From positions 806,001 through 870,000 of the forward strand of contig NZ_CP010552.1 in NCBI RefSeq assembly GCF_001293165.1: a DNA stretch of 64,000 bases, given 5' to 3'. The position numbers were made by a program, and so were the translations under genes. Shown piece after piece: positions 1 to 64,000 of this stretch (positions within the stretch are counted from its first letter, which is position 1; each line of letters begins with the position of its first letter). This DNA comes from Candidatus Thioglobus autotrophicus (GTDB taxonomy: Bacteria > Pseudomonadota > Gammaproteobacteria > PS1 > Pseudothioglobaceae). The notes beneath the pieces are model-generated. The model searched no databases and was not told the origin of the DNA. It saw only the letters and a program-made list of their open reading frames with translations.

Positions 1-1
1 T

Positions 2-616
2 GTGATTAACGCGATGGCGCCAGCAGAGGTAAGCTCTATTGTAGTTGATGAAGATCGTAACGCAATGGATATTGCAGTTGAAGAAGATCAACTAGCCTTA
101 GCGATCGGCCGTGGTGGTCAAAATATTAAATTAGCAGCACGCTTAACAGGCTGGAAGCTAAACGTCATGTCAACTGCAGATGCAGATGAGAAGCAAGCTG
201 AAGAAGCGCAAAAAGCCAGTGGCAAACTTGCTGATAAACTAGGTGTTGATGGCGAAGTGGCTGGTGTACTATTAGAAGAGGGCTTTACCAGTGTTAGTGA
301 TATTGCAGATGCAGACGCGGCAACATTGGAAGGTATTGAAGAGTTTGATGCTACTATGGTTGAAGAGCTACAAGAGCGCGCAGCAGATGCACAACTGGTG
401 CAAGCATTGGGCGATGCTGATGCTTCTGAGGCTTTAACGAGTGTTGAGGGTGTGGATTCTGATTTAGCTGACGCCTTGATTGAAGCGGAAATAACAACGG
501 TTGATGATTTGGCAGAGCTGTCTATTGACGAGTTGCTTGAGATTCAAGTTATGGACAAAGAAAAAGCCTCAGGTGTTATCATGACGGCAAGAGAAAATGA
601 AGGATGGTTTGATTAA
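2..616 (+). CDS. nusA: Transcription termination/antitermination factor NusA, C-terminal part (cut by window edge)
   Basis: NusA binds RNA polymerase and nascent RNA and modulates pausing, termination and antitermination. The window starts inside the gene: the first codon read is an internal Val (GTG), so the true start lies outside. The visible 204 residues begin in the second KH domain, with the RNA-binding loop AIGRGGQN near residues 35-41. Two acidic helix-hairpin-helix repeats follow (about 66-130 and 141-200), matching the AR1/AR2 repeats of gammaproteobacterial NusA. The gene ends in a Trp-Phe-Asp tail 55 bases before infB, the usual nusA-infB order. Family assignment is secure; the missing N-terminal, S1 and KH1 parts cannot be judged. 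Confidence 0.95.
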   Translation: MINAMAPAEVSSIVVDEDRNAMDIAVEEDQLALAIGRGGQNIKLAARLTGWKLNVMSTADADEKQAEEAQKASGKLADKLGVDGEVAGVLLEEGFTSVSDIADADAATLEGIEEFDATMVEELQERAADAQLVQALGDADASEALTSVEGVDSDLADALIEAEITTVDDLAELSIDELLEIQVMDKEKASGVIMTARENEGWFD

Positions 617-671
617 TAACGATAATTAGTAAGAAGCGTTCATTTAATCATTATAAAAACAGGCAAGCATT

Positions 672-3131
672 ATGGCACATACAGTTGAAACTTTATCCAA
701 ACTACTGAAAAAGACACCCGATGAGGTAATTACCATTCTAACGAATGCGGGCATTGAGGGTAAACAAGCAGATTCTGATATTTCCGCTGAGGAAAGAAAG
801 ATTTTAATGGGTAGCTTATCAAAGCGCTCATCGAGTAAATCTAGCATATCGGTTTCTCGCAAACCTAGTGGCAAAACCACCAATAGCACCAGTGGCGGTG
901 TTAAGGTTCAAGTTAAGAAAAAGCGCGTCAAACAAGTAGTGGCTGAAGCTGAAACCGAAACAGGCGTCAACGAAGCGGCATTAGCCGCGCAAGCTGCACT
1001 AGATGCAGGACGTGATGCAGATGAAAAATTATTAGCACAAGATGCCAAGCGCTTAGAAATGGTGCGCTTACAAAAAGAGCAAGCTGATGCATTAAAGACG
1101 CAAAAAGACACGGCCAATCAAGAACAAGAAACTGCTAAAACAGAAGACAAGGTAGAAGAGAAAGCAGCGGAAAAGTCTAAAGAGGCAAAGCCAGCGGAAG
1201 ATAAAAAACCGCAAAGATTGCGTAATACGGCTAACAATAAAGCCCCTGGGCGTAAACAACTACATGTTGCCAGACATAATCCAAATCGCAAACTGAAAAA
1301 GAAAGACAGAACTCGATTAAGCCAAAAGATTCAAGAAGAGCAGGCACAACATGGCTTCCAAAAGCCAGTTGAAAAAGTCATGCATGAAATTGCTGTGCCA
1401 GAGAATATTAAAGTGAGTGATCTTGCACAGAAAATGACCACCAAGGCCGGCGAAGTTTTAAAGGTGTTGATGGGTATGGGTGTTATGGCCACCTTAAACG
1501 ACGTTATTGACCAAGACACTGCCTTATTAGTGGTCGAGGAAATGGGGCACAAAGGAGTTGTCAGCGTTGAAGAAACGATTGAAGATGTATTAGTTGAAAA
1601 GTCAAAGCCAATAGGTGATGAAACAGCTAGACCGCCAGTGGTTACTATTATGGGCCACGTTGATCACGGTAAAACATCATTATTAGACTATATTCGTCAA
1701 GCTAAGATAGCAGATGGTGAAGCGGGCGGCATTACTCAGCATATTGGCTCATACCAGGTTGAAACCGCTAACGGAAAAATTACTTTTATTGACACACCAG
1801 GACACGCAGCTTTCTCAAAAATGCGCTCACGTGGTGCAAATGCAACAGACCTTATTATTTTGGTTGTGGCGGCTGATGATGGCGTGATGCCGCAGACGAT
1901 TGAGTCTATTAAGCACGCTAAAAAAGCTGGCGTTCCAATCATCGTTGCTATCAATAAGATTGATAAAGAAGGTGCAGATCTAGACAAGATTAAGCAAGTA
2001 CTGTCAACACATGATGTGATCTCAGAAGACTGGGGTGGCGATGTTATGATGGTGCCAGTATCAGCTCATACTGGCGAGGGTATTGACGCACTGCTTGAAG
2101 CAATTACGCTAACGGCAGAAGTATTAGAGTTTTCAGCAGTGGCCAAAGGCCCAGCAAACGGTACTGTGCTAGAAGCTCGATTAGAAAAAGGCCGTGGTAA
2201 AGTAACCACGATTTTAGTACAATCAGGCACTTTAAAGAAAGGCGATATTATGATTGCCGGCCTAGAATACGGCAAGGTCAAACAAATTGTTAACGACCAA
2301 GGAAAGGTTCTTAAAGAAGCTGGCCCATCAACACCAGTTGAGGTGTTAGGTTTGTCTGGTGTGCCAAATTCTGGTGACGAAGTCTTGGTGGTTGAAAGTG
2401 AGCGTAAAGCGCGCGAAGTAGCCGACTTTAGGAAAACCAAAGAGCGCGAAGCAGAGCTGCAAAGACAGCAAGCTTCGAAGATGGAGAACTTCTTACAGAA
2501 GATGGAAGAAGGCGATGTTTCAACGGTTAATGTATTACTTAAGTCAGATGTTCGTGGCTCAGCCCAGGCATTAGTTGAGGCTCTAGAAGAGTTATCAACG
2601 GACGAAGTGAGAGTTAAAGTAGTATCAAGCGGTGTTGGTGGTATTAGTAATACTGACATTACACTAGCAGCTACTTCAGAAGCTTTAGTGCTTGGCTTTA
2701 ATGTTCGTGCTGATACTATGGCTAGAAAAATGGCAGATAGCGAAGGTGTTCGTATTGAGTATTACTCAATTATCTATAACTTAATCGATGATGTTAAAGC
2801 TATTATGAGCGGCCTATTAAGCCCAGCACTCAGCGAAAATATTATTGGTATTGCCAATGTGAAAGATGTATTCAGATCACAAAAACTTGGCGATATTGCT
2901 GGTTGTATGGTTCAAGAAGGTGTGGTTAGAAGAGACTCGCCAATTCGTGTATTGCGTGACAGCGTTGTTATCTTTGAGGGTGAGTTAGAGTCATTAAGAC
3001 GCTTTAAAGATGACGTTAAAGAGGTTAAGTCAGGTACTGAGTGTGGTATCGGTGTTGCAGGTTATAACGATGTTCAGCCGGGTGATCAGATTGAGGTCTT
3101 TGAGCGTATTGAGACGGCTCGTACTTTATAA
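672..3131 (+). CDS. infB: Translation initiation factor IF-2
   Basis: IF-2 is the GTPase that brings initiator fMet-tRNA to the 30S subunit and promotes 50S joining. The 819-residue protein starts with the IF2 N-terminal domain ([12 protein letters not shown]), then a long charged Lys/Glu/Ala linker (about 60-225), then the G domain. GTP motifs are visible: GHVDHGKT at 328-335 (G1), DTPGH at 374 (G3) and NKID at 428 (G4). Domains II, III and the fMet-tRNA-binding C2 domain follow, and length is normal for gammaproteobacteria. It lies between nusA and rbfA, with rbfA only 5 bases downstream, so translational coupling is likely. A shorter internal-start isoform, known in E. coli, was not assessed. 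Confidence 0.98.
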
Positions 3132-3136
3132 CCCTA

Positions 3137-3475
3137 ATGGCACAACAAGATTCCTTTAGAATTGAACGCATTAACGAGTTGGTTCGCCGTGAATTAGTAA
3201 CGTTATTAAAAAACGAAACTAAAGACCCTCGACTGGCTAACGTGGTTATTACCGATGTGCTAACTAGTCGTGATTTGAGTGCTGCCAAGGTTTATTACAC
3301 AGTATCTGAGCAAGATCAGAAAGAGGTTGAGATATTGTTGAATAAAGCCTCAGGATTCTTTCGTTCGCGCCTTTCAAAAACAGTTGATTTGCGTCATACA
3401 CCTGCGTTGAGATTTATGTTTGATCCTGCACCTAATACCGGTGCAAGAATAGACGACCTACTTTCTAAGCTGTAA
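3137..3475 (+). CDS. rbfA: Ribosome-binding factor A
   Basis: RbfA is a small KH-fold protein that binds 30S precursors and is needed for late 16S rRNA 5'-end maturation and cold growth. The 112-residue product has the typical opening with a run of basic residues and NELVRREL, the segment KDPRL, and the C-terminal signature LRHTPALRFMFD followed by a short acidic tail. Length fits the family (about 110-135). It is 5 bases after infB and 8 bases before truB, the standard gammaproteobacterial order. No odd features were seen. Confidence 0.96.
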   Translation: MAQQDSFRIERINELVRRELVTLLKNETKDPRLANVVITDVLTSRDLSAAKVYYTVSEQDQKEVEILLNKASGFFRSRLSKTVDLRHTPALRFMFDPAPNTGARIDDLLSKL

Positions 3476-3483
3476 ATCTAGCC

Positions 3484-4395
3484 ATGTCACGGCGCAACCC
3501 AAAGGGCAGAGATATTAATGGTATTGTCTTGTTGGATAAAGACACCGGACTAAGCTCCAATGCCGCCCTACAAAAGGTTAAACGACTTTTTTCTGCTAAA
3601 AAAGCAGGGCATACAGGTAGTTTAGATCCGCTTGCTAGTGGCATTTTGCCGATTTGTCTAGGTCAGGCAACCAAGGTGGCTCAATTTTTACTTGATGATA
3701 ATAAGCGCTATTTTGTTCGTGGCAAGCTGGGGGAGAATACCGATACGCTCGACTGTGAGGGGGAAGTTGTGCAAACCCAGGAACATAAGCACTTAAGCGA
3801 AGCGACTATCAAAAAAGCCACCATGAGTTTTGTTGGCGACATCTTGCAAATTCCACCCATGTATTCAGCACTAAAGAAAGACGGCCAACCGCTGTATAAA
3901 CTAGCACGCCAAGGTATTGAGATTGAGCGCCCGCCCCGCCCCGTAACTATTCATAATATTGATTTTATCAGCTATGACAAAGGCATTATCACCCTAGATG
4001 TGAGTTGCTCTAAGGGTACTTATATTCGTAGTTTAATTCAAGATATTGGTAATCAGCTGGGCTGTGGTGCGCATGTCATTGAGCTTAGGCGTACAGGGTT
4101 TGCGCATATTGATATTAGTGAAACCATTAAATTTTCTGAACTAGAGACGCTTGTTACTGAAGATTTTAAATCTCTCGACGCGTATATTTTTCCCAGTGAA
4201 CAGATGTTGCCTAATATTCAAAATGTTAGCTTAGATGTGCAACAAACTATAGATATTAAATACGGGCGAAGCATTCTTTCAGAGCAAAAAACTGAGCAGC
4301 ATACGGTTAAATTGTTTGATCCTCAACAACAGTTTTTAGGCATTGGCGAATTAACACCAGATGGTGTCATTGCACCCAAACGTCTTTTTGTTTAA
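3484..4395 (+). CDS. truB: tRNA pseudouridine(55) synthase TruB
   Basis: TruB converts U55 in the T-loop of nearly all tRNAs to pseudouridine and also acts as a tRNA chaperone. The 303-residue protein has an N-terminal INGIVLLDKDTGLSSN block, the catalytic loop GHTGSLDPLASG with Asp48 as the expected nucleophile, then the KGTYIRSLIQDIG motif of the TruB family. The C-terminal segment (about 240-303) is compatible with the short TruB PUA-like domain. It follows rbfA by 8 bases. In many relatives rpsO comes next, but here an orphan gene takes that place. Confidence 0.97.
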   Translation: MSRRNPKGRDINGIVLLDKDTGLSSNAALQKVKRLFSAKKAGHTGSLDPLASGILPICLGQATKVAQFLLDDNKRYFVRGKLGENTDTLDCEGEVVQTQEHKHLSEATIKKATMSFVGDILQIPPMYSALKKDGQPLYKLARQGIEIERPPRPVTIHNIDFISYDKGIITLDVSCSKGTYIRSLIQDIGNQLGCGAHVIELRRTGFAHIDISETIKFSELETLVTEDFKSLDAYIFPSEQMLPNIQNVSLDVQQTIDIKYGRSILSEQKTEQHTVKLFDPQQQFLGIGELTPDGVIAPKRLFV

Positions 4396-4410
4396 TCTAT
4401 AATTTAACCT

Positions 4411-5049
4411 ATGAATACGGGAGATAATAAAAAAGGCGCCTTGGTAGGCTACGGCTTTGATGATAACTTAATGCGTAGCGTTAAGGGTGACGAAGGTCTG
4501 AAAGACAGTGTGTATAACCGTGAGCGCACCCAAAGCATTGTTGATGACAATATCGAAGAGTTGATGGATGTGGTTTTATTTTTGCTGTTATCGACCGGCA
4601 TCTATCGTATTGTTATTGGTTTAAATAACGGCGAAATTAAAACCTCCTCTGTGTTTGATCCATTTAATGTTGAGATTCACCTTGCTGAAGATTTGCTGGT
4701 GCCTGATTATGTCTTTAATCATTTTGGTATGATTGCCTTGGACGAAAAAGAGGCATTAATTAAACGCTATTATCAAATGCTTGAGCACGATCGAGCGTTT
4801 GACTATTTATCTGATGAGTGGCAAGCGGCTTTTCATCAACGTAACAAGGATATGAAACAACTAACGGATGAGGGTGAGCTTAGATATATTGTTGATCATA
4901 TTCCAGAGCTTAGAAATTTAGATGGTTATTATTTGCGCTCAGCCGTGATTAATTTATTTAACTCGACCATTTCTATGTCATTTAACTGTGATGGTACACA
5001 GATTATGTCGCATAAGAAATTTAGAGAGTTTATCGAAGAATACGTATAG
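4411..5049 (+). CDS. Conserved-looking protein of unknown function between truB and purD
   Basis: I do not recognise this 212-residue protein. It has no signal peptide and only one moderately hydrophobic stretch (about residues 50-72, MDVVLFLLLSTGIYRIVIGL), which could be a buried helix. The rest is acidic and probably soluble. It sits 15 bases after truB and 8 before purD on the same strand, so it is probably co-transcribed. No Shine-Dalgarno sequence is visible before the ATG, but a perfect TATAAT lies at 4398-4403, spaced so that transcription could begin at or next to the start codon. Codon use resembles the neighbours, so the gene is probably real. Confidence 0.75.
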   Translation: MNTGDNKKGALVGYGFDDNLMRSVKGDEGLKDSVYNRERTQSIVDDNIEELMDVVLFLLLSTGIYRIVIGLNNGEIKTSSVFDPFNVEIHLAEDLLVPDYVFNHFGMIALDEKEALIKRYYQMLEHDRAFDYLSDEWQAAFHQRNKDMKQLTDEGELRYIVDHIPELRNLDGYYLRSAVINLFNSTISMSFNCDGTQIMSHKKFREFIEEYV

Positions 5050-5057
5050 GAAAAAAT

Positions 5058-6323
5058 ATGAAAGTTTTAGTAATTGGCGCAGGCGGCCGCGAGCATGCCT
5101 TAGCTTGGCAGTGTGCTAAGTTTGATAATGTTAAAGAGGTTTTTGTGGCACCGGGCAATGCGGGTACCGAGCTAGAAGATAAGCTGACCAACGTTGATAT
5201 CGGTGCTGAGGATATTAACGGTCTGATTAAATTCGCCCAAGATAATCAAATTGATATCAGCATTGTTGGCCCGGAAGCGCCACTAGTAATTGGCGTAGTA
5301 GATCGTTTTCAAGCGCAAGGACTGGCTATTTTTGGCCCAACTGAAGCCGCTTCACAACTCGAAGGCTCAAAAGCATTTTGTAAAGATTTTTTGGATCGTA
5401 ACAATATTCCAACCGCCTATTATGATGTTTTTACTGAGGTTGATCCTGCGGTTAAGTACGTACAAGAAAAAGGCACACCGATTGTTATTAAGGCAGATGG
5501 TTTGGCCGCAGGCAAAGGCGTTATCATTGCCAATACTGAAGCTGAAGCAGTTGTTGCAATTAACGATATGCTAGAAGGAAATCGCTTTGGCGAAGCGGGT
5601 TCACGTGTTGTTATTGAAGAGTTTTTAGTTGGCGAAGAGGCTAGTTTTATTGTGATGGTAGATGGCAAAAATATCTTACCAATGGCCACCTCGCAAGACC
5701 ATAAAGCGCGAGATAATGGCGATCAAGGCCCGAACACAGGCGGCATGGGTGCTTATTCTCCAGCGCCAATTGTGACCGATGAGATATTTCAAGATGTCAT
5801 GGAACGTGTTATTCGTCCAACAGTTGACGGCATGGCAGCTGAGGGAAATTCTTATACCGGATTTTTATACGCCGGGCTGATGATTGACCAGCAGGGTAAC
5901 TCCAAAGTACTAGAATATAATTGCCGTTTTGGCGATCCTGAAACTCAACCTATTATGATGCGCCTTAAGTCTAATCTGGCAGAATTATGTCTATTGGCCA
6001 CCCAAGGTAAATTGGACGAAGCAGAAATTAAGTGGGATAATCGCTCGGCTATGGGTGTAGTGTTAGCAGCCAATGGCTATCCAGATGCTTACCCGTCTGG
6101 CGAGGTTATTGGCTTGCCTACGGATAGTAGTGACGCCAAAGTATTTCATGCAGGCACCAAAATACAGGGCGCCAAGGTGCTTACTAGTGGTGGGCGAGTT
6201 TTGTGTGCAACAGCTTTGGGTGCAGACACTAAGCAAGCGCAAACTAATGCTTACCAGCTGCTTGAGAAAATTGATTGGCCAAGTGCTTATTATCGAACCG
6301 ATATTGGCTTTAAAGCGCTTTAG
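5058..6323 (+). CDS. purD: Phosphoribosylamine-glycine ligase (GARS)
   Basis: PurD catalyses the second step of de novo purine synthesis: phosphoribosylamine + glycine + ATP to GAR. The 421-residue protein shows the PurD N-terminal motif VIGAGGREHALAW, a central ATP-grasp domain (about 105-320) with KADGLAAGKGV, and the family signature NTGGMGAYSP. The Rossmann-like C-terminal domain is complete and length is normal. The upstream sequence AGGAAAAAAT is a reasonable ribosome site. It is separated from purH, its frequent partner, which is not in the window. Confidence 0.97.
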   Translation: MKVLVIGAGGREHALAWQCAKFDNVKEVFVAPGNAGTELEDKLTNVDIGAEDINGLIKFAQDNQIDISIVGPEAPLVIGVVDRFQAQGLAIFGPTEAASQLEGSKAFCKDFLDRNNIPTAYYDVFTEVDPAVKYVQEKGTPIVIKADGLAAGKGVIIANTEAEAVVAINDMLEGNRFGEAGSRVVIEEFLVGEEASFIVMVDGKNILPMATSQDHKARDNGDQGPNTGGMGAYSPAPIVTDEIFQDVMERVIRPTVDGMAAEGNSYTGFLYAGLMIDQQGNSKVLEYNCRFGDPETQPIMMRLKSNLAELCLLATQGKLDEAEIKWDNRSAMGVVLAANGYPDAYPSGEVIGLPTDSSDAKVFHAGTKIQGAKVLTSGGRVLCATALGADTKQAQTNAYQLLEKIDWPSAYYRTDIGFKAL

Positions 6324-6420
6324 AGTCAACCCTTGATTTAACACCCAGTGCGATAAGATGGGTGTAATATGTTAAGCATTAGATCGGGTATTTTGATACG
6401 GTATTTTTACTTGAGGGCGT

Positions 6421-7677
6421 ATGAAAGTTTTAGTTGCAGGTAGTGGAATTATAGGCATTACTTCGGCCTATTATTTGGCAAAATCTGGCCACGAAGTGAC
6501 TGTCATCGAGCAAGAGTCAGAGCCGGCACTAGGAACAAGTTTTGCCAATGCGGGGCAGTTATCATACGGCATGTCATCGCCTTGGGCAGGGCCTGGAATT
6601 CCTATCAAGGCCATGAAATGGCTAGCGGCAAAGTATGCGCCTTTAATTATCAACCCAAAACTCACCCTATTAACGCTTAAGTTTTTATTTAGAATCTTAA
6701 AAAACTGCACTGCCAGTCGTTATGAGATTAATAAATCTCGTATGGTTCGAGTCTCAAAATGCTCTCAGCAGGCCATTGTTGAAATGGTTCAAGAACATGA
6801 TTTTGATTTTGAGCTAAGAAGCCATGGCTTGTTGCAAGTTTTTAGAACGCAAGCGCAGCTTGATGCCGCCAAAAAAGATATGGCAGTTTTGGATGCTTAT
6901 CAGGTTAAGTATGAGTTACTAGATGTAGAGGGCTGTATTAAGGCCGAACCCGCGCTTGTCCATGTCAAGGAGAAAATCAAGGGCGGGTTGCGCTACTTGG
7001 AAGATCAGAGTGCTAATTGCTTTTTGTTTGCCAACCATTTAACAAAAATTTGTAAGCAAATGGGGGTGAAGTTTGAGTTTAATGTGAGTATTCAGCAGAT
7101 TAACGCCAAGCACAAAAAAATTACCAGCATTCAAACAGATCAAGGCAATTATCAGGCTGATAAATATGTAATTGCTTTGGGCAGTCAATCAGCTGACATC
7201 TTGGCGCCACTCGGCATACATCTGCCAATCTATCCAGTTAAGGGCTACTCTATTACCTTGCCTATTAAAAACGATGCAGACGCGCCACAGGGTACACTAA
7301 TGGATGAAACCTACAAAGTAGCCATTACCAGGCTAGGCGACATTGTGCGTGTTGCCGGTATTGCTGAGCTAACAGGATACGACAAAACACTGTCAGATTC
7401 TGGCGACCGCATAACCCAGTTTGTACTCCATGACTTATTCCCCAAAGCGACAGATCAAGTGCCAGATGACCAACTTTGGGCAGGCTTGCGCCCTATGACG
7501 CCTGATGGAACACCCATTATTGGTAAAACACCTTATGATAATTTATTATTAAACACCGGACACGGAACGCTAGGCTGGACCATGAGCTTAGGTTCTGCAA
7601 AGGTGATTAATTCACTTGTATCTGAGCAGACACCCGAGATAGACATCGAAGGTCTTAGCATGTTTCGATACCAATAA
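6421..7677 (+). CDS. dadA: D-amino acid dehydrogenase, FAD-dependent (DadA-like)
   Basis: This is a membrane-associated FAD enzyme family that deaminates D-amino acids to 2-oxo acids and passes electrons to the quinone pool. The N-terminus has the dinucleotide-binding signature GSGIIGITSAYYLAKSGHEV followed by an acidic residue, and the family segment TSFANAGQLSYG near residue 40. The C-terminus has GLRPMTPDGTPIIG and TGHGTLGWTMS, typical of DadA. Length 418 fits (E. coli DadA is 432). It is preceded by a GAGGG ribosome site and followed after 14 bases by rnhB. Substrate specificity inside the DAO family cannot be fixed from sequence alone. Confidence 0.88.
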   Translation: MKVLVAGSGIIGITSAYYLAKSGHEVTVIEQESEPALGTSFANAGQLSYGMSSPWAGPGIPIKAMKWLAAKYAPLIINPKLTLLTLKFLFRILKNCTASRYEINKSRMVRVSKCSQQAIVEMVQEHDFDFELRSHGLLQVFRTQAQLDAAKKDMAVLDAYQVKYELLDVEGCIKAEPALVHVKEKIKGGLRYLEDQSANCFLFANHLTKICKQMGVKFEFNVSIQQINAKHKKITSIQTDQGNYQADKYVIALGSQSADILAPLGIHLPIYPVKGYSITLPIKNDADAPQGTLMDETYKVAITRLGDIVRVAGIAELTGYDKTLSDSGDRITQFVLHDLFPKATDQVPDDQLWAGLRPMTPDGTPIIGKTPYDNLLLNTGHGTLGWTMSLGSAKVINSLVSEQTPEIDIEGLSMFRYQ

Positions 7678-7691
7678 ATTCCAAGAACTCT

Positions 7692-8249
7692 ATGATTATT
7701 ATTGGCGTTGATGAAGCAGGTCGTGGCCCATTAGTGGGCTCGGTGGTTGCGGGTGCCGTGGTACTGCCAAGCAAGTTTGAGCTGCCCGAACTAACCGATT
7801 CTAAAAAACTCAGTGAGAAAAAGCGAGAAACCTTATACGCCCTTATTACTCAGCAATGTCAATGGGCGGTGGGCGAGTCTAGTGTACAAGAGATTGATGA
7901 AATTAATATTTTGCAAGCTACAATGCTAGCGATGAAGCGCGCTGTAGAAAATCTCAATCTTAAATATGACCAAGTTTTAGTCGATGGCAATCGCTGCCCT
8001 GATGTGCAATATTGCACGGCAATCGTTAAAGGGGATTTAACAGAACCTGTTATTTCAGCAGCATCCATTATTGCTAAAGTGACTCGTGATAGGCAAATGT
8101 TGAAACTAGATAAGCAATATCCTCAGTATGGATTTGCTCAGCATAAGGGTTACGGTACTAAAATACACCTAGCGGCGCTCAAACAGCATGGCGCTATTCA
8201 AGGCCAGCACCGAGCTTCGTTCGCTCCAATTAAACGTTTAATCGGTTAA
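7692..8249 (+). CDS. rnhB: Ribonuclease HII
   Basis: RNase HII cleaves RNA in RNA-DNA hybrids and starts removal of single ribonucleotides from DNA. The 185-residue protein opens with the metal-binding motif IIGVDEAGRGPL (Asp7, Glu8) and contains TDSKKLSEKKR and VDGNRCPD, then the conserved ISAASIIAKVTRDR block and the C-terminal Y-G-x-x-x-HKGYGT motif. Length is normal. The stop codon overlaps by four bases the stop of the convergent lipoprotein gene, so there is no space for a separate terminator between them. Confidence 0.96.
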   Translation: MIIIGVDEAGRGPLVGSVVAGAVVLPSKFELPELTDSKKLSEKKRETLYALITQQCQWAVGESSVQEIDEINILQATMLAMKRAVENLNLKYDQVLVDGNRCPDVQYCTAIVKGDLTEPVISAASIIAKVTRDRQMLKLDKQYPQYGFAQHKGYGTKIHLAALKQHGAIQGQHRASFAPIKRLIG

Positions 8250-8992
8250 AAAGGCGTGCCTTCCATGGCACTACCACCATTCAATTCTTGAATTTGGCGT
8301 TTTAATTCTGCTTTTTTAGCATCAAGCTCTGCTTGTTTTTTCAATAGCTCGGCTTTTTTCTGCGCCGCTATTTCTCTTTGTCGATCGCGTTCAATTTCAG
8401 CGGCCGGGCGAGTCTTCAAGTAATCAAAACGCTTAACAATTTTTTTGGCCCACTTGGCTTTAGAGGCAACTTTAACTGCTTTTTGCGCCTCACGCTGTGT
8501 CACCGCACCCATTAGGTAAACCGTTTGGCTCTCAGTCATCACCCTGACAAGGGTTGGATGAAACACCTCTTGGTCATGAAACAAGGTCTCCACTTGTGCA
8601 GTGATAGCCGCATCTTTAGAGCGACTTAACAGCCCGCTGTTTGGACCAACGGTTATTTCGTTAAATACTTGTTTGATTTTTGGATCTTGAATTTGGGCTT
8701 GTTCAATTGTGTACTTAAGTACTGCATTACTAGGTACTTCACCGGTAATTAGCACGCTTTTGTTATACACCATAAAGTTAAGATGTACATCCTCTAAGGC
8801 GCTATCTTGGTTTGGCCAAGCGAGCATTCTAAACATAATGGTTCTATCATCTAGTACTTCACCTGCACTGCGTCTGTCATTAGTGGTGGTGATAATGGTG
8901 CTCATCGTTGAAGCACCTTGAATAACAGGCAAACACCCTGTTAATAACAATGAGTTGGCAATTAATACAGCAGAAATCAGTAATTTTTTCAT
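8246..8992 (-). CDS. dolP: BON-domain outer-membrane lipoprotein, DolP/YraP-like
   Basis: The 248-residue product has a lipoprotein signal peptide with lipobox LTGC (Cys20), then two BON (OsmY/nodulation) domains at about 55-125 and 130-195. In the second, the segment VYLMGAVTQREAQKA is typical. DolP (YraP) is an outer-membrane lipoprotein that supports envelope integrity and BAM function in E. coli. The C-terminal 45 residues form an added charged, Lys/Glu/Ala/Gln-rich coiled-coil-like tail that usual DolP (about 190 aa) lacks. It is 6 bases downstream of yraN, as expected for the conserved yraL(rsmI)-yraN-yraP neighbourhood. Confidence 0.85.
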   Translation of the reverse strand: MKKLLISAVLIANSLLLTGCLPVIQGASTMSTIITTTNDRRSAGEVLDDRTIMFRMLAWPNQDSALEDVHLNFMVYNKSVLITGEVPSNAVLKYTIEQAQIQDPKIKQVFNEITVGPNSGLLSRSKDAAITAQVETLFHDQEVFHPTLVRVMTESQTVYLMGAVTQREAQKAVKVASKAKWAKKIVKRFDYLKTRPAAEIERDRQREIAAQKKAELLKKQAELDAKKAELKRQIQELNGGSAMEGTPF

Positions 8993-8998
8993 AAATAA

Positions 8999-9370
8999 TT
9001 AGCCTTCAAAGGCGTCTTTAATCCAGTTTATTTTAGGATATTTTAAATCAGATTCTAGTCCCACAACATCAAACCGACAGATATATTCATCAAACTCATC
9101 GTGTTGTTGCAAGTAGCGTTGTGCACTGCGAATAATTTTTGCCTGCTTGCTAGAGGTAACGGTGTCAGTGGCCGATCCAAAGCGTGTATTTTTTCGATAA
9201 CGAACTTCAACAAAAACCAATACTTGCTCGGCTTTATCAAGCATAATAATATCTATTTCACCAACCTTGGTAAGATAATTTTGTTCAATTAACGTTAGAC
9301 CCTGCTGAATAAGATATTTCAGCGCAATGTCTTCTGCTTGATTGCCAACTTGTCTTTTAATACTAAACAT
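8999..9370 (-). CDS. yraN: YraN family protein (UPF0102), predicted nuclease fold
   Basis: The 123-residue protein matches the UPF0102/YraN family, which has a PD-(D/E)XK-like restriction endonuclease fold. Visible motifs are the N-terminal GNQAEDIALKYL, the GEIDIIMLD segment (about 36-44) and VFVEVRYRKNTRFG, which supplies the putative catalytic acidic and basic residues. The biological role is not well settled. It is transcribed away from rsmI. Its ATG and that of rsmI overlap within one CATG at 9368-9371, so each 5' untranslated region and promoter must lie inside the other gene. It is followed by the DolP-like gene after 6 bases. Confidence 0.9.
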   Translation of the reverse strand: MFSIKRQVGNQAEDIALKYLIQQGLTLIEQNYLTKVGEIDIIMLDKAEQVLVFVEVRYRKNTRFGSATDTVTSSKQAKIIRSAQRYLQQHDEFDEYICRFDVVGLESDLKYPKINWIKDAFEG

Positions 9371-10199
9371 GATCGGAACACTTTATATTGTTGCCACCCC
9401 TATTGGAAATCTAGATGATATCACTTTTAGGGCAATTGAAACTCTAAAAAATGCAGACGTTATCTTGGCGGAAGACACGCGCCATTCCAGGCGCTTGCTT
9501 AATCATTACGACATCAAAACCGATTTGCGCGCTTTTCACGAGCACAATGAAACGCAAAAAGCTCAGTTGGTAATCAGCGAGCTGCTCGAAGGTAAAAACA
9601 TGGCACTTATTAGCGATGCGGGTACGCCACTGATTAGTGACCCTGGTTATGTACTGGTACGCGAAGCCAAAAAAGCCGGGGTGATGGCCTCACCCATTCC
9701 GGGCGCGAGTGCGATGATCAGCGCCATGAGTGTGGCTGGTATTGCCAGTGACCAATTTGGATTTTTTGGTTTTTTACCCAACAAACAAACCGCCAGAATT
9801 AAAGCTATCCAGGCTATTGCACACATTGATCAAACCGCTATTTTTTATGAATCACCCAAGCGCATTTTAGCGTGTGCGCGCGACCTACAAAGCGTTTTGG
9901 GCGACGATCGAATTGTGTGTTTTGCCAAAGAGCTGACCAAATCTTTTGAAACCATTAAAACTGATACCCTGCCTAATTTGATTAACTACCTAGAAGCAGA
10001 CCAAGCGCATCAAAAAGGCGAATTCGTGGTTTTAATTTCCAGTATCGATAAAAACAACAAAGTTATCGGCGAGGAGCAATTAGACAAAATACTGCCTATT
10101 TTGCTGATGGAAATGGGCGCTTCAAAAGCCGCCAAGCTGGCCGCTAAAATAACGGGTATTGACAAAAAACATTGCTACCAAAGGGCAATTGACCTATAA
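9369..10199 (+). CDS. rsmI: 16S rRNA (cytidine(1402)-2'-O)-methyltransferase RsmI
   Basis: RsmI methylates the ribose of C1402 in the 16S rRNA decoding centre using SAM. The 276-residue product has the family opening GTLYIVATPIGNLDDIT, the AEDTRHSRRLL block, the SDAGTPLISDPGY loop and PGASAMISAMSVAG, all typical of the tetrapyrrole-methylase fold. The reading frame is open further upstream to a TTG at 9342, but the ATG at 9369 is chosen because it puts the conserved TLYIVATPIGN at the normal N-terminal position. That start overlaps the yraN start. No clear Shine-Dalgarno sequence precedes it. Confidence 0.95.
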   Translation: MIGTLYIVATPIGNLDDITFRAIETLKNADVILAEDTRHSRRLLNHYDIKTDLRAFHEHNETQKAQLVISELLEGKNMALISDAGTPLISDPGYVLVREAKKAGVMASPIPGASAMISAMSVAGIASDQFGFFGFLPNKQTARIKAIQAIAHIDQTAIFYESPKRILACARDLQSVLGDDRIVCFAKELTKSFETIKTDTLPNLINYLEADQAHQKGEFVVLISSIDKNNKVIGEEQLDKILPILLMEMGASKAAKLAAKITGIDKKHCYQRAIDL

Positions 10200-10208
10200 G
10201 GATTTATT

Positions 10209-10520
10209 ATGGATTTCTACACCCGACATATTTTCTTTTGTAATAATCAACGCAAAGACGGTAAAAGCTGTTGCTCTCAGTTGGGCGCTAAGCAGATGTA
10301 TCGTTATGCCAAAGATAAGTGTCGAGAAGAGGGAAAAATGGGTGAAGGCAAAATTGGCGTTAGCGAATCACGCTGTTTAGGCAGGTGTGAGCATGGGCCG
10401 GTGGCAGTTGTGTATCCAGATAATGTTTGGTACCAATATATTGACGAAGAGGATATTGATGAAATCATTGATGAGCACTTAATCGCCGGAAAACCCGTTA
10501 AACGCTTACAGATTGATTAA
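10209..10520 (+). CDS. Small thioredoxin-like [2Fe-2S] ferredoxin
   Basis: The 103-residue soluble protein resembles thioredoxin-fold [2Fe-2S] ferredoxins. It has an N-terminal RHIFFCNNQR-type strand, a Cys pair at SCC (about residues 21-22), and the motif SRCLGRCEHGPV near 54-65, giving the Cys-x3-Cys spacing of this fold, followed by VVYPDNVWY. Such proteins carry electrons; the partner is not identified here. It follows rsmI by 9 bases on the same strand and its 3' end overlaps the convergent coaE gene by 15 bases. Assignment rests on motif spacing. Confidence 0.7.
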   Translation: MDFYTRHIFFCNNQRKDGKSCCSQLGAKQMYRYAKDKCREEGKMGEGKIGVSESRCLGRCEHGPVAVVYPDNVWYQYIDEEDIDEIIDEHLIAGKPVKRLQID

Positions 10521-11111
10521 TTTTTGATATAAATTTTGCACTTTTTGCTTTAATTCGAAAATTTCCGAATTATTTTCAATCACATCAATGGGTAGCTGAT
10601 CTGCTAGTTTTAGCCTGTTTTCTGCACTTGTTTGTGTATAAATAAGCGATTTTGCAGAGTTTTTATCAATATTTTCACGTTTTATTAGTCTTTTTAGCTG
10701 ATTTTGCTCATTACAATCAATAATAATGGCTCTATCAAACAAATAAGCTAAATTTTTCTCAACTAGTAGCGGTATTTCGACAATAATAAGCGATTTTTTG
10801 CTATTTTTTATTGCCATTTGCATTTTTTCCAATATTTTTGGATGCAAAATGTCCTCAATTAGCTGTTGATTGGCTTTATTATCTAGCAAAATTTCTCGTA
10901 AAACCTTGCGATCAAGGCTTTTATCCGCCTCAAGAATGCTATCACCAAAGTGATCAACGAGTTCGCTTAATCCCGCACTCCCAGGCACAACTACTTGCCG
11001 AGAGAGCTCATCAAGGCTGATTACCTCAGTGCCAAGATTTTCAAATAATTGGGCAACGTTAGATTTTCCGCAGGCGATTCCGCCTGTTAGTGCAATTTTA
11101 ATTGGTGACAT
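10506..11111 (-). CDS. coaE: Dephospho-CoA kinase
   Basis: CoaE phosphorylates dephospho-CoA, the last step of coenzyme A synthesis. The 201-residue protein starts with MSPIKIALTGGIACGKS, containing the P-loop GGIACGKS at 10-17. It has the CoaE segments VISLDELSRQVV and HPKILEKM and the lid region VEIPLLVEKN. The frame stays open upstream to 11222, but that extension runs through the tRNA-Met gene and precedes the universally N-terminal P-loop, so the ATG at 11111 is chosen. The gene is unusually AT-rich toward its 3' end. It is divergent from the tRNA. Confidence 0.94.
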   Translation of the reverse strand: MSPIKIALTGGIACGKSNVAQLFENLGTEVISLDELSRQVVVPGSAGLSELVDHFGDSILEADKSLDRKVLREILLDNKANQQLIEDILHPKILEKMQMAIKNSKKSLIIVEIPLLVEKNLAYLFDRAIIIDCNEQNQLKRLIKRENIDKNSAKSLIYTQTSAENRLKLADQLPIDVIENNSEIFELKQKVQNLYQKLINL

Positions 11112-11189
11112 AATAGAGTTGATTTTATCAATATATTGGCCTCGGACTATTGACATTTGCATCAAATGTCTTGATAATACACGCTCTTT

Positions 11190-11266
11190 GGTTATGTAGC
11201 TCAGCTGGTTAGAGCACAGCATTCATAATGCTGGGGTCGGTGGTTCAAGTCCACCTATAACCACCA
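11190..11266 (+). tRNA. tRNA-Met (CAT), elongator type
   Basis: The 77-base gene folds as a complete cloverleaf: a 7-bp acceptor stem GGTTATG/TATAACC with a G-T pair at the base, a D-arm GCTCAGCTGGTTAGAGC, an anticodon arm CAGCA-TTCATAA-TGCTG with anticodon CAT, a T-arm GGTGG-TTCAAGT-CCACC, and an encoded 3' ACCA. A paired 1-72 position and the lack of three G-C pairs in the anticodon stem argue for elongator rather than initiator Met. Its 3' half is repeated at 17671-17755, so it is also the attachment site of the island that follows. Confidence 0.95.
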
Positions 11267-11274
11267 TATACAAT

Positions 11275-11310
11275 AAGGGGTTTAGTGTTTTTTCACTAAG
11301 CCCCTTTTTA
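11275..11310 (+). terminator. Rho-independent terminator of tRNA-Met
   Basis: A 13-bp stem, AAGGGGTTTAGTG with CACTAAGCCCCTT (one G-T pair), encloses a T-rich loop and is followed by a TTTTT run. It begins 9 bases after the tRNA and ends its transcription before the island. Confidence 0.85.
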
Positions 11311-11331
11311 TTGGGCTACCACTGGGCTACC
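11311..11331 (+). repeat. Island-end repeat, left (two TGGGCTACC copies)
   Basis: Two tandem copies of TGGGCTACC lie just inside the island, after the tRNA terminator. A matching pair in inverted orientation (GGTAGCC...GGTAGCCCA) lies at 17606-17625 inside the right end. With the inverted tRNA copy they extend the symmetry of the island ends. Their placement suggests arm-type recombinase sites, an inference. Confidence 0.5.
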
Positions 11332-11376
11332 TTTTGGCAGATTTAACCTTGCTTTATTAATATTGATAAAACCTTG

Positions 11377-11517
11377 TTATGACGCTATTTGTTCACCAAA
11401 TGGTGCTTTCTTTCCGCCTCCATCAATAAAGTACTTTAATGGTTCTTTGTCAATTGGCAAGTGTGAGTATAGGTACGTGTTCTTTTCCAAACCTTGAACT
11501 TGTCCGCTTCTACGGGT
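11377..11517 (-). pseudogene. Short decayed reading frame downstream of the terminase-like gene
   Basis: On the minus strand a 46-codon stretch without stops follows the terminase-like gene in the same frame, after two stop codons, and ends with TAA at 11377. It has no start codon. Its translation contains NTYLYSHLPIDKEP and YFIDGGGKKAPFG, which reads like real protein and faintly recalls the start of GIY-YIG-type phage proteins. I interpret it as a remnant of a lost phage gene, with low confidence. Confidence 0.3.
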
Positions 11518-11523
11518 TTATCT

Positions 11524-11931
11524 TTACTCAAAGTCTACATCAGGGTCTATGAACTCCACTTTAAAATTCATGTCCATACCGCCTGTAATATCTAACTCTT
11601 GCTTATCACCCCACCCACGCTTGCCACCTTTCCGTTTTAGGATTGTCTCGCAAGCCTTGAATTTGATACTCTCATTATCTGACACTACAAGCTCCATCAT
11701 TCCTCTCTCAGCTAAGTCTAAATTACTCTCTTTAATGTCGTCTACTTGGTCAGGGTCTTTCATTGCCCTCTCATGTACTGCTTGACGTGAATAAGTATCA
11801 CCTGCAACTTTAGCAATAGCGTCTGCTGTGGCTTGAAAATTAGCATTATTAATTCTTAGTAATTCCCAGAAATCTTCGTTAGTAATTTTCATATATATTG
11901 CGTATTTGTCAGGTTTGTCAGGTTTTACCAT
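11524..11931 (-). CDS. Phage terminase small subunit-like protein
   Basis: The 135-residue protein has the layout of a class of small terminase or DNA-packaging proteins: an N-terminal ITNEDFWELLRINNANF helix pair acting as a helix-turn-helix (about 16-45), the segment YSRQAVHERA, a central helix pair with ERGMMELVVSDNESIKFKACETILK, and a Gly-Trp-Gly/Asp-rich end leading to a short beta tail. Such proteins recognise phage DNA for packaging. No large terminase, portal or capsid gene is present, so it is an orphan. Met14 (11892) is an alternative start that fits the family better. No Shine-Dalgarno sequence is obvious for either. Confidence 0.55.
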   Translation of the reverse strand: MVKPDKPDKYAIYMKITNEDFWELLRINNANFQATADAIAKVAGDTYSRQAVHERAMKDPDQVDDIKESNLDLAERGMMELVVSDNESIKFKACETILKRKGGKRGWGDKQELDITGGMDMNFKVEFIDPDVDFE

Positions 11932-12096
11932 TAATTTATAAGCATCATTTCAAAGAATAATATTACCACTTACTTAAAAAGATCAGCTAACAGCAGTAAA
12001 TACTAATCATTAAATTACAGCATCAGAAATTAATAGGTAGTTATGAGATGTAAATGGATATAATTAAAAATGAACTACTTAATATAAGGTGTTTTT

Positions 12097-13071
12097 ATGA
12101 AAAAAACTATATTTTCGCTAATGATTTTATTTTTTAGTCTTGGCATCCAAGCAGCACAACTAAATATAAAAGTTAGTCATAAAGTAATTGATGGCAAAGT
12201 ATTTATTAATGGTTTTACAAATCTGCCAGAAGGCACAAAGGTTGGAGTTGAGGTTTCATCAGCTGCTGATGACTATTCTGCACAGAGCTATAAATTATAT
12301 GTGAATAGTAGCGGCTTATTTCAAAGTGAAGGTTTTACTGATTTAGGAAATCCTCTTGTCGGTAGTTACAACGTTGAGGTAATAAGTCGTATTAATAAAT
12401 TTTGGCAAAATGAAGAAATATTAACTAAATTAGCTAGATTTGAAGGCAATGGAGTACAGGGTGACAAAATATCACTCAAGTATTCAATGTTCATTGATGC
12501 GGCTCAAGGTGTAAATTACACAGTTATTGAGAAGACCAACCTAGAGCAAGTGAAAGGCAGTATTAGCATAAGACTTGAAAAGAAAGTCTCAAAGGATTCT
12601 TTGCGTAAGTTAGCATTGAAATTACGAGAAATTCAGCCAAGAAAATATGACCGATTATTTATTACATATTACCTGCCAAACATGAAGCCAGGCTTTGGCG
12701 CATGGGCGAGTACCCATTTTAATCCAGATTTGAAAGTGGTTATATTGGGCTTAACAATTGAAGAAGAGAGTGTGTTAATAAATGAGTCTAAGACTCCCCT
12801 TGGGGAAATAATTGGTGAATGGATTGATGAGTCTCCTTATGCCGGTTCAAAGTACGCCTTAATCAAGAAAAATAAAAAAATCATCATGGTGCGAAAATTT
12901 GCAGATGGTAGTCATTCAGAAATAGAAATGATTCAAAAAAACCAGTCAGGCAGGATTCGGTTTGAGAGAAAGAAGAAAATTCATGATGATTATTTTCTAA
13001 TTGAAAGAGATGGGAGTTTAGGTTCATATGATGACCTAGGACTCATCAGTAAAATGCGCATTATTAAATAA
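12097..13071 (+). CDS. Secreted protein of unknown function, first gene of island envelope operon
   Basis: I do not recognise this 324-residue protein. It has a clear Sec signal peptide (MKKTIFSLMILFF..., cleavage likely after residue 19 at IQA-A), so the mature protein should be periplasmic or exported. The N-terminal part (20-100) looks like a beta-sandwich (LNIKVSHKVIDGKVFINGFTN). The middle contains RKYDRLFITYYLPNMKPGFG and a long acidic/hydrophobic strand pattern. The C-terminal third is very basic. It is the first of five closely spaced genes coding for exported or membrane proteins. A TATAAT lies at 12059-12064 but no good -35 was found. Confidence 0.75.
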   Translation: MKKTIFSLMILFFSLGIQAAQLNIKVSHKVIDGKVFINGFTNLPEGTKVGVEVSSAADDYSAQSYKLYVNSSGLFQSEGFTDLGNPLVGSYNVEVISRINKFWQNEEILTKLARFEGNGVQGDKISLKYSMFIDAAQGVNYTVIEKTNLEQVKGSISIRLEKKVSKDSLRKLALKLREIQPRKYDRLFITYYLPNMKPGFGAWASTHFNPDLKVVILGLTIEEESVLINESKTPLGEIIGEWIDESPYAGSKYALIKKNKKIIMVRKFADGSHSEIEMIQKNQSGRIRFERKKKIHDDYFLIERDGSLGSYDDLGLISKMRIIK

Positions 13072-13095
13072 TAAATTACATAGGGCTCTTATCTA

Positions 13096-13512
13096 ATGAG
13101 TAAAAAAGAAAACAATGGTTGGTTTAAAAAAGATATAGGAATATTTCCGTTAATAATTGTATTAGCAATAGTTATGTCTTGGTTTCCTGATGATGATGAC
13201 AATAAGGATGCTACACAAGTTAAGGCAGCTACAGTTCAAAAGGTTGATGTGACTGACCAACAAAAAAACAAGTTTGAAAGTTGGGCGCTTAATAATACCG
13301 AAGTGACAAGCCTCACCTATCCTGAAGATAGTGATTGGCAATTATGGATTACCCTATCAGACAACAAACACTCTTACACCACAAAAGAGGATGTTAAAAC
13401 TATCGCCTCAACAACAGCAAGGTACTACAAATTACAAACAGGCTATAAGGGTCTTGTGATTGTAACTGTTTGGCGTAATGACTCTGTTTACGCTAAAGGA
13501 AGGGACTACTGA
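13096..13512 (+). CDS. Single-pass membrane protein of unknown function
   Basis: The 138-residue protein has a short basic cytoplasmic start, one transmembrane helix (about 15-28, IGIFPLIIVLAIVMSW), an acidic patch PDDDDNKD, and a soluble domain of about 85 residues that should face the periplasm. The domain pattern (ALNNTEVTSLTYPEDSDWQLW then a strand with YKLQTGYKGLVIVTVWRNDSVYAKG) suggests a small alpha/beta fold. No family is recognised. It starts 24 bases after the secreted protein gene and stops 2 bases before the lipoprotein gene, so coupled expression is likely. Confidence 0.7.
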   Translation: MSKKENNGWFKKDIGIFPLIIVLAIVMSWFPDDDDNKDATQVKAATVQKVDVTDQQKNKFESWALNNTEVTSLTYPEDSDWQLWITLSDNKHSYTTKEDVKTIASTTARYYKLQTGYKGLVIVTVWRNDSVYAKGRDY

Positions 13513-13514
13513 TT

Positions 13515-14009
13515 ATGAAAAGTTTAATTTTGATTCTTACTATGTTATTTATTACTTCGTGTGCTTCAATTGAGTCAAGACCCCTTACTTGGCATCATTA
13601 TGGCATTCAGGTGGACAGTGAATCTTATGATGACAAATATATTAGAGGCGTCTCTTATCTTCCATCAGTAATGAATCAAAAGATTTATGCCTGGGCTTCT
13701 TTAAGTGAATATGGTCATTACTTTAAACTGCAAGTTCATAATAAGTCCAACAAGCCTATCAGTTCAAATTATTTTTTAGATCAGTTTGAGTTATTTACCA
13801 AAGACGGTGCAAAGTATATTCTTGAGCCAACAGGTGGGATAGCACGATATCCTGAAAAAAAATATATCAATCCACAGGATACTGTTTGGTTTTCTGTAAA
13901 CACCCCAAAAGGGCTGAAACACGAAGATGACATAGCCAAAATTGTTATAAAACTGGGTTATGATGCAAGAATAGTGCTTAAGCCAAAGCCTTCAAAAGGC
14001 GTTCAATAA
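13515..14009 (+). CDS. Predicted lipoprotein of unknown function
   Basis: The 164-residue protein has a lipoprotein signal peptide ending in the lipobox ITSC (Cys16), followed by Ala-Ser, which does not carry an Asp+2 retention signal, so outer-membrane sorting is plausible. The mature part is rich in aromatic residues and predicted beta strands (YFKLQVHNKSNKPISSNYFLD is a typical immunoglobulin-like strand pair). No domain is recognised. It is third in a tight five-gene run, 2 bases from each neighbour. Confidence 0.7.
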   Translation: MKSLILILTMLFITSCASIESRPLTWHHYGIQVDSESYDDKYIRGVSYLPSVMNQKIYAWASLSEYGHYFKLQVHNKSNKPISSNYFLDQFELFTKDGAKYILEPTGGIARYPEKKYINPQDTVWFSVNTPKGLKHEDDIAKIVIKLGYDARIVLKPKPSKGVQ

Positions 14010-14011
14010 TT

Positions 14012-14359
14012 ATGAAATTTCAAAATAAAGACAATGGCTATATTGAAGAAACGTCACTTACATTTTTATGGGTGCTGTTTTTTGGAGTGTTTTATTTTTT
14101 ATATAAAAAGATTTGGAATCACGCACTGATTAGTCTTGGTTTGGCAATTATTACAGCGGGAATATCGTGGTTAATATATCCATTTTTTGGTAAAGAAATT
14201 GTGCGTAAACACTTTTTAAGAAACGGCTGGGTTGAAGTGTCAGATACTGGAGAGCAGATAGATAGTAATATTGAAGTTAAGAATAAGACTGGTGATTATG
14301 TAATTATTGCAATAATAATTATCTTGGCATTGGCTATTGCTGGTCAAATGATGGGGTAA
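14012..14359 (+). CDS. Small multi-pass membrane protein, DUF2628-like
   Basis: The 115-residue protein has two adjacent hydrophobic helices in its first half (about 15-30, TFLWVLFFGVFYFLYKK, and 36-56, HALISLGLAIITAGISWLIY), a polar loop, and a C-terminal helix (about 92-113). The motif Phe-Trp...Tyr-Lys-Lys-x-Trp-x-x-Ala resembles DUF2628-type small membrane proteins, but the match is by eye. It begins 2 bases after the lipoprotein gene. It probably forms the inner-membrane part of whatever the operon encodes. Confidence 0.65.
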   Translation: MKFQNKDNGYIEETSLTFLWVLFFGVFYFLYKKIWNHALISLGLAIITAGISWLIYPFFGKEIVRKHFLRNGWVEVSDTGEQIDSNIEVKNKTGDYVIIAIIIILALAIAGQMMG

Positions 14360-14385
14360 ATTCTTTACAAAAGGAGTGATTAACA

Positions 14386-14706
14386 ATGAAACATATAAAA
14401 ATAATGCTAATGATGGGATTTATGGCGATATCTGTAACAACCAATGCGGCCACTAATACCGAGGTTGTTGGAATGTTAGAGGGATATGTAGAAACGTGCA
14501 ATAAGAAAAAAACCTCTATTGGGCATATGTTCATTGGCAAGGCTATTACTAACTTTGGCAAGGGAGGCATTCAGCAAAGGGCAGATAGATTAAGAGCTTC
14601 TGACGAATATCAGAAGGGTAAAAACCTTGTAAGTCTGGACTTTTGTATAACAATAGGATTCTTGTTAGAAGATATGGGGTTATCAAAAGCAACCACGGAT
14701 AAATAG
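14386..14706 (+). CDS. Small periplasmic protein with two cysteines, unknown function
   Basis: The 106-residue protein has a Sec signal peptide (MKHIKIMLMMGFMAISV..., likely cleaved after NAA near residue 22). The mature domain of about 84 residues is helical, with Cys38 and Cys87 placed to make one disulfide. General size and the Cys pair recall small periplasmic immunity or lysozyme-inhibitor-like proteins, but no specific family signature is visible and I do not assign one. A good AAAGGAGTG ribosome site precedes it. It closes the five-gene run, 26 bases after the membrane gene. Confidence 0.65.
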   Translation: MKHIKIMLMMGFMAISVTTNAATNTEVVGMLEGYVETCNKKKTSIGHMFIGKAITNFGKGGIQQRADRLRASDEYQKGKNLVSLDFCITIGFLLEDMGLSKATTDK

Positions 14707-14783
14707 CACTATTGGTTAATGACTATACCCACAACTATCATTGGAATAACTCACTACCTGAGCTTCACCTAAAGGGTTTAGTC

Positions 14784-14970
14784 TGTAGTGGTCCGTTAAT
14801 CTTGGACACATTTCAAGCCACTTTTTCCAATTCAGCCATCTTCTGAGCGGGTGTCATATACCCAATCGCTGAATGAATCCTTTTGTAGTTATAAAAGTAA
14901 ATATAACTTTCAACATTTTGCACTACCTCGTAATGATTTGCAAAGCTTTGATGGTTTAATCGCTCAGCTT
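14784..14970 (-). pseudogene. IS3-family transposase (OrfB) 3' fragment with its terminal repeat
   Basis: On the minus strand the last 52 residues of an IS3-type OrfB integrase are intact: KAERLNHQSF, then FYNYKRIHSAIGYMTPAQKM, the typical end after the catalytic Glu. The coding part ends at 14813. The element's terminal repeat TGTAGTGGTCCGTTAATCTT... lies at 14784-14809. The fragment breaks off exactly at 14970/14971, where a second IS end begins, so the upstream catalytic DDE region is missing. It cannot encode an active transposase. Confidence 0.85.
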
Positions 14971-15034
14971 TGTAGTGGTCTGACAAACTTGGATACAAAG
15001 ATAGCCTTATAATACAAACTATAAGGAGGTCAAT
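14971..15034 (+). mobile_element. Left-end remnant of a second, related IS element
   Basis: The 26-bp end TGTAGTGGTCTGACAAACTT... (14971-14996) matches the 14784 repeat at 21 of 26 positions and points the same way. It is followed by AT-rich sequence with TATAAT (15008-15013) and a strong AAGGAGGT (15023-15030), the expected leader of OrfA. The open frame then stops abruptly. I read this as the left terminus of an IS inserted into the first one, with the rest deleted. The far breakpoint is approximate. Confidence 0.6.
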
Positions 15035-15524
15035 AAATTACCTCTTCCCTTGCCTCCTTCATATTATGTTTATCAAGAAAGTAGTAAGGCTTTGGCACAA
15101 CCGAACGGTGTCCATTCTTATACCACTTAGCTTTGATTTGTTGGTTCAAAGCAAAAGAGTTTCTTATCTTATCTCCATCAATAAAGAAAGCACAATGATA
15201 GTGCTGAATCTTTGACCTTTCTACTTCTCTCACCCAAACATAACCAACGTACTTGGTCTTGTACTTTCGTTTTATTCTTTGAACTTGTGCTTTTATAAAG
15301 GTTGTTATCTGCTTATTGTCATCACAATATTGTCGAAGGTGTAAATCAAACCTTAATACAAAGACACGCTTATATCTCGCTATCATTTTGTCCAACTCAA
15401 CAACAAACTTTTCAATAATAAGTGGATAAACTCCTAGCTTTTCGGTTGAGTTTATTTTTAATTCCTCACCGTTAATGTTTAAGAAAGAACCATAATGCTC
15501 CTTCTTCCTGTTTCTCTTAGTCAT
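15030..15524 (-). pseudogene. Inovirus Gp2 / YagK-YfjJ-like protein, 3' end replaced by IS remnant
   Basis: The 164-residue protein resembles the inovirus Gp2 / YfjJ C-terminal family found in prophages and phage-inducible islands, thought to act in replication. Visible features are the N-terminal ELKINSTEKLGVYP, a central basic region (VFVLRFDLHLRQYC), the motif VREVERSKIQHYHCAFFIDGD with a His-x-His of HUH-like nucleases, and the C-terminal PKPYYFLDKH. The stop codon falls at the edge of the IS remnant, so the natural C-terminus is probably lost. It follows the two HTH genes on the same strand. Confidence 0.6.
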
Positions 15525-15638
15525 ACTCTTTACTCCATTAGATAAAAGGAACTACCGTCATTAATCAGTCGCTCCCAAGCAATCTCTTTTGATTAAAAAT
15601 TAATTACTTAGGAGAAACTGTTTGGTTAATTGAGGGGA

Positions 15639-15968
15639 TTACAAAGCGTGTGCTTTTTCCTCTAGTAGGTAGTCAGCTAATTCACAATCTTCATTGTTGA
15701 ATCTGTACTCGTTGACTTTAACTTTTTTGCCATAGCGAGTATCGACTTCTATCATCTTCCTTGGAATTATGAAACCACAGTTGCGACAGAGTTCGCTAAT
15801 GTGTGTATTCAGACAAGTAGTACCTATCATCATAAAGGCTTCTCTGCTTGTGAGAGAATTCCCATCACTCAAATACTCGACAATGTTATACTTTGCGTTA
15901 CCGGATTTTAGGTAGCCCTTCTCCAACTTGGTCGTTTCAGAGGGGTTTTTATTATCTACTCCATTCAT
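15639..15968 (-). CDS. Phage-type helix-turn-helix protein
   Basis: The 109-residue protein carries a winged-helix-like domain in its centre: NIVEYLSDGNSLTSREAFMMIG, then a turn and ISELCRNCGFIIPRKMIE, then a wing with KKVKVNEYRF. This pattern is common in small phage and island DNA-binding proteins. Its start is coupled to the upstream AlpA-like gene through a TAATG overlap (one shared base at 15968). It is probably a regulator or accessory replication factor of the island; the exact target is unknown. Confidence 0.6.
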   Translation of the reverse strand: MNGVDNKNPSETTKLEKGYLKSGNAKYNIVEYLSDGNSLTSREAFMMIGTTCLNTHISELCRNCGFIIPRKMIEVDTRYGKKVKVNEYRFNNEDCELADYLLEEKAHAL

Positions 15969-16195
15969 TACACTTCCTCCTTCACACGGATTGAATTAAC
16001 CTTAACCATACCGTTATGGTCGTGGGTATTCTCTTCAATGTAGGTTTCAATGTCGGAACTTTTATAACGAACGGCATTACCAATCTTGATAAATGGAAGT
16101 CCAGTTCCAAGTATTCTTTGATTAGATAATGTCTTAGGTGCGAACCCTAAAATATCTGCGAGTTGCTTTGTTGTAAACAGTCTATTAATTGTCAT
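15968..16195 (-). CDS. AlpA/excisionase-type MerR-like HTH protein
   Basis: The 75-residue protein is a small DNA-binding factor: RLFTTKQLADILGFAPKTLSNQRILGTGLPFIKIGNAVRYKSSDIETYI contains the helix-turn-helix, the Gly-Leu-Pro-Phe turn and the Val-Arg-Tyr motif of the AlpA / excisionase (Xis) family. Such proteins control excision or gene expression of integrated elements. It leads the minus-strand run AlpA-like, HTH, Gp2-like, the order seen in satellite-type elements. The upstream noncoding region 16196-16578 probably holds its promoter. Confidence 0.75.
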   Translation of the reverse strand: MTINRLFTTKQLADILGFAPKTLSNQRILGTGLPFIKIGNAVRYKSSDIETYIEENTHDHNGMVKVNSIRVKEEV

Positions 16196-16653
16196 ATGTT
16201 TCTTACTCCAATATTATTAAAATCACTCCTGTTGGGAGTGGCTGTATAGGACTAAATTTTCTAGCCTATAGTAATATTGTCGCACGATAGGGGTGTAGGC
16301 GGTATTACCCACCCATTACCCTATTAATCCCTATTGGAATAGTGGTTTCAGGCTTTTTGATTTTTTTTAAAAGTGGAGTAAATACCCTTTTTGGTAGGGG
16401 TGGGAAGTGTAGGGTAGTTCAAGCTAATTTAAGGGCTATATGGATGTCGAATTTTGCTAGTGCGGTAATGGTATTCCTTCACTAGAAAAGTGCTCGTAGT
16501 ACCTAGGTATTACACCCTAAATCTTGTTGTTTTCTTGTTGTATTATTGCCCTTCTTTTAACAAAAGAAGGAATATAAAGTGCCTAGTTCATTAGTAGACA
16601 AAATGAGTCAAATGCAACCAAATCAACAAAAAAAATGTATAGTTTTGAATGCT
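16196..16653. other. Noncoding segment upstream of the AlpA-like gene (possible control or origin region)
   Basis: No convincing gene is visible across about 460 bases. It contains a 10-bp palindrome TACCTAGGTA (16500-16509), and C-rich then G-rich tracts that could pair (ATTACCCACCC near 16303 with GGTAGGGGTGGG near 16395). A hairpin with arms CCTTCTTTT/AAAAGAAGG lies at 16551-16570 (listed separately). Position before replication-type genes would suit a control or origin region; this is inference. Confidence 0.35.
16551..16570. terminator. Hairpin, possible terminator or control element
   Basis: A perfect inverted repeat of about 9 bp, CCTTCTTTT and AAAAGAAGG, with a 2-3 base loop. The AGAAGG arm could also serve as a ribosome site for a short open frame that follows. 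No clear T-run after the stem on the plus strand, so the terminator role is uncertain. Confidence 0.35.
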
Positions 16654-17364
16654 TTAAGTTTTTGTAATATAAAACCTACCAGTATAGTGTTTACTGACAC
16701 TTGTATTTTTTTCATTACAAAACTCATCTATCGCTATTTTAGCGCCTGGCCACTTTTTGGCATCCTTGCCAAAATCATATTCATCAAGCAAGATTATTGC
16801 ATTATCTTGAAGTAATGGCCAAAAGAATTCTAAAATCGCCTTTGTAGGCTCGTAAATATCTACATCTAGATTTAAAAGGGAAACAGGTGATTCATCATAA
16901 TATTCAAATGAATCAGGTATCCAGCCTTTGATAAGAGAGATGTCATTATCATCTAAATTTTGAGCACCTAGATCAATAAGATTTTGCTTTACCCAATCAA
17001 CTGTAAATTTTGCATATTTTTTATTATAGCGATCATATGAACTAGAAAAAATACTGCCATCCTTTGAATTTGGTGAAGAGAATCCCTCAAATGAGTCAAA
17101 TCCCCATATCTTTCTCGAGCAATTAAACTCCTTTTGTAGATTTTTAAAGAATGCTAAAGTTCCTCCTCCAGCAACTCCACATTCAACAATATTTCCAGAA
17201 ATAGAAATTGTTTTCATAAACATTTCGTAGTGAAAAAGACGTCTAATTTGACTAGGTGATAGTCCTGACCAAAATTTCTCAACATTATCACTATCTTTTA
17301 ATGATATTTTATATCCTAATTTGTCAAAAAAAATATATATAGCTTTCTTTACGAATTTTTTCAT
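16654..17364 (-). CDS. TylF/MycF-type SAM-dependent O-methyltransferase
   Basis: The 236-residue protein matches the macrocin-O-methyltransferase (TylF) family, which methylates hydroxyls on sugars or polyketide/saccharide chains with SAM and a metal ion. Seen are the SAM motif IVECGVAGGGTLAFF, the IWGFDSFEGFS block, and the metal/substrate region NLDVDIYEPTKAILEFFWPLL followed by DEYDFGKDAKKWPGAKIAIDEF. No glycosyltransferase or polyketide gene is nearby. It is cargo near the right end of the island, AT-rich and unlike neighbouring core genes. Substrate unknown; modification of surface polysaccharide is a reasonable guess. Confidence 0.75.
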   Translation of the reverse strand: MKKFVKKAIYIFFDKLGYKISLKDSDNVEKFWSGLSPSQIRRLFHYEMFMKTISISGNIVECGVAGGGTLAFFKNLQKEFNCSRKIWGFDSFEGFSSPNSKDGSIFSSSYDRYNKKYAKFTVDWVKQNLIDLGAQNLDDNDISLIKGWIPDSFEYYDESPVSLLNLDVDIYEPTKAILEFFWPLLQDNAIILLDEYDFGKDAKKWPGAKIAIDEFCNEKNTSVSKHYTGRFYITKT

Positions 17365-17670
17365 ATCTTATCTAATAAAACAATTTAAATATATTTTAAC
17401 TCATTTAGAAATTAAAGTTTTGTTAAAAATGTGAGGGAGAGTATATAAATACTACTGTTATATCGATTGGGCTCCCCCACTAGGTATCAAAGTCTAAATA
17501 AATATGCGAGTGATGGTGGTTATTTATCGTTATAAATCAATGAGTTAACTAGTAAATAATTGGTAGATATATATTAAATATATAATTATCACAGTTAATC
17601 CTACTGGTAGCCATATGGTAGCCCAAGTATTATTTTGATTTAAGTGAAATGGCTTAAAGCCTTTAAATAG
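17365..17670. other. Noncoding right-end segment of the island
   Basis: No gene is seen. The segment is AT-rich and has an imperfect inverted repeat GTGAGGGA / TCCCCCAC (about 17430-17482). The right island-end repeat lies at 17606-17625. No integrase gene or remnant is recognisable here, although this is where one would be expected beside an attachment site. Confidence 0.4.
17606..17625 (-). repeat. Island-end repeat, right (inverted GGTAGCC pair)
   Basis: GGTAGCCATATGGTAGCCCA matches the reverse complement of the left-end repeat at 11312-11331 in 17 of 20 positions. It lies 46 bases inside the inverted tRNA copy, comparable to the 45 bases between the tRNA and the left repeat. Confidence 0.5.
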
Positions 17671-17721
17671 ATGGTGGTTATAGGTGGACTTGAACCACCG
17701 ACCCCGGCATTATGAATGCTG
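17671..17721 (-). repeat. Inverted copy of the tRNA-Met 3' half (attachment-like site)
   Basis: On the minus strand these 51 bases match 11217-11267 (anticodon arm, T-arm, acceptor 3' strand, ACCA) with one difference, T to C, which breaks a base pair in the anticodon stem. No tRNA 5' half is attached, so it is not a functional tRNA. The orientation is opposite to that expected for a simple integrase-made direct duplication. Confidence 0.9.
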
Positions 17722-17755
17722 AGGTCGGTGGCTCAAGCTTGCCTATATCCACCAT
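17715..17755 (+). repeat. Degenerate direct copy of the tRNA-Met 3' end, back to back with the inverted copy
   Basis: These 41 bases match the tRNA-Met 3' end (11227-11267) in about 34 positions, in direct orientation. Together with the inverted copy they make an imperfect palindrome of roughly 39-bp arms centred on the anticodon-loop sequence. The stop codon and last codons of nhaA lie inside this copy. Confidence 0.65.
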
Positions 17756-19107
17756 CTGTTTGAGCGTCTCTTTTCAGAGGTGCTTTTTGCCACATATCTA
17801 AGCCATAAAAATCCAGATAATCCAGCAAACAAGGAAGCTAATAAAATTCCAACTTTGGCTTGAAAAATGAGTTCAGGAGTTTTTAGAAATGCCAGGTCTG
17901 CTATAAATATAGACATGGTGAAGCCAATACCGCCTAAAAGTGCGATGCCAAAAATTTGACTCATGCTACTTTGATCTGGAAGTTTGGCGATTTTTAATTT
18001 TATAGCGAGCCAAGAAACGCCAAATATTCCAACTACTTTTCCTAAAATAAGGCCTAAGATAATTCCCATTGATATGGGTTCAATAATAACAGCGCCAATC
18101 GAACTGAAATCTATCGCAATACCTGCGTTGGCTAGTGCAAATAAAGGGATAACTACTAAAGCGACTGGAAGGTGTAAGTCGTGTTCAAGCCTGGCAGCTG
18201 GAGATCTGACAGCATTAATTTTATCCTGCAGATTGATGAGAATGGCCTTTTGATTTTCATGCAGCATGTGGTTTTCACATGGGGGATACTTGTCATATTT
18301 ATCGAGTAATTCTTTAGTATCTTTAGAGAGACTTGAGGAAGTGTGTTTGGGTTTTGAAGGGACTGCCATGGCAGCAATAACGCCTGCAATAGTCGCATGA
18401 ACGCCCGACTCAAACACAAAGAACCACATGAGAGTGCCCATGACAAAATAAGGCAAAATCATATGAATACCAAAACGATTAAAGATGACTAAAATTAAAA
18501 AAGCAACACCAGATAAGGCGAGCGGCACAACGTGAATTTGATCGGTATAAAATACTGCAATCACTAAAACCGCGCCTAGGTCATCAACAATGGCCAGTGC
18601 AACTAAAAATGTTACCAATGCTGTAGAGACTCTTTTGCCTAATAGGACTAATACACTAATTGCAAAGGCGATGTCTGTCGCCATAGGCACCCCCCAACCG
18701 CCGGAGCCAATCTCGCCTACATTGAGGCTGAGATATATTAATGCAGGAAAAACCATGCCGCCAATAGCGGCCATAATAGGCAGGGCTGCTACTTTTATAT
18801 TTGACAATTCTCCTACTAAGATTTCTCTTTTTATCTCTAGTCCAATCATAAAAAAGAATAAAGTCATCAGACCGTCGTTGATCCAATGATGAATGCTGTG
18901 TGATAGCTTCCATGAACCAATATTAAGATCTATTTTTGTATGGAATAGATGTTCGTAGTTTTCTGTTAATGGCGTATTGGCTAAAATTAATGCTAATACC
19001 GTCATAAACATTAAGATTTTTCCAGTTGTGGTTTGGGCATGAATAAAATGCTCAAACGGTGTTGAGATTTTCTCAAAGGCCTTTTCCCATGGGGCGTATA
19101 ACTTCAT
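17743..19107 (-). CDS. nhaA: Na+/H+ antiporter NhaA
   Basis: NhaA exchanges sodium for protons across the inner membrane, important for salt and pH homeostasis in marine cells. The 454-residue protein is strongly hydrophobic with about 12 predicted helices. It has the ion-binding double Asp in VALAIVDDLGAVLVIAVFY, the N-terminal HHWINDGLMTLFFFMIGLEIKRE segment in two parts, and HATIAGVIAAMAVP. A hydrophilic insertion of about 60 residues (about 250-310) is common in one NhaA subset. The last codons (Asn-Arg-Trp-Trp-Ile) are read from the degenerate tRNA-Met copy, so island insertion appears to have changed the C-terminus. Confidence 0.95.
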   Translation of the reverse strand: MKLYAPWEKAFEKISTPFEHFIHAQTTTGKILMFMTVLALILANTPLTENYEHLFHTKIDLNIGSWKLSHSIHHWINDGLMTLFFFMIGLEIKREILVGELSNIKVAALPIMAAIGGMVFPALIYLSLNVGEIGSGGWGVPMATDIAFAISVLVLLGKRVSTALVTFLVALAIVDDLGAVLVIAVFYTDQIHVVPLALSGVAFLILVIFNRFGIHMILPYFVMGTLMWFFVFESGVHATIAGVIAAMAVPSKPKHTSSSLSKDTKELLDKYDKYPPCENHMLHENQKAILINLQDKINAVRSPAARLEHDLHLPVALVVIPLFALANAGIAIDFSSIGAVIIEPISMGIILGLILGKVVGIFGVSWLAIKLKIAKLPDQSSMSQIFGIALLGGIGFTMSIFIADLAFLKTPELIFQAKVGILLASLFAGLSGFLWLRYVAKSTSEKRRSNRWWI

Positions 19108-19226
19108 TTTATCTCACTTAAATTTGTATTGTAAATAGGACTTTATAATACCTAATGAATTAATAAGTTTGGGTTATCCTATTTTTTTAGGGAGAAACCC
19201 CGTTACATCAACGCCCAGCGCCAGCC

Positions 19227-19255
19227 TTGAAATTTTCCTAGTTTCTGAGTATAAT
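19227..19255 (+). promoter_or_regulatory. Sigma-70-type promoter for tkt
   Basis: TTGAAA (19227-19232) and a perfect TATAAT (19250-19255) are separated by 17 bases and lie 30 bases before the tkt ATG. A good AAGGAAAT ribosome site follows. Confidence 0.75.
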
Positions 19256-19285
19256 TGCTCTCTTTTGCATTCAAGGAAATTTAAT

Positions 19286-21265
19286 ATGCCATCACGCAGA
19301 GATCTAGCAAACGCGATTCGCGCCCTAAGTATGGACGCCGTTCAAAAAGCCAATTCAGGCCACCCAGGTGCACCAATGGGCATGGCAGATATTGCTGAAG
19401 TGCTTTGGAACGACCATATGAAGTACAACCCAACTAGCTCTAAGTGGGCTGATCGCGATCGTTTTGTTTTATCAAATGGCCACGGTTCAATGTTGATGTA
19501 TTCGTTACTACATTTAACGGGTTTCGAATTAAGAATGGATGATATTAAAGATTTCCGTCAATTACACGCTAAAACTGCAGGCCACCCTGAGTATGGTTAT
19601 GCTGAAGGTATTGAAACGACAACGGGCCCATTAGGCCAAGGTATCACTAATGCTGTTGGTATGGCAATTGCTGAGCGCACATTAGGCGCACAATTTAACA
19701 AGCCGGGTCATACGATTGTTGATCACCACACCTATGCCTTCATGGGCGACGGTTGTTTAATGGAAGGTTTGTCACATGAATCATGTGCAATGGCTGGCAC
19801 ATTAGGTTTGGGCAAGTTAATTGCATTCTGGGATGATAACGATATTTCAATTGATGGCCATATTGGTGATTGGATGGAAAAAGGCGTTCCAGGACGTTTT
19901 AATTCATACGATTGGCATGTTGTTGCTGTTGATGGTCATGATGCAGATGCAATCAGCAAAGCAATTACTGAGGCTAAGGCTGTTACTGATAAGCCATCTT
20001 TAATCTGTTGTAAGACAGTTATTGGCTTTGGTTCACCAAATTTATCTGGCACACACGATTGTCACGGCGCGCCATTAGGTGACGAAGAAATTGCAGCAAC
20101 ACGTAAAGAATTAGGCTGGGATTCAGCACCATTCGAGATTCCTGCTGACATCTACGCAGGTTGGGACCATAAAGAGCAAGGCGCTACTGATGAAGCAGCT
20201 TGGAATGATGCTTTTGCAGCATACAAGGCTGAGTTCCCTGCAGATGCAGCTGAATTTGAGCGTCGTATGGCCGGTGATTTACCAGCTAACTTTGAAATGG
20301 AAATGGATAAGTTCATTGCTAAGACTCAAGAAGAGATGCCAAAGATTGCTTCTCGTCAAGCATCACAAAAAGCTATTGAGGCAATGGGGCCATTACTACC
20401 AGAAATGTTTGGTGGCTCAGCTGACTTAACCGGTTCTAACCTAACCAACTGGTCAGGTACGGTTAAGGTTAATGCAGACAATGCTAATGGTAACTACATG
20501 TCATGGGGTGTGCGCGAGTTTGGTATGGCACACATGATGAACGGTATGGTTCTGCATGGTGGCTTTAAAGTTTACGGTGCAACCTTCTTCATGTTTATGG
20601 AGTTCATGCGTAATGCACTACGTATGTCTGCCTTAATGAAGATCGGCACGATTTACGTTTACACACATGATTCTATTGGCTTGGGCGAAGATGGTCCAAC
20701 ACACCAGCCAGTTGAGCAACTAGCAACAATGAGAGTTATTCCTAACTTTGAAACGTGGAGAGGTTGTGATGCAACTGAGTCTGCTGTTTCATGGAAAGAG
20801 GCAGTTATTAGAGATAACGGCCCAACTGCTTTAGTATTCTCACGTCAGGCGCTAGCGCCAAACGAGCGAACAGCTGAGCAAGTGGCTAATATCTCGAAAG
20901 GTGGTTATGTACTTAAAGACTGTGCTGGAACACCTGATGTTGTCATAATTGCAACGGGTTCAGAAGTTGGCTTAGCGGTTGAATCTGCAGCAGCGTCAAG
21001 CAAAAATGTTCGTGTTGTTTCTATGCCTTGTCCTGAAAGATTTGATAAGCAAGACGGCGAATACAAAGAAAGTGTTTTACCAACAGGTGTTAAGCGTGTT
21101 GCAATTGAAGCTAGTATTGACAATGGTTGGTACAAATATGTTGGTTTAGATGGCGCTATCGTTGGTATGAAATCATTCGGTGAGTCTGCACCAGCAGATC
21201 AATTATTTAAAGAATTTGGCTTCACAGTAGAAAATGTTGTAAACACTATTGATGGGCTTTTTTAA
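19286..21265 (+). CDS. tkt: Transketolase
   Basis: Transketolase moves two-carbon units between sugar phosphates in the pentose phosphate pathway and the Calvin cycle, with thiamine diphosphate and a divalent metal. The 659-residue protein shows [13 protein letters not shown] near the N-terminus, the ThDP-binding GDGCLMEG...[10 protein letters not shown] block (about 155-190), and the pyrimidine-domain motif [15 protein letters not shown]. The frame is open upstream to 19169, but that part overlaps the promoter and has no homology; the ATG at 19286 has a ribosome site and gives the normal N-terminus. It leads the tkt-gap-pgk-pyk-fba run. Confidence 0.97.
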
Positions 21266-21322
21266 AGACGGCTGTTGTGGCAGTTGTTCTTAATTTTATT
21301 AACAAAGTAAAGGAGTAGAAAA

Positions 21323-22318
21323 ATGACAATTAAAGTAGGTATTAACGGTTTTGGTCGTATTGGCCGCATGGCATTTCGTGCAATTAAAAAGGACTTCCCT
21401 GAATTAGAAGTAGTCGGTATTAACGACTTATTAGAAAATGATTACTTAGCATACATGCTTAAGTACGATACAGCACAAGGTCGTTTTGACGGTGAAGTAG
21501 CGGTTGAAGGAAACAACTTTATTATCGATGGCAAGAAAGTTCGTCTTTCAGCTGAGCGTAATCCTGCAGACCTTAAGTGGGATGAAATTGGTGCAGAGAT
21601 CGTCATCGATTGTACGGGTTTCTTCTTAACTGAAGAGTCTTGTCAGGCACACATTGATGCGGGTGCTAAGAAAGTTGTTCAATCAGCGCCTTCTAAAGAT
21701 GGTACGCCAATGTTTGTATACGGTGTAAACCACGAAGAATACGCAGGTCAAGCAATCGTTTCAGCAGCTTCTTGTACAACTAACTGTCTAGCGCCAATTG
21801 CAAAAGTTATCGACGATAACTGGGGCTTAAAGCGTGGTTTAATGACGACGGTTCACGCATCTACTGCAACGCAGAAGACTGTTGACGGTCCTTCAATGAA
21901 AGATTGGAGAGGTGGACGTGCAGTATTTGAGAACATCATTCCTTCATCAACAGGTGCTGCTAAGGCAGTAGGCGTGGTATTGCCTAAGCTTAACGGCAAA
22001 TTAACAGGTATGGCTTTCCGTATTCCTTCGGTTGACGTTTCGGTTGTTGATCTAACTTGTGAGTTAGATAAGCCTGCAACTTACGAAGAAATTTGTGCAG
22101 CCATGAAAGAAGCTTCTGAAGGTTCTATGAAAGGCACATTAGGTTATACAGAAGAAGCGGTTGTTTCTTCTGACTTCCGTGGCATTAGCCAATCTTCAAT
22201 CTTTGATGCTGGTGCAGGTATTGCGCTAGACGATACGTTTGTAAAGGTTGTGTCTTGGTACGATAATGAGTATGGTTACACATGTAACATGCTTCGTTTA
22301 GTACAGCACGTAGCTTAA
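21323..22318 (+). CDS. gap: Glyceraldehyde-3-phosphate dehydrogenase, type I
   Basis: GAPDH interconverts glyceraldehyde-3-phosphate and 1,3-bisphosphoglycerate, working in glycolysis and, in reverse, in the Calvin cycle. The 331-residue protein has the NAD(P)-binding start [17 protein letters not shown], the catalytic motif [10 protein letters not shown] with Cys151 as nucleophile, and the C-terminal [13 protein letters not shown]. An Asn-Asp pair after the second strand (GINDLLEN) is the pattern of NAD-preferring enzymes, though NADP use is not excluded. AAAGGAG precedes the ATG. It follows tkt by 57 bases. Confidence 0.97.
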
Positions 22319-22359
22319 TATTTAAAACAACGGCTTGCTTAGGCGGGCCGTGTTTTTAT

Positions 22360-22749
22360 ATGCCAGATTTAATCATCAAAGACTCTCAACTTAGTGTTGA
22401 AGAAGTCATTGAAAAATTAAAAGAAGCAGTTCCAAACAATAAGTTTGGAATTTTGCATTCTTACGATATTAAACAAACACTGGCTGGAAAAGGCCAAGTA
22501 TTGGCAGAAGAGTGCCATGTGTTTGAAATTTGCAACCCAGTGGTGGCAAAGAATATCCTCGAGAAGGATATGAATTTGGCAAGTGTTTTACCTTGTCGAA
22601 TTTCGGTATATACAATGGATGGCGCCACTAAAGTAGGAATGGCGTCACCCACTAAACATATTGCTCAATTGACGGATTTAGATTTATCTCTAATCATCGA
22701 TCCAGTTGAGCAAGCATTGATCAACATTGTTGATCAGTCAATTGCATAA
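22360..22749 (+). CDS. DUF302 family protein
   Basis: The 129-residue soluble protein carries a DUF302 domain: FGILHSYDIKQTLAGKG, then VFEICNPVVAKNILEKD and LPCRISVYTMDG in the usual order and spacing. The function of DUF302 is not established. DUF302 proteins often occur in sulfur-oxidising bacteria and some are linked to sulfur or redox stress, but that link is weak. It lies inside the carbon metabolism run, 41 bases after gap and 17 before pgk, so it is probably co-transcribed. No signal peptide is present, placing it in the cytoplasm. Confidence 0.8.
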   Translation: MPDLIIKDSQLSVEEVIEKLKEAVPNNKFGILHSYDIKQTLAGKGQVLAEECHVFEICNPVVAKNILEKDMNLASVLPCRISVYTMDGATKVGMASPTKHIAQLTDLDLSLIIDPVEQALINIVDQSIA

Positions 22750-22766
22750 ATAACTAGGAGAAAAGA

Positions 22767-23930
22767 ATGTCAGTTATCAATTTATCAGATCTAGATCTAA
22801 GCTCTAAAAAAGTCTTAATTCGTCAAGATTTAAACGTCCCTATTAAAGACGGTGTTGTTACCAGCGATAAGCGTATTAAGGCTTCTGTGCCAACTATTAA
22901 GATGGCTATGAAGCAAGGCGCAAAAGTGCTACTTATGTCGCACCGTGGTCGCCCGACTGAAGGTGAATATAGTGATGAGTTTACTTTGCAGCCAGTGGCA
23001 GATCGCTTAACAGAAATCTTAGGCGTAACAGTGCGTTTAGAAAAAGATTGGTTAAATGGTGTTGAGATGAATGACGGTGAAGTAGTTTTATGTGAGAACG
23101 TCCGTTTTAATGAAGGCGAAATGGCAAATGACGACGCACTATCAAAGCAAATGGCTGCGATGTGTGACATCTTTGCCATGGATGCATTTGGTACGGCGCA
23201 CCGTGCGCAGGCTTCTACACATGGTGTAGCCAAGTATGCGCCAATTGCTTGTTCTGGTCCGCTACTTTCAGGCGAGCTTGAAGCATTAGGCAAGGCACTC
23301 GATAATCCTAAGCGTCCAATGGTGGCGATTGTTGGTGGCTCTAAGGTGTCAACCAAGCTAACCGTATTAGAATCTTTATCTAAAATTGTTGATCAATTGG
23401 TTGTTGGTGGCGGTATTGCCAATACTTTCATTGCGGCTCAAGGCCACAATGTGGGCAAATCATTATGTGAAAACGACCTTATTCCTACTGCACAAAAATT
23501 AATGAAGGACTGTGAAATTCCTGTTCCTACAGACGTTGTTTGTGGCAAAGAGTTTTCTGAGACAGCTGCAGCTGAAACTAAGAATGCAAATGAAGTGGTT
23601 GATGACGATATGATTTTTGATATTGGTCCAAATTCAGCACAAGAATTAGCAGATATTATGAAAAATGCTGGCACAATCGTTTGGAATGGTCCAGTAGGCG
23701 TGTTCGAGTTCGATCAGTTTGAAGGTGGTACAAAAACAATTGCAATGGCAATTGCTGAGTCTGATGCGTTTTCAATTGCAGGTGGTGGCGATACACTAGC
23801 GGCAGTTGATAAATATGATATTGAAGACAAGGTTAGCTACATCTCAACTGGCGGCGGCGCATTCTTAGAATTCTTAGAAGGTAAAAAATTACCAGCAGTA
23901 GAAATTCTAGAGCAAAGAGCGGCGGAGTAA
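22767..23930 (+). CDS. pgk: Phosphoglycerate kinase
   Basis: Pgk transfers phosphate between 1,3-bisphosphoglycerate and ADP, running toward 1,3-bisphosphoglycerate during carbon fixation. The 387-residue protein has the N-terminal [15 protein letters not shown], the substrate Arg motif SHRGRPT, and the C-terminal nucleotide domain with [10 protein letters not shown] and [29 protein letters not shown]. Length fits the bacterial family. An AGGAGAAAAG ribosome site precedes it. Its last codons contain GGAG, which serves the pyk start 4 bases beyond the stop. Confidence 0.97.
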
Positions 23931-23933
23931 AGC

Positions 23934-25382
23934 TTGATCAGAAGAACTAAAATATTAGCAACTCTAGGTCCGGCAACAGATAGACCAGGAGTTTTAGATA
24001 GTATTCTGGCAGCGGGCGTCAATGTCGTGCGCGTGAACTTTTCCCATGGCTCTGAAGCAGAGCATTTGGGCCGGGTTAAAGCGGTTCGTGACTGGGCGCA
24101 TGCAAACGATACTTATATTGGTGTACTGATGGACCTTCAAGGTCCTAAGATTCGCACCGCATCTTTTAAAGATGGTATAAAAATTACCTTAAATAATGGT
24201 GATCATTTTGCGCTTGATGCGGATCAGGATGAATTATCAGGCGATCAGGCTTCTGTTGGTATTGCTTATAAAACACTACCTCAAGAGGTTAAGCCAGGCA
24301 ATATTTTAATCCTGGATGACGGAAAAATTGTTCTACAAGTAAGCAGTATCGACGGTAATAAGATTAACACTCTGGTTACTCAGGGCGGTATCTTGTCTGA
24401 TAAGAAAGGTATTAATTTACGTGGTGGCGGCTTGTCTGCTAATGCGCTTACTGAAAAAGACAAAAAAGATATCTTTACGGCTGCAAAAGCTAAAGCTGAC
24501 TATGTTGCTTTATCATTCCCGATTAATGGTGATGATGTTCGTGAAACTAAAGCCTTACTCTCTAAAGCGGGTTGTGAAGCAGGCGTTATCTCAAAAATTG
24601 AGCGTGCAGAGTCGTTAGAAAAAGACACCATTCTTGATATTATTAATGAATCTGCCGGCATTATGGTGGCACGTGGTGATTTGGGTGTTGAAATTGGTGA
24701 TGCACAACTACCAGCACAACAAAAACGCCTCATTCAAATGGCGCGAGCGAATGATCGCATTGTTATTACTGCGACGCAAATGCTTGAGTCCATGATTGAA
24801 AATCCAATCCCAACACGAGCCGAAGTTTTTGACGTGGCTAATGCGGTACTTGATGGTACTGATGCGGTGATGCTGTCAGCAGAAACAGCAGCTGGAAATT
24901 TTCCTGAAAATGCAGTACGCACTATGGCAGAAGTTTGCCTTGAAGCAGAGAAAAATCCAATTGCCAAAGAGTCACATCATCGATTGAATGAGTCGTTTGA
25001 GTATATTGATGAAACTATTGCTATGAGTGCTATGTACGCCGCTAATCATTTAGGGGCAAAGATTGTAGTATCGTTGACTCAGACTGGAAAGACGGCCATG
25101 TGGATGTCTCGAATTAGCTCAGGTATTTCAATTTATGCGATGTCAGACAATATTCAGACGTTGCGCAAGGTTACTCTGTATCGTGGCGTATATCCATGCA
25201 GTATTGATAAAGACACCAGCTCAGAATGGTCAGATGTTAACCAAAAAGTTATTGATACACTGATAAAAAACAGTGTTGTTGAGGATAGAGATTTGGTAGT
25301 ATTGACCAAAGGAATGTATAAAGATAAATCAGGTGGAACCAACATGATGAAGATCCTTCGTGTCGGCGATGCTAACTATTAA
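23934..25382 (+). CDS. pyk: Pyruvate kinase (TTG start)
   Basis: Pyruvate kinase makes pyruvate and ATP from phosphoenolpyruvate and ADP. The 482-residue protein has RRTKILATLGPATD at the start, LMDLQGPKIRT, the catalytic ISKIERAESLEKD, ARGDLGVEIG, and the signature ATQMLESMIENPIPTRAE, DGTDAVMLSAETA, plus a full C-terminal domain. The start is TTG: no in-frame ATG exists near the conserved N-terminus, and GGAG inside the pgk 3' end is placed six bases before. This is a low-efficiency start in a coupled arrangement, which may keep pyruvate kinase low relative to pgk. Confidence 0.95.
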   Translation: MIRRTKILATLGPATDRPGVLDSILAAGVNVVRVNFSHGSEAEHLGRVKAVRDWAHANDTYIGVLMDLQGPKIRTASFKDGIKITLNNGDHFALDADQDELSGDQASVGIAYKTLPQEVKPGNILILDDGKIVLQVSSIDGNKINTLVTQGGILSDKKGINLRGGGLSANALTEKDKKDIFTAAKAKADYVALSFPINGDDVRETKALLSKAGCEAGVISKIERAESLEKDTILDIINESAGIMVARGDLGVEIGDAQLPAQQKRLIQMARANDRIVITATQMLESMIENPIPTRAEVFDVANAVLDGTDAVMLSAETAAGNFPENAVRTMAEVCLEAEKNPIAKESHHRLNESFEYIDETIAMSAMYAANHLGAKIVVSLTQTGKTAMWMSRISSGISIYAMSDNIQTLRKVTLYRGVYPCSIDKDTSSEWSDVNQKVIDTLIKNSVVEDRDLVVLTKGMYKDKSGGTNMMKILRVGDANY

Positions 25383-25410
25383 AAAAAAGTAATCAAGTAA
25401 AGGAGAAAAT

Positions 25411-26472
25411 ATGTTAATTTCATTAAGAGAATTATTAGACCATGCTGCAGAAAACAGCTACGGCATGCCGGCGTTTAACGTTAACAACATGGAGCAGGTT
25501 CATGCGATCATGGAAGCGGCTGATAGAACTAATTCACCCGTTATCATGCAGGGTTCTGCAGGTGCACGTGGTTATGCAGGCGAGCCGTTCTTACGTCACT
25601 TAATTATTGCAGCCACTGAAATGTACCCACATATCCCAGTAGTTATGCATCAGGATCATGGTTCAGAGCCAGCAGTTTGTTTGCGCTCAATTCAGTCAGG
25701 TTTTTCATCAGTGATGATGGATGGCTCTTTAGAAGCAGACTGTAAAACACCATCTTCATTTGAGTACAATGTTGACGTGACTAAAAATGTTGTGGCAATG
25801 GCTCACGCCGGTGGTGTTTCAGTTGAAGGTGAATTAGGTTGTTTAGGTTCATTAGAAACAGGTGAAATGGGCGAGGAAGATGGCCATGGCGCTGAAGGTA
25901 AATTAGACCTTGATATGTTATTAACAGGTGTTGAAGAAGCGGCTGATTTTGTTAAGGCAACTAACGTTGACGCTTTAGCGATTGCTATTGGTACATCGCA
26001 CGGTGCTTACAAGTTTACTCAAGAGCCAACAGGTGAAATTTTACGTATTGACCGTATTAAAGAAATTCATGCGCGTATTCCGGACACACATCTCGTGATG
26101 CACGGTTCTTCATCAGTGCCACAAGATTGGTTAAAGATCATCAACGACTTTGGTGGTGATATGGGCCAAACTTATGGTGTGCCAGTGAGCGAAATTCAAG
26201 AAGGTATTAAAAATGGTGTGCGTAAAGTTAACATCGATACCGACTTGCGTATGGCTTCTACCGGTTCGATTCGTAAGCACTTAGCTGAAAACACAGCAAA
26301 CTTTGATCCACGTAAATTCTACAGAGAAGCAACAACTGCTATGAGCGATATCGTTGCAGCACGCTTTGAAGCATTTGGTGCAGCAGGGCAAGCAGATAAA
26401 ATTACCGTGACTTCATTAGATGAAATGAGTCAAAAGTATGCAGCAGGTGAGTTGGACGCAAACGTTAAGTAA
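25411..26472 (+). CDS. fba: Fructose-bisphosphate aldolase, class II
   Basis: Class II (zinc) aldolase joins dihydroxyacetone phosphate and glyceraldehyde-3-phosphate; in autotrophs it can also make sedoheptulose-1,7-bisphosphate. The 353-residue protein has [12 protein letters not shown], the zinc ligands in [15 protein letters not shown] and [19 protein letters not shown]-like substrate loop ([10 protein letters not shown]), and the C-terminal [11 protein letters not shown]. The length and Glu-Met-Gly-Glu-Glu-Asp-Gly insertion fit the CbbA-type group of autotrophic proteobacteria. AAAGGAGAAAA precedes it. A strong terminator follows, ending the central carbon run. Confidence 0.96.
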
Positions 26473-26494
26473 GCGCCTAACGATCAAGTATCAG

Positions 26495-26523
26495 AAGGGC
26501 TCGTTTATGACGAGCCTTTTTTA
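26495..26523 (+). terminator. Rho-independent terminator after fba
   Basis: Stem GGCTCG/CGAGCC extended by A-T pairs, loop TTTATGA, followed by a TTTTTT run. It closes the tkt-to-fba run, 23 bases after the fba stop. Confidence 0.85.
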
Positions 26524-26539
26524 TTTCTAAGGGAAATTA

Positions 26540-28408
26540 ATGAGTCAAAAACCACACTATTCAGTCATTGTTATTGGTGGCGGGCACGCAGGCACGGAGG
26601 CTGCGCTCGCCTCTGCACGCATGGGGGTTGATACACTGCTGGTTTCTCATAATATCGAAACCTTGGGGCAAATGAGCTGTAACCCTGCGATTGGCGGGAT
26701 TGGTAAAGGACACTTGGTAAAGGAGATTGACGCCATGGGCGGTGCGATGGCTAGTGCTATTGACAAAGCTGGCATTCAGTTTCGCACTTTAAATGCTTCA
26801 AAAGGTCCTGCGGTTCGAGCAACACGAGCGCAAGCTGACCGAGTATTGTACAAGGCAGCCATTCGCTATACTTTAGAAAATCAAGAAAGCCTGTCTTTAT
26901 TTCAGCAAGCGGTCGATGATTTGGTGATTGAAAATGACGTGGTAACTGGTGTCATAACGCAAATGGGGCTTACCTTTACGGCCGATAAAGTGATTTTAAC
27001 CTCGGGTACTTTTTTGGGCGGTATTATTCACATTGGACAGAAAAATTTCCAAGGTGGGCGAGCGGGTGATGCACCTTCGAACCCTTTGTCTAGAAAATTG
27101 CGTGAATATGATTTGGGCGTGGGACGTCTAAAAACAGGCACCCCGCCAAGATTAGACGGACGCACATTGGACTACTCTCTGATGCAAGAACAGCCAGGTG
27201 ATCAGCCACTACCCAGTTTTTCTTTTATGGGAAAGCCGTCAGATCATCCAGAGCAAATCTCGTGTTTTATTACCCATACTAATGAAAAGGCACATGACTT
27301 TATCCGTGCCGGGCTAAAAGACTCACCAATGTACACGGGTAATATTGAAGGTATTGGCCCAAGATATTGCCCGTCTATTGAGGATAAAGTTGTGCGATTT
27401 GAAGAACGAAATTCGCATCAAATTTTTGTAGAGCCAGAAGGCTTAACCACGAATGAAGTTTATCCAAATGGCATTTCAACTTCCTTACCCTACGAGGTTC
27501 AGGTAGATTTTATCCATTCGATTAAGGGATTCGAGAATGCACAGATTGTGCGCCCTGGTTATGCCATTGAATATGACTTCTTTGATCCACGCGGTCTAAA
27601 GCAAACACTAGAAGTTAAGCGTATTGCAAATTTGTATTTTGCAGGTCAAATTAACGGCACGACGGGCTATGAAGAGGCGGCAGCGCAAGGGTTATTGGCA
27701 GGTGTTAATGCCGCATGCGCCGTTCAGGGTAAGGATGCTTGGCTGCCAAAGCGTGATGAAAGTTATATTGGCGTTATGGTGGATGATTTAATCACCAAAG
27801 GCACGAACGAACCGTACCGCATGTTTACTTCGCGAGCTGAATATCGATTGCTTTTGCGTGAGGATAATGCCGATGAACGGTTGTGCCCTATCGCTCGGAA
27901 GTTGGGCCTTATTAGTGAAGATAGATACCGAGCGTTTGAGCAAAAATACGCAGCCGTTGATCATGAAAAACAGCGTCTAGAAAGCACTTGGATTCAAGCT
28001 GGCGACACACAGGCGGATGCAGTATTGGGTCAGAAGCTTAACCATGAATATTCGTTATTGGAGCTACTAAAACGCCCTAAGGTGAATTATAAAATTCTCA
28101 GTCAAATTGATTCTGGACAGCCGTACTTAACTGACGACAAACTAATTGGCGTGGTGGAAAATCAGATTAAATACGCAGGCTATATTAAGCGCCAATTGGA
28201 TGAGATTGAAAAATACCGTAAAAATGAAAATACTCGCCTACCTGCTGACATGGATTACAATTCGATTCAGGCTCTGTCTGCAGAAGTGCGCCAGAAGCTG
28301 ACGCAGCACCAGCCGGAAACCATTGGCCAGGCCAGTCGAATCCAAGGCGTTACGCCTGCCTCTATCTCTATTCTATTGGTTTATCTCAAAACGTATAAAA
28401 AGCTATGA
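26540..28408 (+). CDS. mnmG: tRNA uridine-5-carboxymethylaminomethyl modification enzyme MnmG (GidA)
   Basis: MnmG with MnmE installs the cmnm5 group on wobble U34 of several tRNAs, using FAD and methylene-THF. The 622-residue protein has the FAD motif [20 protein letters not shown], the segment [26 protein letters not shown] and the C-terminal YAGYIKRQ and [17 protein letters not shown] blocks. Length is normal. The first gene of a six-gene run; its stop overlaps the rsmG start by four bases (ATGA). Confidence 0.97.
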
Positions 28409-29016
28409 GTGTTAAAACCTTACTAATAGAGGGCGCAAAACAGATGGATATTGAGCTTGAAGATCAGCAAGTATCTAGTTTATTGGCGTATTTAGAGCTT
28501 ATTGTTAAGTGGAATAAAACCTATAATTTAAGCGCTATTCGTCATTTGGAGGATGGTGTAAAAAAACACTTGCTCGACAGTCTTTCGGTGATTCCTTACA
28601 TTAAGCAAGAGCCACTGCTTGATGTGGGTGCTGGTGCGGGCCTACCAGGCATTGTTATTAGTATTATGAGGCCCAATCTAAATGTGAGCGTGCTCGACAG
28701 TGTTGGTAAGAAATGCCGTTTTATGCAATTTGCAAAAACCCAGCTAGGCCTTAAGAATCTTACTGTGGTGAATCAGCGAGTTGAGGATTATCAGCCTGAA
28801 CAGTGTTTTGGTCAGATTACCTCGAGAGCATTTGCAGAAGTTGAAAAAACCTTAAGCCTGACAAAGCATTTATTGTGTGATAATGGTCATTATTTGCTGA
28901 TGAAAGGAGATCATTTTGCCGACGAGGCGCTTGAAGGCTTTAGCCTTAAAGTGCATAAAATTCGAGTGCCTTATGTATCTGATCAGCGTTATTTTTTAGA
29001 AATACAGCCCCATTAA
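28405..29016 (+). CDS. rsmG: 16S rRNA (guanine(527)-N7)-methyltransferase RsmG (GidB)
   Basis: RsmG methylates G527 of 16S rRNA; loss gives low-level streptomycin resistance in many bacteria. The 203-residue protein has the N-terminal helix [16 protein letters not shown], the SAM motif [26 protein letters not shown] and the [12 protein letters not shown] block. Length matches the family. Classical gidA-gidB order with a four-base overlap to mnmG. Confidence 0.97.
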
Positions 29017-29019
29017 AAT

Positions 29020-29793
29020 ATGAAAAAAATCCTTTATTATTTATTAGCATTGATCCTTATTGGCGCTATCGCCTTAGTGACTTGGTTTGACACACTGGCT
29101 AAAGGTGTACTCGAATCTTATGCACAAAAATCAGTTGGATCTACTGTCAGCGTTGGTGAATTTAGAAGTGACTGGGATCAAGCTCAGGTAAATATTGACT
29201 TTATTGAGGTAGCAAATCCAGCGCATTTTTCCAATAAAAATGCCTTCGTTTTAAATCACCTGAGCGCCTCGCTCTCTGAGCAAACTCAAGATAAGCTTGT
29301 GGTTTTAGAAGTACTTGAGTTTGACGGCCTGTTATTTACGTTAGAGCAAAATAACAGCCAAGTAAATTTGGTTGAGTTGTTAAAACAACTAAACCAACAA
29401 TCTAAAAATGCCAAGCGTGATATCTCTAGCAAGCAAGCCTCAAGCCAAAGCCCAGATTCTATTCAGGCTTATCGTGTGATCATCAAACAGCTAAATTTTG
29501 TTAACACTCAGCTCTTTATTGATACACAATGGTTTAAAGAAACTGTTGTGGTACCTGATGTGCTTATTCATAATTTTGGCGGGCAAGGCGGTATTCCGCT
29601 GACGCAGATCGGTGTGGAAATTATGAAAGTTGCACTAACGCGTATTCAAGCTGAAGTTGAGAAAAATGGCTTAAGACTTAGTGAAAAAGAAATTAAAGAA
29701 AGCGTTAATCGTCAATTGCGCAAAAAGCTAAATACGCTAACGGATGATCTAGATGATCAGAGTAAAAATTGGCTAAAAAAACTCGGGCTATAA
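29020..29793 (+). CDS. AsmA-like inner-membrane-anchored protein
   Basis: The 257-residue protein has an uncleaved N-terminal anchor helix (about 3-22), then a periplasmic part whose first 90 residues follow the AsmA pattern: YAQKSVGSTVSVGEFRSDW, an IEVANPAHFSNKNAF block and LSASLSEQTQDKLVVLEVLEFDG. AsmA-like proteins are linked to lipid transport and outer-membrane assembly. It is much shorter than AsmA or TamB and ends in a helical, charged tail. It lies 3 bases after rsmG and 1 base before tatD, so it is co-transcribed. Exact role unknown. Confidence 0.65.
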   Translation: MKKILYYLLALILIGAIALVTWFDTLAKGVLESYAQKSVGSTVSVGEFRSDWDQAQVNIDFIEVANPAHFSNKNAFVLNHLSASLSEQTQDKLVVLEVLEFDGLLFTLEQNNSQVNLVELLKQLNQQSKNAKRDISSKQASSQSPDSIQAYRVIIKQLNFVNTQLFIDTQWFKETVVVPDVLIHNFGGQGGIPLTQIGVEIMKVALTRIQAEVEKNGLRLSEKEIKESVNRQLRKKLNTLTDDLDDQSKNWLKKLGL

Positions 29794-29794
29794 G

Positions 29795-30568
29795 ATGCAT
29801 ATTGTCGATTCCCATTGCCATATAGACCGTGTTGATTTTGAGCAGTTTGGCGGTAGCATTGAGAGTATGCTGGCGCATGCAAACGAAATGTCTGTTAAAG
29901 AGTTTCTCTGTGTTTGTATTGATTTAGAGCATTTTGATGAAGTCTTTTCGCTCGCTAAAAATCATACACCGATTTATGCCTCTGTCGGCGTACATCCAAC
30001 TGAACAAGAAGGTCAAGATCCAAGTGTTGATGAGTTATTAACCTTGGCAAAACATGAGAAAATTATCGCTATCGGCGAAACAGGACTGGATTATTTTCAT
30101 GTTGAAAAAGAATCTGCAGATTGGCAGCGAGATCGTTTCAGGCGTCATATTGCTGCGTCTAATCAATCGGCTAAACCGATGATTATTCATACGCGAGATG
30201 CCAAAGCCGACACCATTCAAATTATGACTGAGGAAAAAGCACAAGCGGGTGTTATGCATTGCTTTTCTGAAGATTGGGCAACCGCCAAAGCGGCACTTGA
30301 TTTGGGTTTTTACATTTCATTTTCTGGGATTATCACTTTCAAAAGTGCAGGTGCATTGCGCGAAGTGGCTAAAAAAGTACCTGCAGATCGACTTCTTGTA
30401 GAGACAGATGCACCTTATTTAACCCCTGTTCCAAATCGTGGCAAGCCTAATTCCCCGGCTTATACTTATTATGTTGCGCAAAAATTGGCCGAAATTCGAG
30501 GTGTGAGTGTTGAAGAGATTGCAGGCGCTACCACTCAAAATTTTAAGCGTTTGTTCTTTTCCAGCTAA
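29795..30568 (+). CDS. TatD-family metal-dependent hydrolase (YcfH/TatD type)
   Basis: TatD-family proteins are TIM-barrel metal hydrolases, several with DNase or D-aminoacyl-tRNA deacylase activity. The 257-residue protein shows VDSHCHIDRVDFE (His-x-His metal site), GVHPTEQEG, IGETGLDYFHVEK, MIIHTRDA, VMHCFSED and the final LVETDAPYLTPVPNRGKPN signature, all in the proper order. Its stop shares one base with the start of the next gene (TAATG at 30566-30570). YcfH is the closest subgroup by eye, but the subgroup is not certain. Confidence 0.9.
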   Translation: MHIVDSHCHIDRVDFEQFGGSIESMLAHANEMSVKEFLCVCIDLEHFDEVFSLAKNHTPIYASVGVHPTEQEGQDPSVDELLTLAKHEKIIAIGETGLDYFHVEKESADWQRDRFRRHIAASNQSAKPMIIHTRDAKADTIQIMTEEKAQAGVMHCFSEDWATAKAALDLGFYISFSGIITFKSAGALREVAKKVPADRLLVETDAPYLTPVPNRGKPNSPAYTYYVAQKLAEIRGVSVEEIAGATTQNFKRLFFSS

Positions 30569-31479
30569 TGGCCGTTTCTTTTCAAACAATTGACGAATTT
30601 TCTCAAGGCCAACGCCTAGATAATTTTTTAGTTAAGATTCTTAAAGGCGTTCCAAAATCTCATATTTATCGTGTTATTCGTAAAGGCGAAGTGCGAGTGA
30701 ACAAGGGCAGGAAAAAAGCAGACTACAAACTGCAACTAGATGATGTTGTGCGCATTCCACCTATTAATGTGAGTGAGAAAAAACCTGTACATGTTTCGGA
30801 TAGTCTAAAGAAAGTCTTATTAGACGCTATTATTTACGAAGACAAGGGTTTGCTCATTGTTAATAAGCCAAGTGGCGTGGCAGTTCATAGTGGCAGCGGC
30901 GTCGATACTGGTGTGATTGAGGCGCTCAGATCAGTATATAAAGAGCCTATTGAGCTGGTGCATCGTCTTGATCGAGCAACCTCAGGTGTCCTGTTGATTG
31001 CTAAAAAACGCAGTGTGCTGAAAAATTTGCATGAGCAGCTGGCAAAACACGAGATGGAAAAACGCTATACCGCTTTAGTGAAAGGTGTTTGGTCAAAAAA
31101 ACGCCACACCATTGATGCACCGCTTTATCAAAATTCAAGATATACGGTTGTGGATAGCAAGGGCAAGCATGCGGTTAGTCATTTTCAGCCACTTAAAAAT
31201 TTTACTCAAGAGGGCTTTGCTGCTTCCTTGGTCGAAGTGACGATTGAAACAGGGCGCACGCACCAAATACGTGCGCATGCGCAATATGCTGAGCATGCGA
31301 TTGCGTGTGATGATAAGTACGGTGATAAAGAGTTTGATCGACAAGTCAAGTTTCGAGGGCTTAAGCGTTTATTTTTACACGCACACCAGCTCACTTTTAC
31401 CAATCCATTAACCGGCGATATTCAAAAAGTGAGTGCACCATTGTCGATTGAATTGAAACAATTTTTAAACAAACTATGA
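30568..31479 (+). CDS. rluC: Ribosomal large subunit pseudouridine synthase, RluC/RluD family
   Basis: Enzymes of this family convert specific uridines of 23S rRNA to pseudouridine (RluC: 955, 2504, 2580). The 303-residue protein has an N-terminal S4 RNA-binding domain (about 16-75, RLDNFLVKILKGVPKSHIYR), the catalytic motif LVHRLDRATSGVLLIAK with the expected Asp, and the C-terminal ETGRTHQIRAHAQY and KRLFLHAHQLTF. The S4 start and spacing favour RluC over RluD or RluA, though not strictly. It is coupled to tatD and overlaps ubiA by four bases. Confidence 0.88.
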   Translation: MAVSFQTIDEFSQGQRLDNFLVKILKGVPKSHIYRVIRKGEVRVNKGRKKADYKLQLDDVVRIPPINVSEKKPVHVSDSLKKVLLDAIIYEDKGLLIVNKPSGVAVHSGSGVDTGVIEALRSVYKEPIELVHRLDRATSGVLLIAKKRSVLKNLHEQLAKHEMEKRYTALVKGVWSKKRHTIDAPLYQNSRYTVVDSKGKHAVSHFQPLKNFTQEGFAASLVEVTIETGRTHQIRAHAQYAEHAIACDDKYGDKEFDRQVKFRGLKRLFLHAHQLTFTNPLTGDIQKVSAPLSIELKQFLNKL

Positions 31480-32318
31480 ATGCTTACTTCCGCTTGATGC
31501 GCCTAGATAAGCCTGTTGGTATTTACTTGCTTTTATGGCCGACTCTGTGGGCATTGTTTTTAGCTGAAGATGGCTGGCCAGAACCTAGGCTATTGGTTAT
31601 TTTTATATTGGGTGTAGTATTGATGCGTTCAGCAGGCTGCGTGATTAATGATTATGCTGATCGAAAAATTGACCAATTTGTAAAGCGCACTCAGCATCGC
31701 CCGATTACGTCCGGGGAAATTTCAGCGAAAAATGCATTGCTATTATTTTTTGGATTGGTTGTCATGGCTTTTGGGCTGGTATTGTTTACCAACATCTTGA
31801 CGATTAAACTGGCTTTTATAGCGGTATTTTTAGCAACTTTATATCCATTTACCAAGCGCTGGACGCACCTACCTCAATTTGTTCTAGGGGCGGCTTTTGC
31901 TATGAGTGTGCCCATGGCATTTTCAGCAAGTAGTGGCGTGGTACCAAGCGCCGCTTGGTGGGTTTTTTCAGCGACGCTTATCTGGACAGTGATTTATGAC
32001 ACCATGTACGCTATGGCAGATCGAGAAGAGGATTTAAAAATTGGGGTAAAGTCTACCGCGGTTTTATTTGCACATTACGATCGCCTGATTTTGGCTGGAT
32101 TACAAATAGCGCTTATTGGTGTCTTGTTAACAATTTCAGAAATTTTTAAAATGGATGTTTTTTACGATATTTCTGTTGTTTTGAGCGCTATATTAATGAT
32201 TTATCATCAATTTTTAATCAAAAATCGAGAAAAAACAGCCTGTTTTCAAGCTTTTTTGTATAATAATTACATTGGACTGCTAATTTTTATCGGAATAGCG
32301 CTATCTGTGAACCAATAG
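31476..32318 (+). CDS. ubiA: 4-hydroxybenzoate polyprenyltransferase
   Basis: UbiA attaches a polyprenyl chain to 4-hydroxybenzoate in ubiquinone synthesis, in the inner membrane. The 280-residue, multi-helix protein contains the first Asp-rich motif NDYADRKIDQF with RTQHRPITSG, and the second, YAMADREEDLKIGVKS, both needed for Mg-pyrophosphate binding. Eight to nine helices are expected. Length is normal. It ends a six-gene run (mnmG to ubiA) and is followed by a promoter region for a separate gene. Confidence 0.95.
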   Translation: MNAYFRLMRLDKPVGIYLLLWPTLWALFLAEDGWPEPRLLVIFILGVVLMRSAGCVINDYADRKIDQFVKRTQHRPITSGEISAKNALLLFFGLVVMAFGLVLFTNILTIKLAFIAVFLATLYPFTKRWTHLPQFVLGAAFAMSVPMAFSASSGVVPSAAWWVFSATLIWTVIYDTMYAMADREEDLKIGVKSTAVLFAHYDRLILAGLQIALIGVLLTISEIFKMDVFYDISVVLSAILMIYHQFLIKNREKTACFQAFLYNNYIGLLIFIGIALSVNQ

Positions 32319-32401
32319 CTGTTTCAGCGTTAAAAATTTCGCATTTTTTCAAAATATAGTGTCATAAATACCACTTTTTGGCAGTTTTTCATCAAAAAAG
32401 C

Positions 32402-32430
32402 TTGACATTAGTCAAAAAACACTCTAAATT
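32402..32430 (+). promoter_or_regulatory. Strong-looking promoter of the 76-aa membrane protein gene
   Basis: A consensus TTGACA (32402-32407) is followed after exactly 17 bases by TAAATT (32425-32430, four of six matches). It lies 57 bases upstream of the ATG at 32488. The 5' leader is AT-rich and a GAGAGGAAAC ribosome site follows. Confidence 0.7.
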
Positions 32431-32487
32431 GTTAACAATCCGATCATAAAGGTTGGGTTGTTAATATAACTAAAAAGAGAGGAAACT

Positions 32488-32718
32488 ATGTTTGATACTA
32501 TTATAGGTACAATCAAAAAACTAACCGAAGCAGGTATTGCGTTAATCGCTTTAGCTGTTGTGGTTCAGGTAATCTTCGGTACAGGTGCTACAGGTGTGCC
32601 GTTTATTGGTGGCGATGTTATCGGCACCATTACGGGCATCGTGGCTAGTCTTGGCTCACACGGGCTAGTTGGCCTAGCATCCGTTGCTGTGATCTACGCT
32701 TTGTTCACGCGCCAGTAA
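32488..32718 (+). CDS. Small two-helix membrane protein of unknown function
   Basis: The 76-residue protein is nearly all hydrophobic or small residues. Helix one covers about 15-31 (AGIALIALAVVVQVIFG), a Gly/Pro-rich loop follows (GTGATGVPFIGGD), and helix two covers about 44-72 (IGTITGIVASLGSHGLVGL then ASVAVIYALF). A basic pair (Lys9-Lys10) precedes helix one. The hairpin shape recalls ring-forming or pilin-like small membrane proteins (ATP synthase c, VirB2/TrbC pilins), but no family signature is seen. It stands alone with its own consensus -35 and a very strong terminator, so high expression is likely. Confidence 0.75.
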   Translation: MFDTIIGTIKKLTEAGIALIALAVVVQVIFGTGATGVPFIGGDVIGTITGIVASLGSHGLVGLASVAVIYALFTRQ

Positions 32719-32732
32719 TTAACAACATAAAC

Positions 32733-32772
32733 AACCAAAAAAAACCCGCCGAAAGGCGGGTTTTTTTTGGTT
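32733..32772. terminator. Strong bidirectional rho-independent terminator
   Basis: A perfect 18-bp stem (32733-32750 with 32755-32772) with a GAAA tetraloop: an A-tract, a CCCGCC/GGCGGG core, and an 8-T run. It terminates the 76-aa gene on the plus strand and the ElyC-like gene on the minus strand. Confidence 0.95.
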
Positions 32773-33524
32773 TAATGAATTAAATAAGCCCAGGCAATGC
32801 CTAAAAATTCATGAATAGCAATTTGTGTTTTTTTGAAATCACTGATATTTGGTAGTGTTAACCAAGACTTGTTACTGCCATGAAAGTCAGTAGGTGCTGC
32901 GATAGGATTCATGCCCAAGCTGTTAAATATCATCATAGCTCTAGGCATGTGAGAGGCAGAAGTAACTAAAATAAATGGTTTATTATTGGTGATATCTTGA
33001 ATAAAAACAGCTTCTTCCTTAGTGTCTCTTGGGTGGCCACTAATAATAATATTTTGAGTGTCAATACCTATAATTTTTGCAATTTCAGCATTGATTATGG
33101 CATTGGGTGTTTGGTTTCCGGGTCCAGCATAGCCTGTAAAAACTAGGCTTAATTTAGGATTGTTAAGCTGTTTGAAAATTCTAGCGCCTTCAAGAGTTCT
33201 TTTTAACCCAGAAGAGCTAATTTGGCTCGATATAGGCTGATTATCATCTTCATGATGACCACTCCCCAGTACATGAATATAGTGAATATCATCACTTTCA
33301 CTATATTTGGTATATTGACTTTCTAGTTGTTTAACGAGGGTGTTAGCAATTGGCGGATAGCTAAAAACGAACAACAGGACTAAAGAAAAGCTTAATAGTA
33401 CTTTTGCCTTTGAGTAATTAGATTTATATAGAAAAAACAATCCTAATAAAGACAGAGAAAGAATCAATCCTAATGGCTCAATAAAGAAGGCAATAGCTTT
33501 CTTTATTGAAAATAAAACTTCCAT
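32772..33524 (-). CDS. elyC: DUF218 membrane protein, ElyC/SanA/YdcF family
   Basis: ElyC is an inner-membrane DUF218 protein that affects lipid carrier use and peptidoglycan assembly in E. coli. The 250-residue protein has two N-terminal helices (about 10-32 and 38-60), then a periplasmic DUF218 domain with IHYIHVLGSGHHED, a LVFTGYAGPGNQT block, GHPRDTKEEA and LVTSASHMPRAMMIF. These match the ElyC group in layout and length (259 in E. coli). ElyC is preferred over YdcF or SanA because of the two N-terminal helices. It is 9 bases downstream of dapD. Confidence 0.8.
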   Translation of the reverse strand: MEVLFSIKKAIAFFIEPLGLILSLSLLGLFFLYKSNYSKAKVLLSFSLVLLFVFSYPPIANTLVKQLESQYTKYSESDDIHYIHVLGSGHHEDDNQPISSQISSSGLKRTLEGARIFKQLNNPKLSLVFTGYAGPGNQTPNAIINAEIAKIIGIDTQNIIISGHPRDTKEEAVFIQDITNNKPFILVTSASHMPRAMMIFNSLGMNPIAAPTDFHGSNKSWLTLPNISDFKKTQIAIHEFLGIAWAYLIH

Positions 33525-33533
33525 TAACAGAAG

Positions 33534-34355
33534 TTAAATTCCTCTTAGCAGTTCATTAATGCTAGTTTTAGAGCGTGTTTTAGCGTCTACTTGTTTAACG
33601 ATAACTGCGCAATACAGTGAGTAAGACCCATCTTTAGAAGGTAGGTTGCCTGAAACAACTACAGAGCCTGCAGGAATGCGACCATAGCTAACTTCTCCTG
33701 TTGCACGATTAAAGATTTTGGTAGATTGGCCAATGTAAACACCCATTGAAATCACAGAGCCTTCCTCAACAATCACACCTTCAACAACTTCTGAGCGAGC
33801 GCCAATAAAACAGTTGTCTTCAATAATGGTTGGGCTGGCCTGAAGTGGCTCTAAAACACCACCAATACCAACACCACCAGAAAGGTGAACGTTTTTACCA
33901 ATTTGTGCACATGAGCCAACCGTTGCCCAAGTGTCAACCATAGTGCCAGAATCGACGTAGGCGCCAATGTTAACGTAAGACGGCATAAGTACAGTATCTT
34001 GAGCAATGTATGAGCCACGACGCGCGCTTGCTGGTGGCACGACGCGCACACCTGTTGCTTTAAATTCATCGGCAGACATGTCAGCAAATTTAGAAGGGAC
34101 CTTGTCATAGTACTGAGTAAAGCCACCTTGCATAGGCGTGTTATCTTCAATTCTAAAAGAAAGTAGTACAGCTTTTTTAAGCCATTCGTTTACTGTCCAT
34201 TCGCCGACACTTTGTCGCTCAGCAACACGAGCCTCACCTGAATCAAGCATGCGAATTGCTTCATTAACGGCCTGCTTAACTTCAGGCGTGACATTTTGTG
34301 GGTTGATATTTGCTCTATCTTCAAAAGCTGCTTCGATAATCTCTTTCATGGTCAT
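33534..34355 (-). CDS. dapD: 2,3,4,5-tetrahydropyridine-2,6-dicarboxylate N-succinyltransferase
   Basis: DapD succinylates tetrahydrodipicolinate in the succinylase branch of lysine and diaminopimelate synthesis. The 273-residue protein has a helical N-terminal domain and a left-handed beta-helix made of hexapeptide repeats (about 100-230), with [35 protein letters not shown] and [13 protein letters not shown], the family's substrate and CoA motifs. Length is standard (274 in E. coli). It is divergent from ccoG across a 148-base spacer that contains the FNR site. Confidence 0.97.
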
Positions 34356-34427
34356 TTTGGTCGTAAAAATTGGACATTATATCAGATGCGTGTTTTTAAT
34401 AGGTGCTGGCAGTTTTATGGTCTTTAA

Positions 34428-34441
34428 TTGATTGAAATCAA
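34428..34441. promoter_or_regulatory. FNR box upstream of ccoG
   Basis: TTGATTGAAATCAA is a perfect match to the FNR consensus TTGAT-N4-ATCAA. Its centre lies about 40.5 bases before the start predicted from the -10 TATGAT, the position of a class II FNR activator site. It lies in the spacer between dapD and ccoG. Confidence 0.85.
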
Positions 34442-34462
34442 GAAAAAAAACAGGAAAAATGT

Positions 34463-34468
34463 TATGAT
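34463..34468 (+). promoter_or_regulatory. -10 element of the FNR-dependent ccoG promoter
   Basis: TATGAT matches the sigma-70 -10 consensus at five of six positions. The FNR box occupies the place of the -35 element. The predicted transcription start is around 34475, about 29 bases before the ccoG ATG at 34504. Confidence 0.65.
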
Positions 34469-34503
34469 GTTGCAGTTCTTCTAAACACCGATAAAAAGTA
34501 GCT

Positions 34504-35901
34504 ATGAGTGATAATAAAATCCAACTTGAAAATTTGTATGAAGAGGGTGATCAATGGGTTCAAAACCTAGGTGATGAAACCATTCATGCAAAACGCATGG
34601 GCGGCATATTTCGCAACTTTAAGTGGTTGGCTATTATTTTTTGGACACCATTTTTTATCGGCCCATATTTGACTTGGAACGATAAGCAGGCCATCCTTTT
34701 TGATATGGAAAATAGACAATATCATTTGTTCGATATTACCATTTTCCCACAGGATATTTGGATGTTAACCATGGTCTTGTTATTCTTAGCAATTTTGCTA
34801 GCAGCGATGACTACCGTGCTTGGGCGCGTTTTTTGTGGTTATTTTTGTTTCCAAACGATTTGGACAGATATTTTTACCTGGGTAGAGACTAAGGTTGAAG
34901 GTACGCCAATGAAGCGCCGCAAGCTAGATAAGGCGCCTATGAGTTTTTACAAGCTAAAAACCAAGCTGATTAAGCATGCTATTTGGATGTCCATCGCCCT
35001 GTTTTCTGGCGTTACTTGGATGTTGTATTTTGGCGTAACTTGGGCGGATTATTTCAATGCAGATATTAGCACCATCACTTTAACAATCACCGTTACGATT
35101 GCGTCAGGTGCTTATATTTTTGCCGGATTTATGCGCGAACAAACTTGTCTGTGGGTTTGTCCGTATGCGCGTATTCAGGGTGCGATGGTAGACAACCAGA
35201 GTGTTATGCCCACTTATGATCATTATCGTGGTGAAAATCGGGGCAAATTGAAAAAAGGCGAATTTGTTGACGGTAATGGAGATTGTATTGATTGCAATCA
35301 ATGTGTGGCCGTGTGCCCAACGGGTGTTGATATTCGCAAGGGTCAAGAGTATGGTTGTATTACTTGCGGCTTGTGTATCGATGCGTGTGACTCAGTGATG
35401 GAAAAAGTGGGTAAGCCAAAAGGCTTAATTCGCTATACTTCTTTAGCTGAGCTGGAGTATAAGCAAGCGCCTAAGCCACTGTATAAAAGACCGCGAGTGA
35501 TTGTTTATGGTTCAATTTTAGTGGCTGCTTTATCGATACTGGCTTATGGCATGAGCACTTTAGCTCCAATGGATTTAAAAGTTTTACATGATAGACAGCC
35601 ATTGTTTGTGCAGTTGTCAGATGGCTCTATTCGTAATAAATATGAGCTTAAAGTGATGAACAAAACTGATAAAGATATGCAGGTTGATATTAGCTTTGAA
35701 AGTCCAATTAAAGGGCTGAAATTCAAAAATTCATTAGATTTAGTCACTATTCCGACAGGTAACGTTAAATCTATTTTTGTTTATTTGTCTGCTTATGAAA
35801 ATAATGTGGGTGATGATTATGAGGTAACTTTTGTGGTTAAAGGCGCGCAATCTACATTAGAATATAAGACTTCATTTTTCACTCCGAGAAGCATGCGATG
35901 A
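34504..35901 (+). CDS. ccoG: Cytochrome c oxidase accessory protein CcoG (FixG/RdxA)
   Basis: CcoG is a membrane iron-sulfur and copper-reducing protein needed for assembly of cbb3-type cytochrome oxidase. The 465-residue protein has about five helices, the GRVFCGYFCFQTIWTDIF segment, and two ferredoxin cluster motifs, CIDCNQCVAVCPTG and CITCGLCIDACD (about 260-300), followed by a periplasmic domain. The start follows an FNR-controlled promoter. It overlaps the FixH gene by four bases. The structural ccoNOP genes are outside the window. Confidence 0.94.
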   Translation: MSDNKIQLENLYEEGDQWVQNLGDETIHAKRMGGIFRNFKWLAIIFWTPFFIGPYLTWNDKQAILFDMENRQYHLFDITIFPQDIWMLTMVLLFLAILLAAMTTVLGRVFCGYFCFQTIWTDIFTWVETKVEGTPMKRRKLDKAPMSFYKLKTKLIKHAIWMSIALFSGVTWMLYFGVTWADYFNADISTITLTITVTIASGAYIFAGFMREQTCLWVCPYARIQGAMVDNQSVMPTYDHYRGENRGKLKKGEFVDGNGDCIDCNQCVAVCPTGVDIRKGQEYGCITCGLCIDACDSVMEKVGKPKGLIRYTSLAELEYKQAPKPLYKRPRVIVYGSILVAALSILAYGMSTLAPMDLKVLHDRQPLFVQLSDGSIRNKYELKVMNKTDKDMQVDISFESPIKGLKFKNSLDLVTIPTGNVKSIFVYLSAYENNVGDDYEVTFVVKGAQSTLEYKTSFFTPRSMR

Positions 35902-36374
35902 GCGTACAAAAATCCCCAGTAATGATGTTAATGTTGGTGCTGTTTGTTGCCTTAGTTGGTGCAACAGTTTGGCGCATTATAACTGCCCTAGAGACGCACC
36001 CAGGCTTGGTAGTGGCTGATGCGTATGAGACAGGCGAACGCTATGGTAGTACCTTAAAAAAGCGTAACGAGCTCATTCAGCAAGGCTGGAAGCTAGAGCT
36101 AGTCTTGCCTGAAACCATTACTCATGGCGTTAAGCAAACTTATCGTGCCATTAGCACCAAGCAAGCGGTGCGCCTGAATAAGGCAGATGCCACGGCTTAT
36201 TTTTACCGACCATTGGAAATGAAGCATGATTTTTCAATGCCGATGACTAAAACCAGCGACGGCGCTTATCAGCTAGAAGTTAGCTTGCCACTTAAAGGGC
36301 GTTGGGATTTGTTGGTTGAGATATCTAAAGGTAGTTTTCTGCAGCAAAATTCTGCACGTATGTTTGCAGAGTAA
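35898..36374 (+). CDS. fixH: FixH/CcoH family protein
   Basis: FixH (CcoH) is a membrane-anchored assembly factor of cbb3-type oxidase. The 158-residue protein has one N-terminal helix (about 9-30), the VVADAYETGERYGSTL block that resembles the conserved Asp/Tyr-rich FixH segment, and an Ig-like periplasmic domain with FYRPLEMKHDFSMPM and a final LPLKGRWDLLVEI strand. Its start lies in the ccoG stop (ATGA overlap at 35898-35901), so the two are translationally coupled. It is convergent with znuC with three bases between them. Confidence 0.87.
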   Translation: MSVQKSPVMMLMLVLFVALVGATVWRIITALETHPGLVVADAYETGERYGSTLKKRNELIQQGWKLELVLPETITHGVKQTYRAISTKQAVRLNKADATAYFYRPLEMKHDFSMPMTKTSDGAYQLEVSLPLKGRWDLLVEISKGSFLQQNSARMFAE

Positions 36375-36377
36375 GCT

Positions 36378-37097
36378 TTAATCCTCGTGGCAGTGATTGT
36401 GGTGATGTTCATAAGTTGCCATTAATTCATCCATTTGGTCAGAGAATAGGTCGTTAAATTGAGCGTCTTTTAGGATTGATTCTGGCTGGCCCATGCAGCA
36501 AATATGGTGATAAAGGCACAATACCTGAGTAGATTCTTTCATCACGCGATGTAAGTCGTGTGAAACCATTAGCACTGCGCAACCTTGTTGTTGATGAATA
36601 TCCTGAATAAGCTTATACAGGTGCATTTGACCATTGACATCTAGATTTTGAGCCGGCTCATCTAAAATGAGTACATTGGGTTTGGCGAGTAAGGCTCTTG
36701 CAAGTAATACCCGCTGCATCTCACCTCCCGACAAACTTTTTAGCTCACTAGCAAGAATTGGCTCAATGCCGGTTAATTGGGCGGTATCTGCTAAAAAATC
36801 TGCACTGACTTTCTGATTTAGCTTTAAAAACCCAGTAACAGTAATCGGAATAAACTCATTCGGAATAAATTTTTGTGGGGTGTAGCCGAGTCGAACTTTG
36901 CTTGATTTTTTAACACTACCCGAATCTGGCTTAATCAAGCCTAGTAAAATTTTAATTAAGGAGCTTTTGCCAGCACCATTCGGACCAATGAGGGTAATAA
37001 ATTCACCGGCTTTAAGCTCAAAACTTACTTGATCCAAAACTGATTTTGTGTGGTGGCTCAGACTAACTTGGTCAACATGGATGAGTGTTTCTGACAT
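36378..37097 (-). CDS. znuC: Zinc ABC transporter ATP-binding protein, ZnuC-like
   Basis: ZnuC powers high-affinity zinc uptake with ZnuA and ZnuB. The 239-residue ATPase has Walker A GPNGAGKSSL, the signature LSGGEMQRVLLARAL, Walker B VLILDEPAQNLD and the His switch SHDLHRVM. The C-terminal tail is His-rich (MATYEHHHNHCHED), which suits zinc. Neither znuA nor znuB is in the window, so the partner genes must lie elsewhere. It is divergent from polA across 71 bases. Confidence 0.85.
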   Translation of the reverse strand: MSETLIHVDQVSLSHHTKSVLDQVSFELKAGEFITLIGPNGAGKSSLIKILLGLIKPDSGSVKKSSKVRLGYTPQKFIPNEFIPITVTGFLKLNQKVSADFLADTAQLTGIEPILASELKSLSGGEMQRVLLARALLAKPNVLILDEPAQNLDVNGQMHLYKLIQDIHQQQGCAVLMVSHDLHRVMKESTQVLCLYHHICCMGQPESILKDAQFNDLFSDQMDELMATYEHHHNHCHED

Positions 37098-37168
37098 AGA
37101 CTTAAAAATTGCTAAAGTAATGTTATTTTACAACTTAAGCAGCAGATAAAAATTGGTAAAATTAGCGC

Positions 37169-39895
37169 ATGTCACATAAGCTCATATTACTAGATGGCTC
37201 GGCTTTTTTGTTCCGCGCCTACTTCTCTACACTCAAACAGCACCTAAGCAATCAAGAGGGTTTTCCAACGGGTGCCATGTTTGGCGTGGTAAACGCCATT
37301 AAGCGTTTGCAAAGACAGTACCCTGAAGCCAAGCTAATTGCTATTTTTGATGCTAAAGGTAAAAACTTTCGTCATGAACTCTATCCGCAATACAAAGCCC
37401 ACAGAAAGCCAGCAGATGATGATTTAGTGATGCAAATCGAGCCTTTGTATGAGATTATTCGCGCTATGGGTTTTCATTTTATGTGTGTACCTGGCGTAGA
37501 AGCAGACGATGTTATTGCCACGTTGAGTCGTTGCGCTGATCAGCATAGTATTAAAACCATGATTGCCAGTGGTGATAAAGATTTAATGCAGCTGGTGAGT
37601 GAAAATATCTCTCAATTAGATATGACTGGCAGTACTTATAATCGCGATGGTGTGATTGAAAAAATGGGTGTCGCACCTGAGAAGATTTTAGATCTATTGG
37701 CGCTTACGGGTGATAGTGCTGACAACATTCCTGGCGTACCAAGTGTTGGCCCCAAAACGGCTATCAAATGGCTTCAGGCATATCGAGATCTTGACGGCAT
37801 TAAAGAAAATGCACATGAGATTAAAGGTAAAGTGGGCGAAAAGCTACGCGACAATTTCGATTTATTAGACTTATCTCACCGATTGGTGAGTCTGAAATTT
37901 GACGTAGACTTACCTTGTAATATTTTAGAAAGCGAGCCAGGTGAGGATAGTGCTAAATTAGCTGATTTGTATCTGCAGTATGGGTTTTCCATGTGGCATA
38001 AGCAGTTAGGAGATGTGGATACTTCTTCTGCGAATGAAACTGCCGAACAGCCGCATGAAGTCTCTAAGCCTGCACAAAGTTTACTAGAGGGTTATTCACA
38101 AACCACTGTATTAGATGAGGCGATATTTACCACTATGGTCGAGCGCCTCAAGCGCTGTAAGCGTTTTGTGGTAGATTTGGAAACCAACTCGCTGGATTAC
38201 ATGAATGCCAAAATTGTAGGCTGGGTCTTTTTAATTGAACGCGATAGTTTTTATATCCCTGTTGCTCATGATTATTTAGACGCACCTAAGCAATTGGACT
38301 TTTCCAAGGTTATGGAAACGCTAAAACCTATTTTGGAAGAAGCGAGTATTGGCAAGGTAGGGCAAAATCTCAAATATGATGCCCATGTTTTGGCCAATTA
38401 TCAAATTGATTTAAACGGCATTACAGATGACACAATGGTTAAGTCGTATGTGTTAAATTCAGTAGCAACACGCCACAATATGGACGATTTGTCTGAGCAT
38501 TACCTGAACCACCAAACCATTGCGTTTTCTGAGGTAGCCGGCAAAGGTAAAAAACAAATTACCTTTAATCAAGTATCGTTAGAGGTGGCTAGCCCTTATG
38601 CTTGCGAAGATGTGATTGTGACAGATTTACTCAATCAGGTGTTGGATGAGAATTTGGCCCAGTATCCTAAGTTGGTTAAGCTATATCAGCGTATTGAACT
38701 GCCAATGGTTAAGGTGTTATTGGCGGTCGAGCGCAATGGTGTTAAGCTAGATGTGAGCTCGTTGAGTATGCAACAACTAGAGGTAAAATCTCAGATGGAT
38801 CGCATTCAAGCGCAAGCATACGAGCTTGCAGGTGAGGTGTTCAACCTAGAATCACCTAAGCAAATACAGCAGATTTTGTTTTCTGAAGAAGGCTTGGGTT
38901 TGGAGCCGAAAAAGAAAACACCAAAAGGTGCACCCTCTACCAATGAAGAGGCGCTTAAGTTGCTAGACCATCCTTTAGTTGATTTGATTTTGAGCTATCG
39001 AACCCTAACCAAGCTCAACTCTACTTATTTAGAAGCACTACCCAAGCAAATTGATTTGCATACTCAGCGACTACACACCTCTTATCATCAGGCAGTGACA
39101 GCGACAGGGCGGCTATCTTCGTCTAATCCAAATTTGCAAAATATTCCTATTCGATCTGAGCTGGGTGCACGTATTCGTGGCGCCTTTGTGGCTAGTGAAG
39201 GCTGTGTGATTATTGCTGCGGATTATTCTCAAATTGAGCTAAGAATTATGGCGCATATCTCCCAAGATGTTAATTTATTAGACGCTTTTAAGCATGATCA
39301 GGATGTGCATAGTGCGACCGCTGCCACCATGTTTAAAGTGGCTATTGATGAAGTAACCAAGGAGCAACGTCGTCGAGCTAAGGCGATTAATTTTGGCCTG
39401 ATTTATGGCATGAGCGCTTTTGGTTTGGCCAAGCAAATCGATGTTTCACGCACAGAGGCTAAAGAATATATTGATGCCTATTTTGAGAACTATCCAGGCG
39501 TGGCTCAGTACATGGAAGATACGCGAGAATCTGCTAAGATTCAAGGCTATGTTGAGACAATTATGGGCAGGAGGTTGTATCTGCCACAGATTAATGCTAA
39601 GAATAAAATGCTACAGCAGCATGCACTAAGAACAGCGATTAACGCACCAATGCAGGGCTCAAGTGCTGACATTATTAAAAAAGCCATGCTGGATGTGCAT
39701 GACTGGATTGGTAAAAATAATAACGACATCAAAATGATTATGCAAGTGCATGATGAGTTAGTTTTTGAAGTGAGTGCTGATCAAGTAGAGGTGTTTTCTC
39801 AAAAAATAAAAGACTTAATGGAGGGTGCTGTTTTGCTCGATATCCCCTTAAAGGTGGATGTCGGCACGGGCAACTCTTGGCAACAAGCACACTAA
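37169..39895 (+). CDS. polA: DNA polymerase I
   Basis: PolA fills gaps and removes RNA primers in replication and repair. All three domains are visible in the 908-residue protein: the 5' nuclease (1-290) with GDKDLMQLV and [19 protein letters not shown]; a 3'-5' exonuclease (about 325-510) whose catalytic DLETNSLD and [12 protein letters not shown] motifs are intact; and the polymerase with [28 protein letters not shown] and [11 protein letters not shown]. No loss of proofreading residues is seen. It is followed by argS after 29 bases. Confidence 0.98.
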
Positions 39896-39924
39896 TTAAA
39901 AAAAAGACAAAAAACAGGTTTGAT

Positions 39925-41628
39925 ATGAAGCAACAATTACAACAACTCCTAACCCAGGCACTGCAAGCATTGATCGATGAGGGTGTTTTAGAAAGTGCGC
40001 CAAGCGAGATTCGACTGGATCATTCTAAGGACAAAACGCAAGGAGATTTTGCTTCGAATATTGCCATGGTTTTGTCTAAACAAGCTCGATGTGCTCCTAA
40101 GGTTTTGGCCGAAAAGATTGTGGCTAAACTGGCCAATGCCAGTGAAATTGATAAAGTGGAAATTGCTGGACCCGGTTTTATTAATTTTTTCATGTCTCAA
40201 GGTTCAAACAATCAGGTGTTGGAAGATATTTTGGCTCAAGGTGATGCCTTTGGTTTGTCTGATGTCGGCCAAGGTCAGCGTATTTTGCTGGAATTTGTCT
40301 CTGCTAATCCAACAGGGCCACTGCATGTGGGTCATGGTCGAGGTGCGGCTTATGGGGCGACAGTTTCTAATCTATTGCGCGCCGTTGGCTTTGAGGTGGA
40401 TAACGAATACTATGTGAATGACGCTGGACGACAAATGGATATTTTGACAACGTCAGTTTATTTGCGCTATTGTGAGGTAAATATTTTCCCAGATAATGCT
40501 TATAAAGGCGATTACATTGTTGATATCGCCAAGCAAATTAGCGGTGTGGAAAAACACGATATTGCCAAAGGCGTGTGCAAGGATGAAAAAGACGGTGGCG
40601 ACAAAGAAAAACATATTGATGAGCTGATTGCCAATTGTAAGAAAAAATTAGGAAAGGGTTATCAGCAGATTTTTAGATTGGCAATCGATAGCATTTTGGG
40701 CGGCATTAAGGCGGATTTATCTGAATTTGGCATTGAGTACAATCAATGGTTTTCAGAGCAATCTTTGGTAGATTCTGGTTTATCTGAAAAGACGGTTAAA
40801 GCGCTACAAGCATCCGGCCATATTTATGAAAAAGATGGCGCTTTATGGTTTAAAACCACAGATTTTGGCGACGATTTAGATCGTGTTGTGGTGCGTGACA
40901 ACGGTATCCATACTTATTTTGCCTCGGACATTGCCTATCATTTAGAAAAGTTTGAGCGTGGTTATGACAAAATCATTAATATCTGGGGTTCAGATCATCA
41001 TGGCTATATCGCTAGAGTTAAAGCGTCCATTGCAGCATTAGGGCATAATCCAGATAAGCTGGAAATTCTACTGGTGCAATTTGCCAACTTATATCGTGGT
41101 GGTGAAAAAGTTGCAATGTCAACCCGTAGCGGTTCATTTGTGACGCTGGAAGAGTTGCGTCATGAGGTCGGTAATGATGCAGCACGCTTTTTCTATGTAC
41201 TGAGAAAATCAGAGCAACACATGGATTTTGACCTAGACTTGGCCAAATCCAAAACTAATGAAAACCCCGTATTCTATATTCAATATGCTCATGCACGTAT
41301 TTGTTCGGTGCTTAAACAAGCGCAATCAACAAAAGATGATACTGCCGAATTATCGCGCCTAACCAGTGATACGGAAATGGCCTTAATTAAAGAATTAAAT
41401 CGTTATAAAGGGGTTTTGCAGACCAGTGCCGTTAATTATGAGCCCCATGTTCTAGCCCATTATTTAAGAGATTTGGCCGGTGAATTTCATAGTTATTACA
41501 ATAACAGTGAGTTTTTGGTGGATGAGGCTGAACTCCGAGAAACCAGGGTATTATTAATTAGAGCCGTCAAGCAAGTGCTGGCAAATGGTTTAGGAATTTT
41601 GGGCGTTAGCGCACCAGATTCTATGTAG
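39925..41628 (+). CDS. argS: Arginyl-tRNA synthetase
   Basis: ArgS charges tRNA-Arg. The 567-residue protein has the N-terminal additional domain, the active-site motif [17 protein letters not shown] (HIGH type), the catalytic loop [20 protein letters not shown] (replacing KMSKS), and the C-terminal anticodon-binding helical domain. Class I, length as usual. The frame continues upstream to a TTG at 39877 inside polA, but the ATG at 39925 with AACAGG upstream gives the normal N-terminus. It is followed by the helicase gene after 19 bases. Confidence 0.96.
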
Positions 41629-41647
41629 GCTGGTATAGACTTTGAGC

Positions 41648-44600
41648 ATGGATGACCAAGTACAGAGAGCTCAAGCCTTAGATACAACACGTTCTTTTTT
41701 AATTCAAGCGCCAGCAGGCTCGGGAAAAACCGAGTTACTAACGCAGCGCTACTTAAAACTCTTATCTATTAGTGACTCGCCAGAAGGCGTATTGGCCATG
41801 ACATTTACCAAGAAAGCGGTGAGTGAGCTGAAAGCCAGAGTAATTGAAGCGCTCAAATCTGCTGCAAGTATACGCCCAGAGCAAGCACACAAACAAAAAA
41901 CCTACGATTTGGCTGTGGCAGTATTAGCCCAGTCGAGTGCAAATGGCTGGGATTTAATTAACATGCCACAGCGACTCAAAATCTCTACTATTGATGGTTT
42001 GTCGAGTTTAATTACTAACCGCTATCCACAGCCAAAATCCTGGGTTAATAAGCAAATTATTACCCAGGTTTGGCAGCAAGATAACCTCTATCTGCAAGCG
42101 GCTGAGCAGACGCTACTGAGTATTGATACTAAGGAATTTGGTCCGTGTATACGCAACACGCTATTGTATTTGGATAATCATGTAAATCGTTTTTATCAGC
42201 TGATAACCTCTATGCTGAAAAAGCGCGATCAGTGGCTAAACAAACTCTATTTGCAAGATACGTTAAATATTCAAAATTTAGAAAATAGTGCGGCCATTAT
42301 TATTAACCGTCATTTAGAGCAATTGTTAGCGCAGGCTGAGCCTCATTTTAACACTGAGTTTTTCACTGCACTGGATGTCAATACGCAGGCAGATATAGCC
42401 AGTATTGGCCAACTGCCAACTGCGAGTGTTGATAGCCTGCCTCAATGGAAAATTTTGGCTAATTTTTGCCTTACAACTTCGGGTGATTGGCGTAAACAAC
42501 TCACTAAAGCTAACGGTTTTCCACCAGAACTGAAGGATCAAAAACAAGCTGCACTTGAGGTCTTGGCAGAATTAGCCAATCAACCCGCCTTACAAACACT
42601 ACTCTATAACGTGCATAAGCTGCCAGATGTGAATTTTGATACGACACAAATCCAAGCGTTGGATGATATCGCCCAAGTCTTAAAAATTGCAGTTGCCCAG
42701 CTACGTGTTTTATTTGATGAGCAACAAGTCACTGATTTTATTCAAGTGGCACTTGATGCAGACCAAGCATTAAGCCAACAGGAAGCGAGCGATATCGCCT
42801 TATTTTTAGACTATAAGATTCAGCATTTACTGGTTGATGAATTTCAAGATACATCCAGTACGCAGTTTTCCCTGATTGAAAAATTGATTGCAAGCTGGCA
42901 GCCAAATGACCACAGAACTTTGTTTTTGGTGGGCGACCCTATGCAGTCAATTTACCTATTTAGACAATCTCAAGTGGGATTGTTTTTACAGGTGCGCGCC
43001 CAAGGTATTGCCAATATTCGCCCTGAATTTTTACAATTAACCACCAATTTTCGCTCTTCAAAAGCCGTGGTGGAAGCTAACAATGAGATTTTCGCTAAAA
43101 TATTTCCTGCGCAAGAAGACGCCTACTTGGGTGCTATTTGCTATTCACCTTCTGTGGCTGCGAATGATCATCTGGATCCAGCCATTCACATGCATGCTTG
43201 CGCCTATCAGGAAGATGAGCGTGAAGCGCAAATTGTTTTAGATCTTATTCAAAATAATCCAAGTAAACAGATTGCTGTTTTGGTTAGAAGTCGCTCTCAT
43301 TTAAAACATATTGTGCCCAAACTAAAAGCGGCAGGTGTTGGGTTTGAGGCGCTTAAAACCACACCTCTCAAGGAAGAATTATTCACTAAGGATTTATTAA
43401 GCCTCACCCGTGCTTTATTACATTTAGGTGATAAAACTGCCTGGCTTAGTTTGTTACGAGCGCCTTGGTGTGGGCTTCTATTAGAAGATTTATTGATACT
43501 ATCTCAAAGTGATGATCAAGTCATTTTAGAATTGATTTCCAATCAAAAAGTATTGCAAAGTCTTAGTGAAGATGGGCAAAAACGTGCGCATCATATTGCC
43601 ATGGCTTTAGAACAGGCTACTGGGCAACGTGCAAGATTTGGTTTTGCGCAAACCCTTGAATTCGCGCTATACCAACTTATGCCAAAGTTGAGTTTGTCGG
43701 TTAAAGAGTCGATGATTAAAGACCAATTTATGCAAATTATTCATGAATGTGAATCACAGCAACAGCTTAATATTGGCACCATTAATCAAATGTTAGCTGA
43801 GCTTTATGCGCCGAGCGCACCTGCTCGTGTTCAGCTGATGACTATTCACGAGTCTAAAGGCCTAGAGTTTGATTGGGTGATTATGCCTGGACTCGGAAAA
43901 TCCTCAAAAAGCAATCAATCACCTATTATTCATTTGCAGCAGTCGCCCGACCAATCTTTATTATTAGCCCCGATGAAGTCGTATGTACACACTCAACAGA
44001 GTGCCACGTATGAGTACCTTAAATATGTTGAGTCTCAGCAAAATAACAATGAAACCTTGCGTCTACTATATGTTGCGATGACGCGTGCTAAGCAGGCTAT
44101 TCACTTGTTGGGCACTGTTAGCAGAAGCAATAAAGCCAGTAAAAATACTTTTCTGGCTTTATTGGCGTCGAAATTCCAGCCACAGTTTGATGAAGTTAGA
44201 CCGACAGTCATCGAGACAGATCAAGTGGAAAAAGTGGCGCCAGCATTAGTGCGTTATGTAGAGCTTTCCGATTATCAACAGCTTGAAGATTTTGCCCATG
44301 AGCGTCTTGATTTACAGCTGAGTATTGAGTTGCAATTTAAAAGTTTGTTAGGCACTTTGCTGCATCAATATTATGAACAAGGGCAATTCTCACCTGATCA
44401 ATCCAGTATTAAACTGCGACTGATAGAGGCTGGATTTGCTCAACAGGATTTAGACCAGCAGGCAGCGCTTATTACGCATATGCTTAATCAGACTCAGCAA
44501 GATCCGCAGTTTGAGTGGCTTTTTAAAGTTCGAGAATCCACCCAAGTTGAGGCTGAGTTTATCATTGATAATCGTAGTATTATTATTGACCGGTTGTTTA

Positions 44601-44806
44601 TTGCGGATGATATTTTATGGATTATTGATTTTAAAACCGCCATTCGATCAGAGCATGAGTCAATCGATCAATTTGTTAACAGACAAAAATTGGCGCATAC
44701 TAAGCAATTATTATTCTATAAACAGGCGCTTGCAAATATTTATTCGAACGATATTCAATGCGCGCTATACTGCCCTGCTGTGCAGAAAATCATACAAATT
44801 AATTAA
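41648..44806 (+). CDS. AddA/RecB-like DNA helicase-nuclease
   Basis: The 1052-residue protein combines a UvrD-type superfamily I helicase and a C-terminal PD-(D/E)XK nuclease. Seen: Walker A APAGSGKTELLTQRYL, motif Ia MTFTKKAVSELKARV, motif II HLLVDEFQDTSSTQF, motif III GDPMQSIYLFRQSQVG, motif V IHESKGLEFDWVI, motif VI LRLLYVAMTRAKQ, and the nuclease core with IIDRLFIADDILWIIDFKT (Asp...Asp-x-Lys). This is the layout of AddA/RecB in double-strand-break resection. An addB gene is not adjacent, so complex membership is inferred. The ATG at 41648 is used; a TTG two codons upstream is an alternative. Confidence 0.85.
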   Translation: MDDQVQRAQALDTTRSFLIQAPAGSGKTELLTQRYLKLLSISDSPEGVLAMTFTKKAVSELKARVIEALKSAASIRPEQAHKQKTYDLAVAVLAQSSANGWDLINMPQRLKISTIDGLSSLITNRYPQPKSWVNKQIITQVWQQDNLYLQAAEQTLLSIDTKEFGPCIRNTLLYLDNHVNRFYQLITSMLKKRDQWLNKLYLQDTLNIQNLENSAAIIINRHLEQLLAQAEPHFNTEFFTALDVNTQADIASIGQLPTASVDSLPQWKILANFCLTTSGDWRKQLTKANGFPPELKDQKQAALEVLAELANQPALQTLLYNVHKLPDVNFDTTQIQALDDIAQVLKIAVAQLRVLFDEQQVTDFIQVALDADQALSQQEASDIALFLDYKIQHLLVDEFQDTSSTQFSLIEKLIASWQPNDHRTLFLVGDPMQSIYLFRQSQVGLFLQVRAQGIANIRPEFLQLTTNFRSSKAVVEANNEIFAKIFPAQEDAYLGAICYSPSVAANDHLDPAIHMHACAYQEDEREAQIVLDLIQNNPSKQIAVLVRSRSHLKHIVPKLKAAGVGFEALKTTPLKEELFTKDLLSLTRALLHLGDKTAWLSLLRAPWCGLLLEDLLILSQSDDQVILELISNQKVLQSLSEDGQKRAHHIAMALEQATGQRARFGFAQTLEFALYQLMPKLSLSVKESMIKDQFMQIIHECESQQQLNIGTINQMLAELYAPSAPARVQLMTIHESKGLEFDWVIMPGLGKSSKSNQSPIIHLQQSPDQSLLLAPMKSYVHTQQSATYEYLKYVESQQNNNETLRLLYVAMTRAKQAIHLLGTVSRSNKASKNTFLALLASKFQPQFDEVRPTVIETDQVEKVAPALVRYVELSDYQQLEDFAHERLDLQLSIELQFKSLLGTLLHQYYEQGQFSPDQSSIKLRLIEAGFAQQDLDQQAALITHMLNQTQQDPQFEWLFKVRESTQVEAEFIIDNRSIIIDRLFIADDILWIIDFKTAIRSEHESIDQFVNRQKLAHTKQLLFYKQALANIYSNDIQCALYCPAVQKIIQIN

Positions 44807-44851
44807 CCGTTAAAATTTAGAAAATTTTACAATTCATCTTATTAACGTGTT

Positions 44852-45427
44852 TTATTTGAACAAGGTATTAATCATTGCCACCGCATCACAGCCTGCATCT
44901 AACGCTTGTTGTTGATTGTTAAAATCAATACCACCAATACCCACAATAGGAATATTGAGCACCGCTTTTGCTTTGGTAATAGTGTCGAGTGAGCACTTAG
45001 GCGCATCCGGCTTAGTGTTAGATGGAAATAGCGCACCAAAAGCCACGTAGTTTGCCCCTTGGTGCTGTGCCTTTATTGATAAATCAATATGGTTATAACA
45101 AGACACGCCAATAATGGCACGCTCGCCTAATTGTTGGCGTGCGTATTGTATAGTGCTGTCATTTTTTCCCAAATGGACACCGTCGGCATCGACTTTTTGA
45201 GCTAGGTTAATATCATCATTGATGATAAATAAAGTATGATGTTGTAAACACAATTGGCGTAGTTTTGTTGCCTCTCTGAGTTTGAGATCAGCATCAATGC
45301 TCTTACGTCGATACTGCAAAATGCTGATATGATGCTGAGTTATTATTTTTTCAATTTGATCGAGGTTAAGAGAAATATCGGGGGTAATGGCGTAAATACC
45401 ACGGATTTTTTCAACTGAATTTGACAT
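44852..45427 (-). CDS. thiE: Thiamine-phosphate synthase
   Basis: ThiE joins HMP-pyrophosphate and thiazole phosphate to make thiamine phosphate. The 191-residue TIM-barrel protein has IYAITPD, ILQYRRKSID, FIINDDINLAQKVDADGVHLGKND (in segments), IGVSCYNH and VGIGGIDFNN. A small ThiE but complete. No TPP riboswitch is visible; the space before its start is one base, because lptC begins on the other strand at 45429. The promoter must lie within lptC. Confidence 0.92.
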   Translation of the reverse strand: MSNSVEKIRGIYAITPDISLNLDQIEKIITQHHISILQYRRKSIDADLKLREATKLRQLCLQHHTLFIINDDINLAQKVDADGVHLGKNDSTIQYARQQLGERAIIGVSCYNHIDLSIKAQHQGANYVAFGALFPSNTKPDAPKCSLDTITKAKAVLNIPIVGIGGIDFNNQQQALDAGCDAVAMINTLFK

Positions 45428-45428
45428 A

Positions 45429-46376
45429 ATGAATTTTCAATTAAGGCACAATTTATTAATTACCGTCTTCATTATAGTGACTATCGCTACTATGTGGCTT
45501 TTGATGCGCGGCCTGTCTTATTCATTTGAGCAGTTGAGTTCTGCTGATGTTATTGAATTGGACAAGCGTCAAGCGCCTGTCGAGAAGGCCTATGTAGAAA
45601 AAATTGATAACTTTGCACTGCAAGAATTTGACATCCAACAACATCTATCTCATTTTGTTGAGGCAGATAATTACTATAATTTTAAAGATGAGCCAGCTTT
45701 GTTGGTCAATCCTAAAGTGACAACTTATGATCAAAATGGTGTGCTGAATTACATCTTAACCTCTAAGCGTGCGCATTATTTAGAGAGTGGTGAGGTGAGT
45801 TTTAAGGGAGAGGTAGATATCTCGTCAAGTAGTGGGATTAGTCATAAAATGAATACTCAAGAGTTATTGGTTAACACCAATACGGACAATCTTTTAAGTC
45901 GTAAAGAAGTGACTTATCTAGGTGAAAATACCAAAATCATCTCTGAAGGTATGACTCTGCAGGCTAAGACCGATAAAATGCAGCTCACTGGCGATACGGT
46001 TATTCATCAAGACAGTGGCCAAAAAGTACTCACTAAAGATTTGCATATTGATCAATCCAATCAGCAAAAACACTATTACTCAGATAATAAAACAACCTAC
46101 TTATCTACAGAAAACAAGATTTATGCACAAGGCATGGATATGCAAAATCAAACAACTCAATTGTTGGGGCAAGTTAATATTTTGCAAAATTCAGGATCGA
46201 CTATTGATACTAAAGATTTGACGGTTGATCAGTCAAACGATGTAGAGATATATAAAACAGATAACAGTATTCATTACCAATCAAGTGTGGCGGATATTCG
46301 TGCCCAAGGTATGCACTATGATGCCGCTCAACAAAAAATCCAATTTACAGGTGGCGTGGTAGGGCAGTATGATTAA
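45429..46376 (+). CDS. lptC: LPS export protein LptC, extended with extra repeat units
   Basis: LptC is the inner-membrane-anchored part of the LPS export bridge and passes LPS from LptBFG to LptA. The 315-residue protein has an N-terminal anchor helix (about 8-28) and a periplasmic part of beta-jellyroll type with the LptC pattern YILTSKRAHYLESGEVSFKG. Usual LptC is about 190 residues. Here the C-terminal part adds units of about 55-60 residues starting near 108, 163, 224 and 283, each with a [EAS]-x-[IV]-x-[AS]-x-G-M motif. It overlaps lptA by eight bases, which supports the identification. Confidence 0.82.
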   Translation: MNFQLRHNLLITVFIIVTIATMWLLMRGLSYSFEQLSSADVIELDKRQAPVEKAYVEKIDNFALQEFDIQQHLSHFVEADNYYNFKDEPALLVNPKVTTYDQNGVLNYILTSKRAHYLESGEVSFKGEVDISSSSGISHKMNTQELLVNTNTDNLLSRKEVTYLGENTKIISEGMTLQAKTDKMQLTGDTVIHQDSGQKVLTKDLHIDQSNQQKHYYSDNKTTYLSTENKIYAQGMDMQNQTTQLLGQVNILQNSGSTIDTKDLTVDQSNDVEIYKTDNSIHYQSSVADIRAQGMHYDAAQQKIQFTGGVVGQYD

Positions 46377-46854
46377 TAAGCTATTTTTGATTCTCTGCCT
46401 CATGCCTAGCATTGCCATAGCCTTGTCAAATGATGCCGAACAACCGATCAAGGTCAAGGCTCAAACGGTACTTATTGATGAAAAAAAAGGCCTGAGTGTG
46501 TATACCGGTAAAGCCAGTGTGGTCCAGGGTTCGTTAATTTTGAGCGCTGAGAAAATCCGTCTGTTTAGCAATCAAACAGAAGTCACCAAAGTGATCGCCA
46601 AGGGCAATAAAAAACAGCGCGCACATTACCAACAAAGCCAACCAAATCAGCCGCGTTTTATTGAAGCGACAGCAGATAATATTACCTATCTAATTCGTCA
46701 GGAATTGGTACGCTTAAGAGGTCATGCGCATTTGGTGCAAGGCTTTGACTCGTTTAGTGGCGGGACATTAGATTATGATATTAAAAACGATAAAGTCATT
46801 GCTAACAAGTCTAAAGACGGCACTCAAAGAGTCAAGTTTAAAATTAAACTTTAG
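46369..46854 (+). CDS. lptA: LPS transport periplasmic protein LptA
   Basis: LptA forms the periplasmic bridge that carries LPS from LptC to LptD. The 161-residue protein has a signal peptide (cleavage probably after IAIA near residue 19) and an OstA domain with VKAQTVLIDEKKGLSVYTG, KASVVQGSLILSAEKIRLF, and ITYLIRQELVRLRGHAHL. Its start lies inside the end of lptC. The ATPase gene lptB usually follows, but here a spacer and sat follow instead. Confidence 0.9.
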   Translation: MINKLFLILCLMPSIAIALSNDAEQPIKVKAQTVLIDEKKGLSVYTGKASVVQGSLILSAEKIRLFSNQTEVTKVIAKGNKKQRAHYQQSQPNQPRFIEATADNITYLIRQELVRLRGHAHLVQGFDSFSGGTLDYDIKNDKVIANKSKDGTQRVKFKIKL

Positions 46855-46855
46855 C

Positions 46856-46880
46856 TTATATATCATTAGGGATATATAAA
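46856..46880. terminator. Inverted repeat after lptA, possible weak terminator
   Basis: TTATATATC and GATATATAA form a 9-bp AT-only stem directly after the lptA stop. A T-run is missing, so this is a weak call. Confidence 0.35.
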
Positions 46881-46960
46881 CGTATCTCTATATCGAGGTC
46901 GTGTCAAAAATCAGAGTAGGTATAATTTTCTATCTTTAAAACATTAATAGGATTTGTACT

Positions 46961-48169
46961 ATGTCAAAATTAGTCCCACCACATGGTAGTGATACACTGA
47001 ATGCTTTAGCATTGTCAGGTGATACGCTAACAGCAGAATTAGCAAGAGCCGAATCTCTGGCAAAAATTACATGTTCTTCTAGAGAAGAAGGTGATGTTGT
47101 GATGTTGGGTATTGGTGGTTTTAATCCTTTAGAAGGTTTCATGGGCAAGGCAGATTGGCAAGGTGTTTGTGACAACATGACAATGGCCAATGGTTTATTC
47201 TGGCCAATTCCAGTAACGCTATCAACTGATGATGAAGCGGTTAAGGCCGGTGATGAAATTGCTATTGTTAGCAGCAAGTCAGGCGATATTATTGCCACAA
47301 TGACAGTCACTGAAAAGTACACAATTGATAAAGACCACGAGTGTGAAACAGTTTTTAAAACAACTGAAGATGCACATCCAGGTGTTGTTATGGTTAAGGC
47401 GCAAGGAAAATATAATCTTGCCGGCCCTATCAAAGTATTATCAGATGGTGGCTTCCCTGAAAAGTTCGGTGCTTTATATATGACACCAGCAGAGACGCGT
47501 GCTTATTTTGATGAAAAAGGTTGGAAAACAGTTGCCGCATTTCAAACGCGTAACCCAATGCACCGCTCACATGAATACTTAGCAAAAATTGCAGTTGAGA
47601 TTTGTGATGGTGTAATGATTCATTCAGTATTAGGCGGCCTTAAGGCTGGCGATATTCCTGCTGACGTTCGTTCAGAGGCAATTTCAACATTAATTGAAAA
47701 CTACTTTGTACCAGGTACAATTCTACAATCTGGCTACCCATTAGACATGCGTTATGCAGGTCCTCGTGAGGCGCTATTGCACGCATTATTTAGACAAAAC
47801 TATGGCTGTTCACACCTAATCGTTGGTCGTGATCATGCAGGTGTTGATGACTATTACGGCCCATTTGATGCACACAATATCTTTGATGAGATTGCTGAAG
47901 ATGCGTTAATCACACAACCGCTGAAAATCGATTGGACATTCTGGTGTCATGAATGTGGTGGCATGTCTTCAATGAAGACTTGTCCACATGAAGCCAAAGA
48001 TCGTGTTCTTTTATCGGGTACTAAGGTACGTAAGATGCTATCTGAAGGCGAAGATCTTCCAGAAGAATTCTCACGCCCTGAAGTGGCTAAAGTATTACAA
48101 GCTTACTACGCAACGATCAAAGAAGAAGATAAGGTGGAAGTTAAGTTAAGCGGCCACTCAGCGAAGTAA
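46961..48169 (+). CDS. sat: Sulfate adenylyltransferase (dissimilatory ATP sulfurylase)
   Basis: Sat, running in the sulfur-oxidation direction, makes ATP and sulfate from APS and pyrophosphate. The 402-residue single-domain protein has [13 protein letters not shown] (the substrate-binding Gln-x-Arg-Asn-Pro motif and HxxH), [16 protein letters not shown] and [16 protein letters not shown], with the zinc-type Cys cluster [13 protein letters not shown] near 325-337. There is no APS kinase domain. Dissimilatory type is chosen because of this architecture and the aprMBA genes 194 bases downstream. An AGGATTTGTACT leader precedes the ATG. Confidence 0.95.
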
Positions 48170-48187
48170 AATAAACACCAGGTAAAG

Positions 48188-48213
48188 GGCTCTTAGCAAA
48201 TAAGAGCCTTTTA
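48188..48213 (+). terminator. Rho-independent terminator after sat
   Basis: Stem GGCTCTTA/TAAGAGCC with loop GCAAA and following TTTTATTT, 18 bases after the sat stop. The aprM -35 element starts just beyond the T-run. Confidence 0.85.
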
Positions 48214-48214
48214 T

Positions 48215-48243
48215 TTGAAACCAAACTTTTAAATAAGTATAAT
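48215..48243 (+). promoter_or_regulatory. Promoter of aprMBA
   Basis: TTGAAA (48215-48220), spacer 17, and perfect TATAAT (48238-48243). The predicted leader is about 110 bases. It gives the apr operon its own promoter, separate from sat. Confidence 0.7.
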
Positions 48244-48362
48244 AGTTGGATTTTGACGAAAACGTAACGTACGTTGAGATAGAAAAAGACTGTAAAAAAA
48301 AGAGTTAATTGAGAAATTAGCATAAACAGAAGTAATTGATTTAACCCAAGGAGGATGAAACT

Positions 48363-49253
48363 ATGATCAATTTCGATACAACACCAATCGCTTCATTATT
48401 AGAAGCGGGATATAGTTATGCAGATATGCAAAACTATGTAACCATTATGATTGCCCTAGTGGTAATTATGACAATTGCGGACTTAATCCATAAAGGAAGT
48501 AAGACGTATTTTGACAATGCAGGCGCAAAAGCAGAGGCTCTATTAGCTGCTGGTGACGCGGACTGTTCAGTTGGTAAAGAAGATACTAGACTAACGCAAC
48601 TTAGCGCTGGTGATAAAGCAGGTATTCTTGTAAGCACGTTAGTAACTGATGTTGCTTCAGCTGGCGAGTTTGCTAATCCAGTTCGTCGTTTGGTTCACAT
48701 CTTAACAATGTATGGTTTCATCCTATTCAATGCGGCAACTGCAATGATTATTTTTGGTGAAGCAACTACGACTACATTAGCGCAAGTATGGAATACAGGT
48801 GCAGTTATGTTGTTTATCGGTACTTTCTGGTTCTGGTTCTCATTTAAAGTAGATGGACAAGCGGAAGGTGTTTCTTGGACAAGTGTTACACTAAGAAAAG
48901 ACATGTTCTCATTAGCATTAATGGCAACATCAGTTACTGCGATCGGTTGGTCTTACACAGGCGGTGGTACAGGCGTTTGGTTTGCACTAGTTATCCTTTC
49001 TACAGCCTCATTATTTGGCGGCGTTTACTGGTCTAAATTCTCTCACATGTTCTTTAAGCCTGCTGCTGCTTTCAACAAGCGCGTTATTAAGGCGAACGGT
49101 ACAAACGAGAACTTGCCGCATGAAACTCGATTTGGCGGCAAAACTGCTGCAGACGATGAGTTCCAGCAAAACAGACACTCTATGGAGCTTCTTAAAGATG
49201 CGCCAATGGACATGGGTCTTGGTATTAAGCGCGAAGCGCCTAAGCACTACTAA
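48363..49253 (+). CDS. aprM: AprM, membrane protein of the APS reductase complex
   Basis: AprM is found next to aprBA in many sulfur oxidisers and is thought to link APS reductase to the quinone pool in place of QmoABC. The 296-residue protein has about five helices: 25-41, 109-130, 138-158, 181-200 and 206-226. Between the first two is a polar loop with ANPVRRLVHILTMYG, containing a possible haem-ligand His. The C-terminal 60 residues are polar and cytoplasmic. A very strong AAGGAGG ribosome site precedes it. It is 30 bases before aprB. Confidence 0.88.
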   Translation: MINFDTTPIASLLEAGYSYADMQNYVTIMIALVVIMTIADLIHKGSKTYFDNAGAKAEALLAAGDADCSVGKEDTRLTQLSAGDKAGILVSTLVTDVASAGEFANPVRRLVHILTMYGFILFNAATAMIIFGEATTTTLAQVWNTGAVMLFIGTFWFWFSFKVDGQAEGVSWTSVTLRKDMFSLALMATSVTAIGWSYTGGGTGVWFALVILSTASLFGGVYWSKFSHMFFKPAAAFNKRVIKANGTNENLPHETRFGGKTAADDEFQQNRHSMELLKDAPMDMGLGIKREAPKHY

Positions 49254-49283
49254 ATTAATTAATTAAATAAGAGAGGAAATAAT

Positions 49284-49775
49284 ATGCCAACTTTTGTATA
49301 TATGACTCGTTGTGATGGTTGTGGACATTGTGTAGATATCTGCCCATCTGACATTATGCACATTGATGATAAATATCGTCGTGCTTATAACATTGAACCT
49401 AATATGTGTTGGGAGTGTTACTCATGTGTTAAAGCATGTCCACACCAAGCTATTGACGTACGTGGTTACGCAGACTTTGCACCATTAGGTCATAGTGTAC
49501 GTACTATTCGTGATGAAGAAAAAGGTACGATCGCCTGGAGAGTTAAATTCCGTGACGGCCGTGTTAAGAACTTCTTATCACCGATCACTACTCAACCATG
49601 GGGAACTAAGATTCAGGACTTCAGAGACTTAGAAGAGCCTAGTGCTGAAATGCGTAACTCTGAGTTATTAGCGTTCGAACCTAAGTATATCCGTATGGAT
49701 GACGGTGGTTTACACACGCTAGAATCTAACAAACTATCATTAAAAGCAGGAGCAGAGTACCATGAAAGCCTATAA
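49284..49775 (+). CDS. aprB: Adenylylsulfate reductase subunit beta
   Basis: AprB passes electrons from the AprA FAD to the membrane through two [4Fe-4S] clusters. The 163-residue protein carries CDGCGHCVDICPSD (residues 10-23) and CWECYSCVKACP (47-58), with the Tyr/Trp residues typical of AprB, then an AprB-specific C-terminal tail that wraps AprA. Length fits the family. AGAGAGG precedes the ATG. Its end overlaps the aprA start by 14 bases. Confidence 0.97.
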   Translation: MPTFVYMTRCDGCGHCVDICPSDIMHIDDKYRRAYNIEPNMCWECYSCVKACPHQAIDVRGYADFAPLGHSVRTIRDEEKGTIAWRVKFRDGRVKNFLSPITTQPWGTKIQDFRDLEEPSAEMRNSELLAFEPKYIRMDDGGLHTLESNKLSLKAGAEYHESL

Positions 49776-51639
49776 AACTATTGTAGAAGACAACATTGAC
49801 ATCCTTGTTGTTGGTGCTGGATTAGGTGGTACTGGTGCCGCTTATGAAGCTAGATACTGGGGCCGTAACAAAAAAATCGTAATTGCTGAAAAGGCAAACA
49901 TCAACCGTTCAGGTGCTGTTGCTCAAGGTCTATACGCGATTAACTGTTACATGGGTACTCGTTTCGGTGAGAACAACCCTGAAGATCACGTTCGTTATGC
50001 ACGTATTGACTTGATGGGTATGGTTCGTGAAGATTTACTATTCGATATGGCTCGTCACGTTGACTCTGCGGTTCATAAGTTCGAAGAGTGGGGCTTACCA
50101 TTAATGAAAGACCCTAAGAGAGAAGACATTGGCGCATACATGCGTGAAGGTAAGTGGCAGATCATGATTCATGGTGAATCATACAAGCCTATTGTTGCTG
50201 AAGCTGCTACTAAGCAAGCTGACAAAGTGTACAACCGTATTATGGTTACTCACTTGTTAATGGACGATGCACAAGATAACCGTGTTGCAGGTTGTGTTGG
50301 TTTTAACGTACGTACTGGTAACTACCACGTCTTTAAATCTAAGGCAACTATTGTTGGTGCTGGTGGTGCTTCTAACATCTTTAAGCCTCGTTCAGTAGGT
50401 GAAGGTGCAGGTCGTGTATGGTACGCTCCATGGTCTTCGGGTTCTGCATATGGTCTATTGATCGAAGCGGGTGCGAAGATGACACAAATGGAAAATCGTA
50501 TTGTACTTGCTCGATTTAAAGATGGTTATGGCCCTGTTGGCGCATACTTCTTACACTTGCATACGTACACTCAAAATGGTTATGGTGAAGAGTATGAATC
50601 AAACTGGTTCCCTGCATTAGAGGAAATGGTTGGTAAGCGTTACTTGAACACTGAAGCGTCTCACGTTTCAGCACGTCCAATTCCGACTTGTCTACGTACT
50701 TCTGCTATCATTTCTGAAATGAACGCAGGTCGTGGTCCAATTCATATGGTAACAATGGAAGCCTTCCAAGACCCTCATTTAGAAGAAGTTGGGTGGGAGA
50801 ACTTCCTAGGTATGACTGTTGGTCAAGCGGTATTATGGGCTGCAACAGACATTGATCCTAAATACATCAACCCTGAGTTAACAACTTCTGAGCCGTACGT
50901 TATGGGTTCACACGCAACTGCTTGTGGCGCATGGTGTTCAGGTCCTGAAGACCTATCTCCTGAAGAGTACTTCTGGGGCTACAACCGTATGACTTCTGTT
51001 GAAGGTCTATTTGGTGCAGGTGATGCAGTTGGTGGTACACCACACGCATTCTCATCAGGTTCATTTACTGAAGGTCGTCTAGCTGCTAAAGCTGCTTGTC
51101 AATACATTGATGATGGCAAAGGTGAAGGTATTGTTGTTTCTGATAAGCAAATTGCTGATCGTAAAGAAGAAATTTACCGTCCACTTGAGACTTACAGAAT
51201 TGGCCGTAACGAAATCGTTGCTGGTACTGTTTCTCCAAGCTACATCCTTCCGATGCCTGGTCTACAGCGTCTTCAGAAGATTATGGATGAGTACTGTGGT
51301 GGTGTAACCGTTTCTTACATGACTAACGATAAGCTTCTAAACATGGGTATGCAGAAAATGTCTATCATGGAAGAAGACCTAGAGAAGTTAGGTGCTGAAG
51401 ATATTCACCAGTTAATGCGTGCATGGGAGCTTAAGCACCGTCATCGTACTTCTGAGTGTGTATTCCAGCATACGTTCTTCCGTAAGGAAACTCGCTGGCC
51501 TGGTTACTACTACCGTGGTGATGCAATGAAGCTTGACGATGACAACTGGCATGTATTGACAGTTTCTCATCGTGATCGTGAAACAGGTGAGTACACAATG
51601 GCTAAAGCGCCTTGTTACCATTTGGTTAACGATGAGTAA
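49762..51639 (+). CDS. aprA: Adenylylsulfate reductase subunit alpha
   Basis: AprA is the FAD-containing catalytic subunit of APS reductase; in sulfur oxidisers it forms APS from sulfite and AMP. The 625-residue protein has the FAD start DILVVGAGLGGTGAAYEARYW, RSGAVAQGLYAINCY (active-site region), a second nucleotide block ATIVGAGGASNIFKP and LFGAGDAVGGTPHAFSSGS, and the capping domain. The C-terminus ends in a Cys-containing tail (APCYHLVNDE). It belongs to a fumarate reductase-like family, but the active-site sequence and aprB partner are decisive. The gene starts inside aprB. Confidence 0.98.
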   Translation: MKAYKTIVEDNIDILVVGAGLGGTGAAYEARYWGRNKKIVIAEKANINRSGAVAQGLYAINCYMGTRFGENNPEDHVRYARIDLMGMVREDLLFDMARHVDSAVHKFEEWGLPLMKDPKREDIGAYMREGKWQIMIHGESYKPIVAEAATKQADKVYNRIMVTHLLMDDAQDNRVAGCVGFNVRTGNYHVFKSKATIVGAGGASNIFKPRSVGEGAGRVWYAPWSSGSAYGLLIEAGAKMTQMENRIVLARFKDGYGPVGAYFLHLHTYTQNGYGEEYESNWFPALEEMVGKRYLNTEASHVSARPIPTCLRTSAIISEMNAGRGPIHMVTMEAFQDPHLEEVGWENFLGMTVGQAVLWAATDIDPKYINPELTTSEPYVMGSHATACGAWCSGPEDLSPEEYFWGYNRMTSVEGLFGAGDAVGGTPHAFSSGSFTEGRLAAKAACQYIDDGKGEGIVVSDKQIADRKEEIYRPLETYRIGRNEIVAGTVSPSYILPMPGLQRLQKIMDEYCGGVTVSYMTNDKLLNMGMQKMSIMEEDLEKLGAEDIHQLMRAWELKHRHRTSECVFQHTFFRKETRWPGYYYRGDAMKLDDDNWHVLTVSHRDRETGEYTMAKAPCYHLVNDE

Positions 51640-51670
51640 AGATAAATAGAAAGTAAATTTCTATTTTGAT

Positions 51671-51706
51671 AAAAAGACCAACCTATTGCAGGTTGGTCTT
51701 TTTTAT
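51671..51706 (+). terminator. Rho-independent terminator after aprA
   Basis: A perfect 14-bp stem AAAAAGACCAACCT / AGGTTGGTCTTTTT with loop ATTGC and a T-run, 31 bases after the aprA stop. Confidence 0.93.
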
Positions 51707-51748
51707 CTATTGTAGGTTTTAAAAAAAAGACTTACAATAGATAAAAAA
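51699..51748. repeat. 16-bp perfect inverted repeat overlapping the aprA terminator tail
   Basis: TTTTTTATCTATTGTA (51699-51714) is exactly repeated in inverse at 51733-51748 with an 18-base loop. It borders the terminator and the leader of the next gene. It may be a second, weak hairpin or a leader element; nothing more can be said. Confidence 0.6.
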
Positions 51749-51792
51749 TAATTTATTACCCTCAAGGGGTGCAAAAAAGTGGAACAATTAGT

Positions 51793-52158
51793 ATGAATAT
51801 TATAGATAAGACAGACGAAGAAATTTTGGCCATCGCTCACCCAATGTGGGATGACCTAATAAAATTTTCTAACAATGCAAACTATGGCGCTTTTACGCGT
51901 AACTTCTCAGAAGACTTTCTTCGCGGTGCGAATGAGGTTGAAATGGGCAAACAGTTTGCTCGTAGCGAGCTAACTAAAGGCTTGGAAAAAGGCGCTGATT
52001 ACTTGGGCATGATTCGCCGTGGCGAGCATGTGACTGTTTTATACAGACAAACCAACAATGGCAAGCTTAACGCTGAGAAAAAAGGCGAATACCTAGGTAG
52101 ACTAGTTCTTGGTTATGAAAGTGATGTGGTTAAGATTTTTGGCGCAACTATTTTTTAG
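51793..52158 (+). CDS. Small protein of unknown function upstream of slyD-like gene
   Basis: The 121-residue soluble protein has no recognised family. Its pattern, MNIIDKTDEEILAIAHPMWD, then NNANYGAFTRNFSEDFL and later strands GMIRRGEHVTVLYR and YLGRLVLGYESDVVKIFGA, resembles a small alpha+beta barrel of the NTF2/SnoaL shape, but this is only an impression. The frame opens at a GTG at 51769; the ATG at 51793 is preferred because it fits the helix start. It is the first of three tightly spaced genes (5 bases, then 1 base). Confidence 0.7.
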   Translation: MNIIDKTDEEILAIAHPMWDDLIKFSNNANYGAFTRNFSEDFLRGANEVEMGKQFARSELTKGLEKGADYLGMIRRGEHVTVLYRQTNNGKLNAEKKGEYLGRLVLGYESDVVKIFGATIF

Positions 52159-52163
52159 AAGTT

Positions 52164-52670
52164 ATGAGTGATTTTATTGAAGAGTCAAAATATGTTGAAC
52201 TGATCTACAAAGTTGTTGATCAGAAAACAGGCAATGTGTTTTCTAATATCGAATATCCTGTTGGCTATGTACATGGTGCAAACGATGTACTGGGCAAGGA
52301 AGTCTTAGCCGAACTTGAGGGTCGTGAGCAAGGGGATATTATTGAGATTAATATTGATGTTGAGAAGCTTTATGGCCCTCGCGACGAGTCTTTGGTGTTC
52401 ATTGATAAAATCGAAAACGTACCGCAAGAATACCGCAAAATGGGCACCAAAGTGGTAATGGAAAATAAAGATGGACAACCTAAAGATTTTTTAGTTACCA
52501 AAGTGGACGATAAAACCGTCACTATCGATGGCAACAACCCACTCTGTGGCAGAGACGTTAAATTTGTTTTGGAGATCACTTTAGTAAGAGATGCAACCAT
52601 TGAAGAAATGGAAGCGGGTGGCACAACAGATAGTGAGCCAAGCCTAGAAGAAATATTACAGCAGAATTGA
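52164..52670 (+). CDS. slyD: SlyD-like FKBP-type peptidyl-prolyl isomerase
   Basis: SlyD-like proteins are cytoplasmic FKBP-fold isomerases with an inserted chaperone (IF) domain. The 168-residue protein shows the FKBP start YVELIYKVVDQKTGNVFSN, the GREQGDIIEI turn, VEKLYGPRDESLV which opens the IF domain, and the closing VTIDGNNPLCGRDVKFVLEI. The His/Cys-rich metal tail of E. coli SlyD is absent; the protein ends in a short acidic tail. It lies in a three-gene run with two unknown proteins. Confidence 0.88.
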   Translation: MSDFIEESKYVELIYKVVDQKTGNVFSNIEYPVGYVHGANDVLGKEVLAELEGREQGDIIEINIDVEKLYGPRDESLVFIDKIENVPQEYRKMGTKVVMENKDGQPKDFLVTKVDDKTVTIDGNNPLCGRDVKFVLEITLVRDATIEEMEAGGTTDSEPSLEEILQQN

Positions 52671-52671
52671 T

Positions 52672-53043
52672 ATGAGTGTTGAATTTACCGAATCAGAGCT
52701 AACAACTATTCAAAATAATGTGAATAATCGCTGGCGCAATGAAGCAAAAGAAGTTCATTTGGCCGATATTGAAATCACTAAAGAAGATGAAGATAATCCA
52801 ACCTTATTTCCTGCTGCTGTGTGGGAAGATCCAAACTCAACCTTTATTATCATTAAACTGGATGATTTTAAATATAAGAGTTTTTTCTATTATTTAAAAG
52901 ACAAGCGCTTTGATACTGGTCAGGACGAATATACCGATTTACATGAATGTACTGACAAACTGCTTAAAGCCCAGGCTGACTTTGTCTTAACTAAAAATAC
53001 CAAGGGCTTAAATGTCCAGCTTCATAAGGGTACAGGTATTTAG
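52672..53043 (+). CDS. Small acidic protein of unknown function
   Basis: I do not recognise this 123-residue soluble protein. It has helix then strand patterns: TESELTTIQNNVNNRWRNEA, an acidic LADIEITKEDED, FIIIKLDDFKYKSFFYYL and a final ADFVLTKNTKGLNVQLHKG. No signal peptide or membrane helix. Its start follows the slyD-like stop by one base, so it is translationally coupled. A terminator follows 24 bases later. Confidence 0.65.
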   Translation: MSVEFTESELTTIQNNVNNRWRNEAKEVHLADIEITKEDEDNPTLFPAAVWEDPNSTFIIIKLDDFKYKSFFYYLKDKRFDTGQDEYTDLHECTDKLLKAQADFVLTKNTKGLNVQLHKGTGI

Positions 53044-53067
53044 CTCGGTAAACCGAATCATTAAAGT

Positions 53068-53093
53068 AAGGAGTGCGAAAGCGCTCCTTTTTT
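53068..53093 (+). terminator. Terminator of the slyD run
   Basis: AAGGAGTGC-GAAA-GCGCTCCTT with one T-G pair and a T-run. The same sequence in inverse appears at 53118-53147, where it serves the opposite strand. Confidence 0.88.
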
Positions 53094-53117
53094 ATTGACA
53101 ACACTTTATGTTAGACG

Positions 53118-53147
53118 AAAAAAAAGAGCGCTTTCGCACTCCTTTTT
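53118..53147 (-). terminator. Terminator of hppA, inverted copy of the neighbour terminator
   Basis: Read on the minus strand it is AGGAGTGC-GAAA-GCGCTCT with a run of eight T. It is nearly identical to the terminator at 53068 in inverse orientation, so each convergent operon ends in its own copy. Confidence 0.85.
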
Positions 53148-53164
53148 ATGTGATCTATTGATTA

Positions 53165-55162
53165 TTACAAAAGAGGAATAATCATAATAGCCACAATATT
53201 GATAATCTTAATCAATGGATTGATTGCCGGCCCGGCTGTATCTTTGTACGGGTCTCCTACTGTGTCTCCAGTTACAGCTGCTTTATGAGCGTCTGAACCT
53301 TTGCCACCAAAGTTACCATCTTCAATGTATTTTTTAGCATTGTCCCAAGCACCACCACCAGTAGTCATTGAAATAGCGACAAAGATGCCAGTTGCAATAG
53401 AGCCAATTAGCAGGCCGCCTAACGCTTCTGCACCTAGCAATAGGCCAACAGCTACTGGGAATAAAATTGGCAAGATTGACGGCAGAATCATCTCTTTAAT
53501 TGCTGATTTAGTTAACATGTCAACCGCTTTAGAGTAGTCTGGTTTTTGCGTGTAATCCATAATACCCGGCATCTCTTTAAATTGACGACGTACTTCATTA
53601 ACAATACCACCTGCAGCACGTCCTACAGCTTCCATGGCCATGGCGCCAAATAGGTAGGGCACAAGTCCGCCTAAGAATAAGCCAATAATAACTTTATGGT
53701 TAGATAAATCAAAGGCCATATTTTTAAATTGCTCAAGCTGTCCCAGTTCATGGGTAAAGTCTGCAAATAAAACTAATGCTGCAAGACCTGCAGAGCCAAT
53801 CGCATAGCCTTTTGTGACTGCTTTTGTGGTATTTCCAACCGCATCCAGAGGATCGGTAATACTGCGAATCTCCTCAGGAAGTTCAGCCATTTCAGCAATA
53901 CCACCCGCATTATCAGTAATAGGTCCATATGCATCTAGGGCAACAATCACGCCTGTCATAGAAAGCATTGCAGTTGCAGCAATGGCAATGGCATATAAGC
54001 CACCCAGGTCAAACGCTCCCCAAATGCTCGCACATACAGCCAATACAGGTAGGGCGGTTGATTTCATCGATAAGCCTAACCCTGCAATAACATTGGTACC
54101 ATCACCCGTTAAGGAAGCTTTGGCAACGTGTTGTACCGGTGGACGTTCGGTTGAGGTGTAATACTCTGTTACCACAACCATAACTCCTGTTAATGCTAAA
54201 CCAATCAGTGAGGCGTAGAATAACTCTAGCCCCATACCCATGTTAGTGGTGACATAGTAGAATGCAACGCCCGCTAAGCCGGCAGAAACAATCAAGCCTT
54301 TGTAAAGTGCACCCATAATAGAGCCACCTTCAGATACTTTTACAAAAAATGTACCAATAATTGATGCAATAATTGATACTGCGCCTAGGGCTAATGGATA
54401 AAGAATAGCATCATTACCCAAGCCTAAAACGCCCGCTAACATCATTGTTGCCACAATGGTTACTGCATAGGTTTCGAATAAGTCTGCTGCCATGCCTGCA
54501 CAGTCTCCTACGTTGTCACCGACATTATCAGCAATGACAGCTGGATTACGTGGATCATCTTCAGGGATTCCTGCTTCAACTTTACCTACAATATCAGCGC
54601 CAACATCTGCACCCTTGGTAAAAATACCGCCACCTAAGCGTGCAAAAATTGAAATCAGTGAGCCACCAAATGCCAGACCAATTAAAGCGTGTAGTGCATC
54701 TGCTTGTGCCACATCGTTAGCCAGTAGTCCCGCATAAAATCCAGACACTCCAAGTAGTGCCAAACCAACAACTAACATGCCAGTCACTGCGCCACCTTTA
54801 AAAGCTACTTGGAAAGCAGCGTTCACACCATTCTTTGCCGCTTCAGCAGTACGAGAATTTGATTTAACAGATACATTCATGCCGATATAGCCAGTTGCGC
54901 CAGATAGTACAGCGCCAATTAAAAATCCAAGTGCAACAGAATAACTGAGCGCTTGAGAAATAATGACTAATAGAACAACACCAACCATGGCAATGGTGGT
55001 GTATTGGCGATTAAGATAGGCTTTTGCCCCTTCAGAAATGGCGTCTGAAATTTCTTTCATTTTATCTGAGCCTGGGGATTGTTTGTAAATCCAGCTCATA
55101 GTATATAGGCCGTATAAGACGGCAATAAGGGAGGCTACGATAGCCATTTGAAGTATATCCAT
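53165..55162 (-). CDS. hppA: Proton-translocating membrane pyrophosphatase, K+-independent type
   Basis: HppA couples pyrophosphate hydrolysis to proton pumping, or makes PPi from the proton gradient. The 665-residue protein has about 16 helices and the catalytic loops [20 protein letters not shown] and [19 protein letters not shown], and a second DNAGGIAEM and [16 protein letters not shown] block. The Lys in GNTTKA replaces the Ala that marks potassium-dependent enzymes, so a K+-independent H+ pump is predicted. It is on the minus strand with pfp and adk upstream, each separated by terminators. Confidence 0.95.
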
Positions 55163-55252
55163 TATTTATTTTCTCCTCTAGTTGTTATGTTTTTTTATTT
55201 TCTCCCGTCAGAATTGTACTGTAAATTACATGAGTTGGCATTTAAAATCCAA

Positions 55253-55279
55253 AAAAAAGCCCAATAATCGGGCTTTTTT
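55253..55279 (-). terminator. Terminator downstream of the 387-aa orphan gene
   Basis: A 10-bp stem AAAAAAGCCC/GGGCTTTTTT with a 7-base loop; it has T-runs on both strands. It separates the orphan gene from hppA. Confidence 0.85.
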
Positions 55280-55308
55280 CATTAGTTTGTTATATTACTT
55301 GATTAAGG

Positions 55309-56472
55309 TCAATCTTTTTTCCAATGCTTAGTTTCAATCCCTTCGCCTAAATCTGCCTCAACTAATCTAGAGCGTAATTTTAAGAGTTTTTCTAATAAAG
55401 CAGGTTCTGCTGCTTCATAGGCTTTAGCATCTGGAGTTCGATTAACCACCACACCAAGCAACTCAGTAATTGCGTTACCAATCGAATTTTGTGAAATGGT
55501 TACAATTAGCTTACCTTGGTCATTACGGTAAATGAGTTGTTTAAAGGCAGGTTGCCAGCGAATGGATGAGGAATATTTGGCATCTTTAATACACTTGTCA
55601 CGCACTTTTTTAGCAGCAGATAAGAAGCACGTATTGAACAATAGCGTGTTTTCGATGAGTTCAGGAAAATAAGCCTCCTTAGGTACGGCTGAGTTTCGAC
55701 AAGAAACTTGAGCAAAAAAAGTTCTATAAAAATCAAGAAAACCTTTTAAAACTAGATCGTACTCATCCCAAAATTTGACATTTTTAAGACTCTCGATACC
55801 GCCAGTAACCTCCCAACTTGGCAAGCCTTGTGGGTAGCCTGTTAGTGCTAATCCTGACGCCTCACCGGTGACAGGCTTTAAAATTTCAAAATTAAGCTTA
55901 GATTGAAACTCCGCATAAACATCTTCCATGTAATTCGCAAACAGCGAATGCTGACCGCCATCGGTCAGGTTGGGGTTTTTTGGATCAGCAAGTTCCGCAT
56001 TTTTCAGCTGTTCTTTGTCAAATACAATAAAGTGATTGTGCAGCATGCGAATACTCGGGACACCTGGCGAGGTAATCGGCCAAGTTGAATCGAGTGAAGC
56101 CTCGCCTGCAAGAACTAAATGTTTGTCAGCATCTGGAAATTCTTCCAACATAAAGCCAATAATAATTTGGTTCATACGGTTCCAAACATTTTTGATATTA
56201 TTGGGCACTTGCGTACGTCTAACTGGGCGACCTAACGGGTTTAAAACACTTTTAGAGGTGTTATAAATAATGGAGCAGTCAAATAAATTTGAATGTCCGA
56301 GTGCCTTACGATAGAGTAGTAAGTCTTCATTATTGGTGAGTAGGCCATTATTCTGCGCTAAATCTTTTAGATTCTCAGATGAGTTGAAAAACTCATTGGG
56401 CTTCATGCCTTCGGGTACATCGAGTGGGATAGGTCTAAAAGGAACGCTTATTTGTCTTGGGCCAATTGTCAT
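55309..56472 (-). CDS. Orphan protein of unknown function inside the PPi metabolism block
   Basis: I do not recognise this 387-residue protein. It has no signal peptide and no long hydrophobic helix, so it should be cytoplasmic. Notable segments: PVRRTQVPNNIKNVWNRMNQ, then a Gly/Ser/Thr-Pro-rich WPITSPGVPSIRMLHNHFIVF with a conserved-looking His-x-His, then a GEASGLALTGYPQGLPSWEV loop, and a helical C-terminus with IRWQPAFKQLIY. The His-x-His with preceding Arg could be a catalytic or metal site. It lies between adk and hppA, flanked by terminators, so it is transcribed on its own. Codon use matches neighbours. Confidence 0.75.
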   Translation of the reverse strand: MTIGPRQISVPFRPIPLDVPEGMKPNEFFNSSENLKDLAQNNGLLTNNEDLLLYRKALGHSNLFDCSIIYNTSKSVLNPLGRPVRRTQVPNNIKNVWNRMNQIIIGFMLEEFPDADKHLVLAGEASLDSTWPITSPGVPSIRMLHNHFIVFDKEQLKNAELADPKNPNLTDGGQHSLFANYMEDVYAEFQSKLNFEILKPVTGEASGLALTGYPQGLPSWEVTGGIESLKNVKFWDEYDLVLKGFLDFYRTFFAQVSCRNSAVPKEAYFPELIENTLLFNTCFLSAAKKVRDKCIKDAKYSSSIRWQPAFKQLIYRNDQGKLIVTISQNSIGNAITELLGVVVNRTPDAKAYEAAEPALLEKLLKLRSRLVEADLGEGIETKHWKKD

Positions 56473-56497
56473 AATAGTAGAGTGTTAAATAAATTAT

Positions 56498-56532
56498 AAA
56501 AAAGGCTTATGTCATACTTGACATAAGCCTTT
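56498..56532 (-). terminator. Terminator of adk
   Basis: A perfect 14-bp stem AAAGGCTTATGTCA/TGACATAAGCCTTT with a 4-base loop; on the minus strand a run of six T follows. Confidence 0.9.
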
Positions 56533-56556
56533 GGTTTTTCTAGAAAAAATGAGCGT

Positions 56557-57216
<660 letters not shown>

Positions 57217-57226
57217 CTATGCGCTA

Positions 57227-58471
57227 TTAAACTTCGAAAGTTGGTAGTTTTTTCGCTACCTTTTCTTTCTTCATTACAACGTAATCTGGAAGTCCATTCT
57301 TGTATGGAGGGTAGTTTTCACCTTCAATTAATGGCTGTAAGTATTCACGACATGCGTCAGTAATGCCAAAGCCATCTTCAGAGATGTATTCCATTGGCAT
57401 CATTTTTTCAACGTTAGCAATATCTTTTAACTCGCCCATGCCAATTTCCCAAGTGTATGGGTTATTTGATGTACGAATAATAGCTGGCATTACTGAGTTT
57501 TTACCTTGCATTGCAAGCTCGACAGCTGCTTCACCTAGTGCGTATGCTTGCTCAACATCAGACTCTGATGCTAAGTGACGTGCAGCACGTTGCAAGTAGT
57601 CAGCAACAGCCCAATGGAACTTGTGACCTAATGCATCTTTAATTAGTTGAGCTACAACTGGAGCAGCGCCGCCTAATTGTGCATGACCAAAGTCATCACG
57701 AGTGCCTTGCTCGGCTAAGAATCTACCATCTGGCCATTGCGTACCTTCAGATACAACAATTGTACAGTAGCCAAATTTCTTAACGTTTGCATCAACTTTA
57801 GCTAGGAATTTCTTTTCATCAAACTTAACTTCAGGGAATAAAATAACCACTGGAATTGAATCATCTAGTAAGCCACCTGCAGCAGCGATCCAACCAGCGT
57901 GACGACCCATAACTTCTAGGACGAAAATCTTAGTTGAAGTTGCACACATTGAAGCCACGTCAAAACTAGCTTCCATTGTAGATACTGCAATGTACTTGGC
58001 AACTGAGCCAAAACCCGGGCAGTTGTCTGTTACTGGTAAATCGTTATCCACTGTTTTAGGAACGTGGATCGCTTGAATTGGGTAGCCCATTGACTCAGAT
58101 AACTGAGAAACTTTTAAACAAGTGTCAGCTGAATCGCCACCACCGTTGTAGAAAAAATAGCCAATATCGTGCGCTTTAAATACTTCGATTAATCTTTCGT
58201 ATTCAGCTTTGTTAGCTTCTAAAGATTTCATTTTATAACGACAAGAGCCAAAGCCACCTGAAGGTGTATGCTTAAGTGCAGCAATATCCGCATCTGATTC
58301 TTTAGATGTGTCAATTAAGTTTTCCATTAAGGCACCAATAATGCCGTTTTGACCGGCATAAACTTTGCCAATTTTTTCTGGATATTTGCGAGCTGTTTCA
58401 ATCACACCACATGCAGAAGAGTTAATTACTGCAGTTACACCGCCTGATTGTGCATAAAAAGCATTTTTCAT
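57227..58471 (-). CDS. pfp: Pyrophosphate-dependent 6-phosphofructokinase
   Basis: This enzyme phosphorylates fructose-6-phosphate with PPi, and in reverse makes PPi from fructose-1,6-bisphosphate. The 414-residue protein has the active-site loop NGGGDSADT (109-117) with Asp113 where ATP-type enzymes have Gly, and PKTVDNDLP (138-146) with Lys139 where ATP enzymes have Gly. Both are the PPi-specific marks. GRHAGW and the sugar-binding MGR motif follow. In related methane and sulfur oxidisers such enzymes also act on sedoheptulose bisphosphate, replacing FBPase and SBPase. Confidence 0.95.
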   Translation of the reverse strand: MKNAFYAQSGGVTAVINSSACGVIETARKYPEKIGKVYAGQNGIIGALMENLIDTSKESDADIAALKHTPSGGFGSCRYKMKSLEANKAEYERLIEVFKAHDIGYFFYNGGGDSADTCLKVSQLSESMGYPIQAIHVPKTVDNDLPVTDNCPGFGSVAKYIAVSTMEASFDVASMCATSTKIFVLEVMGRHAGWIAAAGGLLDDSIPVVILFPEVKFDEKKFLAKVDANVKKFGYCTIVVSEGTQWPDGRFLAEQGTRDDFGHAQLGGAAPVVAQLIKDALGHKFHWAVADYLQRAARHLASESDVEQAYALGEAAVELAMQGKNSVMPAIIRTSNNPYTWEIGMGELKDIANVEKMMPMEYISEDGFGITDACREYLQPLIEGENYPPYKNGLPDYVVMKKEKVAKKLPTFEV

Positions 58472-58552
58472 TATCGTTCCTATTTACTTATAAAAGCCGT
58501 CAATTATACATTGCATATGGTGAAATACTTGATTTTTTACTAAGGCTATTGT

Positions 58553-59044
58553 TTATAACTCGTTAAAATTATAAGGTTCGATGTGCCAATTTTGTGCAGA
58601 TTTTATGGTTAGTAGTAGGCATTTAGAACTACCATGATTGCGTGTTGAGCCTGCTGCTCCCGGGTTAACAACCCAGGGGCTTGTATCTTGTTCTATCAGT
58701 TGTTTGTGTGTATGCCCGTAAACAATCATTTTGGCATTTGGATGTGCTTCTCTGAGTGAGCTATGTGAAGGATGGCGCTGGCCGTACATATGCCCATGGT
58801 TGACGACCAACGTGCCACCTGGCAAGTCAAGCAACTCTGTGGTTTTTAATTGAACTAAGTGACTATCATTATTACCCTGAACAGCTACCAGTTTTTGCTT
58901 GGGCGTTAGTACGGATAGTGTTTTTTCGTCAACAATATCACCCGCATGAACAACAATATCACACTGACTAAATAAACTGACAATATGCGGATGGATAAAG
59001 CCATGCGTATCTGAAAGAATGCCAATTTTTAAAGGAAGGTTCAT
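58553..59044 (-). CDS. YfcE/MJ0936-type metallophosphoesterase
   Basis: The 163-residue protein is a small calcineurin-like phosphoesterase with the full metal-binding set: SDTHG, HAGDI, GNND, NHGH and GHTHK, then NPGAAGSTRN. Relatives hydrolyse phosphodiesters, in E. coli YfcE with unknown physiological substrate. It starts with a short extra Met-Asn-Leu-Pro-Leu. It is on the same strand as pfp, downstream of nothing obvious. Annotation is to family level only. Confidence 0.88.
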   Translation of the reverse strand: MNLPLKIGILSDTHGFIHPHIVSLFSQCDIVVHAGDIVDEKTLSVLTPKQKLVAVQGNNDSHLVQLKTTELLDLPGGTLVVNHGHMYGQRHPSHSSLREAHPNAKMIVYGHTHKQLIEQDTSPWVVNPGAAGSTRNHGSSKCLLLTIKSAQNWHIEPYNFNEL

Positions 59045-59248
59045 GCTGTAAGATTATACGCCAACTAGTTTTCAGATAAAATCAAGTCGTGACATTTTGT
59101 TCCATTATTTGGTGAAAAAATAAACAATTTTGATACGTATTAATAGGCATAATATTGCCATTCATAAAATGAATAAACTTGAGGGGAGTGGGTAAAGTCA
59201 CGTTGAAAATGACTTTATTTTTGTTGATACTATCAATAGGAGATTAGC

Positions 59249-59653
59249 ATGGCAGTATTATTTTCAGACGATTGGATGAACCAATTAAAAGACGAGTGGA
59301 ATGGATCCGAAGAAGTTAGAGGCAAGTTGGCGGAGATTAATTTTTCTTCAACGATTGCGTGTGGCTTTAAAGGCGATGGCACACCAACCGGTATTTTCGT
59401 AGTTGAAAATGGCGAGTGTGTTAAAGCGGGTGACTACAATGGGGAGAGTGTTGATTGGGACATGCGTGCCGATAAGAAAAACTGGATGAAATGGTTGGAC
59501 AAGCCGTTAGGCATGGCATCCATGGGTATGGCAGTTACTATGGGTAAGCTAAAGTTTGAAACAGGTGATTTTGGCGCAATGATCAAAGATCCAAGAATGG
59601 CAACGCCTTTTGTTAAAAGTTTTGCTTTAATGGGTGCGATTGGCGGCGAGTAA
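59249..59653 (+). CDS. SCP2-like sterol-carrier domain protein
   Basis: The 134-residue protein resembles SCP2 domains, lipid- or acyl-binding folds: SDDWMNQLKDEWNGSEEVRGKL, strands with IACGFKGDGTP, then a WMKWLDKPLGMASMGMAVTMG helix and the ending KLKFETGDFGAMIKDPRMAT. Ligand unknown. No signal peptide. It is flanked by a long leader (204 bases) and a terminator, so it is a single-gene unit. The domain call is by pattern. Confidence 0.65.
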   Translation: MAVLFSDDWMNQLKDEWNGSEEVRGKLAEINFSSTIACGFKGDGTPTGIFVVENGECVKAGDYNGESVDWDMRADKKNWMKWLDKPLGMASMGMAVTMGKLKFETGDFGAMIKDPRMATPFVKSFALMGAIGGE

Positions 59654-59677
59654 TCACTGACTAATTGTGATCAATTG

Positions 59678-59702
59678 AAACCCGCTTATAAGCGGGTTTT
59701 TT
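59678..59702. terminator. Bidirectional terminator between SCP2-like gene and yrfG
   Basis: AAACCCGCTTATAAGCGGGTTT is a near-perfect palindrome followed by T-runs, overlapping the yrfG stop codon. It can end both convergent genes. Confidence 0.85.
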
Positions 59703-60390
59703 ATGCGTGATGCTTTAATGGTATTGCTTGCTCAAAGGTTTCAATATTGATAAATCCGTCCACAGGTTTGGTTTTGATTTTGGAGCTGGGCTTGCTAATG
59801 GCAACAACTGTGCCAATGCCAAATTTTTGAGCAGAATTAAGCACACTAATAGAATCGTCAAAGAAAATACTGGTTTTTTTGTCAAAGCCAATGGCTTGCT
59901 CTAGTTGCTGCCAAAAGCTTTGATCTTCTTTTGGTGCGTTGTAGTCATGTGAAGAAATAATGTCGTCAAAATAGCTTTCTAAATTAGTGACTTGCATCTT
60001 TAGTTGCACGGTTTTTCGATGGGCATTGGTGACTAGATAAATGCGTTTATTGTGTATTTTGGCTTGAGCTAAAAACTCCAATACAAAAGGGTGGATTTGA
60101 ATGAGGTGAGACACATCTTCTTTAAGCTTAGCAATGTCCAATTTAAATATGTTTTGCCAATAGTCTAAGCAATACCAATGTAAGTTGCCTTGCTGTGCTT
60201 CCAGCATTGGATAAATCTTATCTTTAGATTGCTGATGGGTAAGACTGTGTTTGTTAGCGTACACCAAAGGTAGGTATTCCATCCAAAAATGCAGGTCAAA
60301 ATTAAGATCTAACAAGGTACCATCCATGTCTAGCAAGATGGTATCGATGGCCGCCCAGTCGATGTTATTTTCTACGCCAGCTGGTGCCAT
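59701..60390 (-). CDS. yrfG: HAD-family GMP/IMP nucleotidase YrfG-like
   Basis: YrfG dephosphorylates GMP and IMP. The 229-residue HAD protein has [18 protein letters not shown] (catalytic Asp-x-Asp), [38 protein letters not shown] and the Mg-binding FFDDSISVL. This sequence set is close to the YrfG group (about 220 aa). It overlaps the end of cysS by 26 bases, so it follows cysS in the same transcript. Confidence 0.88.
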
Positions 60391-61753
60391 TTGAAGTGTC
60401 CTCTAAAACAATGCCAAGTTCCGTTAGCTCGTCTCGAATTTGATCAGAAGTGGCAAAGTCTTTGTTTGCTTTCGCCTCATCTCTTAGTCTAATTTTCTCA
60501 TCGATGTCCTCATCAGACAAGGCCACGCCTTGTTTAAGAAAAGCATCTGCCTCCATTTGTAAGAGACCAATATAACCACCGAGCTTTATTAGTAGCTGTG
60601 CTAAAGCGCTAGCCTGATCGATATCCTTGCTGCGCTCGGAGTTAATGAGTTTGGCCAACTCAAATAAAATACTTAAAGCAATGGGTGTATTGAAGTCATC
60701 ATCGAGAGCCTTATTAAAGCGGGTTTCAAAATCAAAACGCTGTGATACTTCATCAGTAGCGGCGTCACTAGCGTGCAAGCCTCGAATCGCAGTATAAAGA
60801 CGGGTTAGTGAAGATTTGGCATTATTAAGATTGACATCAGAAAAGTTGAGTGGCGAGCGATAATGCGAGCTCATAATAAAATAACGCAAAGTCTCTCCGT
60901 CATAGCTTTCTAGCACGCCACGAATGGTGAAAAAATTATTGAGTGATTTGCTCATTTTTTCATCATTAATATTAACAAATCCAACATGCATCCAGGTGTT
61001 TACAAAACTACAATTGTTGGCACCTTCAGATTGAGCAATTTCATTTTCATGATGCGGAAAAGATAAATCCATGCCACCGCCATGAATATCAAAATGATTG
61101 CCTAAGTGATGAGTCGACATGGCCGAGCATTCAATATGCCAACCGGGTCGTCCATCACCCCAAGGTGAGGCCCAGCTTGGCTCTGTTGGTTTGGCCATTT
61201 TCCACAGCACAAAATCAAGCGGATCTTTTTTGTCGGAGTCAATTTCAACTCTTGCGCCCGCTTCCAAGTCGTCTAGGTTTTTGCCACTAAGCTTACCATA
61301 GCCAGCAAATTTGCGCACTGAATAATACACATCACCATTTTTTGCTTGATAAGCCATGCCTTTTTCTATCAACGCCTCGATCATGTAAAACATCTGATCA
61401 ATTGCCTCGGTCGCACGTGGCTCAATGTCAGGCGCTAAGATGCCAAGTGCGCGCTCATCTTCATGCATAGCGTCAATAAATCGATTGGTTAAGCTGTAAA
61501 TATCCTCTGAATTTTCAATCGCGCGAGCAATGATTTTATCGTCAATATCGGTAATATTACGCACATAGGTAACATTGGGAAAATTGCGTCTTAAGTGACG
61601 AGTGATTACATCAAACATCACCAAAACTCGCGCATGACCCATATGGCAATAATCATAGACCGTCATGCCACAGACATACATGCCTATTTTGTCAGGATCG
61701 ATAGGATGAAAAACTTCTTTTTGTTTACTGAGAGTATTGTAGATTTTAAGCAT
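60365..61753 (-). CDS. cysS: Cysteinyl-tRNA synthetase
   Basis: CysS charges tRNA-Cys. The 462-residue protein has the class I motif [14 protein letters not shown] (HIGH), [13 protein letters not shown], the zinc site with WHIECSAM, the [20 protein letters not shown] block and KMSKSLNNF. Length is normal. It is read on the minus strand, upstream of yrfG. Confidence 0.97.
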
Positions 61754-61881
61754 GCTGACATTTTACGTGAGTATTTGTCTATGTTTTAGCTTGTCACGGT
61801 TAAACCCTTATTTTTTATAAGATATACGTAGGTTCGTCGTTGTATAATCTATGGGTTTATTAATTAATTATTGGAGAAGAT

Positions 61882-62481
61882 ATGAGCGTTTTAGTAACTC
61901 AACAAGCACCAGATTTTACCGCTGCAGCCGTTTTGGCGAATGGCACAATCGTTGACGATTTTCAACTATCAAGCCTAAAGGGCAAAAAAATCATGGTATT
62001 TTTCTACCCATTAGATTTTACTTTTGTCTGCCCTTCAGAAATTCTAGCACACCATCACCGTGTGGCTCAATTTGCTGAAAAGGGTGTTGAAGTTGTCGGT
62101 ATTTCAGTTGATTCACAATTCACGCATAATGCTTGGCGCAACACAGCGCCAGCAGACGGCGGCCTAGGTGCAATCGATTTTCCATTAGTAGCTGATACTG
62201 ATCATTCGATTATGCAAGCTTACGGCATTGTACATCCAGCGGGTATTGCACTGCGCGCTTCGTTCTTAATTGACGAAGAGTTTACTGTGCGTCATCAAGT
62301 TGTGAACGATCTACCATTAGGTCGTAATGTTGATGAAATGTTACGCATGGTTGATGCGCTTGATTTCCACACAACGCATGGTGAAGTTTGCCCAGCAGGC
62401 TGGAACAAAGGCGACGAAGGCATGAAAGATACACCAGAAGGTGTGGCCGAATATTTGGCCAAAAATGCTGATGATCTATAA
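61882..62481 (+). CDS. Typical 2-Cys peroxiredoxin (AhpC/Prx1 type)
   Basis: Peroxiredoxins reduce peroxides with a catalytic Cys pair. The 199-residue protein has FYPLDFTFVCPSEI (peroxidatic Cys), the structural Arg motif GIALRASFLID, and the resolving site HGEVCPAGW near the C-terminus, followed by a tail with SCP-like WNKGDEG. The electron donor is not obvious, but a rubredoxin gene follows 70 bases later. GGAGAAGAT is a good ribosome site. Confidence 0.92.
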   Translation: MSVLVTQQAPDFTAAAVLANGTIVDDFQLSSLKGKKIMVFFYPLDFTFVCPSEILAHHHRVAQFAEKGVEVVGISVDSQFTHNAWRNTAPADGGLGAIDFPLVADTDHSIMQAYGIVHPAGIALRASFLIDEEFTVRHQVVNDLPLGRNVDEMLRMVDALDFHTTHGEVCPAGWNKGDEGMKDTPEGVAEYLAKNADDL

Positions 62482-62551
62482 GAGTTAATCAGTTTGATTA
62501 AAGGGAGTGAATCGCTCCCTTTTTTTACGTATTTAATAACAGGAAATAACA

Positions 62552-62716
62552 ATGAAAAAATTTAAATGTATGGTGTGTGGCTGGGTTTATGATGAAGCTA
62601 AAGGCTCTCCAAAAGAAGGTATTGAGCCAGGTACTAAGTGGGACGATGTTCCTCAGGATTGGGTATGCCCAGATTGTGGTGTGACCAAGGATCAATTTGA
62701 AATGGAAGAAATCTAG
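62552..62716 (+). CDS. rubA: Rubredoxin
   Basis: A 54-residue rubredoxin, too short for many ORF cut-offs. It has both Cys-x2-Cys knuckles, [14 protein letters not shown] and [13 protein letters not shown], with the central Gly and Trp residues typical of the fold; iron is held by the four Cys. AGGAAATAAC precedes its ATG. It lies between the peroxiredoxin and leuB, so it may serve as an electron carrier in peroxide detoxification, as in other bacteria with such pairs. That pairing is an inference from position. Confidence 0.93.
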
Positions 62717-62755
62717 TAAAATAGCATTTTTTAAGATTCATACAAAGGAAGAAGC

Positions 62756-63829
62756 ATGTCAAAAATATTAGTATTGCCGGGTGACGGTATTGGTCAAGAA
62801 ATTGTTGAGCAAGCGCTTAAGGTAATTAACCATTTAAACGCAAATAATAATCTGAACATGGAGTTAGTGCACGGTCTCATTGGCGGCACAGCTTATGATG
62901 AAACTGGCTCGCCACTACCGCAAGCAACATTAGACGCTGCTAAAGAGTGTGATTCTATTTTACTGGGCGCTGTTGGTGGTTATCAGTGGGAAGCGCTAGA
63001 GCGCGATCTTCGTCCTGAGCGTGGTCTTCTGGGCTTGCGTGCTGAAATGGATTTATTCTCAAATCTTCGCCCCGCTATTTTGTATCCGCAACTGGCCAGC
63101 GCTTCAACTCTAAAAGAAGAGATCGTTTCTGGCTTGGATTTAATGATTGTTCGTGAATTGGTATCTGGCATTTATTTTGGTCAGCCTCGCGGTATTGAAA
63201 TGCGTGATGGTGAGCGTTTCGGCTTTAATAGTGCAACCTACTCTGAGTCTGAAATTCGTCGTATTGGTCATTCAGCTTTCAAAATTGCGCAAAAACGTGG
63301 ATCACGTGTTTGCTCAGTCGATAAGGCTAACGTGCTCGAAGTCTGCGAGTTATGGCGCGAAGTGATGGAGGAAGTGGCTAAAGATTATCCAGATGTTGAA
63401 CTCTCACATATGTATGTGGATAATGCTGCGATGCAGTTAGTCAGAGCACCAAAGCAATTTGACGTGATGGTGACATCGAATTTATTTGGTGACGTACTGT
63501 CTGATTGCGCCGCTATGCTTACGGGTTCTATTGGCATGCTGCCAAGCGCCTCTTTAAATAAAGATGGGTTTGGTATGTATGAGCCGATCCATGGTTCTGC
63601 TCCAGATATTGCTGGCCAAGATATTGCCAATCCACTAGCCACTATTTTGTCAGTTTCAATGATGTTGCGTTACTCACTTAATCAAGTAACGTTGGCTGAT
63701 AAAATTGATTCCGCAGTGAATACAGTGCTTGATCAAGGCTACCGCACAGCAGACATTGCCAGTGAAGGTGACACGGTTATTGGCACGAGTCAAATCGGTG
63801 ATTTAGTCGTTGAAGCGCTTCAAGGATAA
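62756..63829 (+). CDS. leuB: 3-isopropylmalate dehydrogenase
   Basis: LeuB oxidises 3-isopropylmalate in leucine synthesis using NAD. The 357-residue protein has [12 protein letters not shown] (written here as [14 protein letters not shown]), GAVGGYQWE, the Arg substrate residues in [22 protein letters not shown] in two parts, [24 protein letters not shown], and the Asp-based metal site in [30 protein letters not shown]. Length is standard. The start follows GGAAGAAGC. It is followed by a glutaredoxin gene 2 bases later. Confidence 0.97.
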
Positions 63830-63831
63830 TC

Positions 63832-64000
63832 ATGAAAATTGTCGTCTACTCAACTAATACTTGCCCAATTTGCGTTAAAACCAAAGAGCTACTAAACAAG
63901 TGGAATCTACCGTTTGAGCAAAAGATGATTGACGAAGATCGCGCCCATATGGCAGAATTTTCCAAAGTGACTAATGGTGCCAGAATGGTGCCACAACTCA
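63832..64000 (+). CDS. Glutaredoxin family protein, 5' part (cut by window edge)
   Basis: The window ends after 56 codons. They show the thioredoxin-fold start KIVVYSTNTCPICVKTKELL with a Cys-Pro-x-Cys redox site (residues 11-14) and the cis-Pro-like MVPQL near residue 52-56, the pattern of glutaredoxin or Grx-like (NrdH/GrxC) proteins. The 3' end is missing, so the subgroup cannot be fixed. It starts 2 bases after leuB, so it is translationally coupled with it. Confidence 0.85.
   Translation, partial: MKIVVYSTNTCPICVKTKELLNKWNLPFEQKMIDEDRAHMAEFSKVTNGARMVPQL

Follow-up and report, generated by a model that had tools for sequence, protein, structure and literature searches.

Five envelope-directed genes as the probable cargo of a decayed phage satellite at a tRNA-Met gene of Candidatus Thioglobus autotrophicus

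The int-AlpA-inovirus-Gp2 elements of Pseudomonas include I55, a satellite whose transduction by a jumbo phage has been demonstrated (PMC12595487). Satellites of the I55 type are inserted at tRNA or tmRNA genes, encode AlpA, an inovirus-Gp2-like protein and an HTH protein, and carry variable cargo without structural genes (PMC12595487). PICIs have an AlpA-type regulator, a replication module, terS and accessory genes, also without structural or lytic genes (PMC6092414). The PICMIs of Vibrionaceae are very small marine satellites with AlpA that need int and primase, are usually inserted at fis, and have neither terS nor capsid remodelling genes (PMC10803314).

Here, we analyzed a 64,000-nt stretch of the genome of Candidatus Thioglobus autotrophicus (the window; bases 806001-870000 of the complete 1,512,449-bp genome). 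A reading of the ORFs indicates that this genome has sulfur-oxidation genes. In the window, an island separates tRNA-Met from nhaA; its right att region lies about 6.4 kb from tRNA-Met. From the tRNA, the island consists of terS (minus strand), five ORFs (plus strand), an IS3 remnant (minus strand), genes for Rep, an HTH_39 protein and an AlpA-like protein (all minus strand) and a TylF-type methyltransferase gene (minus strand), as follows.

11190..11266, plus strand: tRNA-Met (CAT; ARAGORN, Rfam), the left attachment site; its 3' half is repeated, inverted, at the right end
11524..11931, minus strand: terS, small terminase subunit, phage captured; 63% amino acid identity to the TerS of viral contigs L061 and L062
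12097-13071, plus strand: ORF1, 324 aa, signal peptide, secreted
13096-13512, plus strand: ORF2, 138 aa, one N-terminal transmembrane (TM) anchor and a soluble domain of ~100 aa; orphan
13515-14009, plus strand: ORF3, 164 aa, lipoprotein, lipobox with Cys16; orphan
14012-14359, plus strand: ORF4, 115 aa, small multi-pass membrane protein with three TM stretches; DUF2628-like
14386-14706, plus strand: ORF5, 106 aa, signal peptide, secreted, two Cys (38, 87); orphan
14813..14998, minus strand: C-terminal remnant of an IS3-type transposase (Pfam rve_2/rve_3), with 85% identity to an IS from a different member of the family
15030..15524, minus strand: rep, YagK/YfjJ (inovirus Gp2-type; PF11726, E 1.2e-11), C-terminal ~30 aa missing
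15639..15968, minus strand: HTH_39 winged-helix protein, just under the Pfam cut-off; 65% identical homologue at the same locus in genome G420
15968..16195, minus strand: AlpA-like HTH_17 excisionase/regulator (PF12728, E 3.5e-9; PHROG 66, excisionase and transcriptional regulator)
17653..17761, no strand: right att region, in which an inverted copy of the tRNA-Met 3' half adjoins a diverged direct one; palindrome

The element has in common with I55-type satellites an AlpA-like protein and an inovirus-Gp2-like protein at a tRNA site, an HTH protein, variable cargo and no structural genes. It differs in being only ~6 kb long, in having TerS and in lacking, in the window copy, the tyrosine integrase that adjoins the insertion gene in I55-type satellites and is present in the sister element L071. 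Its cargo consists of envelope proteins, whereas the I55 type carries recognised defence systems, restriction-modification among them. The AlpA-type regulator, a replication module, terS and accessory genes, with no structural or lytic genes, are shared with PICIs, but Rep is of the YagK/YfjJ type (PF11726) instead of pri-rep and comes with no primase, there is no integrase, and the element is under half the typical PICI size of about 15 kb. Like PICMIs it is a very small marine satellite with AlpA and no capsid remodelling genes; of int, alpA and prim, however, it has the AlpA-like gene only, and it lies at tRNA-Met and carries terS. The element is thus nearest to the I55 type, with a PICI-like terS added, and lacks the integrase expected of all three types, so we regard it as a decayed example of an already known kind of satellite. 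The part worth following is its envelope-biased cargo.

The original prediction placed the five ORFs on a mobile island with no structural phage genes. The island status is borne out by two genomes of the same genus in which the site is unoccupied, nhaA lying ~80 bp (G005) or ~540 bp (G001) from the 3' end of tRNA-Met, and no structural phage gene was found in the island. What that prediction missed was the phage-satellite identity, as indicated by a phage TerS, an AlpA-like protein and Rep. The element is lodged between att repeats, the copies of which are in an unusual inverted orientation. At the right end, the inverted tRNA 3' half is 96% identical and, with the diverged direct copy, forms a palindrome that has the anticodon loop at its centre. 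This palindromic junction (17653-17761) suggests an inversion, or inverted integration, at a near-palindromic anticodon stem-loop or att core. Arm-like sites (GGGCTACC) recur in mutually facing orientation at 11311-11331 and 17606-17626. In G001 (L052, 3633-5172), ~1.5 kb of extra sequence lies between the 5' side of tRNA-Met and most of coaE and may represent a second insertion there.

The putative packaging-diverting gene was recognised through phage homologues, since the window TerS itself matches a PHROG terminase family weakly. In the IMG/VR contigs L061 and L062, the related TerS gene lies directly upstream of terL (PHROG E 7.6e-67), followed by further neighbours encoding a portal (4.4e-121) and a head-morphogenesis-type protein. 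An 87-nt block over the 3' end of terS has 96.6% DNA identity to another phage contig, L064, whose TerS has an N-terminal part unlike that of the window. When L064 122-511 is compared with window 11524-11931, near-identity is restricted to this 3' end, giving the picture of a mosaic terS whose N-terminal part has been exchanged among phages and satellite. The terL of these phages found no match in the organism's own genome; a search of 83 family genomes gave a single weak match and identified no resident helper. The terS gene therefore stands alone. A search of IMG/VR via Rep or HTH39 recovered no satellite DNA. With an AlpA-like protein, a YagK/YfjJ Rep and a lone phage TerS, the island is, as judged by homology, a phage satellite backbone.

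No integrase ORF was found between 11267 and 17653 in the ORF listing or with Pfam or PHROG, and in alignment Rep is without the last ~30 residues of its relatives. Having neither an integrase nor a full-length Rep, which is cut short beside the IS3 remnant, the window copy is probably stranded and may be dead; the cargo frames are intact. The TylF-type methyltransferase gene (16654-17364, minus strand) occupies the spot where the relatives lead one to expect the integrase.

Integrase genes are present in the related elements L071, L072, L089 and L090, and the insertion sites of the sisters include tRNA-Ser, tRNA-Arg and tmRNA genes. The same genome holds L071 (G000:C1:1416000-1434000, 6625-13320), a second, intact-looking element of 6.6 kb at tRNA-Ser, delimited by directly repeated copies of the tRNA end. 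Next to the tRNA it has integrase, AlpA and Rep genes and, on the opposite strand, genes for a lipoprotein, a four-TM Sel1 protein and a secreted pentapeptide-repeat protein and a small terminal TerS-like gene. The product of the latter has no relatives in viral contigs and matches PHROG 15261, of unknown function, so its identity as TerS is read from size, position and the motif GGRQKGTPNK only. L072, at tRNA-Arg, carries an integrase, Rep and three secreted proteins, including Surface-adhesin protein E; the cargo of L090 and L091 includes a secreted Adhesin-E-like protein and a lipoprotein, and that of L089 a cytoplasmic NERD protein. A ~110-aa protein, 52 to 62% identical among L072 (8495-8863), L089 (10184-10501) and L090 (5812-6171), is encoded next to Rep, where the window and L088 have HTH_39.

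L088 (G420:C14, 163-7665) comes from another genus and occupies the same coaE/tRNA-Met site. Its Rep is 80% and its HTH39 protein 65% identical to those of the window, the latter being placed between Rep and AlpA. The cargo is wholly different, mainly membrane or secreted proteins together with four non-envelope genes; two of the cargo proteins have a common N-terminal motif. None of the related satellites contains ORF1 to ORF5. Counted by hand with a crude envelope rule, exported or membrane proteins made up all 11 cargo genes of the first three elements, against 19 of the 54 chromosomal genes of the window that served as background (Fisher P = 6e-5); over seven elements the count was 19 of 24 (P = 3e-4), and 14 of 19 when the window element was left out (P = 0.004), P values that are indicative only because cargo genes were designated post hoc. 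Related satellites in this bacterial family thus appear, from their sequences, to carry differing cargo that again consists mainly of exported or membrane proteins.

The five consecutive plus-strand ORFs of the window element (12097-14706, with gaps of 24, 2, 2 and 26 nt) lie exactly where they were first predicted. Shine-Dalgarno-like purine runs precede all five starts. First-order Markov shuffles of the segment (n = 300) gave a mean of 0.19 ORFs of at least 100 aa on both strands, with a maximum of 2, whereas the real segment has five on a single strand. Promoter-like sites were no more common in a scan than in shuffles. Hydropathy, the one basis of our topology calls, agrees with the proposed envelope direction of every product (secreted, single TM, lipoprotein, multi-TM and secreted with two Cys). 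We conclude that the five genes are probably the cargo operon of a decayed ~6.4-kb phage satellite at tRNA-Met and that they probably act at the envelope.

The claim that the proteins belong to no confident family stands for ORF1, ORF2, ORF3 and ORF5 and has to be amended for ORF4, the only one of the five with a Pfam match above the cut-off (PF10947, DUF2628; E 2.6e-5). That match scores 25 bits against a gathering cut-off of 23 over just one 30-residue stretch, and distant homologues of ORF4 occur on a few plasmids. ORF2, ORF3 and ORF5 have no detectable relatives in any collection searched (genomes, plasmids, phages and viral contigs). Two candidate matches to ORF3 were dismissed, one in G173 as an apparently unrelated lipoprotein with mainly N-terminal similarity and one in G250 for its three internal stops, and the single-sequence structure model of ORF3 was too poor for use (mean pLDDT of 50). 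PADLOC found no substantial defence-system match among the five ORFs; a partial PDC-S20 stretch fell on ORF3 (E 7e-4; 54 residues of a 450-position model).

The C-terminal portion of ORF1 (approximately residues 138 to 324) is a domain of some 185 residues that recurs in lipoproteins on a Polaromonas plasmid and a Stutzerimonas plasmid, with a further homologue in an alphaproteobacterial MAG. In P2-like prophages (L011 to L014), the domain is part of a TM- or lipid-anchored envelope protein encoded beside a repressor-like gene, a usual site of accessory genes serving the lysogen. Unlike in the window, it is there a single gene in a full prophage, with another type of N-terminal anchor and without ORF2 to ORF5. 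If the five genes formed a conserved module, they would be expected to co-occur elsewhere. Homologues of the ORF1 domain occur without the other four ORFs, the set is absent from the other genomes searched, and no searched genome, plasmid, phage or viral contig pairs any two of the genes, so a conserved five-gene module is unsupported.

How such cargo might serve its carrier can be outlined from the satellite setting. Upon helper infection, the ancestral satellite would have replicated through Rep, and its TerS would have joined the helper TerL, diverting packaging to satellite DNA. In this scheme, the helper TerL would be contacted by the C-terminal end of TerS and the packaging site recognised by the N-terminal part; the comparison with L064, in which the former is nearly unchanged and the latter differs, is what such a division would lead one to expect. 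Between such episodes, the satellite would gain if its host survived, and cargo products located in the inner membrane, periplasm and lipoprotein layer could benefit both. They might do so by preventing competing phages from adsorbing or from delivering their DNA. The earlier suggestion of envelope-based defence or exclusion is plausible in this setting. Phage exclusion at the envelope is our tentative first choice for the job of the cargo, though we would put it clearly below an even chance; it is favoured by analogy with the P2-like prophages, where the ORF1 domain sits as an accessory beside the repressor.

The five genes could instead be envelope cargo of unrelated genes that do not function together, acquired separately at a cargo hotspot and some of them maybe idle now. 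This reading is consistent with the lack of co-occurrence of any two genes elsewhere, with the variation of cargo among related satellites and the solitary occurrence of the ORF1 domain, and with the decay of the element. Against it, all five frames are intact and tightly spaced on one strand while the adjoining backbone is broken, and we think it slightly less likely than exclusion. Still less likely is cargo that changes adhesion, permeability or stress tolerance of the host, as in lysogenic conversion, and not phage entry. Surface-adhesin protein E and the secreted Sel1-repeat proteins of the sister satellites point that way, as these families are often tied to surface interaction, but ORF1 to ORF5 belong to none of them.

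An ordinary genomic island without phage mobilisation, its TerS left over by chance from a former prophage, would agree with the absence of an integrase and, nearby, of terL and structural genes; it is very unlikely given that AlpA, Rep and TerS all sit at one tRNA site and that the same genome holds a second element of the same layout with an integrase. Peptidoglycan-cutting enzymes of incoming phages are blocked by T4 Sp, and a lysozyme-inhibitor-like periplasmic ORF1 might act likewise. Its C-terminal barrel, modelled with moderate confidence from a five-row alignment (pLDDT of 70 to 84), resembles PliC 3oe3 (probability 0.98; TM 0.62 on target; rmsd 3.8), but with a Foldseek E of 0.15, no Pfam MliC match and an empty profile comparison with E. 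coli MliC (hhalign probability 0.1), membership in MliC/PliC was rejected as a weak fold lead with negative sequence tests, and the idea is highly improbable.

Phage exclusion at the envelope, our tentative first choice, can be taken further. Small satellites of marine sulfur-oxidising gammaproteobacteria may specialise in envelope cargo as a rapidly exchanged surface arsenal against phages, with the five genes forming one new type of multi-protein exclusion device; we offer this as a long shot. The satellite-borne defence genes described so far are mostly cytoplasmic. A satellite family with mainly envelope cargo would hint at cell-surface exclusion as a trade among satellites, their hosts and rival phages. 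The setting would be an abundant, hard-to-culture group of ocean bacteria, for which the cargo yields a short list of orphan proteins for testing.
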